Source: Rhodospirillales bacterium (GTDB lineage: Bacteria; Pseudomonadota; Alphaproteobacteria; SP197). Taken from it: a stretch of DNA of 64,000 nucleotides. The stretch spans positions 186,001 to 250,000 of the forward strand of contig JACONG010000010.1 in the NCBI GenBank assembly GCA_014323865.1. Reading direction: 5' to 3'. Positions 1 through 64,000 of the stretch are shown here, piece after piece. The translations under genes and the position numbers were made by a program. Positions within the stretch are counted from its first letter, which is position 1. Every line of letters starts with the position of its first letter. A model generated the notes under the pieces. It did no database searches. It was not told the origin of the DNA and worked only from the letters and a program-made list of their open reading frames with translations.

Positions 1-304
1 CGTTCCCGGCGCTGCGCACGCCTGCGGTGGCGAGCAGGGCAAGGTCGGCCACGGGCACGTCATGGGCCGTCCGGACCAGGGCATCGACGGCGTCCACGGC
101 CTGCCAGAAGAGCGAGTCGCTGAACCGGCCCGAGCGTTCGACATCGGTGCCCAGGCCGATCACGGCCTTGCGGTTGACGATGGGCAGCGGCGCACGACTC
201 AAACGGTCGTAGACCACCAGGCGGATCGAGTTCGAGCCGATGTCGACGATGCCGAGCCTGTGGCCCGATGTCCCGACCAGCTCTGGCGTGAAGCGCGAAC
301 TCAT
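1..304 (-). CDS. ppx: Exopolyphosphatase / guanosine pentaphosphatase (Ppx/GppA family), partial
   Basis: The reverse strand encodes the first 101 residues of a Ppx/GppA phosphatase and runs off the window's left edge. Residues 17-31 carry the family's N-terminal phosphate-binding signature (GIVDIGSNSIRLVVY) of the ASKHA fold. The family hydrolyses terminal phosphates of inorganic polyphosphate or pppGpp in the cytoplasm. Its ATG overlaps the stop of ppk in an ATGA tetranucleotide, so the two are very likely co-transcribed and translationally coupled, pairing polyphosphate synthesis with breakdown. Only the N-terminal domain is visible, so a choice between Ppx and GppA rests on the ppk neighbour. 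Confidence 0.9.
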   Translation of the reverse strand, partial: MSSRFTPELVGTSGHRLGIVDIGSNSIRLVVYDRLSRAPLPIVNRKAVIGLGTDVERSGRFSDSLFWQAVDAVDALVRTAHDVPVADLALLATAGVRSAGN

Positions 305-2502
305 CCCTGGCTGTTGGCCGCCACGTTGCCGCGCCGAATCTGCTTCTGCAGCGCGCTGCCCCGGCCCGACAGGCTCGGGTTGATCATGAAGAATCGGTGG
401 GCGCTGAAGGCGCTCTCGTCGCTTGTCAGCCGGGTGTAGCTGCCCTCCGCATCGAGCATCCAGGAGTGCGCGACATCGCGCAGGTTGGCGATCATGATCT
501 GATCGAGCACCTGGCGGTGCACCGTGGCGTTGTTGATCGGCACCATGGTCTCGACCCTGCGGTCGATATTGCGCGGCATCCAGTCCGCCGACGAGACGAA
601 GACCTTGGCCCTGGGCGAGGGCAGGGACTGCCCGTCGGCAAAACAGAAGATGCGCGAGTGTTCGAGGAAACGGCCGACGATACTCTTGACCCTGATCGTC
701 TCCGACAGACCCGGCACGCCCGGACGCAGGCAGCAGATGCCGCGGATTACGAGCTCAATCGGCACGCCGGCCTGGGAGGCCTCATAGAGCAGGTCGATCA
801 GATCGGGATCGACGAGCGAGTTCATCTTGCACCAGATACCCGCCGGTTTGCCGTTGCACGCATTGTCGGCCTCGCAACGAATCAGCGCGGTCAGTTCGTC
901 GCGCATGCTCAGCGGTGCCACCACCACGGCCTCGAAGTTGCGCGGGCGGATGTAGCCGGTGAGGTAGTTGAAAATCCGGTTGGCGTCGCGACACAGCGCC
1001 GGATCGGCCGTGAAGAGCGAAAGATCGGTATAAATCTTGGCCGTGATCGGATGGTAGTTGCCGGTGCCGTAGTGGACGTAGCTCGTCAGGCGTCCGCTCT
1101 CGCGGCGCACAACGAGTGACATTTTGGAGTGCGTCTTGAGATCGACGAAGCCATAGACGATCTGCGCGCCGGCACGCTCCAGATCGCGGGCCCAGCGGAT
1201 GTTCGCTTCCTCGTCGAAACGGGCCTTGAGCTCGACCACGGCCGTGACCGATTTGCCGGCCTCGGCCGCCTCAATCAGCGCCTTGACGATCGGTGAGCCC
1301 TCGCTGGTCCGGTAGAGCGTCTGCTTGATCGCGACGACGGCGGGGTCCCGTGCGGCCTGCTGCACGAACTGCACGACGACATCGAAGCTCTCATAGGGAT
1401 GATGAACGATGATGTCCTTGGCCCGGATGGCATCGAAGCAGTTGCCGCCGAAGTCCCGGATGCGTTCCGGGAAACGTGCGGCATAGGGTTCGAACAGCAG
1501 GTCGGGTCGGTCACCCACGATGAGTTGGCTGAGATCGGCGAGACCCAGCTCGCCCGTGACCTCGGTGACGTCATCGGGATCGATCAGCAGGCGATCCATC
1601 AGCAGGCGGCGCAGCTCGTCGGGCATTTCCCGGTCGACCACGAGATCGATCACACTGCCGCGGCGGCGGCGCTTGAGCGCGGACTCGAAATGGCGGACGA
1701 GGTCTTCCGACTCCTCGTCGATCTCGATCTCGCTGTCGCGGACGACGCGGAAGTAACCGAGGCCGAGCAGGCGGAAGCCCGGGAAGAGCCGCTTCAGATG
1801 CATGCGCACCGCCTGCTCAAGCGGTAGGAAACGATGAATGTTGCCGGGCATGCGGATGAACCGATCGGTCTGCTGCGGCAGACGAATGATGGCGTAGACC
1901 GGTTCGTCCTGCCTGGCGCGATGGAACTTCAGGACCAGGCCGAAGCCGAAGTTCGGGATGAACGGAAAGGGATGCGCCGGGTCGATCGCCATGGGCGTCA
2001 GAAGCGGCAGAATCTCCATGTCGAACCGGTCGGCGAGCCATGTCTGCTCGGCGTCGGTGAGCTCATGCTCCTCGACGAGAACGATGTGCTCGGCATCAAG
2101 CTGTTCGCGCAGGCCGCGCCAGGTGTCGTACTGGCCGGCAATCAGCTGATCGGACTGGCGCTTGATCTCTTCCAGCTGCTGCAGGGGTGTGAGGCCGTCG
2201 ATGCTCGGCGTTGTGACCCCGGCTTCGACCTGGGCCTTCAGGCCGGCTACACGTACCATCTGGAACTCGTCGTGATTGTTCGCCGAGATCGACAGGAAGC
2301 GCAGGCGTTCCAGCAGGGAATGGCGCGGGTTGCGCGCCTCTTCCAGGACCCGCGTGTTGAAGGCGAGCCAGCTCAGTTCCCGATTGATGTATCGTCCGAG
2401 CGGCAGGGGCGTTTCCACGGTTGCGGCGGCCGCCGCCGGTGAATTCTCCGCGCTCGTATTGGAAACGGCGTCATCGTTGTTGCGAAGGTCATCGTCGACC
2501 AT
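301..2502 (-). CDS. ppk: Polyphosphate kinase 1
   Basis: This 733-residue protein reversibly polymerises the ATP gamma-phosphate into inorganic polyphosphate. The N-terminal domain opens with NRELSWLAFNTRVLEEA near residue 40, typical of PPK1. The two histidines of the phospholipase-D-like catalytic domains are seen in THSKM (autophosphorylated His, near residue 440) and LEHSRI (near 600). I chose the ATG at 2502 because GGGAG lies six bases upstream; an in-frame ATG 20 codons earlier has an atypical sequence before it. The length fits the family. It is followed by ppx with a 4-base overlap and is divergent from sixA. No clear Pho box was found in the divergent gap. Confidence 0.95.
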   Translation of the reverse strand: MVDDDLRNNDDAVSNTSAENSPAAAAATVETPLPLGRYINRELSWLAFNTRVLEEARNPRHSLLERLRFLSISANNHDEFQMVRVAGLKAQVEAGVTTPSIDGLTPLQQLEEIKRQSDQLIAGQYDTWRGLREQLDAEHIVLVEEHELTDAEQTWLADRFDMEILPLLTPMAIDPAHPFPFIPNFGFGLVLKFHRARQDEPVYAIIRLPQQTDRFIRMPGNIHRFLPLEQAVRMHLKRLFPGFRLLGLGYFRVVRDSEIEIDEESEDLVRHFESALKRRRRGSVIDLVVDREMPDELRRLLMDRLLIDPDDVTEVTGELGLADLSQLIVGDRPDLLFEPYAARFPERIRDFGGNCFDAIRAKDIIVHHPYESFDVVVQFVQQAARDPAVVAIKQTLYRTSEGSPIVKALIEAAEAGKSVTAVVELKARFDEEANIRWARDLERAGAQIVYGFVDLKTHSKMSLVVRRESGRLTSYVHYGTGNYHPITAKIYTDLSLFTADPALCRDANRIFNYLTGYIRPRNFEAVVVAPLSMRDELTALIRCEADNACNGKPAGIWCKMNSLVDPDLIDLLYEASQAGVPIELVIRGICCLRPGVPGLSETIRVKSIVGRFLEHSRIFCFADGQSLPSPRAKVFVSSADWMPRNIDRRVETMVPINNATVHRQVLDQIMIANLRDVAHSWMLDAEGSYTRLTSDESAFSAHRFFMINPSLSGRGSALQKQIRRGNVAANSQG

Positions 2503-2622
2503 TCGGAACTCCCTGTCACAACTTCCGTGTGATAATGTCTGGCCTCGCCATTGATAGCGCAATCATAGCATAAAATTGCCCGGATTTGGATGTCGGCGAT
2601 TTTCGTCCGGAAGGAGGCGACC

Positions 2623-3135
2623 GTGCCGACGACGCTCTATCTGCTTCGCCACGCCAAGTCGAGCTGGGCCGATCCCGAACTGCAGGACCACGACCGGCCA
2701 CTTCAGAAGAAGGGACAGCGGCGCGCCGGGAAGCTCAGGGCGTGGCTCGAAGACCGCGGTCTCGGATGTGATCTCGTTCTGTGTTCAACGGCTGTACGGA
2801 CGAAAGAGACCCTCGCCATCGTGCTGCCCGCTTTGGGCGATCCCAGGGTGCGCCATCTCCCCGGGATTTACGGCATGGACGCCGATCGTCTCATCGCGAT
2901 GCTGCGCAGGCTCGGCGATGACATCGAAAGGATCATGGTCGTCGGGCACGATCCCACGCTGCAGCAGACAGCGAGCACGCTTGCCATGACGTCGAATGGC
3001 GATGCCATGGATCGACTCAAGTCCAGGTATCCGACATCGGCGCTTGCGATGCTGACCTTCAGCGAGGCCGGGTGGGGCGCCCTGACGCCCGGTCTGGGCC
3101 ATCTCGAGTTCTTTTTTGTGCCGCCCGACCCCTGA
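2623..3135 (+). CDS. sixA: SixA-type phosphohistidine phosphatase (histidine phosphatase superfamily)
   Basis: A 170-residue single-domain protein of the histidine phosphatase superfamily. The phospho-accepting motif LLRHAKSSW lies at residues 5-13 and the second catalytic histidine sits in VVGHDPTL near residue 110. SixA enzymes remove phosphate from histidine-containing phosphotransfer proteins; the length matches that subgroup rather than the larger phosphoglycerate mutases. I chose the GTG at 2623 because AAGGAGG stands six bases upstream and the protein then begins directly at the first beta strand; the in-frame ATG at 2590 has no such site. Its physiological substrate cannot be told from the sequence. 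It is divergent from ppk-ppx. Confidence 0.82.
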   Translation: MPTTLYLLRHAKSSWADPELQDHDRPLQKKGQRRAGKLRAWLEDRGLGCDLVLCSTAVRTKETLAIVLPALGDPRVRHLPGIYGMDADRLIAMLRRLGDDIERIMVVGHDPTLQQTASTLAMTSNGDAMDRLKSRYPTSALAMLTFSEAGWGALTPGLGHLEFFFVPPDP

Positions 3136-3187
3136 GGCGGGATAAGGTGACATGATATATAGCCTACACACAACATGAGTAACCACC

Positions 3188-3439
3188 ATGGAGAACTTGA
3201 ACTACTTCCACAGTTTCGTCGCTATCAACAGCTTCATGATGCTGACCGTGCTGTGGCTTCTCTTCTCCGTCGTCGCATGGCGCGCTGGGAAGCATCTCAA
3301 GGACGCCATCTTGGAGCACTTCGGCCTTCTTTCTCTGTTCTGTGCAGTCCTTGTAGGCAGTCTGTATATCTATGTGTTCCTCAGCTCCGGCTTTCCCGGC
3401 TTGATGCAGGTTATGGCTCGATTCCTTAGTTATAGGTAG
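3188..3439 (+). CDS. Small two-helix membrane protein, unknown function
   Basis: An 83-residue product with two hydrophobic stretches, about residues 15-31 (MMLTVLWLLFSVVAW) and 45-65 (LLSLFCAVLVGSLYIYVFL), separated by a short charged loop, so probably a two-pass inner-membrane protein. I do not recognise a family. No strong ribosome-binding site precedes the ATG and base composition is lower in GC than the neighbours, so it may be recently acquired or poorly expressed. It lies between sixA and another membrane-protein gene on the same strand. It could be spurious, but the hydrophobic pattern and open frame argue for a real gene. Confidence 0.45.
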   Translation: MENLNYFHSFVAINSFMMLTVLWLLFSVVAWRAGKHLKDAILEHFGLLSLFCAVLVGSLYIYVFLSSGFPGLMQVMARFLSYR

Positions 3440-3569
3440 GCAGTCTGTATTTCCAGGTGCCCCTCAGCTACACCGCATCCTGATGGATTAATGGTCGCCA
3501 TCGACCGGCCTGAGCGCCTGAGGCTGCTCGCAAGTAGGAAGTTGCGACAGCTTTCCGGGAGATCGTTCG

Positions 3570-4094
3570 ATGCGTGTGTTTGCCGGTTGGCTGTACGTTC
3601 TGGGCGGGGTCTCCGCCGTGTTCGGGGCGGCGCTCTGCTTCGCGCATATTCCGAATGTGCCGAGCGAGGATCAGCTGGAATGGTACGAGGGGTTCCTTCG
3701 CGGCATCCGCCTGGAGAAGGATTTCGACGGGACCGACATCGTCTATTTCATCTATCGCGACCACGACAAACGTTATCGCTACGTCTCCCGCTATCCGCAA
3801 TACGTCGAGGTGCGGGACCGTCTGGGCATCAATCGCCAGGTCGACATTCTTGTCGAGATTGACGGCAAACCGGGGCTGGACGGGGCCTACGACGTCTGGG
3901 GCCTGGTCGAGCACGACCCACTTCATGAGGGCACCGTCGTGACCTATCAGGACATCCACGACGAGGTCACCGAGACCGACCGTTCATGGCAGGCCGTCGG
4001 CATGTACGGGTTTGGCGGCGGTGTGCTGGCCATCCTGCTGGGATACGGGATACGGCGAGCCGTTCCCCATGTGCCTAAGGACCCCACGGCCTGA
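3570..4094 (+). CDS. Membrane-anchored hypothetical protein, soluble domain between two helices
   Basis: A 174-residue protein with an N-terminal hydrophobic segment (residues 5-26), a roughly 110-residue charged domain rich in Asp, Arg and Tyr that begins near residue 30, and a C-terminal hydrophobic segment near residues 143-162 followed by a short basic tail. This architecture suggests an extracytoplasmic domain held by two helices. I recognise no family or catalytic motif. The spacing and composition are normal for this genome, so it looks like a genuine gene. It precedes the cupin gene by about 180 bases in which I see no other gene or clear promoter. Confidence 0.55.
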   Translation: MRVFAGWLYVLGGVSAVFGAALCFAHIPNVPSEDQLEWYEGFLRGIRLEKDFDGTDIVYFIYRDHDKRYRYVSRYPQYVEVRDRLGINRQVDILVEIDGKPGLDGAYDVWGLVEHDPLHEGTVVTYQDIHDEVTETDRSWQAVGMYGFGGGVLAILLGYGIRRAVPHVPKDPTA

Positions 4095-4278
4095 GCGTGA
4101 TCGGCCCGCGCCCTGGCCGCCCCGTGTGCGGGTGACGCCAGTGGCGTCCGTGTCGCTCACTTCGCCTCGAAGCCCTCGCGCTCCACGATTGCTACCATGT
4201 GGTGCGCGGCGATAGGCTCGTTGATATCTGGCCGATCGACGCCCGCGGCCACTGGTGAACAACGAAGGAGAGCCCGCC

Positions 4279-4869
4279 ATGTCCGCCATGTCCGTTACAG
4301 CAGAACGTGCAGAACGTATCGCCGCCATCGAGGAGGCCCTCGCGAGGGTCCGCACGATCGAAGCCGGGCAGGGCGTGACGCGCAAATCGCTGGAGAACAT
4401 CCGTGAGGTCATGATCGGTCTGTCGAGCCGTACCGAGCTCTTTCCCGTCGAGGAGTTTCCGATCCCGGAAGGCAACAACGGGGAGCTGTTCGAGGTGTTG
4501 TCGGTCGATGACGACGGACGCTTCGAACTCTACCTGGAGGTCGCCGACAGACAGGTTGCCACGCCGGCCCATAACCACACGACCTGGGCGGTGGTGACCG
4601 GAATCCGGGGCCTCGAGCTCAACCGTATCTATGAGGGCGACGGGGGACCGATCGGCGTGGCACCGCCCAGGGTCGCCCGCGAGGTCGAGGTAAGGAAAGG
4701 GTCGGGTGTCTGCCTGATGCCCAACGACTACCACTCGATTCACATCGAGCCCGGCGAACTGAACATGCATCTCCATCTCTACGGCCTCGGCTTCGCGTAT
4801 CTGAAGGGCCGCAAGGCGTACAACGAAGGGAAGGGCGTCTACGAGAGCTTCGATGACGTTCCCGCCTGA
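4279..4869 (+). CDS. Cysteine-dioxygenase-type cupin (thiol dioxygenase)
   Basis: A 196-residue cupin of the cysteine dioxygenase / 3-mercaptopropionate dioxygenase family, which uses non-haem iron and O2 to turn a thiol into a sulfinate. The metal-binding signature PAHNHTTWAVV is near residue 95, with a third histidine in YHSIHIEPG near 155. The ATG at 4279 is preceded by GAAGGAG with nine bases of spacing; an upstream ATG at 4255 lacks one. Its stop overlaps the ATG of a rhodanese-like stub (TGATG). Such dioxygenases often neighbour rhodanese genes, which supports a role in sulfur oxidation. Substrate (cysteine or another small thiol) is not resolved. Confidence 0.78.
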   Translation: MSAMSVTAERAERIAAIEEALARVRTIEAGQGVTRKSLENIREVMIGLSSRTELFPVEEFPIPEGNNGELFEVLSVDDDGRFELYLEVADRQVATPAHNHTTWAVVTGIRGLELNRIYEGDGGPIGVAPPRVAREVEVRKGSGVCLMPNDYHSIHIEPGELNMHLHLYGLGFAYLKGRKAYNEGKGVYESFDDVPA

Positions 4870-5027
4870 TGCGTGCGGAACGGCTCGCTCCCGCGGCACT
4901 GCGGGAGCGCCTGCGATCCGAGGGCGACGTTGCCCCGATCGATGTCCGGCCCCATGCAACGCCCAGCGTAAACGCGGCATCGACGATGCGCACGACCGTC
5001 AAGCTCCGCGAAGGCATGAAGGCATGA
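4869..5027 (+). pseudogene. Truncated rhodanese-like gene, N-terminal stub
   Basis: A 52-codon frame starting on the TGATG overlap with the cupin stop. Its first 27 residues (containing LAPAALRERLR and then DVAPIDVR) match the opening helix and strand of a rhodanese sulfurtransferase domain, where the pattern is a helix followed by V-LIDVRE. The similarity ends abruptly after IDVRP and no CxxxxR active-site loop follows. Rhodanese genes commonly follow thiol dioxygenase genes, so this is best read as what is left after a deletion or rearrangement. The next 90 bases, up to the inverted repeat at 5117, hold nothing I recognise. Confidence 0.5.
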
Positions 5028-5189
5028 ACGGGATGTTCGTCGCGCTTGAGCCTCGCGTCGGTCAGGGTCTGGCTGACCTGGCCGTCGTCCATGGTCTGCC
5101 CTGCTTCGGCCGGCATGGCGGCCTTTCGTCGCCAGGCCGGAAGCTCAGGCGCAACCGCCCATGGGTGCACCGTACATCGGGCGCAGCGC

Positions 5190-5218
5190 TTGACCGATGC
5201 ACCTCCCGTGCCCTACAT
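5190..5218 (+). promoter_or_regulatory. Putative sigma70 promoter of the intact ankyrin gene
   Basis: A -35 box TTGACC (5190-5195) and a -10 box CTACAT (5213-5218) are separated by 17 bases. The -35 box and the spacer are identical in the inverted copy upstream of the broken paralogue, which supports function before the copies diverged. The leader to the ATG would be about 150 bases. Confidence 0.55.
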
Positions 5219-5374
5219 TGCGCCGGAAGAGAACATGGATCGAACACGGATCGACATCGGATCCTGACGTTCGGGCTGTTCAGGGGTGCGTGAACGTCAA
5301 GCCACCGAACCCTTTGGATCAACATGCCCTTTGGATTAACATGATTGCGGAGACGAGAGAATGGAGACGAAAGA

Positions 5375-6070
5375 ATGACGAGCAGCAAGACCACAGGCCT
5401 GCGTGACAGGACCCGCCACGGGATCGCGGGCGCAATCCTGGCAACGCTGATGCTGACCGGTCAGGCCGGGGCGCAGGTCGTCGGATGCGACTGGACGGAA
5501 CCGGCGTTCTGGGGCGGCGCGGACCTGCCGACCGTGGAACGCTGCATCGCCGCCGGTGCCGATATCGAAGCGCGGTCCGAAAGCGGAGCGACACCGCTGC
5601 ACGTGGCGGCGGCGCGCGGTACAGCGGAGAGCGTGCAGGCCCTGATCGCCGCCGGTGCCGACATCGGAGCGCGGACCGAACTCGGACTGACACCGCTGCA
5701 CGTGGCGGCGTTTGACGGCACAGCGGAGACCGTGCAGGCCCTGGTCGCCGCCGGTGCCGACATCGGCGCGCGGGACGAAGGCGGATTCACACCGCTGCAC
5801 CTGGCGGCGGGTCTCGGCACAGCGGAGAGCGTGGAGGCCCTGATCGCCGCCGGTGCCGATATCGAAGCGTGGGGCGGACTCGGAGCGACACCGCTGCACT
5901 TTGCGGCGGGTGAGGGCACACCAGAGACCGTGGAGGCCCTGATCGCCGCCGGTGCCGACATCCGCGCGCGGGGCGAAGGCGGCATTCTCGCCGCCGATCT
6001 CGCCGAAGACAACGAAGCGGTGCGCAATCATCCCGTGTTCTGGGTGCTGAACGAAGCGCGGTATGACTGA
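5375..6070 (+). CDS. Secreted ankyrin-repeat protein
   Basis: A 231-residue protein beginning with a basic stretch and a hydrophobic signal sequence (about residues 15-34, ending QAGAQ), followed by VVGCDW and then about five and a half ankyrin repeats of 33 residues with the repeated phrases TPLHVAA, GTAE and LIAAGADI. It is predicted to be exported to the periplasm and to bind another protein; no enzymatic domain is visible. I start at the ATG at 5375 because the same position aligns with the paralogue at 10760 and GACGAAAG precedes it. The repeats are very alike at DNA level, which favours slippage and recombination. The partner is unknown. Confidence 0.8.
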   Translation: MTSSKTTGLRDRTRHGIAGAILATLMLTGQAGAQVVGCDWTEPAFWGGADLPTVERCIAAGADIEARSESGATPLHVAAARGTAESVQALIAAGADIGARTELGLTPLHVAAFDGTAETVQALVAAGADIGARDEGGFTPLHLAAGLGTAESVEALIAAGADIEAWGGLGATPLHFAAGEGTPETVEALIAAGADIRARGEGGILAADLAEDNEAVRNHPVFWVLNEARYD

Positions 6071-6224
6071 CCGGCGGGCGTCGGTTCGATAGGGGTGACC
6101 GGCGGGTCCGGCATTCCGTTCCGTCGCCGGCGGGCGACATCGGACACAACCGCGTCGTCGCCAGGGCGGGCCAAGGCGGGCCAGGGCGCTGCCGACACGT
6201 CTGGAGCGGGTGCGTGAAGACGCT

Positions 6225-7274
6225 CTAGCTCGTCGCCAGGAGGAGCCGGGTCAGCCAGCCCATCAGGATTGCGCTGCCCAGGCCGAGTGTGAGGTAGAGC
6301 GCGAACACCTTGCGCCGGACCACCACGAAGACAGCCATGGCCGTGGGAATCGATGTCACCTCGCCGCCGATCATGAAGGCGATCGCGGCACCCGGCTCCA
6401 TGCCGAGTTCCAGCAGACCGGCGATCACCGGAACCGCGGCATAGCCGTTGAGGTAAGTGGGTATGCCGACGAAGGCTGCCAGAGGCACGGTCCACCACGC
6501 GCCGCTGCCGAGCAGGGCTGCGGCCTGCCCGGGCGGAACCCAGGCCAGCAGCAGGCTCTCGATCACGAAGGCGAGGGTGAGCCACCTGATCATGAAGAAG
6601 GCGATCGAACGCGCCTGGATCGCGAAGCGTGTGCGTCGTTCCGGGTCGCGCCAGAAGCGCAGCATGACGGGGCGCTCGTTATCGGTGCCGCACCCGGTGC
6701 CGTAGATTGTGCCCGGGTTGTCGAACGGGACGTCGGCGCGCAGGGGCGAGCGAACCCAGGAAAAGCGGATCAGTGCCAGGGTGAGAAACCCGGCCAGCAG
6801 ACCGGAGAGGATCGCGGTCAGCGCGCGAACCAGAGCGAACGGCAGGTCGACGATGCCGACCGTCAGCACGAACATCTCGGGATCGATCAGCGGTGAGCCG
6901 ACCCAGAAGGCCATGACGGGTGCCAGGGGGACGCCAGCGCCGAGCAGGCCCGCGACCAGCGGCACGACGCTGACCGAACAGAAAGGCGAGAGCGCGCCGA
7001 AGACACCGGCGAGGAGGACTGCATGCACGGTCCGCCGGCGCAGGGTCTCGCCGAGCGGACGATCGAGCGCGGTGGCGGCGATCGATGCCGCCATCATGCT
7101 TGAGACGGCGACGAACGGCAGCACCCGGATCCAGCTCTCGAACAGGAAGAGAAGGGAGTCGCGGAACTGATCGGCATTGAACGCCAGAACCGCGAGCAGG
7201 ATCGTCCCGCTCGCCGTCCAGACCTTGTCGATGCGCCGCCAGAACCGCGTCGCCACCTGCTCCGCGACAGCCAT
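6225..7274 (-). CDS. UPF0718/DUF318-family permease
   Basis: A roughly 350-residue multi-pass membrane protein of the DUF318/UPF0718 family, which contains ArsP-type organoarsenical exporters and many permeases of unknown substrate. Two duplicated pore motifs are visible: SPFCSVSVVPLVAGLL followed by GSPLIDPEMF in the first half, and GIPTYLNGYAAVPVIAGLL followed by GGEVTSIPTA in the second, with a hydrophilic linker between them. I start at the ATG at 7274, one base after the stop of the DUF1127 gene; upstream codons in this frame only shadow that gene. The two are therefore one transcript, divergent from a LysR regulator. Substrate is not deducible. Confidence 0.8.
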   Translation of the reverse strand: MAVAEQVATRFWRRIDKVWTASGTILLAVLAFNADQFRDSLLFLFESWIRVLPFVAVSSMMAASIAATALDRPLGETLRRRTVHAVLLAGVFGALSPFCSVSVVPLVAGLLGAGVPLAPVMAFWVGSPLIDPEMFVLTVGIVDLPFALVRALTAILSGLLAGFLTLALIRFSWVRSPLRADVPFDNPGTIYGTGCGTDNERPVMLRFWRDPERRTRFAIQARSIAFFMIRWLTLAFVIESLLLAWVPPGQAAALLGSGAWWTVPLAAFVGIPTYLNGYAAVPVIAGLLELGMEPGAAIAFMIGGEVTSIPTAMAVFVVVRRKVFALYLTLGLGSAILMGWLTRLLLATS

Positions 7275-7275
7275 G

Positions 7276-7446
7276 TCAGGCGGTGTCGCGTTCGAACGGA
7301 CCGCGGGTCGGCATGAGCAGGGGTTCGTGGCGGTCGGGGTCGGCGATGTGGCCCAGACCGATGTCGTGCTTGAGGTGGCGGTCGAGCCGGGCGATCCGGC
7401 GAAGGCTCTGGCGGGTCGTGAGGTTCTTGCATATGGCGTCAAACAT
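7276..7446 (-). CDS. DUF1127 (YjiS-like) small protein
   Basis: A 56-residue protein matching the DUF1127 pattern: LRRIARLDRHLKHDIGL, an arginine-rich amphipathic helix ending in the invariant DIGL, at about residues 14-30. The family is common in alphaproteobacteria, and members have been linked to RNA binding and phosphate or stress responses. A strong GGGAG stands seven bases before the ATG at 7446. Its TGA is one base before the ATG of the permease, so the two are probably translationally coupled. Pairing with an UPF0718 permease is unusual to my knowledge. The divergent LysR gene begins 130 bases upstream and is its likely regulator. Confidence 0.75.
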   Translation of the reverse strand: MFDAICKNLTTRQSLRRIARLDRHLKHDIGLGHIADPDRHEPLLMPTRGPFERDTA

Positions 7447-7531
7447 TGCTCAACTCCCTCTTGTCTGCGACAGCGTTCGATCTTTCGTTCTGCCCGCTTG
7501 CGTGCCTGAAATGTGAGCCCGGACGCCCGAT

Positions 7532-7545
7532 TTCTCAAACGAGAA
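7532..7545. promoter_or_regulatory. Candidate LysR-regulator operator
   Basis: TTCTC-AAAC-GAGAA, a perfect 5-base palindrome with a 4-base centre, lies in the divergent gap between the DUF1127 gene and the LysR gene, 31 bases before the LysR ATG. LysR proteins usually bind T-N11-A dyads in such gaps; here the spacing is T-N12-A. It is the only such dyad I noticed in the gap. Confidence 0.35.
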
Positions 7546-7576
7546 GTCTGCGCACCTGTTTTTAGGAAAACTGAAA

Positions 7577-8533
7577 ATGTCGGAACGTCTTCCCTCGCTT
7601 GGAGCGCTACGCGCATTTGAAGCTGCGGCGCGTCACATGAGCCTGACGCGTGCTGCCGAGGAGCTTCATGTCACGCCGGCCGCGGTCAGCCACCAGGTCA
7701 AGGCGCTGGAGAATGACCTCGGCATTCGCTTGTTTGATCGCGAGAACCGATGCCTCGTCCCGACGCCCGATGCGCGGTCTGGGCTGAATGAACTGCGCCG
7801 CGGTTTCGATTTTCTGGCGGAGGGTGTGCGCCGTATTCGCGAAAGCCGTATGAACCCGATCCTGCGTGTCACCACCGAACCGACCTTCGGCGGAAGCTGG
7901 CTGGTGCCACGATTGTCGGCATTCCGCACCGTCTGCCCCGACCTCGATATCCTGATCGACGCATCCGACCGTCTGGTCGACTTCGAACGCGACCCCATCG
8001 ACATCGGCGTCCGCTGGGGTGGCGGCCGTTATCCCGGTCTGGTCGCCGAACAGCTCTTCGGCGACGAGGAGGTCATCGTGGTGTGTCCGCCGTCGCTGCT
8101 GGACGGGGACCACCCGTTGCGCGAACCCGACGACCTGCAGCACCATCTGCTGATCCATCTCGACTGGCCGGTCGGGCAGGGGGATTGGCCGGACTGGCCG
8201 AAATTGCTCAAGGAAGCCGGCGCGACGGCTGTCGATGGCACGCGGGGCCTGCACTTCACGGCCCACAGCCATGCCATTCGTGCGGCACGGGACAGCAGGG
8301 GAGCGGTGCTTGCCACCCGGTCGCTGGTGAACGAGGACCTGCGCTCAGGCGCCCTGGTCGAACCCTTTGACATCACCCTGCCGACCGGCACCCGGATGTT
8401 CCTGGTCTACCGCCGCGACCGGGCCGGGGAACCCGCGATCGCCTCCTTCCGCAGCTGGATCGTCGAGGCGGCTGCGCACGATGCGGCGGCGTGGGGCCGG
8501 CAGACGGAGCGTGTCCGGGTACGGGTCCGTTGA
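7577..8533 (+). CDS. LysR-family transcriptional regulator (GcvA-like)
   Basis: A 318-residue LysR regulator. Residues 6-65 form the winged helix-turn-helix with the family phrases LRAFEAAARHMSLTRAAEEL and TPAAVSHQVKALE. The rest is the two-lobed effector-binding domain, with the GcvA-like passages PRLSAFR and VDFERDPIDIGVRWG. AGGAAAA precedes the ATG. It is divergent from the DUF1127-permease operon and, by the usual logic of LysR genes, probably controls it and itself from the shared gap. The C-terminal dozen residues are arginine-rich and atypical. The effector cannot be predicted. Confidence 0.85.
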   Translation: MSERLPSLGALRAFEAAARHMSLTRAAEELHVTPAAVSHQVKALENDLGIRLFDRENRCLVPTPDARSGLNELRRGFDFLAEGVRRIRESRMNPILRVTTEPTFGGSWLVPRLSAFRTVCPDLDILIDASDRLVDFERDPIDIGVRWGGGRYPGLVAEQLFGDEEVIVVCPPSLLDGDHPLREPDDLQHHLLIHLDWPVGQGDWPDWPKLLKEAGATAVDGTRGLHFTAHSHAIRAARDSRGAVLATRSLVNEDLRSGALVEPFDITLPTGTRMFLVYRRDRAGEPAIASFRSWIVEAAAHDAAAWGRQTERVRVRVR

Positions 8534-8670
8534 TTGTCCTCGACGATACGGAGACCATGGTTGAGACCGCTCGCGAGGCGGGCCGGGATGCCCGTCTCTT
8601 CAACAGCGTCGCCGACATCCCTGGCCACCCGGACGTCAATGAAGCGTCGGTGCGGCCCGAGACCTTCTAA
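8530..8670 (+). pseudogene. Fragment resembling the C-terminal part of a HAD-superfamily hydrolase
   Basis: A 46-codon frame that overlaps the LysR stop. It reads IVLDDTETMVETAREAG then DARLFNSVADI, which fits the motif IV region of haloacid dehalogenase-like phosphatases (DD, then a helix with VE-AR-AG, then a strand and F). The upstream catalytic DxD motif and core are absent, so this can only be a remnant. It could also be chance; the call depends on one short match. Confidence 0.28.
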
Positions 8671-8713
8671 ATCCGCCTGAAGTGCATCCTGAAGTCGCGC
8701 GGACCGCTGTCGC

Positions 8714-8989
8714 TCATGGGGAAGGCACCTTCCTCGAGGTAGCGCTGGTGGCAGCGTCGGACGGCCCCATCGGTACCGGGACCCTGCCGTTCTTCGGTAC
8801 GGGCGTGCCTTCGTTGCAGACGTCGTCGGCATACCAGCGGAACAGCGTCTGGCCGGGTGCGCTGGATGCCACCCGAGCGTCCCACATCGCCATCTCGATC
8901 CCGCCGAAGGCGCACGTCATGCCCTGCACATTGCCCCCAGGGGTGTAACGGATGCCCGGGAGACAGCGCCGCCCGGCGGTGATCTTCAT
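8714..8989 (-). pseudogene. Decayed open frame, faint enolase-superfamily similarity
   Basis: A 91-codon frame beginning ten bases after the oxidoreductase stop, with AGGAG before its ATG (8989). It starts MKIT, as many mandelate-racemase/enolase-superfamily proteins do, and contains GGIEMAMWDAR near residue 30, which resembles the conserved A-GI(D/E)-A-WD helix. The rest does not continue as that fold, and a second frame reading DSGPRDFRMHF follows, suggesting internal deletion plus frameshift. I rate the family assignment as weak; that the region is a degraded gene is more likely. Confidence 0.3.
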
Positions 8990-8999
8990 CGGTGCGCTC

Positions 9000-10025
9000 C
9001 TATCGCGTCGGATCGTCTCCGATCCTGACGAGCTGTTTGCCGAAGTTCTTGCCTTCCATCAGGCCAGCGAAGGCGGCAGGGGCGTTTTCCAGGCCCTCCA
9101 CGATGTCCTCGCGGTACTTGATGCGGCCATCCTGAACCCAACGGGTCAGACGCGCGAGGCCTTCGTGGTAGCGGGCCTGCCAGTCGAACACGAGCAGGCC
9201 ACGCATCGTGGCACGCTTGACCAGGACGTGGCGCAGGTTGCGCGGGCCCATGGCCTGTTCGGTGTCGTTATACTGCGCGATCTGGCCGCAGATGCCGACC
9301 CGCGCCCACATCGCCATGTTCTCGAAGGCGGCGTCGCTGATCGGGCCGCCGACATTGTCGAAGTAGCAGTCGATGCCGTCGGGACAGGTCTCGCGCATGG
9401 CGGCCGACATATCCGTTGTGGTGCGGTGGTTGATGGCGGCATCGAAGCCGAGCTCCCTGATGATGAAGTCGCACTTCTCGTCCGAGCCCGCGACGCCGAC
9501 GACGCGACAGCCCGCGATCTTGCCGATCTGGCCGACCACGCTGCCAACCGCACCCGACGCGGCATTCACGACCAGCGTGTCGCCGGCGCGCGGCGTCAGG
9601 ACCTCGAGCATGCCGAAGTAGGCGGTCAGGCCCGGCATGCCGAGAACGCCGAGCGCGGTCGAGATCGGTGCGGCTGCGGGATCGAGCTTGCGCAGGTCGC
9701 GGCAATCGGCGATGCCGTGTGTCTGCCAGCCGATATGGGCGGCAACGTAGTCGCCGACGGCGACGCCGTCGGCGTTCGAGGCGACGACCTCACCGGCGAC
9801 CTCGCCGACCATGACCTTGCCGATCTTCTGCGGCTCGGCATAGCTGGGTCCGGGCCGCAGGCGTCCGCGCATGTAGGGATCGACCGTGAGATAGATCGAG
9901 CGGACCAGCACCTCGCCGTCGCCGGGCTCTGCCGCCGGGCTCTCGACCAGATCGAAGTGCTCAGGCCCCGGCGCGCCGACCGGGTATTCCCTCAGGGTCA
10001 GGGCACGGTTGGTGTTCGCAGCCAT
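9000..10025 (-). CDS. NADP-dependent MDR-family oxidoreductase (prostaglandin/leukotriene reductase type)
   Basis: A 341-residue medium-chain reductase without the zinc ligands of alcohol dehydrogenases. It has the family's N-terminal LTVDPYMRGRL and the nucleotide-binding AASGAVGSVVGQIGK near residue 155, then YFDNVGG near 230. Members reduce the C=C double bond of enones using NADPH. I start at the ATG at 10025, where GAGGAG precedes by seven bases. It lies downstream of the broken ankyrin gene on the same strand and is followed by a decayed reading frame. The natural substrate is unknown; curcumin-, prostaglandin- and alkenal-reductases share these motifs. Confidence 0.85.
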   Translation of the reverse strand: MAANTNRALTLREYPVGAPGPEHFDLVESPAAEPGDGEVLVRSIYLTVDPYMRGRLRPGPSYAEPQKIGKVMVGEVAGEVVASNADGVAVGDYVAAHIGWQTHGIADCRDLRKLDPAAAPISTALGVLGMPGLTAYFGMLEVLTPRAGDTLVVNAASGAVGSVVGQIGKIAGCRVVGVAGSDEKCDFIIRELGFDAAINHRTTTDMSAAMRETCPDGIDCYFDNVGGPISDAAFENMAMWARVGICGQIAQYNDTEQAMGPRNLRHVLVKRATMRGLLVFDWQARYHEGLARLTRWVQDGRIKYREDIVEGLENAPAAFAGLMEGKNFGKQLVRIGDDPTR

Positions 10026-10173
10026 GGGTGTCTCCTCATTGTTGAGAGCTGAAGCGGATTCACGCTCCAGGTTTCCCGAACACGGCACGATCGGCAATGG
10101 CGTCGTTGTGCCTGGCAAGATCGACAGGACGCGTGCCGCCTTCGTTTCGCACCCCGATCCCGACGCCCGCCGG

Positions 10174-10760
10174 TCAGTCGAACCGCGCGTCGTTCAGCAC
10201 CCAGAACACGGGATGATTGCGCACCGCTTCGTTGTCTTCGGCAAGATCGGCGGGGAGCTTGCCGAATTCGTTCCGCGCGCGGATGTCGGCACCGGCGTCG
10301 ATCAGGGCCTTCACGGTCTCCTCTGTGGTGTCAAACCACCTTCGGCCCGCGCCCCGATATCGGCCCCGGCGTCGATCAGGGCCTTCACGGTCTCTGCCGT
10401 GCCGTGACCCGCCGCCACGTGCAGCGGCGTCGCTCCGTTGTCGGTCCGCGCCTCGGTGTCAGCCCCGGCGTCGATCAGGGCCTGCACGCTCTCCGCTGTG
10501 CCGTCACGCGCCGCCACGTGCAGCGGTGTCCATCCGTCTTCGTCCCGCGCGCGGATGTCGGCACCGGCGGCGATGCAACGTTCCACGTCCGGCAGGTCCG
10601 CGCCGTCCCAGAACGCCCAGTCTGTCCAGTCGCATCCGACGACCTGCGCCCCGGCCTGACCGGTCAGCATCAGCGTTGCCAGGATTGCGCCCGCGATCCC
10701 GTGGCGGATCCTGCCACGCATATCCCGTGTTCCGGTGCCCCGTGTTCCGGTACAAGTCAT
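10174..10760 (-). pseudogene. Ankyrin-repeat gene copy 2, frameshifted
   Basis: Paralogue of the ankyrin gene at 5375. It shares the signal sequence (HGIAGAILATLMLTGQAGAQ), the VVGCDW segment and the repeats, but the frame beginning at 10760 ends at 10311 after EGGLTPQRRP. A second frame resumes at FDTTEETVKALIDAGADI and ends at 10174 with NHPVFWVLNDARFD, which matches the intact copy's C-terminus. The junction is best explained by a 25-base deletion between two TTTGAC hexamers, which shifts the frame. The truncated 149-residue product would still carry a signal and about three repeats, so some activity is conceivable. Confidence 0.8.
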
Positions 10761-10804
10761 TCTCTCGTCTCCTCATGTTCGATCCATGTTCGCTCCCGGC
10801 CCAG

Positions 10805-10833
10805 TGTTAGGGCACGGGAGGTGCATCGGTCAA
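10805..10833 (-). promoter_or_regulatory. Putative promoter of the broken ankyrin gene
   Basis: Reverse strand: TTGACC (10828-10833), 17 bases, CTAACA (10805-10810). The -35 box and spacer match those of the intact copy at 5190-5218 exactly; the -10 differs (CTACAT there). Confidence 0.5.
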
Positions 10834-10922
10834 GCGCTGCGCCCGATGTGCGGTGCACTCATGCGCGATTGCGCCGGGTTTTCCGACCTGGCGACGAAAG
10901 GCCGCCTGTCGGATGAAGACCG

Positions 10923-11888
10923 TCATGGCCGGGTTCCGCCCTCGCCGGTCACCGCATTGAAGTGCTGCAGAAAGCCGACGAGCGCCTTGTCGCGCAGTGC
11001 GTTGAGCTCTTCGATGGTGCGGTTGCCCTGCAGGCGTTCGGCCCCGGCGGCGAACGTCTCGATCAGTTCGTCGGTGATCGGCGGCGAAGGCAGGCGGGTC
11101 CAGTCGTCGGAGACGGCGGGGTCGAAATGCCTGAGGAAGTGGCGCATGCCGCCTTCGCCGCCCGCCAGATGAAACAGCAGGCAGTAGCCCATCACGGCCA
11201 GCCGCGGGCCGAAGCCGTAGACGATCGATTCGTCGATCTGTTCGGGCGTCGCCTCGCAAGCATCGACCATGTAGACGATCTCGTTCCACATTGCCTGCTG
11301 CAGACGATCGGCGATGTGACCGGGCACCTCGCGATCCATCCTGAGCGGGTGTTTTCCGGCGACAGTGTAGAACTCGCAGGCCCAGTCGACCGCTGAGGCA
11401 CCCGTCTGCTTGCCGCCGACGACTTCGACCAGCGGCATCAGGTAGGGCGGATTGAAGGGGTGGCCCAGCACCATGCGGCCCGGATTGCCCGCCTTCGCCT
11501 GGATGTCGGATATCAGCAGGCCCGAGGTGGATGATGCGATCACCACATCGTTGGGCATCGCCGCGTCCATGGCGGCGTACATCTCCTGCTTGATGTCGAT
11601 CCGCTCGGGCCCGCTTTCCTGCACGAAGTCGGCATTGGCCACGGCTGCGGCGAGGTCGGTCGTGAACGCCACGCGATCCTTCGAGGCGCCCTCGCTGAGG
11701 CCCATGGCTTCGAGGCTCGGCCAGGCCGAATCGATGATGCGGCGCATCCGGGCCTTGGCGGCCGGATTGATGTCCTGCACGGTGACATCGTAGCCCCTGG
11801 CCGCGAAACCGGCGGCCCAGCCGGCGCCGATGACGCCGCCGCCGATGCAGGCGATGGAACGAACATCCTGTGGCGCGGGACGATTCAT
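10923..11888 (-). CDS. L-carnitine dehydrogenase-like 3-hydroxyacyl dehydrogenase
   Basis: A 321-residue NAD-dependent enzyme of the 3-hydroxyacyl-CoA dehydrogenase superfamily. The Rossmann glycine motif GGGVIGAGWAAGFAARGYDV is at residues 16-35, VQESGPERIDIKQ is near 90, and the catalytic-site phrase GHPFNPPYLMPLVEVV near 140. The length and SSTSGL near residue 117 fit L-carnitine dehydrogenase (carnitine to 3-dehydrocarnitine) better than fatty-acid beta-oxidation enzymes, which are bifunctional or shorter. It follows an acyl-CoA ligase gene by 27 bases, suggesting an operon. The thioesterase and cleavage enzyme that usually accompany carnitine catabolism are not here, so the substrate is an inference. 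Confidence 0.75.
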   Translation of the reverse strand: MNRPAPQDVRSIACIGGGVIGAGWAAGFAARGYDVTVQDINPAAKARMRRIIDSAWPSLEAMGLSEGASKDRVAFTTDLAAAVANADFVQESGPERIDIKQEMYAAMDAAMPNDVVIASSTSGLLISDIQAKAGNPGRMVLGHPFNPPYLMPLVEVVGGKQTGASAVDWACEFYTVAGKHPLRMDREVPGHIADRLQQAMWNEIVYMVDACEATPEQIDESIVYGFGPRLAVMGYCLLFHLAGGEGGMRHFLRHFDPAVSDDWTRLPSPPITDELIETFAAGAERLQGNRTIEELNALRDKALVGFLQHFNAVTGEGGTRP

Positions 11889-11915
11889 GGGCGTGAACTC
11901 CTGTCTGTGAGGGTG

Positions 11916-13595
11916 CTAGCGGCGGTTGACGTCGAAGTCGGCGTCGTCAAGACCGAGCGCATTGGCCCGATCCCGCAGGGCGAACTTCCGGATCTTGCCG
12001 GTCGCAGTCTTCGGCAGCGGTCCGTAGACGATGGTCTTCGGCACCTTGAAGTGGGCCATGTTGTCGCGACAGAAGCCGATGATGTCGGTCGGGTCGGTTG
12101 CTTCCCGACCGGGTTTGAGTGTCACGAAGGCGCAGGGTGTTTCGCCCCATGTCTCGTCGCTGCGCGCGACCACGGCGGCCTCCATGACGGCCGGATGCTT
12201 GAACAGCATGTCCTCGATCTCGATCGAGCTGATGTTCTCACCGCCCGAGATGATGATATCCTTGGAGCGGTCCTTCACTTGGATGTAGCCGTCGGGATGC
12301 ATCACGCCGAGATCGCCCGAGTGGAACCAGCCGCCGGCCAGGTCCTTGCGTGTCTGGTCGGGGTTGGAGAGATAGCCCTTCATCACCGTGTTGCCGCGCA
12401 GCATGATCTCGCCGATCGTCTCGCCGTCGGCGGGGACGGGTTGCATCGTGTCGGGATCGGCCACCATGTGGCCGGCAACCATGGGATGACGCAGGCCCTG
12501 GCGCGACATGGCCTGGGCCCGGTCCTCGACGGACATGTCCATCCAGTCGTCCTGACAGGATGCAATCAGAGCGGGACCATAGGTTTCGGTCAGGCCGTAG
12601 AGGTGGATGACCCTGAAGCCCAGCGCCTCCATGCCCGCGATCACGGCGCTCGGTGGCGCAGCGCCACCGGTCGAGATCGTCACGGTCTGGGGGAAGGTGC
12701 GTTTGTGTTCGTCGGGTGCGTTCAGGATCATGTTGAGCACGATCGGCGCACCGGCCATGTGCGTGACCCTGTGCTCGTCGATCAGGCGGAAGATCGCCTT
12801 CGAATCGACCTTGCGCAGCAGGATATGGGTTCCGGCAAACGCCGTGACGCCCCAGGCATGGCACCAGCCGTTGCAATGGAACATCGGCAGGGTCCAGAGG
12901 TTCACCGTTTCGCCGGAGAAGCCGAGCGACATGCCGTTGCCGATGCCGTTCAGGAAGGCACCGCGATGGTGATAGACCACGCCCTTGGGGTTGCCCGTGG
13001 TGCCTGATGTGTAGTTGAGCGAGACCGCGTTCCATTCGTCAGCGGGCAGAACGGGCTCGTCGGCGGAATCGCCGGCCTCCAGGAATGCCTCGTATGTCGT
13101 GTCGCCGAAGCCGGTCTCGTTGTCGGTATCGGGGTCGTCGATCGCGATGACATGGAGCGGCTTGCCGTGCTGGGCCACGGCCTCTTCCATGGTGGCGGTA
13201 AACTCGCGGTCGGCGATCAGGACGCGCGTGCCCGCATGGCCCAGCATGAAGGCGATGGACGCCGCGTCGAGGCGGAAGTTGAGCGCGTTGAGGACCGCGC
13301 CGGCCATCGGGACGCCGAAGTGCGCCTCCAGGATCGCCGGGCCGTTCTGGGCCATGATCGCAACGCTCTCGCCGCGCTCGACGCCATGCTTGCGCAGGGC
13401 GCTCGCCAGTCGCCGGCAGCGATCGTGCATTTCGGCATAGGTCGCGGACCGGTCGCCGTAGACCCAGGCGGTCCTGGCCGGATGGGTGAGGGCCGAGCGG
13501 ACCAGGAAATCGATCGGCGTCAGGGCCTCGTGGTTGGCCGGCGTCTGATCGAGATCGGTCTCGAAACGGTTGGTGGAGGAATCGGTTGCGGTCAC
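11916..13595 (-). CDS. Acyl-CoA synthetase (AMP-forming, AlkK/DmdB-like)
   Basis: A 559-residue ANL-superfamily ligase that activates a carboxylic acid with ATP and CoA. The phosphate-binding loop YTSGTTGNPKGV is near residue 195, the A5 region LYGLTETYGPA near 330, the hinge GWFHSGDLGVMHPDGYI near 435, and the catalytic lysine in KTATGKIRKFALR near 535. The length and sequence resemble medium-chain fatty acid ligases and methylmercaptopropionyl-CoA ligases. It lies immediately upstream of the carnitine-dehydrogenase-like gene on the same strand. Substrate is undetermined; a short or medium branched acid is plausible. Confidence 0.85.
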   Translation of the reverse strand: MTATDSSTNRFETDLDQTPANHEALTPIDFLVRSALTHPARTAWVYGDRSATYAEMHDRCRRLASALRKHGVERGESVAIMAQNGPAILEAHFGVPMAGAVLNALNFRLDAASIAFMLGHAGTRVLIADREFTATMEEAVAQHGKPLHVIAIDDPDTDNETGFGDTTYEAFLEAGDSADEPVLPADEWNAVSLNYTSGTTGNPKGVVYHHRGAFLNGIGNGMSLGFSGETVNLWTLPMFHCNGWCHAWGVTAFAGTHILLRKVDSKAIFRLIDEHRVTHMAGAPIVLNMILNAPDEHKRTFPQTVTISTGGAAPPSAVIAGMEALGFRVIHLYGLTETYGPALIASCQDDWMDMSVEDRAQAMSRQGLRHPMVAGHMVADPDTMQPVPADGETIGEIMLRGNTVMKGYLSNPDQTRKDLAGGWFHSGDLGVMHPDGYIQVKDRSKDIIISGGENISSIEIEDMLFKHPAVMEAAVVARSDETWGETPCAFVTLKPGREATDPTDIIGFCRDNMAHFKVPKTIVYGPLPKTATGKIRKFALRDRANALGLDDADFDVNRR

Positions 13596-13706
13596 GTGGT
13601 GTCCTCAAGGAAATGCGGCTGATGACCCACGGCGCGCGGGTTTGCCTTCGTTGCCGTTCACGGTCGCCCTGTCAATGCCTGCGGGAGCGGTGCTAAGAGG
13701 GTCGTT

Positions 13707-14669
13707 ATGGTTGTTTTGCAAGCCGCGCGTATGGCGCCAGGCGTCAAGGGTCTTCTCTGCATGGTGGCCGGTTGCGCTCTGGTCACCTTCAACGACGCGA
13801 TCCTGAAATGGCTGACCACGGATTATCCGGTGGGCCAGATCATGTTCGTGCGCGCGATCTTCGTGTTTCCGCCGATCCTGCTCCTGGCGCTCAACGAGGG
13901 GGGACTGTCGAACCTGCGCGTGCGCAATGTGAAGGGCCATGCCGTGCGATCCGGCATTGTGGTCTGCGGCATGTTCCTCTTCGTCACCGCGATCAGCCTG
14001 ATGCCGATCGCCGATGCGCTCGCAATCGCCTTTGCCGCGCCGTTGCTGGGCACGGTGCTGGCCGTGCCGATGCTGGGCGAGCGGGTCGGCTGGCGGCGCT
14101 GGTCGGCTGTCATCGTCGGCTTGTGCGGCGTGGTCGTGGCTCTCAAGCCCACAGGCGAGGGGATCGCACTCGCCGCGCTGCTGCCACTCGGTGCGGCGGT
14201 GACCGGTGCCCTGCGCGACATCGTGACGCGCAGGCTGAGTGTTTCCGACAGTTCGTCGTCGATCCTCATGGTGACCACGGTTGCCGTCATGCTGGCAGGC
14301 CTCGTCTCGTCGCTCGCGCCCGTCGTGGGCTGGCACGCGGTCGCCTGGCAAGCCATGACCTGGGAGCACATCGGCCTCCTGGCCGGTGCGGGTGTCCTGC
14401 TGGCCGGCGCGCAGTACCTGATGATCGAGGCGGTGCGTTACGCCGAGATCGGGCTTGTCGCGCCGTTCAAGTACACCAGCATCGTCTGGGCCGTGATCCT
14501 GGGCTACCTCGTGTTCGACACCGTACCCGACGTCTGGATCGTCACCGGCTCGACCATTGTCATCGCCAGCGGCCTCTACATCCTGCATCGCGAAACGACC
14601 CTCAACACAGCGCACCGATCGGTCCCGGATCGGCCGGATTCCGCGCCGCTGGACCGGCCACCGCGTTGA
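13707..14669 (+). CDS. EamA/DMT-family transporter
   Basis: A 320-residue integral membrane protein with about ten hydrophobic segments arranged as two EamA repeats, roughly residues 12-145 and 160-295. Drug/metabolite transporter signatures include the FVRAIFVFPPILLLAL helix and the paired helices ending in GERVGWRRWSAVIVGLCGV near residue 125. Members export amino acids, S-adenosylmethionine or other small metabolites. AGAGGG lies five bases before the ATG at 13707; a second ATG eight codons later is also possible. It is divergent from the acyl-CoA ligase gene. The substrate cannot be read from the sequence. Confidence 0.8.
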   Translation: MVVLQAARMAPGVKGLLCMVAGCALVTFNDAILKWLTTDYPVGQIMFVRAIFVFPPILLLALNEGGLSNLRVRNVKGHAVRSGIVVCGMFLFVTAISLMPIADALAIAFAAPLLGTVLAVPMLGERVGWRRWSAVIVGLCGVVVALKPTGEGIALAALLPLGAAVTGALRDIVTRRLSVSDSSSSILMVTTVAVMLAGLVSSLAPVVGWHAVAWQAMTWEHIGLLAGAGVLLAGAQYLMIEAVRYAEIGLVAPFKYTSIVWAVILGYLVFDTVPDVWIVTGSTIVIASGLYILHRETTLNTAHRSVPDRPDSAPLDRPPR

Positions 14670-14936
14670 CGGCCGACAACACCTGGCCGCATCGCCGATC
14701 TGCCCTGCAAGGCGCGCAACCATCGGGAGGAACCAGGGGACATTGTGCCAGGGGACATTGTGAAGGTGAAGGTTGCGTTGGCGATGGATGGCGGCTCTGT
14801 CATCGGTGCAATCGTCGTGGATCGGGATCGATGCGGTCAGCGGAGTCTCGTCATCGGCGAGGCGTTTGCCGATCCGCATGCCGGCATTGACGCAGTTGAC
14901 CTGTGCCGTGATGGCCGCCGGGATGAGGCCGTTGGT
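14670..14936. other. Gene-poor stretch with a 15-base tandem repeat
   Basis: No credible gene was found in these 267 bases. The reverse strand holds an open frame with a phrase around IPAAITAQVNCVNAGMRIG, but I recognise no family and it has no start context. At 14733-14762 the unit CCAGGGGACATTGTG occurs twice in perfect tandem. Confidence 0.5.
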
Positions 14937-15089
14937 TCATAAGGGCGACCTTGGTGCGACGGTGAGCCTCCGGATCGTCCTGGTCGGGCACCGTTCGGCG
15001 GTCAGGCGCGCGGCCGTGTCGTCATCCTTGCTGCGATGCGCTGCGACGAGGCGGTTGAGGGCCTCCTTGCGGGCGCGTTCCAACGTCAT
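14937..15089 (-). CDS. Small hypothetical frame after the nitrile hydratase accessory gene
   Basis: A 50-codon frame whose ATG lies two bases after the stop of the accessory-protein gene. It begins with a plausible amphipathic helix (TLERARKEALNRLVAAH) and ends in a basic tail. I recognise no family. The position suggests a third gene of a decayed operon, but a chance frame is equally possible. Confidence 0.25.
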   Translation of the reverse strand: MTLERARKEALNRLVAAHRSKDDDTAARLTAERCPTRTIRRLTVAPRSPL

Positions 15090-15091
15090 GG

Positions 15092-15463
15092 TCAGGACTT
15101 GCGCGCGGGATCGACGGCGATCGGTCCGGAGTCGGATGTGGTCGGGTGCGGAGGATGGTCCGCAAGATGCGCCTTGCGCTCGGCCAGGGCGGCCGTTTGG
15201 GCCATGCCCTTGGCCGTCACCAGCCGTTCCGCTGCGGCAAGCCAGCGTTCGTAGTAGTCGCTGCCGTCGTCGGCCCCGTTGGTCTGGATTTCGTCGATCA
15301 GCAGGTGTTTGAAATCGTCCCATATGTACTGCCCGTCCATGTACATCTGCGAGACCAGCGCAAAGATGCGGGCTTGCCAGGGTTCCTTGAACACCGGACC
15401 GCTGCCGTCGTCGGGCAGCATATCGAGGATCGCCTGGGGCGGTTGGATCGTGGTTTCGTTCAT
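15092..15463 (-). CDS. Nitrile hydratase accessory/beta-N-terminal-like protein
   Basis: A 123-residue protein resembling nitrile hydratase accessory proteins and the homologous N-terminal domain of the beta subunit. Diagnostic phrases are VFKEPWQARIFALVSQM near residue 24, WDDFKHLLIDEIQ near 48 and YYERWLAAAERLVTAKGM near 70. Such proteins help insert Co or Fe into the alpha subunit of nitrile hydratase, which hydrates nitriles to amides. Its ATG overlaps the stop of a beta-subunit C-terminal remnant (ATGA). No alpha subunit, with its CxxCSC metal site, is present in the window, so the protein is probably an orphan left from a lost operon. Confidence 0.65.
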   Translation of the reverse strand: MNETTIQPPQAILDMLPDDGSGPVFKEPWQARIFALVSQMYMDGQYIWDDFKHLLIDEIQTNGADDGSDYYERWLAAAERLVTAKGMAQTAALAERKAHLADHPPHPTTSDSGPIAVDPARKS

Positions 15464-15573
15464 GTTGCTTCTAGGTAGCTTTCCCAGAGGTCGAGGATCA
15501 CCGCGTCGCGGCCGTGGGCGTCATCGCCCTCGAAGAGGTCGGGATGGATCTGGTCTTCCCAGACCTCCATCAT
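15460..15573 (-). pseudogene. Nitrile hydratase beta subunit, C-terminal remnant
   Basis: A short frame of 37 codons from the ATG at 15573. Its sequence HPDLFEGDDAHGRD then VILDLWESYLEAT resembles the last strands of nitrile hydratase beta subunits, which end with a DLWE-YLE-type motif. The frame continues open upstream toward tRNA-Asn but without recognisable similarity, so the rest of the subunit is missing. Its stop overlaps the accessory gene's start, as expected of an original beta-accessory operon. The match is short and rests on pattern recognition. Confidence 0.45.
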
Positions 15574-15687
15574 GGTGCGTCGTGGTGCGCGGCGATGTCG
15601 CTCTGGAAATCCTGGTCTGCCATGTGTCCCCGTCGCGGCCCGGACGCGGCGCGGTCCAAGGGTACTTCGGACAAGGGAAGCAGGGAG

Positions 15688-15727
15688 AAAAAAAGAAAAG
15701 GCCGCATCGGTCTGATGCAGCCTTTTC
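15688..15727 (-). terminator. Rho-independent terminator of tRNA-Asn
   Basis: Read on the reverse strand, a stem AAGGC-T-GCATC / GATGC-G-GCCTT with loop AGACC is followed by TTCTTTTTTT. It begins five bases past the tRNA's CCA end. Confidence 0.85.
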
Positions 15728-15731
15728 GAAT

Positions 15732-15807
15732 TGGCTCCGCGAGTAGGACTCGAACCTACGACCCGCTGGTTAACAGCCAGCTGCTCTACCAACTGAGCTA
15801 TCGCGGA
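15732..15807 (-). tRNA. tRNA-Asn (anticodon GTT)
   Basis: A 76-base cloverleaf read on the reverse strand. The acceptor stem TCCGCGA pairs with TCGCGGA, the D arm contains AGCTCAGTTGGTAGAGC, the anticodon arm GCTGG-CTGTTAA-CCAGC presents GTT, and the T arm holds GGTTCGAGTCC. CCA is genomically encoded. It has its own promoter at 15824-15851 and a terminator directly downstream. Confidence 0.97.
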
Positions 15808-15823
15808 TCAGTGGCAGAAAGAT

Positions 15824-15851
15824 CTTATACGGATGGCCCCGCGCACGTCAA
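15824..15851 (-). promoter_or_regulatory. Promoter of tRNA-Asn
   Basis: Reverse strand: TTGACG (15846-15851), 16-base spacer, TATAAG (15824-15829). Transcription would start about ten bases before the mature tRNA. Confidence 0.75.
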
Positions 15852-15877
15852 TGCGTACGCTGACGGGTATACAGCGC

Positions 15878-16198
15878 CTGATCGGTGACGACGCGATCGC
15901 CGTCTCGAACCATGACGGTCACCAGCTCGATGCGGTGCCGACGTCCATATCCGTGTTGCACGTCATCCGCGAAGCGGTCGGCCCCGACGCCTGCCTGCCA
16001 GACGTCGGCGGCGTGTGTTCGGCGCTTGATGAAATGTGGCTGATCGGACTGGGGCTGACTTCGTCCTGCCGGGACGCGCCTTCGTCCATGCCGTCGCCGC
16101 GGGGGCCGTTCGGGTGGCGATCACATGCTGTCGATCCTCAAGACCGAACTGCGCCAGAACATGATCGAAGTCGGCTGCCGCCATTCATCGACGCCTGA
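15878..16198 (+). pseudogene. FMN-dependent alpha-hydroxyacid dehydrogenase, C-terminal remnant
   Basis: Three frames together spell the C-terminal third of an LldD/glycolate-oxidase-type enzyme. The first reads AVSNHDGHQLDAVPTSISVL then IREAVGPD and GGV; the second reads GADFVLPGRAFVHAVAAG; the third HMLSILKTELRQNMIEVGCR. The active-site motif normally reads SNHGGRQLD, so the glycine and catalytic arginine are also altered. At least two frameshifts and the missing N-terminal barrel show a dead gene. It fills the gap between the two oppositely read tRNA genes. Confidence 0.7.
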
Positions 16199-16223
16199 TC
16201 TCAAGATAACCTGGTCTTGAGAT
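16198..16223 (-). terminator. Hairpin downstream of tRNA-Cys
   Basis: ATCTCAAGA and TCTTGAGAT form a perfect nine-base stem around TAACCTGG, starting four bases past the tRNA-Cys CCA. No T-run follows, so it may stop transcription weakly or act as a 3'-end processing barrier. Confidence 0.5.
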
Positions 16224-16226
16224 GAG

Positions 16227-16300
16227 TGGAGGCCAGGACCGGAATCGAACCGATGTAAGCGGATTTGCAGTCCGCTGCATCACCACTCTGCCACCTGGCC
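16227..16300 (-). tRNA. tRNA-Cys (anticodon GCA)
   Basis: A 74-base cloverleaf on the reverse strand: acceptor GGCCAGG pairing with CCTGGCC, anticodon arm GCGGA-CTGCAAA-TCCGC presenting GCA, T arm with GGTTCGATTCC, and an encoded CCA after U73. Only one tRNA-Cys is usually needed, so this is likely the essential copy. Confidence 0.96.
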
Positions 16301-16312
16301 GCGGAGCGGGCG

Positions 16313-16341
16313 TTCCTAGCGGTTTCGCAGAGGGGCTGCAA
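16313..16341 (-). promoter_or_regulatory. Promoter of tRNA-Cys
   Basis: Reverse strand: TTGCAG (16336-16341), 17-base spacer, TAGGAA (16313-16318), with the -10 box ending 13 bases before the mature tRNA. Confidence 0.55.
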
Positions 16342-16374
16342 CAGGTTTGTTGCCGTCGCTTTTGGCCCGCCGCC

Positions 16375-16488
16375 ATGCGATCCAGGGTCGCCAGCCTCGC
16401 CTGCCACGACGGCGACGCCATGCCGCACGATGACGCGCAAGCCTTCGCCTGGTTCCAGTGCGCCGCGGCGCTTCGGTTGGATGTGTGA
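16375..16488 (+). pseudogene. Possible Sel1-repeat fragment
   Basis: A 37-codon frame that reads RVASLACHDGDAMPHDDAQ then AFAWFQCAA. Sel1-like repeats have the form A-LA-LY-G-GVPQD-A-A--W---AA, which this follows closely for about 30 residues. One isolated repeat without a signal or further units is not a functional Sel1 protein, so I read it as a remnant. The rest of 16301-16575 holds the tRNA-Cys promoter and nothing else recognised. Confidence 0.35.
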
Positions 16489-16575
16489 TGCCGGTCAACC
16501 GGAGACGCCGGTTGCGCGCGCGATGGACAAGGGTTAAAGAAGTCATCGTTCTGGAACCTGCGGAAAGCCCTGTTC

Positions 16576-17232
16576 ATGGTCGATTTCGTCAAGGCCCGAA
16601 AGGCCATGGTGGACAGCCAGATACGGACCGTGAAGGTCACTGACGAGCGGATTCTCGATGCGCTGGGTGATATCCCGCGCGAGGTTTTTCTGCCCGAGCA
16701 TCTGCGGTCGATTGCCTATGTCGATGAGGATCTCCGGATCAAGTGCGAACGTTATGTCACCGAGCCCATGGTGCTGGCCCGCCTTCTGCAGACGGCCGAG
16801 ATCACGGCGAGCGACGCGGTCCTGGTTGTCGGCTGCACCACGGGTTACGCCGTTGCGCTGGTCTCGCACCTTGCCGAGACGGTCGTGGGGCTCGACGATG
16901 ATCCCGAGTTTGTTGCCCATGCCGACCGTGTTTTGTCCGATCTCGGTGTCGACAACGGTGTCGTGGTGGAGGGCGAGCTTGTCGAGGGGTATCCCAGGCA
17001 GGCACCTTACGATGTGATCATCATCGAGGGGCGCTGTGGCGAGGTTCCCGACGGGATAACCGAACAGCTCGCTGACGGTGGTCGTCTCTTGACGGTCGTC
17101 GACGATCGCGGGGTCGGCAAGGCTGTCGTGATGCGCCGCGGCACCGGCGGTGCTGTCGGACAGCGCGTGTTGTTTGACGCCAATGTCCCACCTTTGCGGA
17201 GTTTCGTACGTGAAGCCGCATTTCAGCTTTAG
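16576..17232 (+). CDS. Protein-L-isoaspartate methyltransferase-like protein
   Basis: A 218-residue member of the PCMT family, using S-adenosylmethionine. Family features are the N-terminal MVDSQIR, the PREVFLP phrase near residue 35, the nucleotide-binding loop VVGCTTGYAVALVS near 87-101 (altered from the canonical EVGTGSGYQ) and PYDVIIIEG near 150. The altered motif suggests a divergent methyltransferase, distinct from the canonical pcm at 43566. The gene overlaps the tolC reading frame by 23 bases. This methyltransferase-tolC pair is common in alphaproteobacteria, but the reason for the association is not known to me. Confidence 0.75.
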   Translation: MVDFVKARKAMVDSQIRTVKVTDERILDALGDIPREVFLPEHLRSIAYVDEDLRIKCERYVTEPMVLARLLQTAEITASDAVLVVGCTTGYAVALVSHLAETVVGLDDDPEFVAHADRVLSDLGVDNGVVVEGELVEGYPRQAPYDVIIIEGRCGEVPDGITEQLADGGRLLTVVDDRGVGKAVVMRRGTGGAVGQRVLFDANVPPLRSFVREAAFQL

Positions 17233-18580
17233 AACCCTCGCCGCCAGTTCCGCCTTCGCGCTGCTGGCAGGCGCTGCGACGCCGTCCTGGGCCCAGGGCC
17301 TCGAGGAGGTGATGGCTCTGACCTACAACAGCAACCCGACGCTGTTGGCGGCGCGCGCCGAGCTCCGTTCGGTCGATGAGCAGATTTCGCAGGCACTGTC
17401 GGGTTTCAGGCCGACACTCTCGGCGACCGGTGCGTTAGCGTACGAACGCAGCGAGACGAACTTGTCGCCCTGGGAGTCTTCGAACCCGAACAACTATGGG
17501 CTCAGCCTGAACCAGCCGCTCTATCAGGGTGGCAGGACTGCCGCGAAAGTGTCACAGGCCGACAACATCATTATCGCCCAGCGGGCCAGCCTTCAGAACA
17601 TCGAACAGCAGGTCCTGCTGGACGCGGTTACGAGCTACATGGACGTCGTGCTTGCACGCGAGGTGGTGAACCTTGCGGTCAGCAACGAACAGCGCCTGCT
17701 GCGCCAGCTTGAGGCGACCGAGGACCGGTTTCGTGTCGGTGAAGTGACCCGGACCGACGTTTCGCAGGCGCGCGCCCGGCATGCCGGCGCGGTTGCAGAT
17801 CGAATCCGGGCGGAAGGCTCACTGATCAGCGAGAACGCGTCGTTCGAGGAGACGATCGGGATCGCGCCCACTGTGTTGTCGCGGCCGGGCGTTCTGGTCG
17901 GACTGCCGCAGGATGTCGATGAGGCGCAGCATATCGCCGAGCGCGAAAGTTCCGTGATCCGTCAGGCGCTGGCGACCGAGTTGGCTGCAAGGGACGGTAT
18001 CGACATCCAGTTCGCCGATCTGCTGCCCCACATCAACCTGATTGCCAGCTATCAGCATCTTGATGATCTCAGCACGACGATCGCCGATCAGGACGAGTTT
18101 TCAATTCAGGTGCAACTGACGGTTCCGCTTTACCAGGCCGGATTCGAATCCTCCCAGATCCGTGAGGCGACCCAGACGGCGGCCCAGAGACGTATTCAGA
18201 TCGATGAGGCACGGCGTCAGGTCGAAGCGAATGTCATCAGTTCGTGGCAGGCTTTCGCGACGGCTCTGGCCGAGGTCGACGCCTTCATGGCCGAGGTCGA
18301 GGCCAACACCATCGCCCTTGAGGGCACCGAGCGCGAGGCGCAGGTGGGCGAGCGCACCGTTCTGGACATCCTCGATGCCGAGCAGGAGCTGTTCGAGAGC
18401 CAGATCAGGCTGGTGACGGCCGAACGCGATGCCGTGGTCGCGAGCTACGCCCTGCAGGCCACGCTTGGGCGCCTGACCGCCGACGACCTTCGGCTCCCGG
18501 TCGTGATTTACGACGTCGAGGAGTATTACGACGAGGCCCGCGACGCGTGGTGGGGATACGGCGGTCTGACCGACGACTGA
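17210..18580 (+). CDS. tolC: TolC-family outer membrane efflux protein
   Basis: A 456-residue outer-membrane channel of tripartite efflux pumps and type I secretion. A signal sequence (SFRTLAASSAFALLAGAATP, cleaved after SWA) leads to two homologous halves: LTYNSNPTLLAARAELRSVD near residue 35 and the equivalent helix-rich segment after residue 240. The C-terminal phrase AERDAVVASYALQATLGRLTA is the usual end of the second coiled coil. I start at the GTG at 17210, which gives a normal signal peptide and has GCGGAG upstream, so it overlaps the methyltransferase end. The in-frame ATG at 17150 would place 20 odd residues before the signal. Confidence 0.9.
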   Translation: MKPHFSFRTLAASSAFALLAGAATPSWAQGLEEVMALTYNSNPTLLAARAELRSVDEQISQALSGFRPTLSATGALAYERSETNLSPWESSNPNNYGLSLNQPLYQGGRTAAKVSQADNIIIAQRASLQNIEQQVLLDAVTSYMDVVLAREVVNLAVSNEQRLLRQLEATEDRFRVGEVTRTDVSQARARHAGAVADRIRAEGSLISENASFEETIGIAPTVLSRPGVLVGLPQDVDEAQHIAERESSVIRQALATELAARDGIDIQFADLLPHINLIASYQHLDDLSTTIADQDEFSIQVQLTVPLYQAGFESSQIREATQTAAQRRIQIDEARRQVEANVISSWQAFATALAEVDAFMAEVEANTIALEGTEREAQVGERTVLDILDAEQELFESQIRLVTAERDAVVASYALQATLGRLTADDLRLPVVIYDVEEYYDEARDAWWGYGGLTDD

Positions 18581-18598
18581 CTGCTGGAGATGGCTGAC

Positions 18599-18711
18599 GT
18601 TTCGGAAGGCCCACAAATAGCATAATCTGCATGCGAATGCGTGGGTAGTATAGCTCCCGACTACCCGACTATGTTTCGGAAGGCCCACAAATCGCATAAT
18701 CTGCATGCGAA
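18599..18711. repeat. 39-base direct repeat with a hairpin between the copies
   Basis: The 39 bases at 18599-18637 recur at 18673-18711 with one mismatch (TAG/TCG), a 74-base period. The unit begins GTTTCGGAAGGCCCACAAAT and ends CATAATCTGCATGCGAA. The intervening bases include GGGTAG and CTACCC, which can pair. It sits in the tolC-popZ gap, ending 17 bases before the popZ-type ATG. Confidence 0.9.
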
Positions 18712-18728
18712 CGAGAACGGTTGAGGCG

Positions 18729-19403
18729 ATGGCAGATTCCACGAACAGTCAGGATCCCTCGATGGAGGACATCCTGGCGTCGATTCGCAAGATCATCGAC
18801 GAGGACGATTCCAGGGGCGATACGACCGTTCGGGACGCGCAGGACGATGCTGCGCCCGACGATGACATCGTCGGCCTCGCCGAGATAGCCGATGACGAGG
18901 ATGCCGAGCCGCTCGACTTGGCCGAAGTGATCGAAGCCGAAGCGGAAGCCGACGTGCCGGAAATGCCTGAGGCCGCTGAGGCGGATCCGCCGGAAGAGAA
19001 CGATGGCGAGGCTGCGGTCCCCGAGGCCGAAGAAGCGGCCCACATCACCGGCACGGATGTGTCGCATGTTCCCGAGGACATCGGGATCGCACCGGTTGCC
19101 GACGCTGTGCCCGATAATGAGAAACCGCTCCAGGAGGAGAAACCCATGAGCGACGACGGTCTGATGTCGGAAGCCACGCGCAGTTCTGCCGCCGCCGCCC
19201 TTGGTTCGCTCGCCCGGGCGACCGAGCGCGATCCGCTTGAAGGCGTACCTCAAGGCCGGCCGATCGAGCAGCTTGTGATGGAACAGCTCAGGCCCATGCT
19301 GAGCCAATGGCTGGACGAGAATCTGCCGGCCATTGTCGAACGGATTGTCGAGCGTGAAGTACGCTACCTCTCGCGGCGGCTCGAGGGCGACGACAGGAAC
19401 TGA
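18729..19403 (+). CDS. popZ: PopZ-family (DUF2497) polar organising protein
   Basis: A 224-residue acidic protein with the layout of PopZ. The N-terminal helix DPSMEDILASIRKIIDED at residues 9-26 is the conserved partner-binding part. The middle, about residues 28-150, is a low-complexity Asp/Glu/Pro-rich spacer. The C-terminal helices (LGSLARATERD, then VMEQLRPMLSQWLDENLPAIVERIVEREV) drive assembly. In Caulobacter, PopZ forms a polar scaffold that tethers ParB-parS; this homologue probably has the same role. I start at the ATG at 18729, with TTGAGG upstream. It lies before valS, as in many alphaproteobacteria. Confidence 0.85.
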   Translation: MADSTNSQDPSMEDILASIRKIIDEDDSRGDTTVRDAQDDAAPDDDIVGLAEIADDEDAEPLDLAEVIEAEAEADVPEMPEAAEADPPEENDGEAAVPEAEEAAHITGTDVSHVPEDIGIAPVADAVPDNEKPLQEEKPMSDDGLMSEATRSSAAAALGSLARATERDPLEGVPQGRPIEQLVMEQLRPMLSQWLDENLPAIVERIVEREVRYLSRRLEGDDRN

Positions 19404-19427
19404 CAAAACGACAGGATCGTCTATAAC
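19400..19427 (+). promoter_or_regulatory. Putative valS promoter
   Basis: CTGACA (19400-19405), 16 bases, TATAAC (19422-19427), overlapping the end of popZ. It gives a leader of about 43 bases to the valS ATG. Confidence 0.55.
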
Positions 19428-19476
19428 CCGGCGCCGCGGATGACCCTCCGCGGCGTTGCTGTCCTGGAACCAAGCC

Positions 19477-22125
19477 ATGCTTGAAAAGACCTACGACGCC
19501 AACGGCGTCGAACAGAACCTTTATGAAGACTGGGACCGCGACGGCTCGTTCTCAATCGGCAGCCGTGACAACGCGCAGCCCTACACCATCGTCATTCCGC
19601 CGCCGAACGTCACCGGCAGCCTGCATATGGGCCATGCTCTCAACAACACGCTGCAGGACATCCTGATCCGCCACGAGCGCATGAAGGGGCGCGATGCGCT
19701 CTGGCAGCCGGGCATGGATCATGCCGGCATCGCGACGCAGATGGTGGTCGAGCGTCAGCTTGCCGAACAGGGTCTCGACCGGCGCGAAATGGGGCGGGAA
19801 GCCTTCATCGACAAGGTCTGGACCTGGAAGGGTGAGTCCGGCGGCCTGATCGGCCGGCAGCTTCGGCGCCTGGGTGCCTCGGCGGACTGGTCGCGCGAAC
19901 GCTTCACCATGGACGAGGGCCTGAGTGAGGCCGTGATCAAGGTCTTCGTCGACCTCTACGAAGCCGGCCTTATCTACAAGGACAAACGCCTGGTCAACTG
20001 GGATCCCAGGCTGTTGACCGCGATCTCCGATCTGGAAGTCCAGCAGCAGGAGGTGAAGGGCCATCTCTGGCACTTCCGCTACCCCGTCGAGGGCGAAGAC
20101 GGTCGTTTCATCACCGTCGCGACGACCCGGCCGGAGACGATGCTGGGCGATACTGCGGTGGCCGTGCACCCCGACGATGAGCGCTATCGCGACCTTGTCG
20201 GCAAACACGCCATTCTGCCGCTGGTCGGCCGCAGGATCGTGATCGTGGCTGATGAGTACGCTGACCCCGAACAGGGTTCCGGTGCGGTGAAGATCACGCC
20301 GGCGCACGATTTCAACGACTTCGAGGTCGGCAAGCGCCACAACCTCGAAATGATCAACATTCTGGATGCCGAAGCACGCATCAACGAGAACGCGCCCGCA
20401 GCCTACCGCGGCCTCGACCGTTTCGAGGCGCGCGAGCGTATCGTCGCCGACATGGAGGCCGACGGCTTTCTGGAGACGATCGACGAACATCTCCATCAGG
20501 TGCCGTTCGGGGACCGTGGCGGCGTGCCGATCGAGCCCTGGCTGACAGAGCAGTGGTATGCGGACGCCAGGACGCTGGCCGAACCTGCCATCAGGGCGGT
20601 CGAGGAGGGCAAGACCTGCTTCGTGCCAGAGAACTGGACCAGGACCTACTATGAGTGGATGCGCAACATTCAGCCCTGGTGCATCTCGCGCCAACTCTGG
20701 TGGGGCCACCAGATTCCCGCGTGGTACGGGCCCGACGGCGAGGTCTTTGTGGCGCATGACGAGGAGGCGGCACGGCTCAGGGCGCGCGAGCACTACGGCG
20801 AAGACGTTCCGCTGGAGCGTGACCCCGACGTGCTCGACACGTGGTTCTCGTCGGCGCTGTGGCCGTTCTCGACCCTCGGCTGGCCCGAGGACACTCCGGA
20901 ACTGCGCCGCTATTACCCGACCGATGTGCTGGTCACGGGCTTCGATATCATCTTCTTCTGGGTCGCCCGCATGATGATGATGGGACTTCACTTCATGAAA
21001 GAGGTGCCGTTCCACACCGTCTACATCCATGCGCTGGTGCGGGACGAGAAGGGCGCCAAGATGTCGAAGTCCAAGGGGAACATCATCGATCCCCTGGAAC
21101 TGATCGACGAGTACGGTGCCGACGCGCTGCGCTTCACGCTCTGCGCCATGGCGGTGCCCGGGCGTGACATCAAGCTCTCGAAGCAGCGTGTGGAGGGCTA
21201 TCGCAACTTCGGAACCAAGCTCTGGAATGCGGCGCGTTACTGCGAGATGAACGGCTGCGTTGCCGACAGCACGTTCGACCCGTCAACCTGCAGGGAGACC
21301 GTGAACCGCTGGATCGCGAGCGAGATGGCGCGGCTCCGCATCCGTCTCGATGTGGCGCTTGCGGCCTATCGCTTCAACGACGGTGCGCAGGCGGCCTATC
21401 AGGCAGCCTGGAACGTGTTCTGCGACTGGTACCTCGAGTTCACCAAGCCGATCCTCAACAGTGACGACGAGGCGGCTGCGGCCGAGACTCGTGCGGCGAC
21501 CGGTTGGGCTCTCGACCAGCTGCTGCTGATGCTGCATCCCATCATGCCCTTCATCACCGAGGAGCTGTGGCGTCAGCTGGACGGTCATCGCGAGACCAGG
21601 CTCATCCGCGCCGGTTGGCCCACCTATGGCGAGGAAGCGATCGACGTCGCAGCATCCAATGAGATGGACTGGATCGTCCGCCTGATCTCGCTGATCCGTA
21701 CGATCCGCGCTGAGGTCAACGTGCCGGCCGGTGCCAGGATCGTGGCGTTGCTCAAGGACGGTGGCGCGGAGGCCGAGGCTCGCATGGCACGCCACCGGGA
21801 CCTCATCCTGCGGCTGGCGCGTCTGGAGAGCATTGACCGCGCCAACACGACACCTGCGGGTTCGGCCCAAGCCGTGTTCGATGGTGCCACGCTCATCCTG
21901 CCGCTTGAAGACGTGATCGACATCGCGGCCGAGGTGACACGCTTGAAGAAGGCGATCGGCAAGGCCGACGGTGAGGTGGCCGGTCTCGGCAAGAAGCTCT
22001 CGAACGAGAAGTTCCTGGCCAATGCGCCCGACGAGGTCGTTGAGGAGAACCGGGAGCGTCTTGCTGCGGCGGAGCAGTCGCGCGACCGCTTGGCCGAGGC
22101 CCTGGCGCGGCTCGAGGCCGCCTGA
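19477..22125 (+). CDS. valS: Valyl-tRNA synthetase
   Basis: An 882-residue class I aminoacyl-tRNA synthetase that charges tRNA-Val. The HIGH-type signature is HMGH at residues 50-53 after PPNVTGSL, and KMSKS is at residues 528-532. The editing domain contains [17 protein letters not shown] near residue 215, and the C-terminal coiled-coil arm (residues about 815-882) typical of ValS is present. I start at the ATG at 19477, which gives the usual MLEKTYD opening; seven codons upstream is another ATG without support. It has its own promoter in the popZ tail and no obvious downstream partner. Confidence 0.96.
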
Positions 22126-22263
22126 GGCGCAGCCGTAAGGGCAGAGTATGGTGCGCCATGGCTGATACCAACGAACCGAAGGCCTCCGACGGCTGCGATC
22201 TCTCGCGTGTCTATGTGCTGTTGCCGCAGATGCGGCTTTACCCATCGGCTCGACATTGTGCGG

Positions 22264-22685
22264 GTCTGGGAGCCGTTCGTCATGCGCTTGACGATCCCCA
22301 ACTCCAGCCAAGGGCGTTGCCAGACAGATGCCTGGGGCTTGCGACGCAGCATAGGCGCGGGCGGGCGGGAGATCCGGCTCGATGAGATACCGGCCGACGA
22401 ACCGGTCGATCTGGTCCTCGGCGGTTCGTTCTGTTTCGCGGTTGGGGTGACGGCGACGGCAAGACCCTGCCCCCTCACATGGGCCAGATACCGAAAAGGC
22501 AGCAACCGCTCTACGGCCGGAAGAACGACGCGTTTTACCCACTGCGTCACAACGCGGAGAACCATGACGCCGAACGCGCCGAGTTCAATGCGTTGATCGA
22601 GAGCACCTTGAAGGCTTGGTCGCAGCACGCCGACGCCATCGGCGCCCGGCTGATCTGCTTCACCCAGACGACCGCGTTCACATGA
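22264..22685 (+). pseudogene. SGNH/GDSL hydrolase pseudogene
   Basis: Two overlapping frames spell part of an SGNH-family esterase. The first reads DAWGLRRSIGAGGREIRLDEI and then PVDLVLGGSFCFAVG, where SGNH proteins have LVLGGST-FGVGA with the catalytic serine; here the serine is kept but the block decays. A shift then leads to HMGQIPKRQQPLYG, AFYPLRHNAENHDAERAEF and ARLICFTQT. The N-terminus and the C-terminal DxxH catalytic pair are absent. The 22126-22849 gap contains nothing else recognised except the promoter at 22765. Confidence 0.55.
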
Positions 22686-22764
22686 TCGATCGTGGCGACG
22701 CGGTGGTGTGCGACCGGGTGACGAAGCGGCTCATCCCATAACTTGAGAATCGTTCATGAAGATG

Positions 22765-22793
22765 TTGAAAATTCTCCGCTGGATTCATGTAAT
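22765..22793 (+). promoter_or_regulatory. Putative promoter of the amidotransferase pair
   Basis: TTGAAA (22765-22770), 17-base spacer, TGTAAT (22788-22793), about 57 bases before the first ATG. The segment is AT-richer than its surroundings. Confidence 0.5.
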
Positions 22794-22849
22794 GGCCCGG
22801 ATTACCTCTCGATGACGGGCATGAACCCGTATTTCCGGGGGATCTCTCA

Positions 22850-23569
22850 ATGTCATCAAGCATTCTTTACGTCGTTCACAACCAGGCTTGGACGGACTGT
22901 CGCGTGGCCGAAGTCCTGCGCTCGCGCGGCCATACGATCGAATTCGTCTGCCCGGCCTTCGGCGATACCTTGCCGCCGGTCGACGGCTACACCGCCCTGG
23001 TGATCGGCGGCAGCGAGGACGGCCATGCTGCCCGGCCCGACGAACTGCAGTGGGTCGCCGACGAGATCGCCTACATCCGTGAGGCTGTCGACAAGGGTGT
23101 GCCGACCTATGGAATCTGCATGGGCGCGCAGCTCCTGGCCGCGGCCTACGACGGCAAGATCTGGGGCCGTCCTGACGAGCTGTGTGAACTCGGCTTCTAT
23201 CAGATCGACGCGACCGAAGCCGGACGCGACCTCTTCGAGGGCACCAGCCATTTCTACGAGGCACATTACGAAGGCATCTTCCGGCTGCCGGACAACGCTG
23301 TGCTGCTGGCGCGCGGAAACCAGTTTCCGGTGCAGGCGTTCCGCATTGGCGACCACGCTTACGGCACGCAGTTCCATCCCGATGTCGCGCTCGAAAAGCT
23401 GACCCGCGAGTTCCTGGAGAACGATCCCTACATCGACTTCTTTGGCGCTCAGAGCGTCGAGGAGCAGCTGCGTCTGGCCGCGGTCTATGAGGACTCGATC
23501 CAGGCCTGGACGGAACGGTTCATCGACACCTGGGTCGGTTCGGCTTGCAGCGAAGCGGAGGCGGCGTAA
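22850..23569 (+). CDS. Class I glutamine amidotransferase-like protein, first of a tandem pair
   Basis: A 239-residue stand-alone class I glutaminase fold. The nucleophile elbow is YGICMGAQLLA with Cys90, and the histidine is H176 in QFHPDV; the triad acid position reads D178 where classical enzymes have HPE. The N-terminus ILYVVHNQAWTDCRVAEVL is typical of the flavodoxin-like fold. There is no synthetase domain, so it must either act alone or supply ammonia to a separate partner. The C-terminal tail EEQLRLAAVYEDSIQAWTERF is shared with the next gene, which begins two bases after its stop. I cannot assign a substrate. Confidence 0.75.
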   Translation: MSSSILYVVHNQAWTDCRVAEVLRSRGHTIEFVCPAFGDTLPPVDGYTALVIGGSEDGHAARPDELQWVADEIAYIREAVDKGVPTYGICMGAQLLAAAYDGKIWGRPDELCELGFYQIDATEAGRDLFEGTSHFYEAHYEGIFRLPDNAVLLARGNQFPVQAFRIGDHAYGTQFHPDVALEKLTREFLENDPYIDFFGAQSVEEQLRLAAVYEDSIQAWTERFIDTWVGSACSEAEAA

Positions 23570-23571
23570 TC

Positions 23572-24294
23572 ATGATGTCCGATCGCATTCTCTATATCAT
23601 CCACCGCCGCGACTGGACCAGCACGCGCATCGCCGACGTCCTGGACACTCGGGGCTATGAGATCGATTTCCTGTGCCATGTCGATGGCGATCCCTTGCCT
23701 GAAGACGCATCGGCCTACGCCGGCGTTGTGATTGCCGGTGGTTGTGAGGGGTCAATGCGCCAGTCGGAGCGCTGGCCCTGGCTGATCCGTGAAATGGCCT
23801 GGGTGCGCAAGGTGGTCGAGCGCGGCGATCGTCCGGTCCTGGGCATGTGCCTCGGCGCTCAGCTGATTGCCATGGCGTTCGGCGGTGAGGGTGGCCCCCG
23901 TCCGGACGGCCTGATGGAACTCGGGTTCTATCCCCTGGAGCCGACCGCCGAGGGCGCGAGCCTGTTCTTCGGCCTCAGCCACATCTACCAGGCGCACTAC
24001 GAGGGCATCATGCACCTGCCCGAAGGCGCAACGCTGCTCGCTCGCAACGAGGCGTTCCCGGTTCAGGCATACGCCCTGGGCTCCGCAATCGGCCTGCAGG
24101 GACACCCCGATGCCAAGCACGCCGATCTCGAAGGTTGGTATGGCGACAACGACACGCAGCTCGGCCGTCCGGGCATCCAGAGCCTTCCGCAGCAGTTGCG
24201 CTTGTCTGCGTCCTACGAAGCCTCGATCCAGGCCTGGACCGAGCGCTTCATCGAGTGCTGGCTCGAGGGCGGAATCGTGCGGCTTGCGGCCTAG
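23572..24294 (+). CDS. Class I glutamine amidotransferase-like protein, second of a tandem pair
   Basis: A 240-residue paralogue of the preceding protein. It has the nucleophile loop LGMCLGAQLIAMAFGG with Cys93 and the histidine H178 in LQGHPDAKH, and the same tail (SASYEASIQAWTERF). The two differ widely over the rest, so the duplication is old. I start at the first ATG of an ATGATG, two bases after the upstream stop. Tandem similar subunits with conserved catalytic cysteines could form a heterodimer. Its TAG shares a CTAG tetranucleotide with the stop of the convergent amidinohydrolase-like gene. Function is unassigned. Confidence 0.75.
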   Translation: MMSDRILYIIHRRDWTSTRIADVLDTRGYEIDFLCHVDGDPLPEDASAYAGVVIAGGCEGSMRQSERWPWLIREMAWVRKVVERGDRPVLGMCLGAQLIAMAFGGEGGPRPDGLMELGFYPLEPTAEGASLFFGLSHIYQAHYEGIMHLPEGATLLARNEAFPVQAYALGSAIGLQGHPDAKHADLEGWYGDNDTQLGRPGIQSLPQQLRLSASYEASIQAWTERFIECWLEGGIVRLAA

Positions 24295-25157
24295 CTGTCG
24301 CGTTCCAGCGGTCGGGTCAGACAGGTCGGCCCGCCTTCACCCTTGCGGCTGATCTCGCTGCCGTCATAGGTCACGACCTCACAACCTGCGGTCTCCAGCC
24401 GACGACGGGTTTCGGGGTTGCCTTCGACCATCACGCAACGGCGCGGCGCGGTCGCGAGCACGTTGCAGCCCATGCTTTCGAACTCCTCGTCGGGCACTTC
24501 GACCAAGCAGAGCCCGCGTTCCAGCAACCAGTTGCGGAACGGCACGGGCATCAGCGGCGAATAGACAAGCGCAAGATCACGATCGAGCGGCGACAGAATT
24601 GACATCAGATGAAACACGTCCGATGGCCCCCTGAAGTGAGGTAGCGGGCAGACTTCGACGTGAACGTCCGCACCGAGCAGCGCGCGTAGTTGGCGAATGC
24701 CCTCGGCATTGGTGCGGTAGCCGCAGGCGACGGCGCAGGTCCTGTCATCGAGCCAGACGAAATCGCCACCCTCGATGTGGCCGTCGCCCGTGATGGTGCC
24801 AGCAATGGCAACACCCTGGCTGTCATAGACGCCGCCGTTGACACCGGGTTCGGCCTTGCGCGCAGGTTTGCCCATGTTGCAGTGGATCACACCCTTGGGC
24901 GAGGGGATCGACGCGTCCCGCACATAAATCGAATCGATCGACAGGCCGTCGCCGTGGGGCAGGAAATGGATATCGGCACCGGCAAGCGAGAGGACTTCGA
25001 CGAAACTGTCGTATTCGCGCAGGGCGGCGTCAAAGTCCGGCATGGCGTGATAGTTGAGACCCTGCCATTGGCCCGCGACTGTCATCGGATCGCGAAAGGC
25101 CTCGCGCGCGTGCCGCAGGCCGATGCGCGTGATGCGCCCGTATTCATTTATCGACAT
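24291..25157 (-). CDS. Dimethylarginine dimethylaminohydrolase / amidinotransferase-family protein
   Basis: A 288-residue member of the guanidine-modifying superfamily (DDAH, arginine deiminase, amidinotransferases). Motifs are SIYVRDASI near residue 75 (substrate-binding Asp), GHIEGGDFVWLD near 125 (Glu, Asp), SDVFHLMS near 178 (catalytic His) and GGPTCLTRPL at the C-terminus with nucleophile Cys279. Such enzymes hydrolyse or transfer the amidine group of arginine derivatives. The length fits DDAH-like hydrolases. It is convergent with the amidotransferase pair. I cannot distinguish methylarginine, arginine and agmatine-like substrates by sight. Confidence 0.75.
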   Translation of the reverse strand: MSINEYGRITRIGLRHAREAFRDPMTVAGQWQGLNYHAMPDFDAALREYDSFVEVLSLAGADIHFLPHGDGLSIDSIYVRDASIPSPKGVIHCNMGKPARKAEPGVNGGVYDSQGVAIAGTITGDGHIEGGDFVWLDDRTCAVACGYRTNAEGIRQLRALLGADVHVEVCPLPHFRGPSDVFHLMSILSPLDRDLALVYSPLMPVPFRNWLLERGLCLVEVPDEEFESMGCNVLATAPRRCVMVEGNPETRRRLETAGCEVVTYDGSEISRKGEGGPTCLTRPLERDS

Positions 25158-25199
25158 GTCAAAGCCCTTCCTTCCAGAGCAGATTCAATTTACTCGTGA

Positions 25200-25406
25200 T
25201 CATATCCTGCGGCACCGAAGACGTTCGTGCCGTGCTGTGGCGTGAAGCGTCATCAGCACGAGCGGGATGATGTACTGCGTGAGTGCTCTCCAGCCGCCCG
25301 TCATGTCCTCGCCCTCGAGATAGCGTTGCGGCAACCCGTAGAGCCCGCAAAGCCCGGCTGCGAGCGCGACGCCGATCGAGATCGGGACGTGGTGGGCATG
25401 ACGCAT
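25200..25406 (-). CDS. Small hydrophobic protein, uncertain
   Basis: A 68-residue frame starting at the ATG at 25406 and ending 43 bases before the amidinohydrolase-like start, on the same strand. Two hydrophobic stretches are visible, ISIGVALAAGLCGLYGL and LTQYIIPLVLMTLH, so it could be a two-pass membrane protein. I recognise no family. A longer version starting at 25487 adds a cysteine- and proline-rich leader that looks non-coding. It may be a remnant. The remaining part of this gap, to 25551, holds the ilvD promoter. Confidence 0.3.
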   Translation of the reverse strand: MRHAHHVPISIGVALAAGLCGLYGLPQRYLEGEDMTGGWRALTQYIIPLVLMTLHATARHERLRCRRI

Positions 25407-25480
25407 GATTGGGCGGAAGCCGCACGGGAATGGAGCCGCTGCTTGGCACAACGGCAACGGCGAGGGGACCCGGGTGCAGC

Positions 25481-25509
25481 GTGACATCGCGGGACCGCAC
25501 CACTAGTCT
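25481..25509 (+). promoter_or_regulatory. Putative ilvD promoter
   Basis: GTGACA (25481-25486), 17 bases, TAGTCT (25504-25509), with a leader of about 35 bases. The same box pair (GTGACA-17-TAGGGT) precedes ssb. Confidence 0.5.
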
Positions 25510-25551
25510 CCGCCGCGACAAACAAGACGTTTCGTTTCAGGGAGAGACGCC

Positions 25552-27270
25552 ATGACCCGTTGGGACAAGTCGAAACTGCCGAGCCGACACGTGTCGGTGG
25601 GACCGAAGAGTGCACCGCACAGGGCCTTCTACTACGCCATGGGCCTGACCGATGACGATGTGGCGCAGCCTTTCGTCGGTGTCGCCACAACCTGGAACGA
25701 AGCAGCACCCTGTAACATCACCCTGATGCGTCAGGCGCAGGCGGTGAAGAAGGGCGTGAAGGCTGCCGGTGGCACACCGCGCGAGTTCACGACCATCACG
25801 GTGACCGATGGCATCGCCATGGGCCATCACGGCATGAAGTCGTCACTGGTGAGCCGCGAAGTCATCGCTGACTCAGTTGAACTCACCATGCGCGGGCATT
25901 GCTACGATGGCCTTGTCGGTCTCGCGGGCTGCGACAAATCCCTGCCGGGCATGATGATGTCGATGGTGCGGCTCAACGTGCCGTCGGTCTTCATCTATGG
26001 CGGTTCGATCCTGCCCGGCAAGTTCCGCGGCAAGGACGTGACGATCATCGATGTCTTCGAGGCGGTCGGTGCAAACGCAGCCGGGAACATGTCCGACGAG
26101 GACCTCGGCATTGTCGAACACGCGGCATGTCCGTCGGGCGGCTCCTGCGGCGGTCAGTTCACGGCGAACACCATGGCGACGGTCTCCGAGGCGATCGGCC
26201 TGGCTCTGCCGTACTCGGCCTCGACGCCGGCACCCTACGAGAGCCGCGACGCCTTCTGCGAGCGCGCGGGGCACGCGGTGATGGAGCTGATCGGAAAGAG
26301 TATCCGTCCGCGCGACATCGTCACGCGCAAGGCGCTTGAGAATGCGGCGGTCGTCGTCGCGGCCTCGGGCGGTTCAACCAACGCGGGGCTGCATCTTCCC
26401 GCGATTGCGCATGAGGCCGGCATCGGGTTCACGCTCGACGAGGTCTGTGAGATCTTTCGCAAGACGCCCTACATCGCCGATCTCAAGCCGGGCGGCCGTT
26501 ACGTCGCCAAGGATCTCTACGAGGCCGGCGGCATCCCGATCCTGATCAAGGCGCTGCTGGATGGCGGCTATCTGCACGGCGACTGCCTGACGGTGACCGG
26601 AAAGACGCTGGCCGAGAATCATGCCGATGTGGTGTTCCCGGAGGACCAGGACGTCATCCGGCCGATCAGCAATCCGCTTTCGACAACGGGCGGCGTGGTC
26701 GGGCTGAAGGGCAACCTCGCACCGCAGGGCGGGATCGTGAAGATCGCCGGCATGAAAACCCTCCGGTTCCGCGGGCCTGCGCGCTGTTTCGACCGCGAGG
26801 AAGACTGCCTTGAGGCCGTGCTGCGCCAGGAATTCAACGAAGGTGATGTCCTGATCGTGCGCTACGAGGGCCCCAAGGGCGGCCCGGGCATGCGCGAGAT
26901 GCTCTCGACCACCAGCGCACTCTACGGCCAGGGCATGGGCGAAAAGGTCGCCCTCATCACGGATGGGCGGTTCTCGGGCGGAACGCGCGGCTTCTGTATC
27001 GGCCATGTTGGGCCGGAGGCGGCCGAGGGCGGCCCGATCGGCCTTCTCCAGAACGGTGACATGATCGTCATCGACGCCGAAAAGGGCACGCTCGATGTCG
27101 AGCTCTCCGACGAGGAACTGGCCGCGCGCAAGGCGGATTGGCAACCGCGCCAGACGGACTACAACGCCGGCACCATCTGGAAGTACGCCCAGACGGTCGG
27201 TCCGGCCCGTTTTGGCGCCGTGACCCATCCCGGTGGGCAGGGCGAAACGCACGTTTTCGCCGACCTCTAG
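25552..27270 (+). CDS. ilvD: Dihydroxy-acid dehydratase
   Basis: A 572-residue iron-sulfur dehydratase of branched-chain amino acid synthesis, converting 2,3-dihydroxy-3-methylacids to 2-oxo acids. Cluster cysteines are seen at Cys54 (EAAPCN), Cys127 (GCDKSLPG) and Cys199 (GGSCGGQF). The C-terminal swivelling domain contains TDGRFSGGTRGFCIGHVGPEA near residue 475. GGGAGA precedes the ATG. The length and these motifs fit IlvD rather than sugar-acid dehydratases, though that relative cannot be fully excluded by eye. It stands alone here, without ilvBHC. It is followed by a 560-base gene-free stretch containing a tandem repeat. Confidence 0.9.
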   Translation: MTRWDKSKLPSRHVSVGPKSAPHRAFYYAMGLTDDDVAQPFVGVATTWNEAAPCNITLMRQAQAVKKGVKAAGGTPREFTTITVTDGIAMGHHGMKSSLVSREVIADSVELTMRGHCYDGLVGLAGCDKSLPGMMMSMVRLNVPSVFIYGGSILPGKFRGKDVTIIDVFEAVGANAAGNMSDEDLGIVEHAACPSGGSCGGQFTANTMATVSEAIGLALPYSASTPAPYESRDAFCERAGHAVMELIGKSIRPRDIVTRKALENAAVVVAASGGSTNAGLHLPAIAHEAGIGFTLDEVCEIFRKTPYIADLKPGGRYVAKDLYEAGGIPILIKALLDGGYLHGDCLTVTGKTLAENHADVVFPEDQDVIRPISNPLSTTGGVVGLKGNLAPQGGIVKIAGMKTLRFRGPARCFDREEDCLEAVLRQEFNEGDVLIVRYEGPKGGPGMREMLSTTSALYGQGMGEKVALITDGRFSGGTRGFCIGHVGPEAAEGGPIGLLQNGDMIVIDAEKGTLDVELSDEELAARKADWQPRQTDYNAGTIWKYAQTVGPARFGAVTHPGGQGETHVFADL

Positions 27271-27518
27271 GTGTCGGTTGGCGTTCCGGGCGTCGGATCG
27301 CCGCATTGATCACGTCGGCAGCGTCGGCCCTTCAGGGGACGGAGTTCGCTCCAAACCCCCTCGAGTTCCGGCAATCTGTCATCGCAGCGGAACTATGGGA
27401 TGTTGTCGGCCATCGTGGTGTGAACGGTCGGCGGAAGGGTGGCCGGATCATCCAGGGTTGAGGTGCAGACATGAACCTCTCTCGGCCAGTCGCTGTCTTC
27501 GTAGGGGAGCGACGTTCC

Positions 27519-27717
27519 GCGCCTGCCGCCCAGTGAGGATACGTCATGGCGGGCGTTCCGGAGGTTCAGCGAAACTCTCCGGGCTTCAGATCGACGAAGG
27601 CCATAACAAGAGCGCCTGCCGCCCAGTGAGGATACGTCATGGCGGGCATTCCGGAGGTTCAGCGAAACTCTCCGGGCTTCAGATCGACGAAGGCCATAAC
27701 AAGAGCGCCTGCCGCCA
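27519..27717. repeat. 93-base tandem repeat, two full units and a partial third
   Basis: Units at 27519-27611 and 27612-27704 differ at one visible base (GGGCGTTCC against GGGCATTCC); a third begins at 27705 and stops after about 13 bases. Because 93 is divisible by three, frames run through: each unit carries on the reverse strand a 24-codon frame beginning MTYPHWAAGALV and ending DLKPGEFR, though the copy next to ilvD is broken. No RNA hairpin regularity is obvious. The surrounding 27271-27833 contains no gene I recognise. Confidence 0.92.
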
Positions 27718-27833
27718 TGTGGCAACTGCGACAGTGGCAGTTGTTGGTTTCGAAGGTCTCGGCCGACATCCGGTAGCGGATCGCACCGCAACATCGCCTG
27801 ATTGGATGTCACGAGAGGCTTGCGGGTTCGCGC

Positions 27834-28212
27834 TTACAGGGCATCAATGATTTCCATGGATTGCAGGGTGCCGCAGATCATCAAGATCGCTTCGGTCTCG
27901 GGCCGGCCAACCCCGGTACCGTACTCCAGCAGGTAGTCCGGCGTGACGCGCACCATGTCGACATCGTTTTCAATGTTGAGCGCCTGGATGTCCGGAATGT
28001 CGAAGCCCTGGGCGGCCACGTAGTGGGCCTCGATCCGGTTGACCTCGTCGGGATAAGGGGTTGCGACAACAATACGGGTCGCGCCGGGCGTCTTCAGCGC
28101 GCGCATCACACCGGTTATGAGGTATGTCGGCCTGGTTGCCCGGCGCTCCGCGTCCAGGTTCGGCAAAGACGACGCTCACGCCAATCATCACGCTCTCGAC
28201 CGTCTGCTCCAT
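27834..28212 (-). pseudogene. Truncated maleate-isomerase/Asp-Glu-racemase-like gene
   Basis: A 110-codon frame (27834-28166) that aligns with the middle and late part of the intact gene at 28330: ATRPTYLITGVMRAL, VVATPYPDEVNRIEAHYVA, IENDVDMVRVTPDYLLEYG and ILMICGTLQSMEIIDAL, where the second catalytic Cys sits in MICGT. It ends where the intact copy continues with the last 35 residues, and the N-terminal half with the first catalytic Cys is lost apart from SVMIGVS in another frame. The sequence differs substantially from its neighbour, so it is an old paralogue and not a recent duplicate. Confidence 0.65.
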
Positions 28213-28329
28213 AGCAAGCAGGGGGAACCCGATCGACGCGCGGTCGAATCAGCCGTTGTCGAAACGCGGCGAGCGCGGCTTCGATGCGGGCCAGACGGTC
28301 CCGGGCGTTGCGTCGCCGGGGTGCCAAAT

Positions 28330-29106
28330 TCAGTGTTCCCGATAAAGTCGCCCGAGCCCCTCGATCCTGTCGTTCACGCCTGCGAGCCGCATCATATGCC
28401 AGATCAGAGCCTGGTTGCTGGCCACGCAGGGTTTTCCGGTCTTCTGCTCGATTTCTTCAATCACCTCGACCGTGCGTAGTGCCGTGCAGGAGATGAAGAT
28501 GCCGTCCGCGTCGGGTCGATTGATCTCCAGTGCGAGTTTGACGAGGTCCTCGGGTTCGACCTGGCACATCTGACGGCCGGTCTCCAGGCACAGGCCCTGG
28601 ACGTCGAGAACCTCAAAGCCGCGATCGACCAGCCAGTCGGCCTCGAAATGGTTGACCTCATCAAGATAGGGGGTGCCGAGCACGACCTTTGTCATGCCGA
28701 GCGCCCGCATGGCCGCGATCACGCACGCTGCTACCGATGTGGCCCTGGCACCCGGCTGACCCTCGGACAACTTGCGCGCGACCTCGTCCTCACCGACGAC
28801 GACACTGCCGGACGTGCAGACATAGGCGACGGCGTCCATGTCTTCTGGCAGCAAGGCCGCGCAGGCTGGCAGGCGGTCACCGACAGCGGACAGGTTGGCA
28901 ACGTCAACAGGGTCATCGATGTGCACCCGTGTGTAGAAGACGCCGACGTCGCTGGGTACGATGTTGCGGATGTCGTCATCGGCCGTTTCTTCGTTGGTCA
29001 AAAGGACGAAACCAAGACGACCGCGCCTGTGCCTGCCCCTGCCGAGCGTCACAGAGCGCGGAGTGGACAAAGGCCATCCCTCGACCTTTTCGGGCAATGC
29101 TGCCAT
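28330..29106 (-). CDS. Maleate isomerase / arylmalonate decarboxylase-family protein
   Basis: A 258-residue Asp/Glu-racemase-fold protein. The two catalytic cysteines are in AYVCTSGSVVVG near residue 96 and IFISCTALRTVEV near 205, and VASNQALIWHMMRLAG near the C-terminus is typical of maleate isomerases. The family isomerises maleate to fumarate or decarboxylates arylmalonates by a cysteine-based mechanism. AAGGAGG lies six bases before the ATG at 29106. A degraded relative follows it. The presence of two paralogues and no other nicotinate-pathway gene means the substrate is open. Confidence 0.75.
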   Translation of the reverse strand: MAALPEKVEGWPLSTPRSVTLGRGRHRRGRLGFVLLTNEETADDDIRNIVPSDVGVFYTRVHIDDPVDVANLSAVGDRLPACAALLPEDMDAVAYVCTSGSVVVGEDEVARKLSEGQPGARATSVAACVIAAMRALGMTKVVLGTPYLDEVNHFEADWLVDRGFEVLDVQGLCLETGRQMCQVEPEDLVKLALEINRPDADGIFISCTALRTVEVIEEIEQKTGKPCVASNQALIWHMMRLAGVNDRIEGLGRLYREH

Positions 29107-29171
29107 CGTTTTCCTCCTTCCAAACGTTGTTCCAAGGGCCGGCCCGGGGGTTGGCCCGGCGGCCTCGAATC

Positions 29172-29984
29172 CTAAGACTCCAGAAACTCCTCCAGCGCTC
29201 GTTGCAGCGTTTTCGGATCGTTGACAAGTTCGATGTACTGATTGGCAGGATCTCGTGTTGCTTCGACCGCTTCTGCGGGCAACACATCGGTGATGCGTCT
29301 TTCGACGTCCGCTTCCGAAGTGGTGAGATAGTCCTTTGTCTGCTGGGAAATCTCAAGCTAGGGGAGAAGACTGATCGAGGCATAGGGGCCAACCTCATGC
29401 TCGCCGGCGTTCTCCGCAATGATCGGCAGGCTGTAGGAGAGGGCCTCACCGATCATGCCTGCGTAGAGGCGTGTGTCTACGGCGTCGGCCGCGAACAGCA
29501 TTTCGGTTGTGCGTTCGAGATCGAAGCGGACGATTTCGCCGGCCAGGAACGGACGTCCAGCCTTGAACTGCGCGTCCGCCCCGCCGTTCTCGGCACCGGC
29601 GACATACCAGACGCAGGGGACGTGCGCCAGGCAACGACCTGGCCTCGTACAGCGGCCATGGCGACGGTGAACCCGCGGCATGGTCTGGCAGCACCCTGCA
29701 CCCGTCGACAAACCGGGACGCTGTGACGGAGCCATCATTGATCGCCAACCCCAGCATTTCCAGGGCAACGGCGTCGCGTTGAGCGGGGCCGGTTGTCATC
29801 TCATAAACGGCGTTCCAGTCCTCACGGACCATCCAGGGATGACGGCGACCTCATCGAAGCTCGAAGGCGCCGTGCCATAGGTCGATGATGGAACGCTTGT
29901 GCCTGACGATTGTGTCCGCGAACCCAGGCAATCGCTCAGCGCCACGGCAAAGACAACACACGCGATCGTCGTGGTTTTCATCAT
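29172..29984 (-). pseudogene. Secreted hypothetical protein, broken by frameshifts and a stop
   Basis: The frame opens with MMKTTTIACVVFAVALS, a signal-like sequence, on an ATGATG that overlaps the xthA stop. Coherent pieces follow in changing frames: TAPSSFDEVAVIPGW, DWNAVYEMTTGPAQRDAVAL, then WYVAGAENGGADAQFKAG with IVRFDLERTTEMLFAADAVD, ending ASISLLP before an in-frame TAG. The same frame continues past the stop with EISQQTKDYLTTSEADVERR to LEEFLES. I recognise no family. The pieces together suggest a protein of about 260 residues that was once coupled to xthA. Confidence 0.55.
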
Positions 29985-30751
29985 GCAAGCTCACACCAGA
30001 CGGGTGTGTGATCGGATGCCTTCTCCTTGCCGCGGGGTTCACGGTCGATGTCGCAGGCGACCAGACGGTCTGCGGCATGCGGAGAGAGCAGAAGGTGGTC
30101 GATGCGAACGCCGTGGTCGTGCCGCCATGCACCGCCCTTATAGTCCCAAAAACTCCAGGCACGGGCCGTGTCCGGGTGCAGCGTGCGGTAGGCCTCAGTA
30201 TAGCCGAACCAGAGCAACTTGCGGAAGCGAGCGCGGCATTCCGGTCGGCACAGCGCATCGTCAGCCCAGCCTTCCGGGTCGTAGACGTCGGCGTCGGTCG
30301 GACAGACGTTGTAGTCGCCACCCAGAACGACGGCCTCTTCGTATGTCAGAAGCGTGTGGGCGTGGTCGACCAGACGGTCCATCCAGGCGAGCTTGTAGTC
30401 GAACTTTTCGCCCGGAGTCGGATTGCCGTTGGGCAGATATATCGCGGCGACCCGAACGCCGTTGGTAACCGCTTCCAGGTAACGGGCTTGTTCATCGCTG
30501 TCGTTGCCCGGAAGGACCCTGGTTTCGATGTCCAGAGGGTGCTTCGAAAGCACTGCCACGCCGTTGTAGGTCTTCTGGCCGACAACCGCGCAGTTGTAGC
30601 CGAGCTCTTCGATTTCCAGGAACGGGAAGCCGTCCTCGACCGTCCTGAGCTCCTGCAGCAGCGCCACGTCGGGCGCGGCATCATTCAGCCACGCCAGAAC
30701 ATTCGGCAGGCGCGCCTTGATCGAGTTGACGTTCCAGGTGGCAATCTTCAT
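29981..30751 (-). CDS. xthA: Exodeoxyribonuclease III
   Basis: A 256-residue AP endonuclease/3'-5' exonuclease of base excision repair. It starts with the canonical MKIATWNVNSIKARLPNVLAW; metal-binding Glu lies in LLQELR near residue 34, GGDYNVCP near 155 carries the catalytic Asp-Asn pair, and SDHTPVW at the C-terminus carries the catalytic Asp-His. Length is normal. It lies downstream of erpA on the same strand with a gap of about 45 bases, and its TGA overlaps the start of the broken secreted-protein gene. Confidence 0.93.
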   Translation of the reverse strand: MKIATWNVNSIKARLPNVLAWLNDAAPDVALLQELRTVEDGFPFLEIEELGYNCAVVGQKTYNGVAVLSKHPLDIETRVLPGNDSDEQARYLEAVTNGVRVAAIYLPNGNPTPGEKFDYKLAWMDRLVDHAHTLLTYEEAVVLGGDYNVCPTDADVYDPEGWADDALCRPECRARFRKLLWFGYTEAYRTLHPDTARAWSFWDYKGGAWRHDHGVRIDHLLLSPHAADRLVACDIDREPRGKEKASDHTPVWCELA

Positions 30752-30797
30752 GGGCCGACGATAGCGGGCACACGAAGGGGAGGCCAGAGCCTGACGG

Positions 30798-31151
30798 CTA
30801 GATCGCGAACGAGGTGCCGCAGCCGCAGGACGATGTGGCGTTCGGGTTCTCCAGCGTGAAGTAGCTGCCTTCGAGGTTCTGGATGAATTCCAGCGTGGAA
30901 CCTGCCAGGAACTGGAGCGAGATATCGTCGACCACGACCCTGGCACCGCCCGAGACATATTCGATATCGCCGTCTTCGGGCCCTTCGTCGATCTTGAAGT
31001 GGTACTGGAAGCCAGAGCAGCCGCCGCCGGTGACCACAATGCGCAGACGTCCCGCCGCAGCATCGCCACGTTCTGCGGTCATGATCTCCCCGATGCGCTT
31101 GGCAGCATCGGGGGTCACATTTATACCATCGATGGTGGTCATGTCGCTCAT
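30798..31151 (-). CDS. erpA: Iron-sulfur cluster insertion protein (ErpA/IscA family)
   Basis: A 117-residue A-type carrier that passes Fe-S clusters to target enzymes. Its three ligand cysteines are Cys45 (GGGCSGFQY), Cys109 and Cys111 (SSCGCG). The glycine-rich beta fold and DGPEDGD-type loop fit ErpA/IscA. A strong promoter lies just upstream on the reverse strand, divergent from dgt, and a palindrome covers its -35 box. It is probably transcribed with xthA. Whether it is the ErpA or the IscA subtype cannot be separated with confidence, but the lack of isc neighbours favours ErpA. Confidence 0.88.
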   Translation of the reverse strand: MSDMTTIDGINVTPDAAKRIGEIMTAERGDAAAGRLRIVVTGGGCSGFQYHFKIDEGPEDGDIEYVSGGARVVVDDISLQFLAGSTLEFIQNLEGSYFTLENPNATSSCGCGTSFAI

Positions 31152-31174
31152 GGCCGTTTCTCTCTTGTACTCTC

Positions 31175-31202
31175 AATGTAGGTGCGCGCGAATGCGTGTC
31201 AA
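31175..31202 (-). promoter_or_regulatory. erpA promoter
   Basis: Reverse strand: consensus TTGACA (31197-31202), 16-base spacer, TACATT (31175-31180). The leader to the erpA ATG would be about 18 bases. Confidence 0.75.
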
Positions 31203-31213
31203 TTCAACGCATT
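31191..31213. promoter_or_regulatory. Candidate operator palindrome between erpA and dgt
   Basis: AATGCGT (31191-31197) and ACGCATT (31207-31213) form a 7-base dyad with a 9-base centre that overlaps the erpA -35 box and touches the dgt -35 box. The position suits a repressor acting on both genes, but I cannot name the protein. Confidence 0.4.
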
Positions 31214-31240
31214 GCTATTGCCCTAACGGAACACTAGGTT
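31212..31240 (+). promoter_or_regulatory. Putative dgt promoter, leaderless arrangement
   Basis: TTGCTA (31212-31217), 17 bases, TAGGTT (31235-31240). The dgt ATG is at 31248, eight bases after the -10 box, so transcription would start at or next to the start codon. Confidence 0.5.
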
Positions 31241-31247
31241 CCGCGCC

Positions 31248-32414
31248 ATGACGACCGGCTCCCTCGCGCCCTACGCTTGCGATCCCGCGCAAAGCAGGGG
31301 ACGGCGCTTTCCCGAACCCGAGAGTCGAAGCCGATCGGTCTTTCAGCGTGACCGCGATCGAATCGTCCATTGCCGGGCATTCCGCCGTCTCATGCACAAG
31401 ACTCAGGTGTTCATCGCGACCGAAGGCGATCATTTCCGCACGCGGCTGACCCACAGTCTGGAGGTGGCCCAGATCGCGCGCTCGGTCGCGCGGTCGTTGC
31501 GGCTCAACGAAGATCTCGCCGAGGCGGTATCGTTGGCGCACGATCTCGGCCATACGCCTTTCGGTCATGCTGGCGAGGATGTGCTGGATGCTGCCATGGA
31601 GGCCTGGGGCGGGTTCGATCACAACGTGCAGACCCTGCGCATTCTGACCGAGCTCGAAACCCGCTATGCCGATTTCGATGGCCTCAACCTGACTTGGGAG
31701 GCGCTCGAAGGGGTGGTGAAGCACAACGGCCCGATCGCCGGCGAGGTGCCGCGCGCGATCCGCGACTATTGCGCCGTCCACGACCTTCAGGTCGATACCT
31801 TCGCCGGTGCAGAAGCCCAGACCGCTGCGATTGCCGACGACATCGCCTATCACAGCCACGACATCGACGACGGGTTGCGGGCCGGCCTCTTCACGCTCGA
31901 TGACCTGCTCGGTGCGCCGCTCGCGGGCGATGCCGCACGCGAGGTCATCGAGCGTTATCCCGGTGCCGCCTCCGACCGGTTGGTGCAGGAGACGGTGCGC
32001 CGGATCATCAACCGGCTGGTCGGCGATCTGACCGAGGAATCCCGTCTGAGGATCGCCGAAAGCGGCGTCGAGAGCGCCGATGATGTGCGCTGGCACGGCG
32101 CGCCGGTGATCGCGTTCAGCCCCTCGGTTGCGGAGGCCAACACGGCCTTGAAGGCCTGGCTATTCACGAATATGTATCATCACGACCGCGTAAAGGTTGA
32201 GCGCCGCGAGGCTGCCGAGCTTCTGCGTGCGTTGTTCGCGATCTTCAGCGACAGTCCGCAGCATCTGCCCGAGGAGTGGCGTCACTGCCTTGTCGGTCGG
32301 GACGAGACCGCTCGCATGCGGGTGATCGCCGACTATATCGCGGGTATGAGTGATCGGTTCGCACAGGAAGAACACCATCGTGTAGTGGCGAAGAAAGATG
32401 AATGTTTACGGTGA
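31248..32414 (+). CDS. dgt: Deoxyguanosinetriphosphate triphosphohydrolase-like protein
   Basis: A 388-residue HD-domain dNTPase that splits dNTPs to deoxynucleosides and triphosphate. Metal ligands are in LTHSLEVAQ near residue 68, the paired [10 protein letters not shown] near 102, and [12 protein letters not shown] near 198. The opening [21 protein letters not shown] is the standard type-2 dGTPase N-terminus. It overlaps argS by 17 bases, so the pair is coupled. The only promoter I see leaves almost no leader, and no ribosome-binding site is present before the ATG. Confidence 0.92.
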
Positions 32415-34170
32415 GTTTACTGGGCGAGTTCAGAAGATAATCGAAGACATGCAGGCGTCCGGTGCGCTCGCTGCCGGCGGCATGATCGACCGTATACTGG
32501 CAGAGCCCCCACGCGACACAAGCCATGGTGACGTGTCCACCAACGCTGCGCTGGTCCTGGCCAAATCCGCCGGGGTGAAGCCGCGTGATCTCGCACAGCA
32601 GATTGCCGATCGCCTGGGCGAAGACAGCGACGTGGCAGGGGTCGATGTGGCCGGACCCGGCTTCGTCAACATCCGGCTGGCCGACGACTTCTGGCGCGAC
32701 CGCTTGACCACTCTGTTGCGCGCCGGCGCGTTGGCGCAGTTGCCGAACCTCGGCGCGGGACGTACGGCGAACGTCGAATACGTCTCGGCCAATCCCACGG
32801 GCCCACTCCACGTCGGCCATGCTCGCGGTGCGGTCTATGGTGATGCGCTGGCCTCGCTGTTGGCTGCGGTCGGTTACGACGTCACGCGTGAGTACTACGT
32901 CAACGACGCAGGCGCCCAGGTCGACAAGCTCGCCTGGTCGTCCTACCTGCGCTACCTGCAGGCGCTCGGCGATGACGTGCCCGCCGAGGCCTTCGGGGGG
33001 CTCTATCCGGGCGAATACCTGATGGCCGTGGGTGAAGCCTTGGCGCGCGACCACGGTACCGCCCTGAAAGAGGCGGTGGGCGCGGTGGAACGGGGCGCGA
33101 GCCCTCTGCCGGAGCCGCTAATCGCTGTTCGCCGGTTCACCATCGAAGCGATGATGGACATGATTCGCGAAGACCTCGCGCTGGTCGGTATCAACCAGGA
33201 GGTTTTCAGTTCCGAGCGTGCCATGGTCGAATCGGGCGGTATCGAGGCCTGTCTCGCCAAGCTCGAATCGAAGGGCCTGATCTATACCGGTGTGCTGGAG
33301 CCCCCCAAAGGCAAGAAGCCGGAGGACTGGGAGCCTGTGCCCCAGACGCTCTTCAAGTCCTCGGACTTCGGTGACGACCTGGACCGTCCCCTCAAGAAGT
33401 CGGACGGCACCTGGACCTATTTCGCGCCCGACATCGCTTACCACAACGGCAAGGTTGAGCGCGGTTTCGATGTGATGATCAACATCTTCGGTGTCGACCA
33501 TGCCGGTTACGTCAGGCGTTTGAAGGCCTCGGTCGCAGCGCTCTCGGATGGCAAAGCCGATTTCGACGTTCTGCTGACCCAGCTGGTGAACCTTTTCGAG
33601 AACGGCGAGCCGTTCCGGATGTCGAAGCGGGCAGGGCGTTTCATTACACTGCGCGACGTTGTCGAGGCAGTTGGCAAGGATGTCGTCCGGTTCATCATGC
33701 TGACCAGAAAGCCCGATGCGCCGCTCGATTTCGATCTCGTGAAGGTCCGGGAACAGTCGAAGGACAACCCCGTCTTTTACGTGCACTACGCACACGCCCG
33801 GATCTGTTCGGTCATGCGCAATGTCGCCGAGGCAGGGATCGATACGTCGGCTCTCTCCGAAACCGACCTCTCAGGTTTGTCGGATGAAGCCGAGTTGGGC
33901 CTGATCAAGGTCCTGGCGCGCTGGCCCCGGGTTGTCGAGGGCGCGGCCGAGGCGCACCAGCCTCACCGGATCGCCACCTATCTGCATGAAGTTGCAGGGG
34001 AATTCCACGCGTTGTGGAACAAGGGGCGCGACGATCCTTCCCTGCGCTTCCTTGTGGAAGATAATGAGGGGCTGACACGTGCAAGGCTTGCACTGATCGA
34101 TGGCGTCAGGCAGGTGATTGCCGAAGGGCTTCATCTCTTCGGTGTCGAACCCAGGGAGGAAATGCGCTGA
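32398..34170 (+). CDS. argS: Arginyl-tRNA synthetase
   Basis: A 590-residue class I synthetase that charges tRNA-Arg. The N-terminal Add1 domain is followed by the HIGH motif HVGH at residues 138-141, in the context [15 protein letters not shown]. As is common in ArgS, KMSKS is degenerate ([10 protein letters not shown] near residue 405). The C-terminal DALR anticodon-binding domain ends at [26 protein letters not shown] precedes the ATG, which lies inside the dgt end. The stop overlaps the predicted CTG start of the SPOR-domain gene. Confidence 0.95.
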
Positions 34171-35270
34171 GCACGCGCAGGGAACCCAAGCTTTTCTGTG
34201 GAGGCGACAACAAGGCACCGCAGCCCGGGCCCGAGGTAAAGCCGGACGTCGAGCCCGAACCCCCTGCCTATGTCGAACCGCCTCCGCCTGCACCGGCGCC
34301 TCGGGCATCCTGCGACGATGATGACGACGAGCAGCGGCAGCGGCGCTTTCCGACCGGCTGGGTGATCGGCCTCCTGGTCCTCGGCGGGCTTGTCTACGGC
34401 GGTTGGCAGGGCTATCAGTTCCTCCAGGGCACGCCGTCGGTGTCTGGCGAGATGCCTTACTTCACCGCGAACAACTCGCCTTACAAGCAGGTTCCGGACG
34501 ACCCCGGTGGTGCCGAAATCGAGCACACAGACGTCGCGATCCTGATCGAAACGTTCGGTGGTGAAGCGGAGGGCGAGAAGCTTGAAGTCCTTATGCCCGA
34601 GCCCGAACGACCGATGGCACTCAAGGACACAGCCGACGATTCAGACATCATCGACGTCGAGGTTTCGGGCGTTGCGGAGACCATCACCACGGTCGGCACC
34701 GACCCGTTCTACAGCCCCGACGCGGTGACCACGCTGGTCGATCAGGTCATGACCGATGTGGCCAATGCCGTTCCCGGCGGGTTGCCGATCCCGACCGAGA
34801 AGCCGGAACCGCCCGAAGCTCCGGCCGTTACGATCGCCGCCGTTGATGAGACCACGGTCTCGCTCGCCGCCGGTGCCGACAACGCGGGTCTGACCGACGA
34901 TGCGGGTCTGACCTTCGAAGACGTCGTGTCGGCCGTTGAAGGCACGAGCAGGGCGACAACCGGGACGGTCGCCACGAACACCGGAGAGCCTGCACTCGAC
35001 GGCGCTGCCGTTCCCAGGGGCGACGGGCTGACGCGGGTTCAGATCGCCGCCTATTCATCGCGTGACATCGCCACGGCGGCCTGGGACCGGCTCTATCTCA
35101 ACAACAACGACCTGCTTGCCGATGTCGACGCCCTGATCATCGAGGCCGTGATCGGCGAGGCGACATTCTATCGGCTCCAGGTCGGGGCCTACGACAGTCG
35201 CGCGGGCGCGGAGACGTTGTGTTCCGATCTCAGGCAGCGGGACATCGACTGCCTCGTGGTTGGTCCCTGA
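34167..35270 (+). CDS. SPOR-domain membrane protein with probable CTG start
   Basis: A 367-residue protein: a Pro/Glu-rich cytoplasmic head of about 65 residues, one transmembrane helix (residues about 66-82, [14 protein letters not shown]), a long extracytoplasmic linker, and a C-terminal SPOR domain (about 287-367) that binds denuded septal peptidoglycan. The frame is open from the argS end with no ATG, GTG or TTG before residue 65. The CTG at 34167 overlaps the argS TGA (CTGA) and has GGGAGGA seven bases upstream, so I propose it as the start. The later GTG at 34362 would leave the transmembrane helix without its cytoplasmic head. It is followed by nagZ after four bases. Confidence 0.75.
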
Positions 35271-35274
35271 CGCG

Positions 35275-36267
35275 ATGCCCAAGGCGCTGATTACCGATCT
35301 TGCCGGTCTGACCTTGGGCGATGAGGAGCGGGCGTTCCTGCGTGACTCCGATCCCCTGGGGCTGATTCTCTTTGCACGGAACATTAATAATCCAGATCAA
35401 GTATGTAATTTGATTGTAGAATTTCGCTCTGTCGTAGGGCGAGACGATGCGCCGGTCATGATCGACCAGGAGGGCGGGCGCGTTGCGCGCTTGCGTGAAC
35501 CTCACTGGTGGGGCGGTGTCGCTGCCGAACGGCTCGGCACGGCCGGTCCCGAAGCGGCCGGTTTGGCGGGCCGGCTGCTTGCCCACGACATGCGCGCCAT
35601 GGGGATCGATGTGGTCTGCGCGCCTTGTCTGGATCTCCGGATCAAGGGCATGCACGCCGTCATCGGCGACCGTGCCTTCGGCAGCAACCACGAAACCGTG
35701 GCGGTCTGCGGCCGGTCCTATTGCGACGGTCTTCAGGCCGGCGGCGTCGCGCCCATGATCAAGCATATGCCCGGTCACGGCCGGGGTTCGGTCGACCCGC
35801 ACGATGTCCTGCCGACGACCGATGCCAGTCTGGAGACATTGCGCGACCACGATACGCGCCCGTTTCATGCCTTGCGCGACATGCCCTGGGGCATGACCGC
35901 CCACGTGATCTATGCGGCGATCGACCCGGACCGCCCGGCGACGCAGTCACCGAGGGTTATCGGTGACGTCATCCGCGGGGAGATCGGCTTCGACGGCGTG
36001 CTGGTCAGCGATGCGATCGACATGGAGGCGTTGTCCGGCAGTCATGCAGAACGCGCACGGGCCTCCCTGGCGGCGGGTTGCGATGTCGTGATGCACTGCA
36101 ATCAACCTCTGGACTCCAGGCGTACGGTTGCCGATGCGGTGCCGGAACTCGACGGCGATGCCCTGCGGCGTGTGCGATCCGCTGCTGCCCGACGCTCTCA
36201 GCCGGAGCCCGGGTTCGATCCCGACGCGGCCCTTGCCCGCCTCGATGCTCTTCTGGCTGCGAGCTGA
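35275..36267 (+). CDS. nagZ: Beta-N-acetylhexosaminidase
   Basis: A 330-residue glycoside hydrolase family 3 enzyme that removes N-acetylglucosamine from anhydromuropeptides in cell-wall recycling. The NagZ signature KHMPGHGRGSVDPHDVLP near residue 163 contains the catalytic His on the flexible loop, and LVSDAIDMEALSG near 243 holds the nucleophile Asp. I start at the ATG at 35275, which gives the usual MPKALITDLAG. It sits four bases after the SPOR gene, and its stop overlaps the next gene (TGATG), consistent with one envelope-related operon. Confidence 0.92.
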   Translation: MPKALITDLAGLTLGDEERAFLRDSDPLGLILFARNINNPDQVCNLIVEFRSVVGRDDAPVMIDQEGGRVARLREPHWWGGVAAERLGTAGPEAAGLAGRLLAHDMRAMGIDVVCAPCLDLRIKGMHAVIGDRAFGSNHETVAVCGRSYCDGLQAGGVAPMIKHMPGHGRGSVDPHDVLPTTDASLETLRDHDTRPFHALRDMPWGMTAHVIYAAIDPDRPATQSPRVIGDVIRGEIGFDGVLVSDAIDMEALSGSHAERARASLAAGCDVVMHCNQPLDSRRTVADAVPELDGDALRRVRSAAARRSQPEPGFDPDAALARLDALLAAS

Positions 36268-36962
36268 TGTTCGGCGATCCCGCGGGTCTTCTCTACCAGA
36301 TCTCGGTCTGGGTCCTGCCGGTCGTCACGGCGATCACGCTGCACGAGGCGGCGCACGGCTGGGTTGCCTGGAAGCTGGGCGACAACACAGCCAAGCAGCT
36401 CGGCCGGGTCACCTTCAATCCGATCGTTCATACCGACAAGTTCGGCACGGTCCTGCTGCCCGGTCTGCTTCTGCTGACCGGCGCACCGTTCCTGTTCGGC
36501 TATGCAAAGCCGGTTCCGGTGAACTTCCGGCAGCTGCATCGGCCCAGGCAGGACATGATCTGGGTTGCTGCTGCCGGCCCGGGCATCAACCTCCTCATGG
36601 CGTTCAGCGCCGCCGTGCTGCTGCATCTCGTTCCCTTGCTTCCGGCGGAGTGGGCGCAATGGACGTCCGACAACCTGCGCAATGCCCTGATCATCAACGT
36701 CGTGCTCGCGGTCTTCAACATGCTGCCCCTGCTGCCGCTGGACGGCGGGCGAGTCATGACGGGACTTCTGCCGACAAATCTGGCGCGGCCCTATGCGCGC
36801 ACTGAACGCTACGGCATGCTGATCATCATTGCGTTGATTGCGCTGCCGCCGCTTATCGGTCAACAGATCGGTCAGCCCCTGAACGTGTTGGGGTGGATTC
36901 TGGGCCCGCCCGTGCAGTGTGTGATCAATGTGGTTTTGATGTTGGCAGGGCAGGGGAGCTAG
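36267..36962 (+). CDS. M50-family site-2-protease-like membrane metalloprotease
   Basis: A 231-residue polytopic protein with the zinc motif HEAAH at residues 26-30 in the first helix and the third ligand in NMLPLLPLDGGRV near 155, matching compact bacterial S2P-type proteases (YwhC/Rv-like). About five hydrophobic segments are seen. These enzymes cut transmembrane segments, but for this small subgroup natural substrates are largely unknown. The ATG overlaps the nagZ stop, and scpA follows 10 bases later; the nagZ-S2P-scpAB order is seen in other alphaproteobacteria. Confidence 0.85.
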   Translation: MFGDPAGLLYQISVWVLPVVTAITLHEAAHGWVAWKLGDNTAKQLGRVTFNPIVHTDKFGTVLLPGLLLLTGAPFLFGYAKPVPVNFRQLHRPRQDMIWVAAAGPGINLLMAFSAAVLLHLVPLLPAEWAQWTSDNLRNALIINVVLAVFNMLPLLPLDGGRVMTGLLPTNLARPYARTERYGMLIIIALIALPPLIGQQIGQPLNVLGWILGPPVQCVINVVLMLAGQGS

Positions 36963-36972
36963 GCGGGCTGCC

Positions 36973-37767
36973 ATGCAGGGTACGACGGACGCTTTCGAGG
37001 ATTCCTGGCCGGGAGACGCGAAAGCCACGAACTCCGCGTTTATCGTCGATGTCAGCGGTTTCGAGGGACCGCTCGACCTCCTGCTGACACTCGCGCGCCA
37101 GCAGAAGGTCGATCTGACGCGTATCTCCATCCTGGAACTGGCCGACCAGTACCTGGCGTTTGTCACCGAGGCGCGCGAGATCCGGCTTGATCTGGCCGCC
37201 GACTACCTCGTGATGGCTGCCTGGCTGGCTTACCTCAAATCGCGCCTGCTGCTGCCGGTCGACGAGGAGGAAGACCCCAGCCCCGAACTGATGGCCGAGG
37301 CACTGCAGTTCCATCTGCACCGGCTGGAAGCGATCCGCGAGAACGCCAAGCGCCTGATGCAGCGTCCGCAGCTCGGCGTCGATATGTTTTGCTGTGGCAA
37401 TGCAGAGGGGCTGCCGGTCGATGTCGACGTGGTCTGGAAAGCCTCGCTCTATGAGCTGCTCAACGCCTATGCCGACCACACACGCCGCAGCGAGGGGCGC
37501 AACTGGCGTCCGCGTCCGGTCGAGGTCTTCACGATGGAGCAGGCGATCGAGCGGCTCAGCGCTCTGGTCGGCAATCTGCCCGATTGGAAGGATATGTTCG
37601 CCCTGCTTCCCGAGGAGGTGAAAGGCGGGATCATCTATCGCTCCGCTGTCAGTTCGACGCTGTCCGCCTCGCTCGAGTTGACCCGGCAGGGTCAGATCGA
37701 ACTGCGGCAGTCGGGCGCGTTCGGGCCGATCGAAGTCAGGACCAAACAGCGGGGCGACGATTCATGA
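36973..37767 (+). CDS. scpA: Segregation and condensation protein A
   Basis: A 264-residue kleisin subunit that bridges the SMC dimer in the bacterial condensin. The N-terminal block FEGPLDLLLTLARQQKVDL at residues 30-48 and DYLVMAAWLAYLKSRLLLP near 77 are the ScpA signature; the C-terminal winged-helix region contacts the SMC head. It overlaps scpB by four bases. It lies between membrane-protease and Tat genes in a typical alphaproteobacterial order. No odd features. Confidence 0.93.
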   Translation: MQGTTDAFEDSWPGDAKATNSAFIVDVSGFEGPLDLLLTLARQQKVDLTRISILELADQYLAFVTEAREIRLDLAADYLVMAAWLAYLKSRLLLPVDEEEDPSPELMAEALQFHLHRLEAIRENAKRLMQRPQLGVDMFCCGNAEGLPVDVDVVWKASLYELLNAYADHTRRSEGRNWRPRPVEVFTMEQAIERLSALVGNLPDWKDMFALLPEEVKGGIIYRSAVSSTLSASLELTRQGQIELRQSGAFGPIEVRTKQRGDDS

Positions 37768-38381
37768 GCGAGATTTCCGAAGACCTCCGCATGATCGAAG
37801 CGTTGCTGTTTGCCTCGCCGCAGCCGGTCAGCGAGGAGGATATCGCGGGCCGCCTGCCAGAAGGCCTCGATGTGCCTGCACTGCTGGCCGACCTTCAGAA
37901 GGACTACCGGGGGCGAGGTGTCGAACCGGTGAAGATTGCCGGCAAATGGTCCTTCCGCACTGCAGAGAATCTTGGCACAAGGCTGAAGATTCGCATCAAG
38001 CGGTCGCGTCGGATGTCGCGTGCCGCGCTCGAGACCCTCGCCATCATTGCCTATCACCAGCCGGTGACCCGTGCCGAGATCGAAGAGATTCGTGGAGTCG
38101 GCCTTTCCCGGGGCACACTCGATCTGCTGCTCGAAATCGGCTGGATTCGGCCGTCCGGTCGACGCCGCGTACCGGGGCGGCCGCTGCAGTGGCGCACCAG
38201 CCAGCATTTCCTTGAGCATTTCGGTCTCGACGCGCTGGACGATCTTCCCGGACGCGACGAAATGAAAGCGGCCGGGTTGCTCGATGCCCGGCCCGATCTG
38301 CCGCCCGTCGGTCGCCTGCGCGATCATATGGACGATGGCAGCGCCGATGGCGAAAACGATATTGATGACGACGATGCCTGA
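37764..38381 (+). CDS. scpB: Segregation and condensation protein B
   Basis: A 205-residue partner of ScpA in the SMC condensin complex. The signature RMIEALLFASPQPVSEEDIA is at residues 9-28, and ALETLAIIAYHQPVTRAEIEEIRGV near residue 85 is the second winged helix. The C-terminal 20 residues are strongly acidic (DDGSADGENDIDDDD), longer than in many homologues. The ATG overlaps scpA's stop. Confidence 0.93.
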   Translation: MSEISEDLRMIEALLFASPQPVSEEDIAGRLPEGLDVPALLADLQKDYRGRGVEPVKIAGKWSFRTAENLGTRLKIRIKRSRRMSRAALETLAIIAYHQPVTRAEIEEIRGVGLSRGTLDLLLEIGWIRPSGRRRVPGRPLQWRTSQHFLEHFGLDALDDLPGRDEMKAAGLLDARPDLPPVGRLRDHMDDGSADGENDIDDDDA

Positions 38382-38390
38382 GCACATATC

Positions 38391-38419
38391 TTGCACTTGC
38401 GAATAAGTTGCAGCTAGTG
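38391..38419 (+). promoter_or_regulatory. Putative promoter and possible metal-regulator site before the ABC ATPase
   Basis: TTGCAC (38391-38396) and TAGTGT (38415-38420) are 18 bases apart. Inside the spacer, TTGCGAATAAGTTGCA resembles an imperfect Fur-like dyad (TTGC--AT---TTGCA). The segment is markedly AT-richer than its flanks. Confidence 0.35.
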
Positions 38420-38444
38420 TGAGACGATCGAAGCCACGGAACCC

Positions 38445-39509
38445 ATGGCCGGACTGTCCTTCCACGAAGTAAGCCACGCTTACGATGGCGTCGAAGCGCT
38501 CAAAGGCGTAGATCTCGAAATCGGCGACGGTGAGATCATTTGCCTCGTGGGACCGTCGGGCTGCGGCAAGACCACGGCGCTGCGCCTGGCAGCGGGCCTT
38601 GAGCGCCTGCAGACGGGCGAAATCCGCATCGACGGCGTTCCGGTTGCAGGCTACGGCCGCGAGGTGCCGCCCGAGGCGCGTGGTGTCGGGTTGGTGTTCC
38701 AGGACTTTGCGCTCTTCCCGCATATGACCGTGGCCGACAACGTCGCCTTCGGATTGCGTTCGCAGTCATCGGCTGAACGGTGCGTCCGGGTCGAACGGCT
38801 GTTGGGGCAGGTCGGCCTGGCGGGTTACGGCGACAAGTACCCGCATATGCTGTCGGGCGGTGAGCAGCAGCGGGTCGCGCTGGCCCGTGCGCTGGCACCC
38901 CAGCCCAGCGTTCTGCTGCTCGACGAACCCTTTTCCGGGCTTGATGTGCGCCTGCGTGAGGAGGTGCGCGACCAGACGCTGCGCATCCTGCGCGAGGTCG
39001 GCGCCGCGGCCATGGTTGTGACCCATGACGCCGAAGAGGCGATGTACATGGGCGACCGGATCGCGGTTCTCCAGGGCGGCCAGCTCGTTCAGGCCGGGCG
39101 GCCATCAGAGGTCTACCGCCGCCCCGCATCCGCGTTCGTCGCGAAGTTCCTCGGCGAGGTGAACTGGCTGCACGGGATCGTGCACGCCGGACGCGCCGCC
39201 TCGCCGATCGGCGAGGTCGCGGCGCAGGGGATCGACGAGGGCGAACAGGTCGACGTTCTGGTTCGGCCCGAAGGTCTGCATCTCTGCAGCGACTCCGGTG
39301 CCGAGGGCCGCGGCGCACGTGTGGTCAACCAGCACCTGCTCGGCTACAGCAGTCTGGTGACTCTCCGACTCGACGACGGCAACGAGCTGCGCGCCCGCAT
39401 CACGGGCCAGGCTGCACCCGCGACCGGTGCGGATGTCCGCATCCGTTTCGAGGATGATGCGGTCTTCGTGTTTCCCTGCCGCCAGGGGAACAGAACTCGG
39501 GAATTCTGA
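38445..39509 (+). CDS. ABC transporter ATP-binding protein (FbpC/PotA-like), orphan
   Basis: A 354-residue ATPase: Walker A GPSGCGKTT near residue 35, Q-loop VFQDFALFPHMTV near 85, signature LSGGEQQRVALARAL near 135, Walker B VLLLDEPFSG near 157, H-loop VVTHDAEEAMYMGDRI near 190, then a TOBE regulatory domain from about 250. This subfamily powers import of iron(III), spermidine/putrescine, thiosulfate or phosphonates. No permease or binding-protein gene is adjacent; it sits between scpB and tatA. Iron is a guess from sequence style and the possible Fur-like site; the true partners must be encoded elsewhere. Confidence 0.85.
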   Translation: MAGLSFHEVSHAYDGVEALKGVDLEIGDGEIICLVGPSGCGKTTALRLAAGLERLQTGEIRIDGVPVAGYGREVPPEARGVGLVFQDFALFPHMTVADNVAFGLRSQSSAERCVRVERLLGQVGLAGYGDKYPHMLSGGEQQRVALARALAPQPSVLLLDEPFSGLDVRLREEVRDQTLRILREVGAAAMVVTHDAEEAMYMGDRIAVLQGGQLVQAGRPSEVYRRPASAFVAKFLGEVNWLHGIVHAGRAASPIGEVAAQGIDEGEQVDVLVRPEGLHLCSDSGAEGRGARVVNQHLLGYSSLVTLRLDDGNELRARITGQAAPATGADVRIRFEDDAVFVFPCRQGNRTREF

Positions 39510-39680
39510 GCCTTGACGTCAAGAAAACGCTCGAATTCGGTGCTATGAGACAGGTAAGGACCACGCAAACGTGCAATGTTTAGCGCTGGCGGGCGCACAA
39601 CAAGACCATTATATGTTCCTGCTGACAGGGAAGGACTGGTCCTACCGGTCCGGGGAACCAGAACAAGAAGAGGTTCGCAG

Positions 39681-39926
39681 ATGGGTGCTCTTAGCATTTG
39701 GCACTGGCTGATCGTGCTGGTGATCGTGCTGTTGCTCTTTGGCCGTGGCCGCATTCCGAAGCTTGCCGGCGATCTCGCCAGGGGCATCAGGGAATTCAAG
39801 TCGGGCATCAAGGAAGAGGAGACCGCCAAGACCGGGACGGTCGAGGAGGCTCCCCAGACGATCGAAGCCAAGGCCGGCGAGGCCGAAAGCAGCACGACCA
39901 AGGAACAGACCGTCAAACGGACCTGA
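39681..39926 (+). CDS. tatA: Twin-arginine translocase subunit TatA
   Basis: An 81-residue protein with a short N-terminal transmembrane helix ([16 protein letters not shown]), the [20 protein letters not shown] amphipathic helix and a charged tail. TatA oligomerises to form the path for folded proteins across the inner membrane. AGAAGAGG lies upstream of the ATG at 39681. tatB starts 26 bases after it. The 170 bases between the ABC ATPase and tatA contain no gene, and I could not define a convincing promoter there. Confidence 0.93.
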
Positions 39927-39952
39927 TTGTCCGGACCTGAGGGCGTTCCACG

Positions 39953-40402
39953 ATGCTTGATCTCGGCTGGTCCGAACTTGCGATTGTCGGCGGCATCATT
40001 CTGATCGTCGTTGGGCCGAAGGACCTTCCGAAGGTGCTTCGGACCTTCGGGATATGGATGGGCAAGGCACGCAAGATGGCGCGCGAGTTCCAGAAGGCGC
40101 TCGACGACTACGCCAGGGAAGCCGACGTCGACGACATCAGGAAGGCGGTCGAGACGCCGATGAAGGCGAAGAAGGCAGTGACCAACGCGATCGATCCGAA
40201 GGGCGCGCTGAAGAACAGCCTGAAAGAAGCCGACAAGGACGTTCGCGAGAACCTCAAAGAGGTGGACCAGGTAGTCAAGGGCACGCCGGTGACAACGGCC
40301 GACAACGCCGATCCGACGACGCCCGGGAAACCCAAGGCGGTTGCGGCTGCCGAGAAGCCGACGTCATCGGCACCGAAGGTTCAGGCGGGCACCGCTTCGT
40401 GA
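39953..40402 (+). CDS. tatB: Twin-arginine translocase subunit TatB
   Basis: A 149-residue protein: transmembrane helix LAIVGGIILIVVGPKDLP with the GPKDLP hinge of TatB, then KVLRTFGIWMGKARKMAREFQ, an amphipathic helix, and a Lys/Ala-rich tail with several short predicted helices. TatB docks substrates to TatC. Its stop overlaps tatC's GTG start (GTGA). Confidence 0.92.
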   Translation: MLDLGWSELAIVGGIILIVVGPKDLPKVLRTFGIWMGKARKMAREFQKALDDYAREADVDDIRKAVETPMKAKKAVTNAIDPKGALKNSLKEADKDVRENLKEVDQVVKGTPVTTADNADPTTPGKPKAVAAAEKPTSSAPKVQAGTAS

Positions 40403-41412
40403 TCACGGATATCGACGATACCAGGCTGCCGCTGCTCGAACACCTGATCGAGCTGCGCCGCAGGCTCGTACGCAGCGCGGCGGTCATCCTGATTGCCTTT
40501 CTGCCGTGCTTCTACCTTGCGCCGGCGATCTTCAACTTCCTCGCCCTGCCGCTCTACGACGCTTATGGCCTGGCCCCGGTCGAGGCAGACGACGGGGAAG
40601 AGGGCTGGCTCGAACGCACGATGAACGACCTCTCGCTGTTGTTCACCGAGGACACACCCGAAACGACGGTCGGGACCGACGACAACGTCGCGACCGAGGG
40701 CACCACAATCGACCGCAGCGAGAATTCGGAGTTTCCTCCGAGGTTCATCTTCACCAGTCCCCAGGAAGCCTTCCTGACCTACGTAAAGGTCGGTTTCTTC
40801 GTGTCACTCTGCCTCTCGTTGCCGTTCCTGGCCTATCAGATCTGGTCGTTTGTCGCGCCAGGGCTCTACCGCAAGGAAAAGAAGGTCGTCCTGCCCTTCA
40901 TGCTGGTGTTCCCGTTCCTGTTTCTTCTCGGCGCGGCGATGGTCTACTACGCCTTCTTCCCGGTCGCCCTGAAGTTCTTCCTCGGGTTCCAGCAGGGCGG
41001 TGGCCTCGGTGAGTTGCCGATCGTGATGGAGGTGCGGGTCAGCGAGTACTTCTCGCTCCTTCTCAAGCTCCTTTTCGCCTTCGGAGTCAGCTTCCAGTTG
41101 CCGCTCATGATGACACTTATGGCGCGGACCGGCATGGTCACGGCCGACGGTCTGCGTGAGAAGCGGAAGTACGCCATTGTGGCCGTCTTCGTGCTGGCGG
41201 CGATCATCACGCCACCCGATCCCTTCAGCCAGCTGGGTCTCGCTCTTCCGCTGATCGTGCTCTACGAGGTCTCTATATGGTGTGCCCGAATCACCGAAAG
41301 GAAGCGCGCTGAGGCGGCGGAGGAAGAGGAGGCTGTCGAGACGGCCGAGCCCGTGCAGGAAGCCGACGATCTCACCCGTTTCGAGGAAACTGACTTCAAT
41401 CCCACCAGATAG
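40399..41412 (+). CDS. tatC: Twin-arginine translocase subunit TatC with enlarged first periplasmic loop
   Basis: A 337-residue protein; usual TatC is about 250-270. The signal-binding N-terminus LLEHLIELRRRLVRSA, the loop FIFTSPQEAFLTYVKVGFF and YQIWSFVAPGLYRKEKK are canonical, and six helices are present. Between the first helix and FTSPQEAF, residues about 61-113 form an Asp/Glu/Thr-rich insert, and the C-terminus has a 35-residue acidic tail. I start at the GTG at 40399, which overlaps tatB's TGA. The core residues are kept, so the protein should work in recognition of RR signal peptides. Confidence 0.93.
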   Translation: MITDIDDTRLPLLEHLIELRRRLVRSAAVILIAFLPCFYLAPAIFNFLALPLYDAYGLAPVEADDGEEGWLERTMNDLSLLFTEDTPETTVGTDDNVATEGTTIDRSENSEFPPRFIFTSPQEAFLTYVKVGFFVSLCLSLPFLAYQIWSFVAPGLYRKEKKVVLPFMLVFPFLFLLGAAMVYYAFFPVALKFFLGFQQGGGLGELPIVMEVRVSEYFSLLLKLLFAFGVSFQLPLMMTLMARTGMVTADGLREKRKYAIVAVFVLAAIITPPDPFSQLGLALPLIVLYEVSIWCARITERKRAEAAEEEEAVETAEPVQEADDLTRFEETDFNPTR

Positions 41413-41528
41413 TCGCTGCGATATGTGGACCGCTTCGGAGACCGGCCCTATACAGGCCGCCCTGAGAGCCGCCATGTGTCCACTTCGCAACGCAGCAGCG
41501 GAACCGATCGTGCCGCAGGAGAGGATTG

Positions 41529-42806
41529 ATGCACGACATCGTTTGGATTCGCGAAAACCCCGACGCCTTCGATCAGGCTTGCGCAAAGCGAGGTCTCGAG
41601 GCGCTGTCGTCGCGCATCCTCGATTTCGATCGCTCCGTGCGCGCCGCCAGGACCTCGATGCAGGAGCTGCAGCATCGGCGCAACGAACTCTCCAGGCAGA
41701 TCGGCCAGGCAAAGTCCAGGGGTGAAGACGCCGATGATGCGATCGCCGAAGTGGGGCGCATCAAGGACGAGATCGCCACGCTGGAAGAGACCGAACGGGT
41801 CGATGCGAAGATGCTCGAAGATGTGCTCGCCGGGATCCCCAACCTGGTCGACGATCAGGTACCGGAGGGTGCCGACGATGCCGGCAACGTCGAGATCCGG
41901 CGCTGGGGTGAGCCACCGCAGTTCGCCTTTGACGCGCGTGACCACGACGCGATCGGTACGGGTCTGGGCATGATGGACTTCGACAGGGCAGCCGACCTGT
42001 CGGGTGCCCGGTTCGTCCTGCTCACGGGTGCCCTGGCGCGGCTCGAGAAGGCGCTCGCGCTCTACATGCTCGATATCCACACTCAGGAGTTCGGCTACAC
42101 CGAGGTCTCGTCACCACTTCTGGTTCGTCCCGAAGTCGCTTATGGCACAGGAAATCTGCCGAAGTTTGCCGAAGACCTGTTTCAGACTACCGACGGGCGC
42201 TATCTGATCCCGACTGCCGAGATGACGTTGACCAACATGGTCCGCGAACGCATCACCGACGAAGAGCGCTTGCCCATGCGGTTGACGGCCTTCACGCCGT
42301 GCTTCCGCTCCGAGGCGGGCGCCGCCGGGCGCGACACCAAAGGCATGATCCGTCAACACCAGTTCTGGAAGGTCGAGCTGGTTTCGATCACGACGCCCGA
42401 GCAATCCGAGGACGAACACGAGCGCATGACCCGTTGTGCCGAGACGATCCTTCAGCGCCTGGGACTGGCCTATCGCGTCATGGTGTTGGCGACCGGCGAT
42501 ATCGGTTTCTCGGCGCGGCGCACCTATGACCTGGAGGTCTGGCTCCCCGGACAGGGTGCCTATCGCGAGATTTCGAGCTGCTCGAACTGCGGTGACTTCC
42601 AGGCCCGAAGGATGCGGGCGCGTTATCGACCCAAGGGCGAAAAGAAGGCTCGCTTCGTGCACACGCTCAACGGCTCGGGTGTCGCCGTCGGGCGCGCCCT
42701 GATCGCCGTTCTGGAGAACTGTCAGCATGAGGATGGCTCGGTCACCGTTCCCGAGGTTCTGAGGCCCTTGATGAACGGTCTCGAACGCATCGAAGCGGTG
42801 GGCTGA
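41529..42806 (+). CDS. serS: Seryl-tRNA synthetase
   Basis: A 425-residue class II synthetase for tRNA-Ser. The N-terminal coiled-coil arm spans about residues 30-100 (rich in Arg, Glu, Gln), motif 2 is [21 protein letters not shown] near 258, and motif 3 lies in [15 protein letters not shown] near 385. Length is normal. GGAGAGG precedes the ATG; an adjacent TTG codon upstream is less likely. serS, surE and pcm follow one another within a few bases. Confidence 0.95.
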
Positions 42807-42810
42807 TCCG

Positions 42811-43569
42811 ATGCGCATCCTGGTCACCAACGACGACGGTATCGATGCCAGCGGCCTTGCCTGCCTGGAAACCGTGGCGCGCGAGCTTTCCGACGATGTC
42901 GTTGTCGTGGCGCCTGCGACCGAGCAGAGCGCGAAGGGGCATGCGATCACGCTGCGCAATCCGTTGCGCCTGCGCTCCCTCTGCGACGACCGCTACAGCG
43001 TCGACGGCACACCGGCCGACTGCGTGATGATGGGCGTACGCCATGTCATGGTCGAGACGGGGGCCGATCTCGTGCTCTCGGGTGTCAACAGGGGCGGCAA
43101 CATGGCCGATGACGTGACCTATTCGGGCACGATTGCCGCAGCCATGGAGGGCACGCTCCTGGGCGTGCCGTCGATCGCGCTGAGTCTGGAGTATCGCCGC
43201 GACGAGCCGATGCACTGGGACACGCCGCGCTTGCACGGCGCCGATATCGTACAGCGCCTGCTTGATGCCGGCTGGCCCAGGGGCGTTCTGATGAACGTCA
43301 ACTTCCCGCCGGTCCCGCCGGGCGATGTGGAGGGGGTCTCGGTTGTCCGTCAGGGCGAGCACAACTTCGCCGACCTGAGGCCGGAACGAAGGACGGACCC
43401 GTTCGGCTGCGACTACTTCTGGACCAGTGGCTGGGGTATGGACGCGGGCCACATGGCCGACGGCACCGATCTCGACGCCGTCCTCAAGGGCCGCATCGCA
43501 GTGACACCGATCGCGCTCGATATGACCCATGATCGGACGCTCAAGAGGCTCGCTGACCGATTCCGATGA
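42811..43569 (+). CDS. surE: 5'/3'-nucleotidase SurE
   Basis: A 252-residue survival protein with the canonical MRILVTNDDGIDASGL start, whose Asp-Asp bind the metal, and a second metal site in SGVNRGGNMADDVTYSGTI near residue 90. SurE dephosphorylates nucleoside monophosphates under stress. It begins four bases after serS, and its stop overlaps the ATG of pcm, the usual surE-pcm pairing. Confidence 0.94.
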   Translation: MRILVTNDDGIDASGLACLETVARELSDDVVVVAPATEQSAKGHAITLRNPLRLRSLCDDRYSVDGTPADCVMMGVRHVMVETGADLVLSGVNRGGNMADDVTYSGTIAAAMEGTLLGVPSIALSLEYRRDEPMHWDTPRLHGADIVQRLLDAGWPRGVLMNVNFPPVPPGDVEGVSVVRQGEHNFADLRPERRTDPFGCDYFWTSGWGMDAGHMADGTDLDAVLKGRIAVTPIALDMTHDRTLKRLADRFR

Positions 43570-44201
43570 CGGCAAACCCGGGCCTGATCCGGCTCCTGAT
43601 GGAGCTGCGCGGCCAGGGCGTCACTGACATGGCGGTCCTGAACGTGCTGGAGGCCGTGCCGCGCAATGTCTTCGTGGGCGACGACCTGGCCGAGCGCGCC
43701 TGGGACAACACCGCACTGCCGATCGGCTGCAACCAGACCATCAGCCAGCCGGTCGTGGTCGGTCTGATGACGCAGAAGCTCGCCCTTGGCGAACGCATGC
43801 GGGTGCTCGAGGTGGGCACGGGGTCTGGTTATCAGGCCGCGATCCTCGCGCGGCTGGCACGCCGGGTCTACACGATCGAACGGCACGCCGACCTCCTGAA
43901 ACAGGCGCAGGCACGCTTCGATCTCTTGAAGCTCTCCAACATCACGACGATGCTGGGGGACGGTTCGAAAGGATGGTCTCGGCAGGCACCTTTCGACAGG
44001 ATCGTCGTGACGGCTGCGGCGAGCGCGATGCCCGAGGCCCTGATCGAGCAACTCGTTCCGGGCGGCATCATGGTCGTTCCCGTCGGTGCGGATACGTGGG
44101 AACAGAAGCTCTATTGCGTACGGCGGGTGGATGACGGCTACGAGAGTAACGCCTTTCTGGATGTCAGGTTTGTGCCGCTGGTCGATGGCGGCGCGCCTTA
44201 G
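43566..44201 (+). CDS. pcm: Protein-L-isoaspartate O-methyltransferase
   Basis: A 211-residue SAM-dependent enzyme that repairs isoaspartyl residues in damaged proteins. Motif I is LEVGTGSGYQAAILA near residue 80 and the substrate phrase PIGCNQTISQPVVVGLMTQ near 56 is canonical. It overlaps surE by four bases and the M23 gene by 17. This is the standard Pcm; the divergent methyltransferase at 16576 is a paralogue. Confidence 0.93.
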   Translation: MTANPGLIRLLMELRGQGVTDMAVLNVLEAVPRNVFVGDDLAERAWDNTALPIGCNQTISQPVVVGLMTQKLALGERMRVLEVGTGSGYQAAILARLARRVYTIERHADLLKQAQARFDLLKLSNITTMLGDGSKGWSRQAPFDRIVVTAAASAMPEALIEQLVPGGIMVVPVGADTWEQKLYCVRRVDDGYESNAFLDVRFVPLVDGGAP

Positions 44202-45153
44202 CGTCCTGGTTGTACTGGCTGGCCTGCCGGTTGCCTGCAGCCAGTCGCCGGCGCCGGTCATCTTCGGTCGCGAGATCGAGACGGCGGGCAGGATTCCGCC
44301 CCTGCCTCCCGACCCTCCGGTGGCCAGGCCGGTGCGCAGGATTCCGCCCCTGCCTCCGCCAAAGCCGGAGTCGTCTTCCGATAATCTCGTGTTCGTCGGC
44401 GACGAACCCGGTGCCACGAGCGATCTGATCACACGCATCGAACAGATCCTGCTCGCCGAAGAGAGCGCTCCGGAACCGCAGCCGGCTGTGACGCAAACCG
44501 TGCCGACGGCCCAGGGTGATGTTCTGATGGTCACGGTCGAATCCGGCGACACGCTCTACGGCCTCGCGCGTCGGCTCGAGGTCTCGCCGCGCGATCTGAT
44601 CGAGGCCAACGATCTTGAAGCGCCGTACGACATCTATGCCGGCCAGCGGTTGCGCGTTCCGGACGGTAATGTCGTCGTCGCATCGGTTGATCCCGAACCC
44701 GCAGAGCCCGAGCCGACGACGGTCATCGAGACAGTGAAACCCGTCACCGCGGCGATTGCAGAGCCGGTTCCTGACGGCGAGCTGCGCTTCACGTGGCCGG
44801 TCGACGGCGTGCTGCTCTCGTCCTATGGCGCGAAATCGGACGGTCTCCACAACGACGGTATCAACATTGCAGCGCCCGCCGGCACGCCGGTCCATGCCGC
44901 AGAGGATGGGGTCGTCGCCTATGCCGGTGACGAAATCAGGGGCTATGGCAACATGGTGCTGATCCGTCACGCGGATGGCTGGGTCACGGCCTATGCCCAC
45001 AACGCCCAGAACCTCGTCAGCCGGGGCCAGACCGTGCTGCGGGGCGATGTGATCGCGAGCGTCGGCGCTTCGGGTGGCCTCAGCCAGCCGCAGAGCCACT
45101 TCGAACTGCGCCAGGGCACCGAGGCGGTCGATCCGATTCCGTATCTCAACTGA
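44185..45153 (+). CDS. LysM-M23 (NlpD/LytM-like) cell-wall hydrolase regulator
   Basis: A 322-residue envelope protein: a short signal ending LAGLPVAC that may be lipid-modified, a Pro-rich linker, a LysM domain (VESGDTLYGLARRLEVSPRD, near residue 116) and a C-terminal LytM/M23 domain (from about 215). In the M23 core the first zinc motif, normally HxGxD, reads HNDGIN, while YAHN and QSHFELR keep the later histidines. That degenerate pattern fits NlpD/EnvC-type amidase activators and not active endopeptidases. The start at 44185 overlaps pcm; the lipobox is imperfect. It closes the dgt-to-pcm gene series. Confidence 0.82.
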   Translation: MAARLSVLVVLAGLPVACSQSPAPVIFGREIETAGRIPPLPPDPPVARPVRRIPPLPPPKPESSSDNLVFVGDEPGATSDLITRIEQILLAEESAPEPQPAVTQTVPTAQGDVLMVTVESGDTLYGLARRLEVSPRDLIEANDLEAPYDIYAGQRLRVPDGNVVVASVDPEPAEPEPTTVIETVKPVTAAIAEPVPDGELRFTWPVDGVLLSSYGAKSDGLHNDGINIAAPAGTPVHAAEDGVVAYAGDEIRGYGNMVLIRHADGWVTAYAHNAQNLVSRGQTVLRGDVIASVGASGGLSQPQSHFELRQGTEAVDPIPYLN

Positions 45154-45181
45154 GTGCCCGCATTCTTCGACCTCTCTTCCC

Positions 45182-45288
45182 GTCATCGCCCGGCTCGACC
45201 GGGCGATCCATGTCGGAGCGCTTCGGCCGGTCCATCGGGAGAGGCCGGATTGCCGACATGGATGGTCCCATCAGGTCGGGCCATGACG
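45182..45288. repeat. REP-like palindromic element
   Basis: Two roughly 35-base arms, starting TCATCGCCCGG and ending CCGGGCCATGA on the complementary sense, are inverted around a GC-rich centre; the shared core is ATCCATGTCGG / CCGACATGGAT. Such intergenic palindromes between convergent genes are frequent in alphaproteobacteria. It lies between the convergent M23 and AAA ATPase genes and may form a bidirectional transcription barrier. Confidence 0.65.
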
Positions 45289-45310
45289 CAAAAGGCTAGG
45301 GGGGAATGTG

Positions 45311-46168
45311 CTACCCCAATCGCTGGCCAAGCCGGCCGGCGAGGTCCTGGATGAACTGCCAGGCCACGCGGCCCGATCGGGCGCCGCGGGTGGTCTGCCA
45401 TTCGATCGCCTGGGCGCGCAGGTCCTCGGGGTCGATGCTGAGTCCGAAATGGTTGACGTAACCGTCGACGATGGCGAGGTAGGTTGGCTGGTCGCAGCCG
45501 TGAAAGCCGAGCCAGAGCCCGAACCGGTCGCTCAGCGAGACCCTTTCCTCCACGACCTCGGCCGGGTTGATCGCGGTTGAGCGCTCGTTTTCCATCATGT
45601 CGCGCGGCATCAGGTGCCGACGGTTCGACGTGGCATAGAACATGACGTTGTCGGGCCGGCCTTCGATGCCGCCTTCCAGCACGGCCTTGAGCGACTTGAA
45701 GGTCGCGTCGTCGGTCTCGAAGGACAGATCGTCGCACAACAGCACGCAGCGCCGACCGCTGCGGCGCAGGCGGCCAAGCAGGCGGGGCAGGGTGGCGATG
45801 TCCTCGCGGTGGATCTCGATCAGCGCGAGCGCGCCCGGCGTCCTGGTGTTGACGTGGGCATGGACGGCCTTCACGAGGCTTGATTTCCCCATGCCGCGCG
45901 CACCCCAGAGCAGGGCGTTGTTGGCCGGCAGCCCCCGTGCGAAGCGTGTGGTGTTGCCACTGAGAATGTCCTTGACCAGATCGACGCCCATCAGGAGGTC
46001 GAGCGGGATGTGCTGCACCTCGGAGACGGCCTGGAGCGTTCCGGTTTCGGCATGCCAGACGAAGGCATCGGCCTCGTCCAGCGGATCGTCGGGCACTTCG
46101 GGCGGCGCAAGGCGCTCCAGCGCCGCGGCAATGCGCTCAAGCAGAGCGGTCTGGTCTTGAATGTCCAT
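45311..46168 (-). CDS. DUF815-family AAA ATPase
   Basis: A 285-residue ATPase. Walker A is WGARGMGKSSLVKAVH near residue 84, Walker B is VLLCDDLSFE near 140, and SNRRHLMPRDMMENE near 175 carries sensor 1 and the DUF815-typical tail. These proteins are widespread and poorly understood, with no other domain. I start at the ATG at 46168, which gives MDIQDQTALLERIAAALERL; 47 upstream codons are open but composition there looks intergenic. It is divergent from yajC. Confidence 0.82.
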   Translation of the reverse strand: MDIQDQTALLERIAAALERLAPPEVPDDPLDEADAFVWHAETGTLQAVSEVQHIPLDLLMGVDLVKDILSGNTTRFARGLPANNALLWGARGMGKSSLVKAVHAHVNTRTPGALALIEIHREDIATLPRLLGRLRRSGRRCVLLCDDLSFETDDATFKSLKAVLEGGIEGRPDNVMFYATSNRRHLMPRDMMENERSTAINPAEVVEERVSLSDRFGLWLGFHGCDQPTYLAIVDGYVNHFGLSIDPEDLRAQAIEWQTTRGARSGRVAWQFIQDLAGRLGQRLG

Positions 46169-46224
46169 GGCGGTGGACCCTAATTCATCCCGGAACCAGA
46201 GGGAATTGGTGGTTCTGACGCCTC

Positions 46225-46252
46225 TTGCATCGGGGCTTTGGGCGGCTATAGT
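46225..46252 (+). promoter_or_regulatory. Promoter of yajC-secD-secF
   Basis: TTGCAT (46225-46230), 16-base spacer, TATAGT (46247-46252), a good sigma70 match, with a leader of about 25 bases to yajC. Confidence 0.65.
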
Positions 46253-46284
46253 CCGCCACCCTCCGCAAAAGGCTGGAGACAAAT

Positions 46285-46647
46285 ATGCTGATTTCCGAGG
46301 CATACGCACAGGACGCCGGTGCCGCCGCGTCGGGCTTCGACCCTGTATTTGTGATCATGATGATCGGCATGTTCGCCGTGTTCTGGTTCCTGGTGATCCG
46401 GCCGCAGTCGAAGCGCGCCAAGGAGCATCAGGCCATGCTCAAGGCGATCAAGCGTGGCGATCAGGTGATCACCAACGGCGGCATCATGGGCCGCGTGGCG
46501 CGCATCGAGGGTGACGGCGTGCTTCTGGTCGAGATTGCGCCGAACGTGAAGGTGAAGTGCCGTCACGCCATGATCTCCGAGTTGGTGACCAAGCCCGAGC
46601 CGCGCGCCGCCAACGACCAGGCCGACGACGAAAAGAAGGACGGCTGA
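46285..46647 (+). CDS. yajC: Preprotein translocase subunit YajC
   Basis: A 120-residue inner-membrane protein with one helix (VFVIMMIGMFAVFWFLVIRPQ), the conserved IRPQSKRAKEHQAML and a beta-rich cytoplasmic tail with GDQVITNGGIMG. It associates with SecDF in the Sec holo-translocon. secD begins nine bases after its stop. The N-terminal 20 residues before the helix are longer than in enteric YajC, as in other alphaproteobacteria. Confidence 0.92.
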   Translation: MLISEAYAQDAGAAASGFDPVFVIMMIGMFAVFWFLVIRPQSKRAKEHQAMLKAIKRGDQVITNGGIMGRVARIEGDGVLLVEIAPNVKVKCRHAMISELVTKPEPRAANDQADDEKKDG

Positions 46648-46656
46648 TCCCGTCCC

Positions 46657-48273
46657 ATGCTGCAGTTTCCCCCCTGGAAAATCTGGACGGTGGTGATCGT
46701 CTGCGCGTTGGGTTTGGCCTTTGCCCTGCCCAACGTTCTGCCGCGCGAGACCGCCGAGAGCCTGCCGACCTGGCTGCCGCACAAGCAGATCAGCCTGGGC
46801 CTTGATCTCTCGGGCGGTGCGCATCTGGTCGTTCAGGTCGATGCCGAGGCGTATGTCGAGGATCGAATCAACACGGTCGAGATCGAGATACGTCAGGCTC
46901 TGCGCGACGAGCGCATCGGGGCGCGCCGTATCGGTGTCGAAGGCGTGCCGGCTGAAATCTCGGGCGGAGAGTTCGTCGCCGGCGACGACGCGGGACCGGT
47001 TCTGACCTTCCAGCTTCGCCGCCTGGAGGACATCGAGGCGGCGCGCGAAGAGCTCTTCGAACTTATCGAGGATTTCAACATCGTCATCAATGACGAGGGC
47101 GGGATTCGCGCCACCATGACAGGGCAGGGGCTGACCCAGGGACTGAGCGACGCCGTCGAGCGGACGCTCGAGGTGCTCGGCGGTCGTATCGACCCCAACG
47201 GCGTTCTGGAGCCGATCATCGTGCGTCAGGGGGCGGACCGGATTCTGATCCAGGTTCCCGGCATCGAGGACACCCAGGACCTTCGCACCCGGCTCGGGCA
47301 GACCGCCAGGCTGACGTTCCATCTGGTCGACAGCGAAGCCAACCTCGCAGCGGCGCTCGAAGGCAATGTGTCGATCGGATCGATGCTGGTGCCGACCTAC
47401 CTGAACGAGCCGCCCGGGCACTATGTCGTCGAGGAATCCTGGGTCGTCAGCGGTGACAGCCTGACCGATGCCGCTGCCACGTTCCAGCAGGGGCGGCCGG
47501 TGGTGGCGTTCAGCTTCGACGGCGTCGGCGCAGCCCGCTTCTGCGACACGACGATGCAGAATGTCGGGCGACCTCTGGCCGTCCTGCTCGACGGCGAGGT
47601 GATCAGCGCACCGCGAATCAACAGTGCGATCTGCGGCGGCAACGGCATCATCGAGGGTGCTTTCACGGCGACGGAAACCCAGGAACTGGCTTTGCTCCTG
47701 CGCGCCGGTGCGCTGCCCGTGCCCTTGACGGTCGTCGAAGAGCGCACGGTCGGCCCGACGCTCGGTGCCGACTCGATCGAGGCGGGCAAGATCGCGGCCT
47801 CGATCGGCTTCGTCGCCGTGATCGTCTTCATGGTGATCTGCTACGGCCGTTTCGGCATCTTCGCGAACATCGCGCTCTTCACTAATCTGGTGCTGATCAT
47901 GGGGGCGCTCTCGCTTCTGCAGGCCACGCTCACCCTGCCGGGCATCGCCGGCATCGTGCTGACGGTCGGCATGGCGGTTGACGCCAACGTGCTGATCTTC
48001 GAGCGCATCCGCGAGGAGGTCGGCCACGGCCGGACTCCGCTCAATGCGGTCGAGGCCGGCTTCAGGCGTGCGATGACGACCATTCTGGACGCCAACATCA
48101 CGACGGCCGTGGCGGCCACACTGCTCTTCTTCCTGGGCTCGGGTCCCGTGAAAGGCTTCGGTGCGACGCTGGCGATCGGCATCGTCACCTCGATGTTCAC
48201 CGCGATCATGCTGACCCGCATGCTCTCGTACCTCTGGCTGCGCCGGGCGCGGCCGCAGACCCTGCCGATCTGA
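46657..48273 (+). CDS. secD: Protein translocase subunit SecD
   Basis: A 538-residue polytopic protein that with SecF uses the proton gradient to complete export. It has the first helix, the large periplasmic P1 domain with GLDLSGGAHLVVQVD near residue 48, and the C-terminal five-helix block with the conserved GIAGIVLTVGMAVDANVLIFERIREE near residue 430, where the Asp contributes to proton relay. Length is normal for the class. It sits between yajC and secF, ten bases before secF. Confidence 0.95.
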   Translation: MLQFPPWKIWTVVIVCALGLAFALPNVLPRETAESLPTWLPHKQISLGLDLSGGAHLVVQVDAEAYVEDRINTVEIEIRQALRDERIGARRIGVEGVPAEISGGEFVAGDDAGPVLTFQLRRLEDIEAAREELFELIEDFNIVINDEGGIRATMTGQGLTQGLSDAVERTLEVLGGRIDPNGVLEPIIVRQGADRILIQVPGIEDTQDLRTRLGQTARLTFHLVDSEANLAAALEGNVSIGSMLVPTYLNEPPGHYVVEESWVVSGDSLTDAAATFQQGRPVVAFSFDGVGAARFCDTTMQNVGRPLAVLLDGEVISAPRINSAICGGNGIIEGAFTATETQELALLLRAGALPVPLTVVEERTVGPTLGADSIEAGKIAASIGFVAVIVFMVICYGRFGIFANIALFTNLVLIMGALSLLQATLTLPGIAGIVLTVGMAVDANVLIFERIREEVGHGRTPLNAVEAGFRRAMTTILDANITTAVAATLLFFLGSGPVKGFGATLAIGIVTSMFTAIMLTRMLSYLWLRRARPQTLPI

Positions 48274-48283
48274 GGCCGTCGCC

Positions 48284-49210
48284 ATGAAGCTGCTTCGCCT
48301 CGTTCCGCCGGGCCTTCGCATCCCGTTCATGCGTTACCACAGGATTGCGGTCGCGCTGTCGACGGTTCTCTTCATGGCCTCCGCAGTCCTGCTGGTCTCG
48401 GTCGGCCTCAACTTCGGCATCGACTTCAAGGGTGGCACGCTGATCGAGATCGAGACCCCCGAAGCACCCGATCTCGCAGACCTGCGCGATGAACTCAATG
48501 CCCTCGGGGTTGGCGATATCTCGCTCCAGGAATTCGGTGCTTCCAACGATATCCTGATCCGCCTGCCGCTGCTCGATGGCGGTGAAGAAGTCCAGCAGGT
48601 GGCGGTGCATGCCATCCAGGACGCGCTTGCCGTGTTGTTTCCGGAGATCGAGTACCGCAGGATCGAGTTTGTCGGACCACAGGTGTCGGGCGAGCTGATC
48701 CGGAACGGCACCCAGGCCGTCCTCGTCGCGATCGTTCTGATGATGCTCTACATCTGGTTCCGCTTCGAATGGCAGTTCGGAATCGGCGCCGTGCTGGCGC
48801 TTGTCCATGACGTCGGCCTGACGATTGGCATGTTCGTCCTGTTTCAGATCGACTTCGACCTGCCCGTGGTGGCCGCGCTGCTGACGATCGTCGGTTACTC
48901 GATGAACGACACGGTCGTCGTCTACGACCGGATTCGCGAGAACCTGCGCAAGTACAAGCAGGAGACCATGCTGGAGCTCGCCGATCGGTCGCTCTCGGAC
49001 ACCCTGGCGCGAACGATCATGACCAGCGTGACGACCCTGCTGGCGCTCGGCGCGCTCTACATCTTTGGCGGCGAGGTGATCGCGCCGTTTGTCCTGGCCA
49101 TGATCTGGGGTGTGCTGGTCGGCACCTATTCGTCGTTGTTTGTCGCCGCACCCCTGCTGCTCTATGTCAAGCCCGTCCGCAACGTCGACGACGACGAAGA
49201 GGACGCATGA
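48284..49210 (+). CDS. secF: Protein translocase subunit SecF
   Basis: A 308-residue partner of SecD with the motif NFGIDFKGGTLIEI near residue 45 and VGYSMNDTVVVYDRIREN near 205, six predicted helices and a short acidic tail. It is overlapped by the Mth938-like gene (ATGA), an order seen in other alphaproteobacteria. Confidence 0.95.
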   Translation: MKLLRLVPPGLRIPFMRYHRIAVALSTVLFMASAVLLVSVGLNFGIDFKGGTLIEIETPEAPDLADLRDELNALGVGDISLQEFGASNDILIRLPLLDGGEEVQQVAVHAIQDALAVLFPEIEYRRIEFVGPQVSGELIRNGTQAVLVAIVLMMLYIWFRFEWQFGIGAVLALVHDVGLTIGMFVLFQIDFDLPVVAALLTIVGYSMNDTVVVYDRIRENLRKYKQETMLELADRSLSDTLARTIMTSVTTLLALGALYIFGGEVIAPFVLAMIWGVLVGTYSSLFVAAPLLLYVKPVRNVDDDEEDA

Positions 49211-49575
49211 GCGAGGGGCTGAGCCCCGGCCGCAAGACGATCTCAGCCTATGGCGACGGCGGGTTTCGCATCGCCGACCGGCGCTACGAAGGTTCCGTCA
49301 TCGTCTTCCCCGACCGGGTGATCCCTTGGTCCGTCACACACAAGGCCGACGTCACGCCCGGGAGTTTCGCTGACGTCATTGCCGGGGCGCAGTCCCTCGA
49401 CATTCTGCTTCTGGGCTGTGCCGGCGAACCGCCTTTGATCGCGCAGCCGATCCGCGAGGCGCTCAAGGCGCATGGCATCGTGATCGACGCCATGGATACC
49501 GGTGCTGCCTGCCGCACGTACAATGTGCTGCTGGGCGAGGGCCGGGCCGTCGCCGCCGCACTCATTGCCACCTGA
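49207..49575 (+). CDS. Mth938/NDUFAF3-like protein
   Basis: A 122-residue single-domain protein of the Mth938 family (DUF498). It has the pattern YGDGGFRIADRRYEGSVIV at residues 15-33, DILLLGCAGEP near 65, and DTGAACRTYNVLL near 98. The human homologue NDUFAF3 is an assembly factor of respiratory complex I, and its bacterial genes often follow secF. Together with the NDUFAF6-like gene downstream it suggests a complex I-related role. Translation is probably coupled to secF. Confidence 0.75.
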   Translation: MSEGLSPGRKTISAYGDGGFRIADRRYEGSVIVFPDRVIPWSVTHKADVTPGSFADVIAGAQSLDILLLGCAGEPPLIAQPIREALKAHGIVIDAMDTGAACRTYNVLLGEGRAVAAALIAT

Positions 49576-49580
49576 ATCGG

Positions 49581-49607
49581 AAGGGCGGAGGTTTCCCTCC
49601 GCCCCTT
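49581..49607. terminator. Bidirectional terminator-like hairpin
   Basis: AAGGGCGGAGG and CCTCCGCCCCTT (one bulged base) pair around a short TTTC loop between the convergent Mth938-like and PuuD-like genes. There is no long T-run in either direction. Confidence 0.55.
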
Positions 49608-49628
49608 CGGTCATCTTTGGACGCCAGT

Positions 49629-50132
49629 CTAGAGGTACCAGGGGTTCTGCGCCGAGACCATGCAGAAGAGCATGGGGATCGACAGCATCGTGTTGGTTCG
49701 CGAGAAGAGCATGGCCGTCCGGGCCGATCTCTTCTTCGTGTCCGCATCCGCATCGACAATGCCAAGCGCACGCTTCTGGTTTGGCCAGATGACGAACCAG
49801 ACGTTGAAAAACATGATCGTGCCGAGCCACATGCCGATACCGATCGCCGTGCTGCCGCCCCCGTCGGGGAAGCCGAGCGCGATGGCCTCGATCAGGTAGC
49901 CGTTGATGCCGGCGAGGATGATGCCGGTGACGATCGTCGCCATCGCCCCCCAGCGGAACCAGAACAGCGCGGAAGGCGCGATCACCTTGCCGATTGCGGG
50001 TTTCTGGTCATCCGGAATCTTCGCCATGTTCGGAATCTGCACGAAGTTGAAATACCAGAGCAGACCGATCCACATGACGCCCGACATGACGTGGAGCCAG
50101 CGGAAGAGGAAACTGAGTTCGAGTTCGTCCAT
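49629..50132 (-). CDS. PuuD-N-terminal-like membrane protein
   Basis: A 167-residue protein with about five hydrophobic segments, opening with FLFRWLHVMSGVMWIGLLWYFNFVQ; the His and Trp-rich motif resembles the membrane part of urate hydroxylase PuuD-like proteins (COG3748) that carry haem. The C-terminal cytochrome c domain of full PuuD is missing, so oxidation of urate is not implied. No purine genes are adjacent. A 29-residue one-helix peptide gene lies just upstream on the same strand. Confidence 0.65.
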   Translation of the reverse strand: MDELELSFLFRWLHVMSGVMWIGLLWYFNFVQIPNMAKIPDDQKPAIGKVIAPSALFWFRWGAMATIVTGIILAGINGYLIEAIALGFPDGGGSTAIGIGMWLGTIMFFNVWFVIWPNQKRALGIVDADADTKKRSARTAMLFSRTNTMLSIPMLFCMVSAQNPWYL

Positions 50133-50154
50133 GATGTCTCTCCTTGCAGGCCGA

Positions 50155-50244
50155 TCAGAGCGACATCAGGATGATGGCGACAATGACCGTCAGGACACAG
50201 CCTGCGGTCACAGTGCATGGGAGTGATTCGAGAATTTTTGCCAT
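50155..50244 (-). CDS. Very small single-helix membrane peptide
   Basis: A 29-codon frame reading MAKILESLPCTVTAGCVLTV then a strongly hydrophobic end. GGTGGAAAG precedes the ATG by a few bases, and it stops 23 bases before the PuuD-like start on the same strand. The charge then helix pattern is that of single-pass small proteins. It is far below normal gene-calling cut-offs and is unproven. Confidence 0.4.
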   Translation of the reverse strand: MAKILESLPCTVTAGCVLTVIVAIILMSL

Positions 50245-50448
50245 TGGCTTTCCACCACCTGTGAATTCGAGTGACGTTTCGCTCCCGGAATGCCCGCGAC
50301 GGACCGGTCCGGAGACGACGCGGGATGCGCGCGAACTGAAACAGGGCACCCATCCCCCATGGCCGACAATCTGTGCGAAACCTTCTCGAAAGTCCAGTTA
50401 TGACGGCGGTCGGCTGGTTTTTTCTCCAATGGCCAAGGCCTTGTACCG

Positions 50449-51294
50449 GTGACGGAAACGACCGGGCGACTCTCGGCAATTGGCTCCCTCGTGCGCGCGA
50501 GCGATCCTGACCGTTTTTTCTGCACCCTGTTCGCGGTGCCGTCCCGTCGCGAAGCCTTGTTTGCGCTCTACGCCTTCAATCACGAGCTTGCCCGTGTCCG
50601 CGAGGTCGTCTCCGAACCGATGCTGGGCGAGATTCGCCTGCAGTGGTGGCGCGAGGCGCTTGACGGCATCGCCGCCGGGACACCCCGCCGCCACGATGTC
50701 GTCGAGGCCCTGGCCGCGAACTGGGAGTCCTGCGATCGCGCGCTTCTCGACGCCATGATCGATGGAAGGCGGGCCGATCTCGCCGCCTCGCCGCCCCTGA
50801 CACTCGATGCGCTCGGCGACTATGGCGCGGCGACCGCCGGAAACCTCCTGCGGCAGGCCGCCGGGGTGCTCGGGATGACCCATGCCGGGCCGGACGGAAG
50901 CTGTGGCGATGCTGGCCGCGCCATGGCGCTGAGCGGCGTGCTGCGCTCGACCGGCGCTCTGGCGCAGCAGGGCCGGACCATGCTCCCGGCGGAACTTCTG
51001 GAGCCTGTCCGGCTGGAGCCCCGCGACATTCTGCGCGAGGAACACCGCGACCGGATTTCCGGGGTGGTGAAGGCGGTCTGCGTTCGTGCGGAGCAGCATC
51101 TGCGTGCCGCGCGGCAGGCGCGGCGCGAGGTTCCCGAAGAGGCCGTGCCGGCCTTCCTGCCGCTGGCCTTCGCCGCGCACGATCTCGCCACGCTGAAGCG
51201 CAACGGCTACAACCCGTTCGATCCGGCCTTTCTCAACCGGAGCGTCGGCCGGCAGCTTTCCGTTCTCTGGCGCAGCTTGATGGGGCGATTCTGA
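50449..51294 (+). CDS. NDUFAF6-like squalene/phytoene synthase-family protein
   Basis: A 281-residue protein with the all-helical isoprenoid-synthase fold but without the first Asp-rich motif: where active enzymes have DDxxD this one reads FNHELARVREVVSEP near residue 43, followed by RLQWWREALDGI near 63. This is the pattern of NDUFAF6 (C8orf38), a complex I assembly factor. It starts on a GTG at 50449 and is followed two bases later by a second, catalytically complete family member. A catalytic role in isoprenoid synthesis is unlikely. Confidence 0.75.
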   Translation: MTETTGRLSAIGSLVRASDPDRFFCTLFAVPSRREALFALYAFNHELARVREVVSEPMLGEIRLQWWREALDGIAAGTPRRHDVVEALAANWESCDRALLDAMIDGRRADLAASPPLTLDALGDYGAATAGNLLRQAAGVLGMTHAGPDGSCGDAGRAMALSGVLRSTGALAQQGRTMLPAELLEPVRLEPRDILREEHRDRISGVVKAVCVRAEQHLRAARQARREVPEEAVPAFLPLAFAAHDLATLKRNGYNPFDPAFLNRSVGRQLSVLWRSLMGRF

Positions 51295-51296
51295 GC

Positions 51297-52259
51297 ATGT
51301 CCCGATCCGATCCGGCAATCGAGAGCGCGAAGGCCTGGTGCGCCGATTTTGTCGCCGCGCGTCCGAGCAACGTGACGCGCCTCGCCGCCCTGCTGCCACG
51401 GGCCAGGCGACAGCTTTTCTTCCCGGCCTATTGCGCCATGCGTGTGATCGACGACGAGGTCGACGACGGGTTTCTGGGACAGGATGCCGCCGCCCGCGAC
51501 GCGGCACGCCCGGCGATGCGCGAGCATGTCGAGATCTGGCGCTCCCACGCCACGGCCGCGACAGGGGGGCGCTACATCGCAGGCTCCGCGACGGGTGACG
51601 ACGACATCGTTTTCACCGCGATGAACGCCACACTGGGGCAGGGCGCGATGGGGCCGGAGTCCTTCCACGGGCTGGCCGATGCCATGCAGCGCGACGTCTC
51701 CGAACAGCCGCTCGCGACCTGGCAGGACTTCCTGGACTACACCGAGGGTGCCGCTGTCGCGCCGGCTGCCGTGTTTGTCTACATCCTCGCCTGTCGCATG
51801 GAGCGTGACGGCAGTTCGACGCTTGCCCTGACCCGGCCTGCCGCCGATTACGCCCGTCATCTCGCCATCTTCAGCTATCTGGTTCACATCCTGCGGGACC
51901 TCAGGCTCGATGCCGACCGCGCACCCCAGCACCTGACGTTGCCGGATGACCTTCTCGATCAATCCGGCCTCTCCAGGGCCACGCTCCGGATCGCGGCGCG
52001 CGCTGGCGACGATGCTGCCCTGGCACCGCTTGTCGGCACGATCGCGGCTCTGACCGAACGTCACCATGCCCTCGCCATGAACGATCTGGCCTCCCTCAAC
52101 GACGAGACGGACGGCGCGGCGGCCATGCTCGTCGGGCTGGCGGCGGTCTACAGCCGGCAGTTCGACGCGATCCGCAGCGACCACGCCGGGGTGCTTTCCG
52201 GCGAGGCTGTGGTCGACATGGCCACGGTCGATCGGTTGCTCGCCGGGGGTCGCGCCTGA
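51297..52259 (+). CDS. Squalene/phytoene synthase-family protein with intact Asp motifs
   Basis: A 320-residue protein with the first Asp-rich motif RVIDDEVDD at residues 50-57 and the second, HILRDLRLDADR, near residue 198. Enzymes of this family join two prenyl diphosphates head to head (squalene, phytoene, or presqualene steps of hopanoid synthesis, HpnC/HpnD). No other carotenoid or hopanoid gene is in the window, so the product is open. It follows the NDUFAF6-like gene by two bases; tandem duplication is apparent from the shared fold, though sequences are far apart. It is convergent with trmFO and ends directly at its stop. Confidence 0.75.
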   Translation: MSRSDPAIESAKAWCADFVAARPSNVTRLAALLPRARRQLFFPAYCAMRVIDDEVDDGFLGQDAAARDAARPAMREHVEIWRSHATAATGGRYIAGSATGDDDIVFTAMNATLGQGAMGPESFHGLADAMQRDVSEQPLATWQDFLDYTEGAAVAPAAVFVYILACRMERDGSSTLALTRPAADYARHLAIFSYLVHILRDLRLDADRAPQHLTLPDDLLDQSGLSRATLRIAARAGDDAALAPLVGTIAALTERHHALAMNDLASLNDETDGAAAMLVGLAAVYSRQFDAIRSDHAGVLSGEAVVDMATVDRLLAGGRA

Positions 52260-53636
52260 CTAGGCCGCTGCCTGCCGTTCGCCCAGCCAGGTTCCGAGAT
52301 CCGCACGGGCCCGCGATACCCACATGCCACGCCGTTCCGTCTTGCCGGGCCGTTTCTTTCCGGTCTCTACCGGTGGCGGCGGGAAGAGGCCGAAGTTGCA
52401 GTTCATCGGCTGGAAGGTCTCGGCATCGGCACCGACGGTGACGTGGTTCAGCAATGCGCCGAGTGCCGTTGTCGCCGGCGGCGGGACGATGGACCGTCCC
52501 TGCTGTTCGAGGGCGGCGAAGCGCCCGGCAAGCAGGCCGATCGCCGTGCTTTCGACATAACCCTCGACGCCCGTGATCTGTCCGGCGAAGCGGATATGGG
52601 GCAGGCGGCGCAGTCGCAGCGCGCCATCGAGCAGGGCCGGGCTGTTTATGAAGGTGTTGCGGTGCATCCCGCCCAGCCTTGCGAACGCCGCGTTCTCGAG
52701 GCCGGGGATCGTGCGGAAGATTCGTGTCTGTTCGCCGTACTTCAGCCTGGTCTGGAATCCCACCATGTTGAATAGCGTGCCGAGCGCATTGTCCTGGCGC
52801 AGCTGGACCACTGCGAACGGGCGCTCGTCGCAATGGGGGTTGGTCAGGCCGACAGGCTTCATCGGACCGTGCCGCAGGGTATTGCGGCCCCGCTCGCTCA
52901 TCGCCTCGATCGGCAGGCAGCCCTCGAAATAGGGCGTGTCCTTCTCCCAGTCCCTGAATTCGGTCTTCCCGGCGTTCGTCAGGGCATCGATGAAGGCGTC
53001 GTATTGCGCTATCGTCATCGGGCAGTTGATATAGGCGGCCGCATCGCCGGACGGCCCGGGCTTGTCGTAGCGGGACTGGAACCAGGCCTTGTCGAAATCG
53101 ATTGTGTCGCGATGCACGATGGGTGCAATGGCATCGAAGAACGCCAGGCTGTCGCTGCCGGTTGCAGCATGGATTGCGCCCGACAGCGCCGGGGACGTCA
53201 GCGGTCCCGTCGCGACGATGGCAAGGCCGTCGTCTGCCGCCGGCAGGGCGTCGACCTCGCCCCGCTCGATCGTGATCATGGGATCGCGTTCGATGGCCGC
53301 CTCGACGGCCTCGGCAAACCCGTCGCGATCGACCGCGAGCGCCCCGCCGGCCGGCACCTGATGCGCGTCGGCTGCGGCCATGATGAGCGACCCGCCCCGG
53401 CGCAGCTCCTCATGCAGCAGGCCGACGGCATTGGTTTCGGCATCGTCGGAGCGAAACGAGTTCGAGCACACGAGTTCGGCCAGCGTGCCGCTCTTGTGGG
53501 CGTCGGTGCCGCGTTCGGGACGCATCTCGTGAAGAATCGCGGGCATACCGGCGCGCGCGATCTGCCAGGCCGCTTCCGAACCGGCGAGCCCACCACCGAT
53601 GACATGAATGGGCCTGACATGAATGGGTCGGATCAT
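52260..53636 (-). CDS. trmFO: Folate- and FAD-dependent tRNA (uracil-54-C5) methyltransferase
   Basis: A 458-residue flavoprotein that makes m5U54 in tRNA with methylenetetrahydrofolate. The dinucleotide fold [17 protein letters not shown] lies at residues 11-27, CSNSFRSDD near 58 and [19 protein letters not shown] near 310, as usual for TrmFO. The start at 53636 is the only one that keeps the first strand. The first residues contain PIHVRPIHV, produced by a 15-base tandem duplication in the gene's start region. Its 3' end abuts the phytoene-synthase-like gene. Confidence 0.92.
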
Positions 53637-53693
53637 GGCTCCGGGTTAGGGCGCGCCAACGCCCCCGTCAATGCCCCCGTCAATGCCCCCTCA
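53600..53693. repeat. Short tandem repeats at the trmFO start and upstream
   Basis: TGACATGAATGGGCC is duplicated at 53600-53629 with one mismatch, inside the trmFO start. A 12-base unit of the form AATGCCCCCGTC occurs three times at 53658-53693. The rest of the gap to 53827 contains the dcd-like leader, with a possible TAGTGT -10 box at 53797. Confidence 0.85.
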
Positions 53694-53827
53694 ACACACA
53701 CGCCAATTCTGATCGCGAACATGGGCGCCTGTGCATAACTCTGCATGACGCGTTCGGACCGCCTGATTGCCGCCATGATCGTCGCCATAGAAGCTGCTAG
53801 TGTCCGGCCCGGCAGGCAGGTTCGGAC

Positions 53828-54985
53828 ATGGCAGAGGCATCGCCGCAAATGATCCCGGGGCTGGTCCCGGGGCCGGTCGACAGGACCGCGGGCGCACACA
53901 CCACGGGGCTTCTGCCCTCGCAGCGCATTCGCGAACTGGTGGGCAAACAGATCCTGCCCGCCGACCCCGCCGCCGACGATCAGATCCAGCCTTCCAGTAT
54001 CGACCTGCGGCTCGGCGACGAGGCCTGGCGCGTGCGCGCCTCCTTCCTGCCCGGGCCGAAGGCGACCGTGAAAGGCAAGCTGCGCGAACTCGGTATGCAC
54101 CGCATCGACCTGGGCGAGGAGGCCGTGCTGGAACGCGGTTGCGTCTACATCGTGCCCCTCCAGGAAGAGCTCCGCTTGACCGATGATGTGGCCGGCATCG
54201 CCAATCCCAGGAGTTCGACCGGCCGCCTCGATATCTTCACCCGCGTCATCACCGACTACGCAACGGAGTTCGACCGCGTGCGCAAGGGCTACAGGGGGCG
54301 GCTCTATGCGGAGGTGTCGCCGCGCACCTTCAGTGTCGTGGTGCGTCGGGGGTCGAGGCTCTGTCAGCTTCGGCTGCGGCGCGGTTCGCCCGTGTTCGGC
54401 AAGACGACACTCAAGCGGCTGCACAGGGAGCACGGGCTGGTTGACACGCCGGAGAGCCCGCCGGAGGGCGACAAGGCGGTCGCCTTCAGGCTCGATCTTC
54501 ACGGCGAGGGCGAGGGCTCATTGGTCGGTTACAGGGCGAGGCAGCACACCGATGTGATCGATATCGACTGCAAGGCCGCACGGGATGCCAGGGACTTCTG
54601 GGATCCGATATACGCCCGCAAGGGCGAGGGCCTGATTCTCAATCCCGGCGACTTCTACATCCTCGCGACCCGCGAGCGGCTCAGGGTGCCGCCCGATCAC
54701 GCCGCCGAGATGGTCGCCTATGACACGCTCGTGGGCGAGTTCCGCGTGCACTACGCGGGTTTTTTCGATCCCGGCTTCGGCTGGAGTCCCACCGGCGATG
54801 CCGGCTCCCGTGGCGTGCTCGAGGTTCGCAGCCACGATGTCCCGTTCCTGCTGGAACACGGCCAGATCATGGGGCGTCTGCGCTACGAACGCCTGACCGA
54901 CGTGCCGGACCGACTCTACGGCACCGATCTCGGCAGCCACTACCAGGGCCAGGCGCTGGCCCTCTCCAGACACTTCCGACGATGA
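53828..54985 (+). CDS. dcd: Two-domain dCTP deaminase
   Basis: A 385-residue, duplicated dUTPase-fold protein. The first half contains IQPSSIDLRLGDEAW near residue 54 and NPRSSTGRLDIFTRVITDY near 128, the second half the matching GLILNPGDFYILATRERL near 275 and VGEFRVHYAGFFDPGFG near 305. Typical Dcd is about 185 residues, so this is the fused form of some alphaproteobacteria that makes dUTP from dCTP. The ATG is preceded by GGCAGG. No direct partner gene is adjacent; uvrA lies convergent downstream. Confidence 0.85.
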   Translation: MAEASPQMIPGLVPGPVDRTAGAHTTGLLPSQRIRELVGKQILPADPAADDQIQPSSIDLRLGDEAWRVRASFLPGPKATVKGKLRELGMHRIDLGEEAVLERGCVYIVPLQEELRLTDDVAGIANPRSSTGRLDIFTRVITDYATEFDRVRKGYRGRLYAEVSPRTFSVVVRRGSRLCQLRLRRGSPVFGKTTLKRLHREHGLVDTPESPPEGDKAVAFRLDLHGEGEGSLVGYRARQHTDVIDIDCKAARDARDFWDPIYARKGEGLILNPGDFYILATRERLRVPPDHAAEMVAYDTLVGEFRVHYAGFFDPGFGWSPTGDAGSRGVLEVRSHDVPFLLEHGQIMGRLRYERLTDVPDRLYGTDLGSHYQGQALALSRHFRR

Positions 54986-55088
54986 CCGGCACCGGCCAGC
55001 CCCCCGTCGGGATGACCCTCGCCGGTATGATCCCCGTCGGGACGATCCTGTCCGACCGCGCGCTCGCAGGGGGCGAGGCCCCCCGCCC

Positions 55089-55130
55089 GCGTTCTTGACC
55101 CCGCATTCCTGACCCCACGTTCCTGACCCT
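55089..55130. repeat. 14-base tandem repeat, three copies
   Basis: GCGTTCTTGACCCC, GCATTCCTGACCCC and ACGTTCCTGACCCT follow one another between the convergent dcd-like and uvrA genes. No gene or terminator is evident in the 157-base gap. Confidence 0.85.
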
Positions 55131-55142
55131 GTGTTCGTTCGG

Positions 55143-57995
55143 CTATTCGGCGGCGTCGGCGGCGGTGCGAGGCCTGAGAAGATCGGCCAGATAATGGCCT
55201 GTGTAGCTTTCGGAGACCTCGGCCACGGCCTCGGGTGTGCCCTCGGCGACGATACGTCCGCCGCCGTCGCCGCCTTCGGGGCCGAGATCGATGATCCAGT
55301 CGGCGGTCTTGATGACCTCCAGGTTATGCTCGATCACCACAATCGTGTTGCCGGTCTCGACCAGGGCGTGAAGCACCTCAAGCAATGTGCGCACATCCTC
55401 GAAGTGGAGGCCCGTGGTGGGTTCGTCGAGGATGTAGAGGGTCTTGCCGGTGGCGCGCTTCGATAGCTCCTTGGCGAGCTTGACGCGCTGCGCCTCGCCA
55501 CCGGAGAGCGTGGTGGCCGGCTGGCCAACCCTGATATAGCCGAGACCGACCAGGGTGAGCATCTCCAGCTTCGTCCGGATCGACGGCACGGCCTTGAAGA
55601 ACGCGAGACCTTCTTCCACCGTCATGTCGAGAACATCCGCTATCGACTTGCCCTTGAACGTAATTTCGCGTGTCTCCCGATTGTAGCGCGCACCCTTGCA
55701 GACCTCGCACTGGACGTAGACATCGGGCAGGAAGTGCATCTCGACCTTGATCGTCCCGTCGCCCTGGCAGGCCTCGCAGCGACCGCCCTTCACGTTGAAG
55801 CTGAACCGGCCGGGCTTGTAGCCCCGCGCCTTGCTTTCGGGCAGGCCCGCGAACCAGTCGCGGATCGGCGTGAAGGCACCGGTATAGGTTGCCGGATTGG
55901 AGCGCGGTGTGCGCCCGATGGGCGATTGGTCGATGTCGACGACCTTGTCGAGCAGCTGGATGCCCTCGATCCGTTCGTGCGCGCCGGGATGGGTGCGGGC
56001 GTTGTGGAGGCGTTTGGCGAGCGCCCGGTAGAGCGTCTCGATGATCAGCGTCGACTTGCCGCCCCCCGAGACGCCTGTGACGCAGGTGAAGGTGCCGAGC
56101 GGGATGCTGGCGGTGATCGTCCTGAGGTTGTTGGCGCTCGCCCCGACCACCTTGAGGGTCTGTTTCCTGCGGCCCTTGCGCCGGGTCCCGGGCACATCGA
56201 TCCGGCGCATGCCGGCAAGATACTGACCGGTCAGGCTGGCCGGGTTCGCCATGACCTGTTCGGGTGTGCCCTCGGCGATGACCTCGCCGCCGTGCTCGCC
56301 CGCACCGGGTCCCATGTCGATCACATGGTCGGCTGCCCGAATGGCTTCCTCGTCGTGCTCGACCACGATCACGGTGTTGCCGAGATCGCGCAGGTTCACC
56401 AGCGTGTCGAGCAGGCGCTGGTTGTCGCGCTGATGGAGGCCGATCGACGGCTCGTCGAGCACGTAGAGCACGCCCGTCAGGCCGGAGCCGATCTGCGAGG
56501 CGAGGCGGATGCGCTGGCTTTCGCCGCCCGACAGCGTTCCGGAGTTGCGGCTGAGCGTGAGGTACTCCAAGCCGACCTTGTTGAGGAATCCGAGCCGTTC
56601 GCGGATTTCCTTGAGGATCCGCACGGCGATTTCCTTCTGCTTGTCCGTCATCCGGTCTTCGATGCAATCGAACCAGCGGGCAGCCGCGCCAATCGACATG
56701 TCGGAGACCTCGCCGATATGACACCCGCCGATCTTCACCGCCAGCGCCTCGGGCTTCAGGCGATAACCGTCGCAGGCCTCGCAGGGCGCGGTGTTGTGGT
56801 ATCTGGCGAGGTCCTCGCGCACCCATTCGCTGTCGGTCTCGCGCCAGCGCCGCTCCATGTTGGGGATGACCCCCTCGAACGGCTTGTTGGTCTCGTAGGT
56901 CCTGAGCCCGTCGTCGAAGGTCATCGTGATCGGCTTGCCCTTCGAGCCATGGAGGACCGTGTCGCGCATCTCCGCGGAGAGCTCGCCCCAGGCGGTCGTC
57001 ATCTTCTGCCTGAAATGCCTGGCGAGGGATTCGAGCGTCTGGCTGTAATACTGCGATGTCGAGTTCGCCCAGGGCGCGACCGCGCCGTTCCTCAGGCTCA
57101 CATTCTCGTCGGGCACGACGATTTCGGGATCGAAGTAGAGCCGGCTGCCCAGGCCGTCGCATGACGGGCAGGCGCCGAACGGGTTGTTGAACGAGAACAG
57201 GCGCGGCTCGATCTCCTCGATCGTGAAGCCGGAGACCGGACAGGCGAATTTCGACGAGAAGACCGTCTGCTCGCCGCTGTCGACGTCCTCGGCGATTGCC
57301 AGCCCTTCGGTCAGGCCCAGGGCCGTCTCGATCGAGTCCGCCAGGCGCTGCTCCAGCCCTTCGCGCACCACGACGCGGTCGACCACGACCTCGATCGTGT
57401 GTTTGCGCTTCCTGTCGAGCGCCGGGGCCTCTTCGATGGCGTGGACCTCGCCGTTGATCTTCACCCGCTGGAAACCGCGCCGCAGAAGTTCGGCCAGGTC
57501 CTTGCGGTACTCGCCCTTTCGACCGCGGACGATGGGGGCCAGCAGCATCAGCCGGGTCTTGTCCGGCATGGCCATGATGCGGTCGACCATCTGGCTTACG
57601 GTCTGGCTCTCGATCGGCAGTCCCGTCGCGGGTGAGCAGGGCACACCGACGCGCGCCCACAGGAGCCGCATGTAGTCGTGGATTTCTGTCACCGTGCCGA
57701 CCGTCGAGCGCGGATTCCTCGATGTCGTCTTCTGTTCGATCGAGATCGCCGGTGACAGCCCGTCGATATGCTCGACAGCGGGCTTTTCCATCAGTTCCAG
57801 AAACTGCCGGGCATAGGCGCTGAGGCTTTCCACATAGCGCCGCTGGCCTTCCGCATAGATCGTGTCGAAGGCGAGCGAGGACTTGCCCGATCCGCTGAGG
57901 CCGGTGATGACGACAAATCTGTCCCGTGGCAGATCGACATCGATATTCTTGAGATTGTGTTCGCGCGCGCCGCGGATGCGGATGGATTTCTGCAT
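55143..57995 (-). CDS. uvrA: Excinuclease ABC subunit A
   Basis: A 950-residue ABC-type damage sensor of nucleotide excision repair. It carries two ATP-binding modules: Walker [14 protein letters not shown] near residue 33 and [10 protein letters not shown] near 645, with signatures [16 protein letters not shown] and [15 protein letters not shown]. Zinc-finger CxxC pairs are seen in ACPSCDG and in CEACQGDG with [10 protein letters not shown]. The length is normal. It has a good promoter 20 bases upstream and is divergent from ssb across 274 bases. Confidence 0.96.
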
Positions 57996-58016
57996 TATGT
58001 GTCTCGTTCCCGATCC

Positions 58017-58045
58017 TGATTAGGGCCGTGGCCGGGGGCTGGCAA
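58017..58045 (-). promoter_or_regulatory. uvrA promoter
   Basis: Reverse strand: TTGCCA (58040-58045), 17 bases, TAATCA (58017-58022), about 20 bases before the uvrA ATG. I saw no GTTC-N7-GTTC repeat right at this promoter. Confidence 0.55.
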
Positions 58046-58128
58046 GGGTCCTGTGGATAGCGCTTCATCCAGGCGTTTCGCGGCCTTCCCGACACCTGCC
58101 CGACCCCTGTAAGCTGCGCCGCACACCC

Positions 58129-58198
58129 CGCGCCGCGCGCCCTGTCGCAACCGCGCCGCGAGCCTTATCGACAACGCCGCCGCGAGCCCTGTCGCAAC
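58129..58198. repeat. 23-24-base imperfect tandem repeat, three copies
   Basis: Three units (58129-58151, 58152-58175, 58176-58198) of the form CGCCGCGAGCCCTGTCGCAAC lie in the uvrA-ssb gap, upstream of the ssb promoter. Confidence 0.8.
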
Positions 58199-58210
58199 CC
58201 CACCGCCCTC

Positions 58211-58239
58211 GTGACAACGCCCCGAAGCTGCGCTAGGGT
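58211..58239 (+). promoter_or_regulatory. ssb promoter
   Basis: GTGACA (58211-58216), 17 bases, TAGGGT (58234-58239). Transcription would start near 58246, shortly before the SOS-type repeat. Confidence 0.55.
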
Positions 58240-58254
58240 CCCCCTGACAATCGC

Positions 58255-58269
58255 GAACGGAGAGTGAAC
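58255..58269. promoter_or_regulatory. Candidate LexA (SOS) box overlapping the ssb ribosome-binding site
   Basis: GAAC-GGAGAGT-GAAC, i.e. GTTC-N7-GTTC on the other strand, the direct-repeat LexA box of alphaproteobacteria. The Shine-Dalgarno GGAGAG is the spacer and the ATG follows immediately at 58270. Confidence 0.6.
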
Positions 58270-58782
58270 ATGGCGGGCAGTGTCAACAAGGTCATTCTGG
58301 TCGGCAACCTCGGGCGCGACCCCGAAATCCGGCGCATGAACAATGGCGATCCCGTCACCAACCTTTCCGTTGCGACCTCGGAGACCTGGAACGACCGGAA
58401 GACCGGCGAACGCCGCGAACGCACGGAATGGCATCGCGTTGTGATGTTCGGCAAGCTGGCCGAGGTCGCCGGGAAGTACCTGCACAAGGGCAGCAAGGTC
58501 TACATCGAGGGCCAGCTTCAGACCCGCAAATGGCAGGACCAGTCGGGTCAGGACAAGTACAGCACGGAGGTTGTCCTGCGCGGTTTCAACAGCACCATGG
58601 TCATGCTCGACAACCGTGGCGGCGGCGGAGAGGCTGGCTCCGGCACGGGCTCCGCCACGGGCTGGCAGGGCGACAGCGACGGCCATGGCGGTGGCAGCAG
58701 CTACGGCAGCGACAGCTATGGCGAGCCCGGCGGCAGCGGAAGCGGCGGCGTCGCCGACATCGACGACGAGATCCCGTTCTAG
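58270..58782 (+). CDS. ssb: Single-stranded DNA-binding protein
   Basis: A 170-residue SSB. The OB fold spans residues 4-110 with [37 protein letters not shown] and [16 protein letters not shown] Gly/Ser-rich linker follows, and the acidic tip ends DDEIPF, which recruits partner proteins. The ATG at 58270 is preceded by GGAGAG; a GTG two codons earlier is in frame but lies inside the predicted LexA box. It is divergent from uvrA, a common DNA-repair pairing. Confidence 0.95.
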
Positions 58783-58809
58783 GCCTCAACCCGTTCCAGG
58801 CTTCAACGG

Positions 58810-60564
58810 TCACGTTACCGATTGCCGATGTTTCCGAGCGCACGAGGGGTCTGCAGCGACCGGTTCGAGCTTTGAGAGTTCACATCTCACATGCTTCATG
58901 GCTTTGGGAACGAACTTCGGGACAAACCTATGACGCACGTAAAGCTTGCCTGCGTAGTAACACAAACAGCTTTTGTCCTTCAGGGCTTGCTCCGCAAGGC
59001 GTCCGCAGACCGCTCGGGCCCTGTGCTTGATGCGCTGTTCGAGAAGCCTGAGATCGACCGCATCCAGGCCGGGCCGCTCCGGCCGTCCGATCGGATCCTT
59101 CACACCGTCGACAAGCGGAATGATCGGCATCATCGGCCCCTGGGAGGGATCGCTTTTGCTGTAAACCTTTTGGCCCTTTCCGTCGCGCACGCACCATGCT
59201 TTGATCATCTCGTCGTTCTTGAACATTGATCCGAAAATGCGCTCGTTGTTTGCCGGCAGAACGAAGTGCCGTTGCAGAAAGCGCTGGCAGTTGCGTCGCC
59301 CGAGTTCGAAATCGTGACGACGGAACTCGCGTGCGAGGAACCCGCCGAAGCCGTCCAGAATGGAGGCGATGATCGCCGCATCCATTTGCCCCGTGCCGCC
59401 TTCGGGCCTCAGGGACGGCGAGATCGCAAACCGGCTGAAGACTTCCGGGTCTTTCGCCAGCGCCAGCTCTTCCGGCTTGAAGCGGGCCTGGTTCATCAGG
59501 GCGCGGAACATCGCCTTGAGCACTGAAACGATGTCGTCCTTGCCCGTATAGCGCGCCTCGAACTCCGGCTGGTTCGGGAACGGATCGATCATCATGACCG
59601 CCCTGTGCGTTTCCGTCGCGGTCTGGGGATTGCGCTTGTCCTCTTCCGCGGGATAACGGCCCTCTCCCGCGAGATAACGGCGTGCGAGCTCAAGCGGTTC
59701 GTTGTTGATCAGTCCGCCGTCGACGCAGAGGAACTCGTAAGAATCCGGGAAGCCCGATGGGAACCGGGCCGGAACCCCCACATCAAGCCGCTCGTCATAC
59801 TGCGCGGTTGGCCTCTTCAGACGGCGCGGCTGCAGACCGAGCGGAAAGGCACCGCTTGCAAGAGCGGAATCCGCAAACAGCAGCCAGTTTTCACCATCGG
59901 GAAGCGCTTCCGTGTCGAGGCCCGTGAAGAGCGTATTGCCTTTCTGCCCTGATCCCATCAGGAACCGCATATGGTCGCCGTGCGCGAGCATACCGTAGGT
60001 GTCGGCCTGGTCGTCGCCGGCCAGATAGAACTCGTAAGGCACGCCGCGCAGGTTGGAGACGGTGAGGAAGAGGGGAAGCGGGTCGGAAACATAGGGCCGT
60101 GGGGTCTTTCGTTGTTCAACCTCGAACCCCTCCAGCGCGATGCGCCCCAATTCGGTCGGGTTGAGTAAGGATCGAACGAACGCGCCGTCGGAGTCGATGT
60201 CGTCGGTCTTGAGCAGGTCGGCGATGTCGGCGCGCTCGACCCAGCAATGGAAAAGACGGTTCCGGTTTCCGGCCGGCGGGTTGTTCGTGTCGTGGACGGG
60301 CGTTGTCTCGGCGTGAAGGGCGACACCGGCAAGGGCCGAACAAATTGCACCGGCGGACGAGCCCGACAGCACCTTGATCGTCACATCATGGTTGGGGACA
60401 GCCCCACCGGATGCCCCACTGGATGCCCCACCGGATGATTGCGAGGCCTTGGCAGCGTACCAGGCGTCAAGCGCCTCGATCAGGAAGTCGACGACTCCGG
60501 CGCTGTACACGCCGCCTGACGTCCCTACGGCCATCGCGAGACCGAGTTCGAACGGTTGGACCAT
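58810..60564 (-). CDS. Patatin-like phospholipase
   Basis: A 584-residue acyl hydrolase of the patatin family. The oxyanion-hole region reads GTSGGVYSAGVVD near residue 16, the serine elbow is LSGSSAGAICS near 68 (catalytic Ser in GSSAG) and the acid of the dyad lies in FLCVDGGLINNEP near 272. No signal peptide or membrane helix is seen. The long C-terminal half has no recognised domain. GAGGAGG lies six bases before the ATG at 60564. A short GASG repeat from 12-15-base DNA duplications sits near residue 50. It lies alone between ssb and gyrA and is probably an accessory gene. Confidence 0.8.
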   Translation of the reverse strand: MVQPFELGLAMAVGTSGGVYSAGVVDFLIEALDAWYAAKASQSSGGASSGASGGAVPNHDVTIKVLSGSSAGAICSALAGVALHAETTPVHDTNNPPAGNRNRLFHCWVERADIADLLKTDDIDSDGAFVRSLLNPTELGRIALEGFEVEQRKTPRPYVSDPLPLFLTVSNLRGVPYEFYLAGDDQADTYGMLAHGDHMRFLMGSGQKGNTLFTGLDTEALPDGENWLLFADSALASGAFPLGLQPRRLKRPTAQYDERLDVGVPARFPSGFPDSYEFLCVDGGLINNEPLELARRYLAGEGRYPAEEDKRNPQTATETHRAVMMIDPFPNQPEFEARYTGKDDIVSVLKAMFRALMNQARFKPEELALAKDPEVFSRFAISPSLRPEGGTGQMDAAIIASILDGFGGFLAREFRRHDFELGRRNCQRFLQRHFVLPANNERIFGSMFKNDEMIKAWCVRDGKGQKVYSKSDPSQGPMMPIIPLVDGVKDPIGRPERPGLDAVDLRLLEQRIKHRARAVCGRLAEQALKDKSCLCYYAGKLYVRHRFVPKFVPKAMKHVRCELSKLEPVAADPSCARKHRQSVT

Positions 60565-60700
60565 TGCTGCCTCCTCATGACAATACCCCACCCATACCTT
60601 TGCAGGAATACGCCAGAGAAGTCAAGACGCGCCTCTTGCCCCGAAAAACGCGGGCTGGCGCGCTGGGCGGAATGTCGGTCGGAGAGGTGGTTTCGGAGGT

Positions 60701-60729
60701 TTGTTCGCCGCTGCGTAACGTGCTAGTCT
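60701..60729 (+). promoter_or_regulatory. Putative gyrA promoter
   Basis: TTGTTC (60701-60706), 17 bases, TAGTCT (60724-60729), leaving a leader of about 85 bases. Confidence 0.45.
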
Positions 60730-60819
60730 CGCCCCTTCGATGACAGCGTATCTTGCGCTCGAAAAACCGTCGAACCGCAATATCCTGTAGCAACCACCCT
60801 GTAACAACCGGCAGGCGTC

Positions 60820-63713
<2,894 letters not shown>

Positions 63714-63717
<4 letters not shown>

Positions 63718-64000
63718 GCACATGGCGGACCGCTGTCTACCCGGGATCCTTCGATCCCGTCACGACCGGGCATCTCGATATTGTCACCCGTTCGCGTCGC
63801 CTGATGGACCGCCTGATCGTCGGGGTGGCGATCAACACGGGCAAGAACCCGCTGTTCAGCTTCGACGAGCGCATGGACATGCTGCGCGACGAGCTTGCCG
63901 AACTGCCCGACGGTCCGGGTCTCGCCCGGCTTGAGGTCCGTCCGATCGAAGGCCTGCTCGTGAGTTTCGCGAAGGACTGCGGAGCCTCGGTGATCGTTCG
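63714..64000 (+). CDS. coaD: Phosphopantetheine adenylyltransferase, partial
   Basis: The first 95 residues of CoaD, cut by the window's end. The nucleotidyltransferase motif TTGH (residues 17-20) in [15 protein letters not shown] and the following [17 protein letters not shown] are diagnostic. The enzyme makes dephospho-CoA from phosphopantetheine and ATP. It overlaps gyrA by four bases, so translation is coupled; this gyrA-coaD pair is common in alphaproteobacteria. Confidence 0.93.

Follow-up and report, generated by a model that had tools for sequence, protein, structure and literature searches.

In the window analysed here, a 64,000-nucleotide stretch (contig C10, positions 186001-250000) of a 2.82 Mb genome, two tandem genes of the class I amidotransferase (GATase) fold, A and B, are faced by a gene for an amidinohydrolase, D. 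This arrangement raises the question of whether the three genes, which the initial annotation had treated as one functional set, serve a common pathway or only share an address. Altogether, we consider it likely that two independent, ordinary metabolic genes meet here at a conserved chromosomal address and that no dedicated pathway is involved. The integrity of the genes, their conserved residues, the predicted folds, the gene neighbourhoods and the clade structure were read from the data, and the substrates and reactions discussed below are predictions. The features of the locus are as follows.

19456-22125, plus strand: valS, valyl-tRNA synthetase, assigned by its own sequence and its conserved position; a TTG start is listed and the true start may be later
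22152-22673, plus strand: decayed remnant, in tblastn fragments, of a gene for about 305 aa with no Pfam or NCBIfam match
22850-23569, plus strand: gene A, stand-alone class I GATase-fold protein of 239 aa with a PF00117 match
23572-24294, plus strand: gene B, paralogue of A, 240 aa, with Cys-His and HPD intact and a PF00117 match
24291-25157, minus strand: gene D, guanidino-group-modifying (pentein) amidinohydrolase of 288 aa with PF02274 and PF19420 matches
25203-25409, minus strand: remnant of an EamA transporter gene, which relatives carry between D and ilvD
25552-27270, plus strand: ilvD, dihydroxy-acid dehydratase, which together with valS bounds the interval in which D lies
27789-29106: tandem EutA/arylmalonate-decarboxylase-like pair, with the intact copy at 28330-29106 on the minus strand

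The layout described in the initial annotation was confirmed, with the ATG of B two bases past the stop of A and the stop codons of D and B overlapping by 4 bp as D converges on B. The family assignment of A and B also held, as both proteins scored above the PF00117 (GATase) cut-off of 22.8 bits in a Pfam search (A, 53.7; B, 38.5) and both carry the Cys and His motifs, read as GICMGAQ with Cys90 and QFHPD with His176 and Asp178 in A, and as GMCLGAQ and QGHPD in B. The absence of a synthetase domain was likewise borne out by the lack of any further Pfam domain in either protein; PF07722 (PuuD/Peptidase C26) matched A at 29 bits over a 36-residue stretch only, and did not match B. Both proteins fell below the equivalog cut-offs of PRK06490 (A 190 and B 180 bits, against 339) and PRK07053 (A 83 and B 109 bits, against 250). 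The two proteins are 46% identical to each other. The C-terminal tail that they had been said to share is real (70% identity over alignment positions 201-220) and corresponds to a C-terminal helix at residues 203-238 of the structural model of A, but it is not peculiar to the pair, as its pattern Q..W...F...W is also present in the aligned wider relatives.

The replacement of HPE, found in most relatives, by HPD was observed throughout the 13 intact A/B proteins (11 A, 2 B) and in two relatives outside their clade (G107 and G293), so that the Asp-for-Glu change also occurs elsewhere. Activity is expected to be kept with Asp for Glu in the triad; the fixed HPD could mark an altered activity. 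The dN/dS ratios against relatives were about 0.24 for A, 0.13 for B and 0.10 for D, figures that are rough because dS is high, and values of about 0.1-0.3 indicate purifying selection on A, B and D alike.

Phylogenetic analysis united the 11 A proteins and the 2 B proteins in a single family-restricted clade (support 100/100), within which A (96/92) was separated from B (100/99). Given this supported split, B is a duplicate that arose early or diverged rapidly, and not a recent copy. A third group of paralogues (x group), which carries HPE and occurs across the family, fell outside the A/B clade; in this genome and in G015 its gene adjoins one that resembles a PLP-dependent threonine dehydratase. 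Searches of 385 genomes of the class and 399 of the phylum revealed no orthologue of A outside the family, and the class-level matches, at no more than 41% identity, were placed outside the A/B clade. A genome-contig scan with A as the query gave no relatives, and a literature search on GGP1-like bacterial GATases found nothing on the A/B clade. In the wider analysis of the locus, plasmid searches gave distant homologues only and a viral fold library gave no relevant match.

The structural model of A (pLDDT 93) best matched 1o1y, 3m3p, DnfC (8khs, TM 0.84), MsGATase (7d54) and GGP1 (9k7i), the order of similarity being stand-alone GATases including DnfC, then plant GGP1, then PuuD and SpuA. 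With the stand-alone GATases of the PRK06490/PRK07053 type (TM1158, MsGATase and DnfC), A and B share the fold (TM 0.80-0.84), the length, the Cys and His and the lack of a synthetase domain, whereas they differ from these in falling below the PRK06490 cut-off, in having HPD instead of HPE and in forming a separate clade. DnfC has been found to hydrolyse glutamine and gamma-glutamyl hydroxamate (PMC11440038). A and B do not adjoin dnfAB. In plant GGP1 and bacterial PuuD/SpuA the same GATase fold serves as a gamma-glutamyl hydrolase, but the model of A is less similar to these (TM 0.72 to GGP1 and about 0.6 to PuuD and SpuA), identity is only 14-17%, and no gamma-glutamyl ligase gene lies beside A/B. 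Elsewhere in the genome there are about nine glutamine-synthetase-family genes, two of which have another GATase nearby, PuuD-like in one case and PRK07053-like in the other, so that the organism could plausibly carry out chemistry on gamma-glutamyl amides. The most likely role of A and B is the hydrolysis of gamma-glutamyl amides or of glutamine. Cys90 of A would attack the gamma-amide carbonyl, upon which the amine departs, and His176 and Asp178 would then assist the hydrolysis of the gamma-glutamyl thioester with release of glutamate.

For gene D, the description as an enzyme of the guanidine-hydrolysing type with Cys, His and acid motifs was upheld by the retention of E129, H183 and C279 and by the match to the arginine deiminase (ADI) family PF02274 at 75.4 bits, with a weaker match to DDAH_eukar (PF19420). 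The model of D (pLDDT 94) matches ADI and dimethylarginine dimethylaminohydrolase (DDAH) in fold, and the fold together with the Cys-His-Glu triad places D in the pentein superfamily. The best solved relatives by sequence are the structures of P. aeruginosa DDAH, with which D75, D81, R100, E129, R148, H183 and C279 of D align at positions 60, 66, 85, 114, 132, 162 and 249 of that enzyme, a numbering that was checked on the alignment with D; C279 was matched by its motif. All seven residues are invariant across 19 relatives of D. ADIs are proteins of about 410 aa with an extra helical domain, and D, at only 288 aa, is shorter and does not have this domain. The roles of the carboxylate-binding arginines, of the amine- and guanidino-binding aspartates and of the position that discriminates DDAH (Lys) from ADI (Asp) have been described (PMC11659421); R100 and R148 occupy the carboxylate-binding positions, and the specificity position, two residues past the catalytic His, is held by M185, a Met that is invariant in the 19 relatives. 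Thus D shares with DDAH and ADI the fold, the triad, the carboxylate-binding arginines and the substrate aspartates, but differs from both in having Met for the diagnostic Lys or Asp and in scoring below the cut-offs of both families, namely the dimethylargininase equivalogs (69 against 340 and 57 against 450 bits), and the ADI equivalogs (60-72 against 414-489 bits, arcA among them at 59.5 against 489 bits). It is also only about 25% identical to P. aeruginosa DDAH and has YVRD where that enzyme has FVED.

D would act in the manner of ADI or DDAH but is assigned to neither family, and it is probably an amidinohydrolase whose substrate is arginine or an N-substituted form of it. With an arginine-like amino acid bound by R100 and R148 at the carboxylate and by D81 and E129 at the guanidinium, Cys279 would attack the guanidinium carbon; ammonia or an amine would leave, and a water activated by His183 and Glu129 would free the ureido (citrulline-like) product.

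The distribution of these genes was compared across 16 genomes of the family, some of them fragmented, which is the only family of its order in the set. Orthologues of A were identified in 11 of the 16, always downstream of valS and on the same strand. In nine carriers A immediately follows valS, with a spacing of 107-155 bp in five and an overlap of 4 bp in four (L045, L046, L047 and L048), the latter suggesting translational coupling of a tRNA synthetase with a GATase-like gene. In the other two another reading frame separates valS from A; this is the gene for about 305 aa, decayed here and intact as one frame in G007 (L042, 10473-11390), and in G008 it sits between valS and D. Orthologues of B were limited to an intact copy in G012 and one broken by stops in G007. 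Orthologues of D, at 75-83% identity, were present in seven of the family genomes. Four genomes carried A and D, seven A only, three D only (G001, G002 and G008) and two neither, which is not a preferential co-occurrence (Fisher p=0.60).

Beyond the family, D is flanked by valS and ilvD, and A is missing from the locus, in a Kiloniellales MAG (L107, 62%) and in a genome of another family (L133, 55%). Four genomes from one more family have D close to genes for formate-tetrahydrofolate ligase and ABC transporters. Records of the named collection matched by D include MAGs labelled Rhodospirillaceae or Alphaproteobacteria. More distant homologues were found beside an amino-acid permease (L109, a Longimicrobiales MAG), beside a putative TetR-type regulator judged from its own sequence (L110, Marinomonas), beside ABC importer genes (L131) and divergent from an amino-acid-type ABC importer (L160, a Rhizobium plasmid). 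D is older and wider than A and a long resident of the valS-ilvD interval, and its contexts favour a role in importing and degrading an amino acid that resembles arginine.

These distributions bear directly on the proposal of a single pathway, in which A and B, perhaps as a heterodimer, would free a compound from glutamate and D would hydrolyse the guanidino group. The three genes are contiguous here, A, the broken B and D lie together in G007, all three stay intact while their neighbours decay (the DUF1989 and EamA genes are lost here), and DUF1989, MTTB and EamA genes occupy the same interval in relatives. Proteins associated with urea amidolyase are among the members of the DUF1989 family. 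Against this, A and D do not co-occur preferentially and are adjacent in only two genomes, this one and G007; A is found without D in seven genomes, and D without A in three as well as in other families; and A and B point toward D instead of being transcribed with it. When the neighbourhoods of A/B and D were compared across genomes, A and D were on different contigs in G012 and G013, where the neighbours of D are unrelated genes (amidase, GatB-like, Cys/Met-metabolism, rhomboid and glutathione-transferase), which counts against the functional set initially envisaged. The heterodimer was also weakened, as eight of the 11 carriers of A have no B and in a ninth (G007) B is broken; with B intact in two genomes and broken in a third, an obligate heterodimer is unlikely. 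Both readings keep a low probability, and we regard the common pathway as improbable. For none of A, B and D did a search identify clear orthology to a characterised single-function enzyme.

The alternatives concerning the individual enzymes were weighed on the same data. That A and B are true amidotransferase subunits, feeding ammonia in trans to a synthetase whose gene lies elsewhere, would agree with their intact Cys and His in a GATase fold, with the presence of GMP synthase GATase subunits among the sequence matches and with the tight linkage to another gene seen in the four valS overlaps. However, the only conserved partner of A is valS, which needs no ammonia, no other conserved synthetase-type gene adjoins A in any carrier, and the nearest structures are stand-alone proteins, so this role appears unlikely, if slightly less so than the common pathway. 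A stronger competitor, possible yet still doubtful, is that D is a true DDAH or ADI, given its nearest solved relatives by sequence and by fold and its carboxylate-binding arginines; the scores far below both sets of cut-offs, Met185 at the specificity position and the YVRD motif argue against it. Least probable of all, and very unlikely, is that the A/B clade with its fixed HPD has changed in specificity, with B as a regulatory or accessory partner in a new heteromeric gamma-glutamyl hydrolase, and that D hydrolyses an arginine derivative with release of a new type of leaving group. Under the preferred reading of independent genes at a conserved address, A and B are tandem paralogues in a clade of stand-alone class I GATases that is specific to the lineage, A being the copy retained within a valS-linked unit and B a diverged extra copy, missing or broken in most relatives.

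The genes surrounding the trio vary among relatives. The DUF1989 gene that relatives carry between D and ilvD is absent here, and the second EutA-like gene (27789-28320), intact in G007, G012 and G013, is frameshifted. A minus-strand frame at 27393-27812 contains a unit of about 30 residues twice in tandem and is possibly a non-coding repeat. A protein of about 694 aa, apparently secreted from a reading of its sequence and with no Pfam or NCBIfam match, is encoded near or beside ilvD in relatives (L091 3912-5996, L092, L094, L095 and L096) and is absent here. Additionally, an MTTB-type methyltransferase that scores below the cut-off of the Pyl-type equivalog adjoins ilvD in L094 (5838-7718), L095, L043 and L044, and in the last two a homocysteine S-methyltransferase also does so; the use of methylated compounds probably varies across the family. 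A pathway built from the DUF1989, MTTB, EamA, IlvD and EutA-like neighbours was weighed and set aside because ilvD, as the sole ILVD_EDD gene in the genome, is a housekeeping gene, the neighbour of about 694 aa has no match, DUF1989 gives 5-9 matches per genome in the family and the content of the interval is variable.

Altogether, A, B and D are real, intact and selected genes, each of an already known enzyme kind, and the set that they form is positional. D has long lain between valS and ilvD, with A/B directly past valS, and the trio illustrates that a striking grouping in one genome can arise from gene order and local gene decay. The locus also marks two uncharacterised subfamilies, a clade of HPD-type stand-alone GATases and a hydrolase resembling DDAH and ADI that carries Met at its specificity position.
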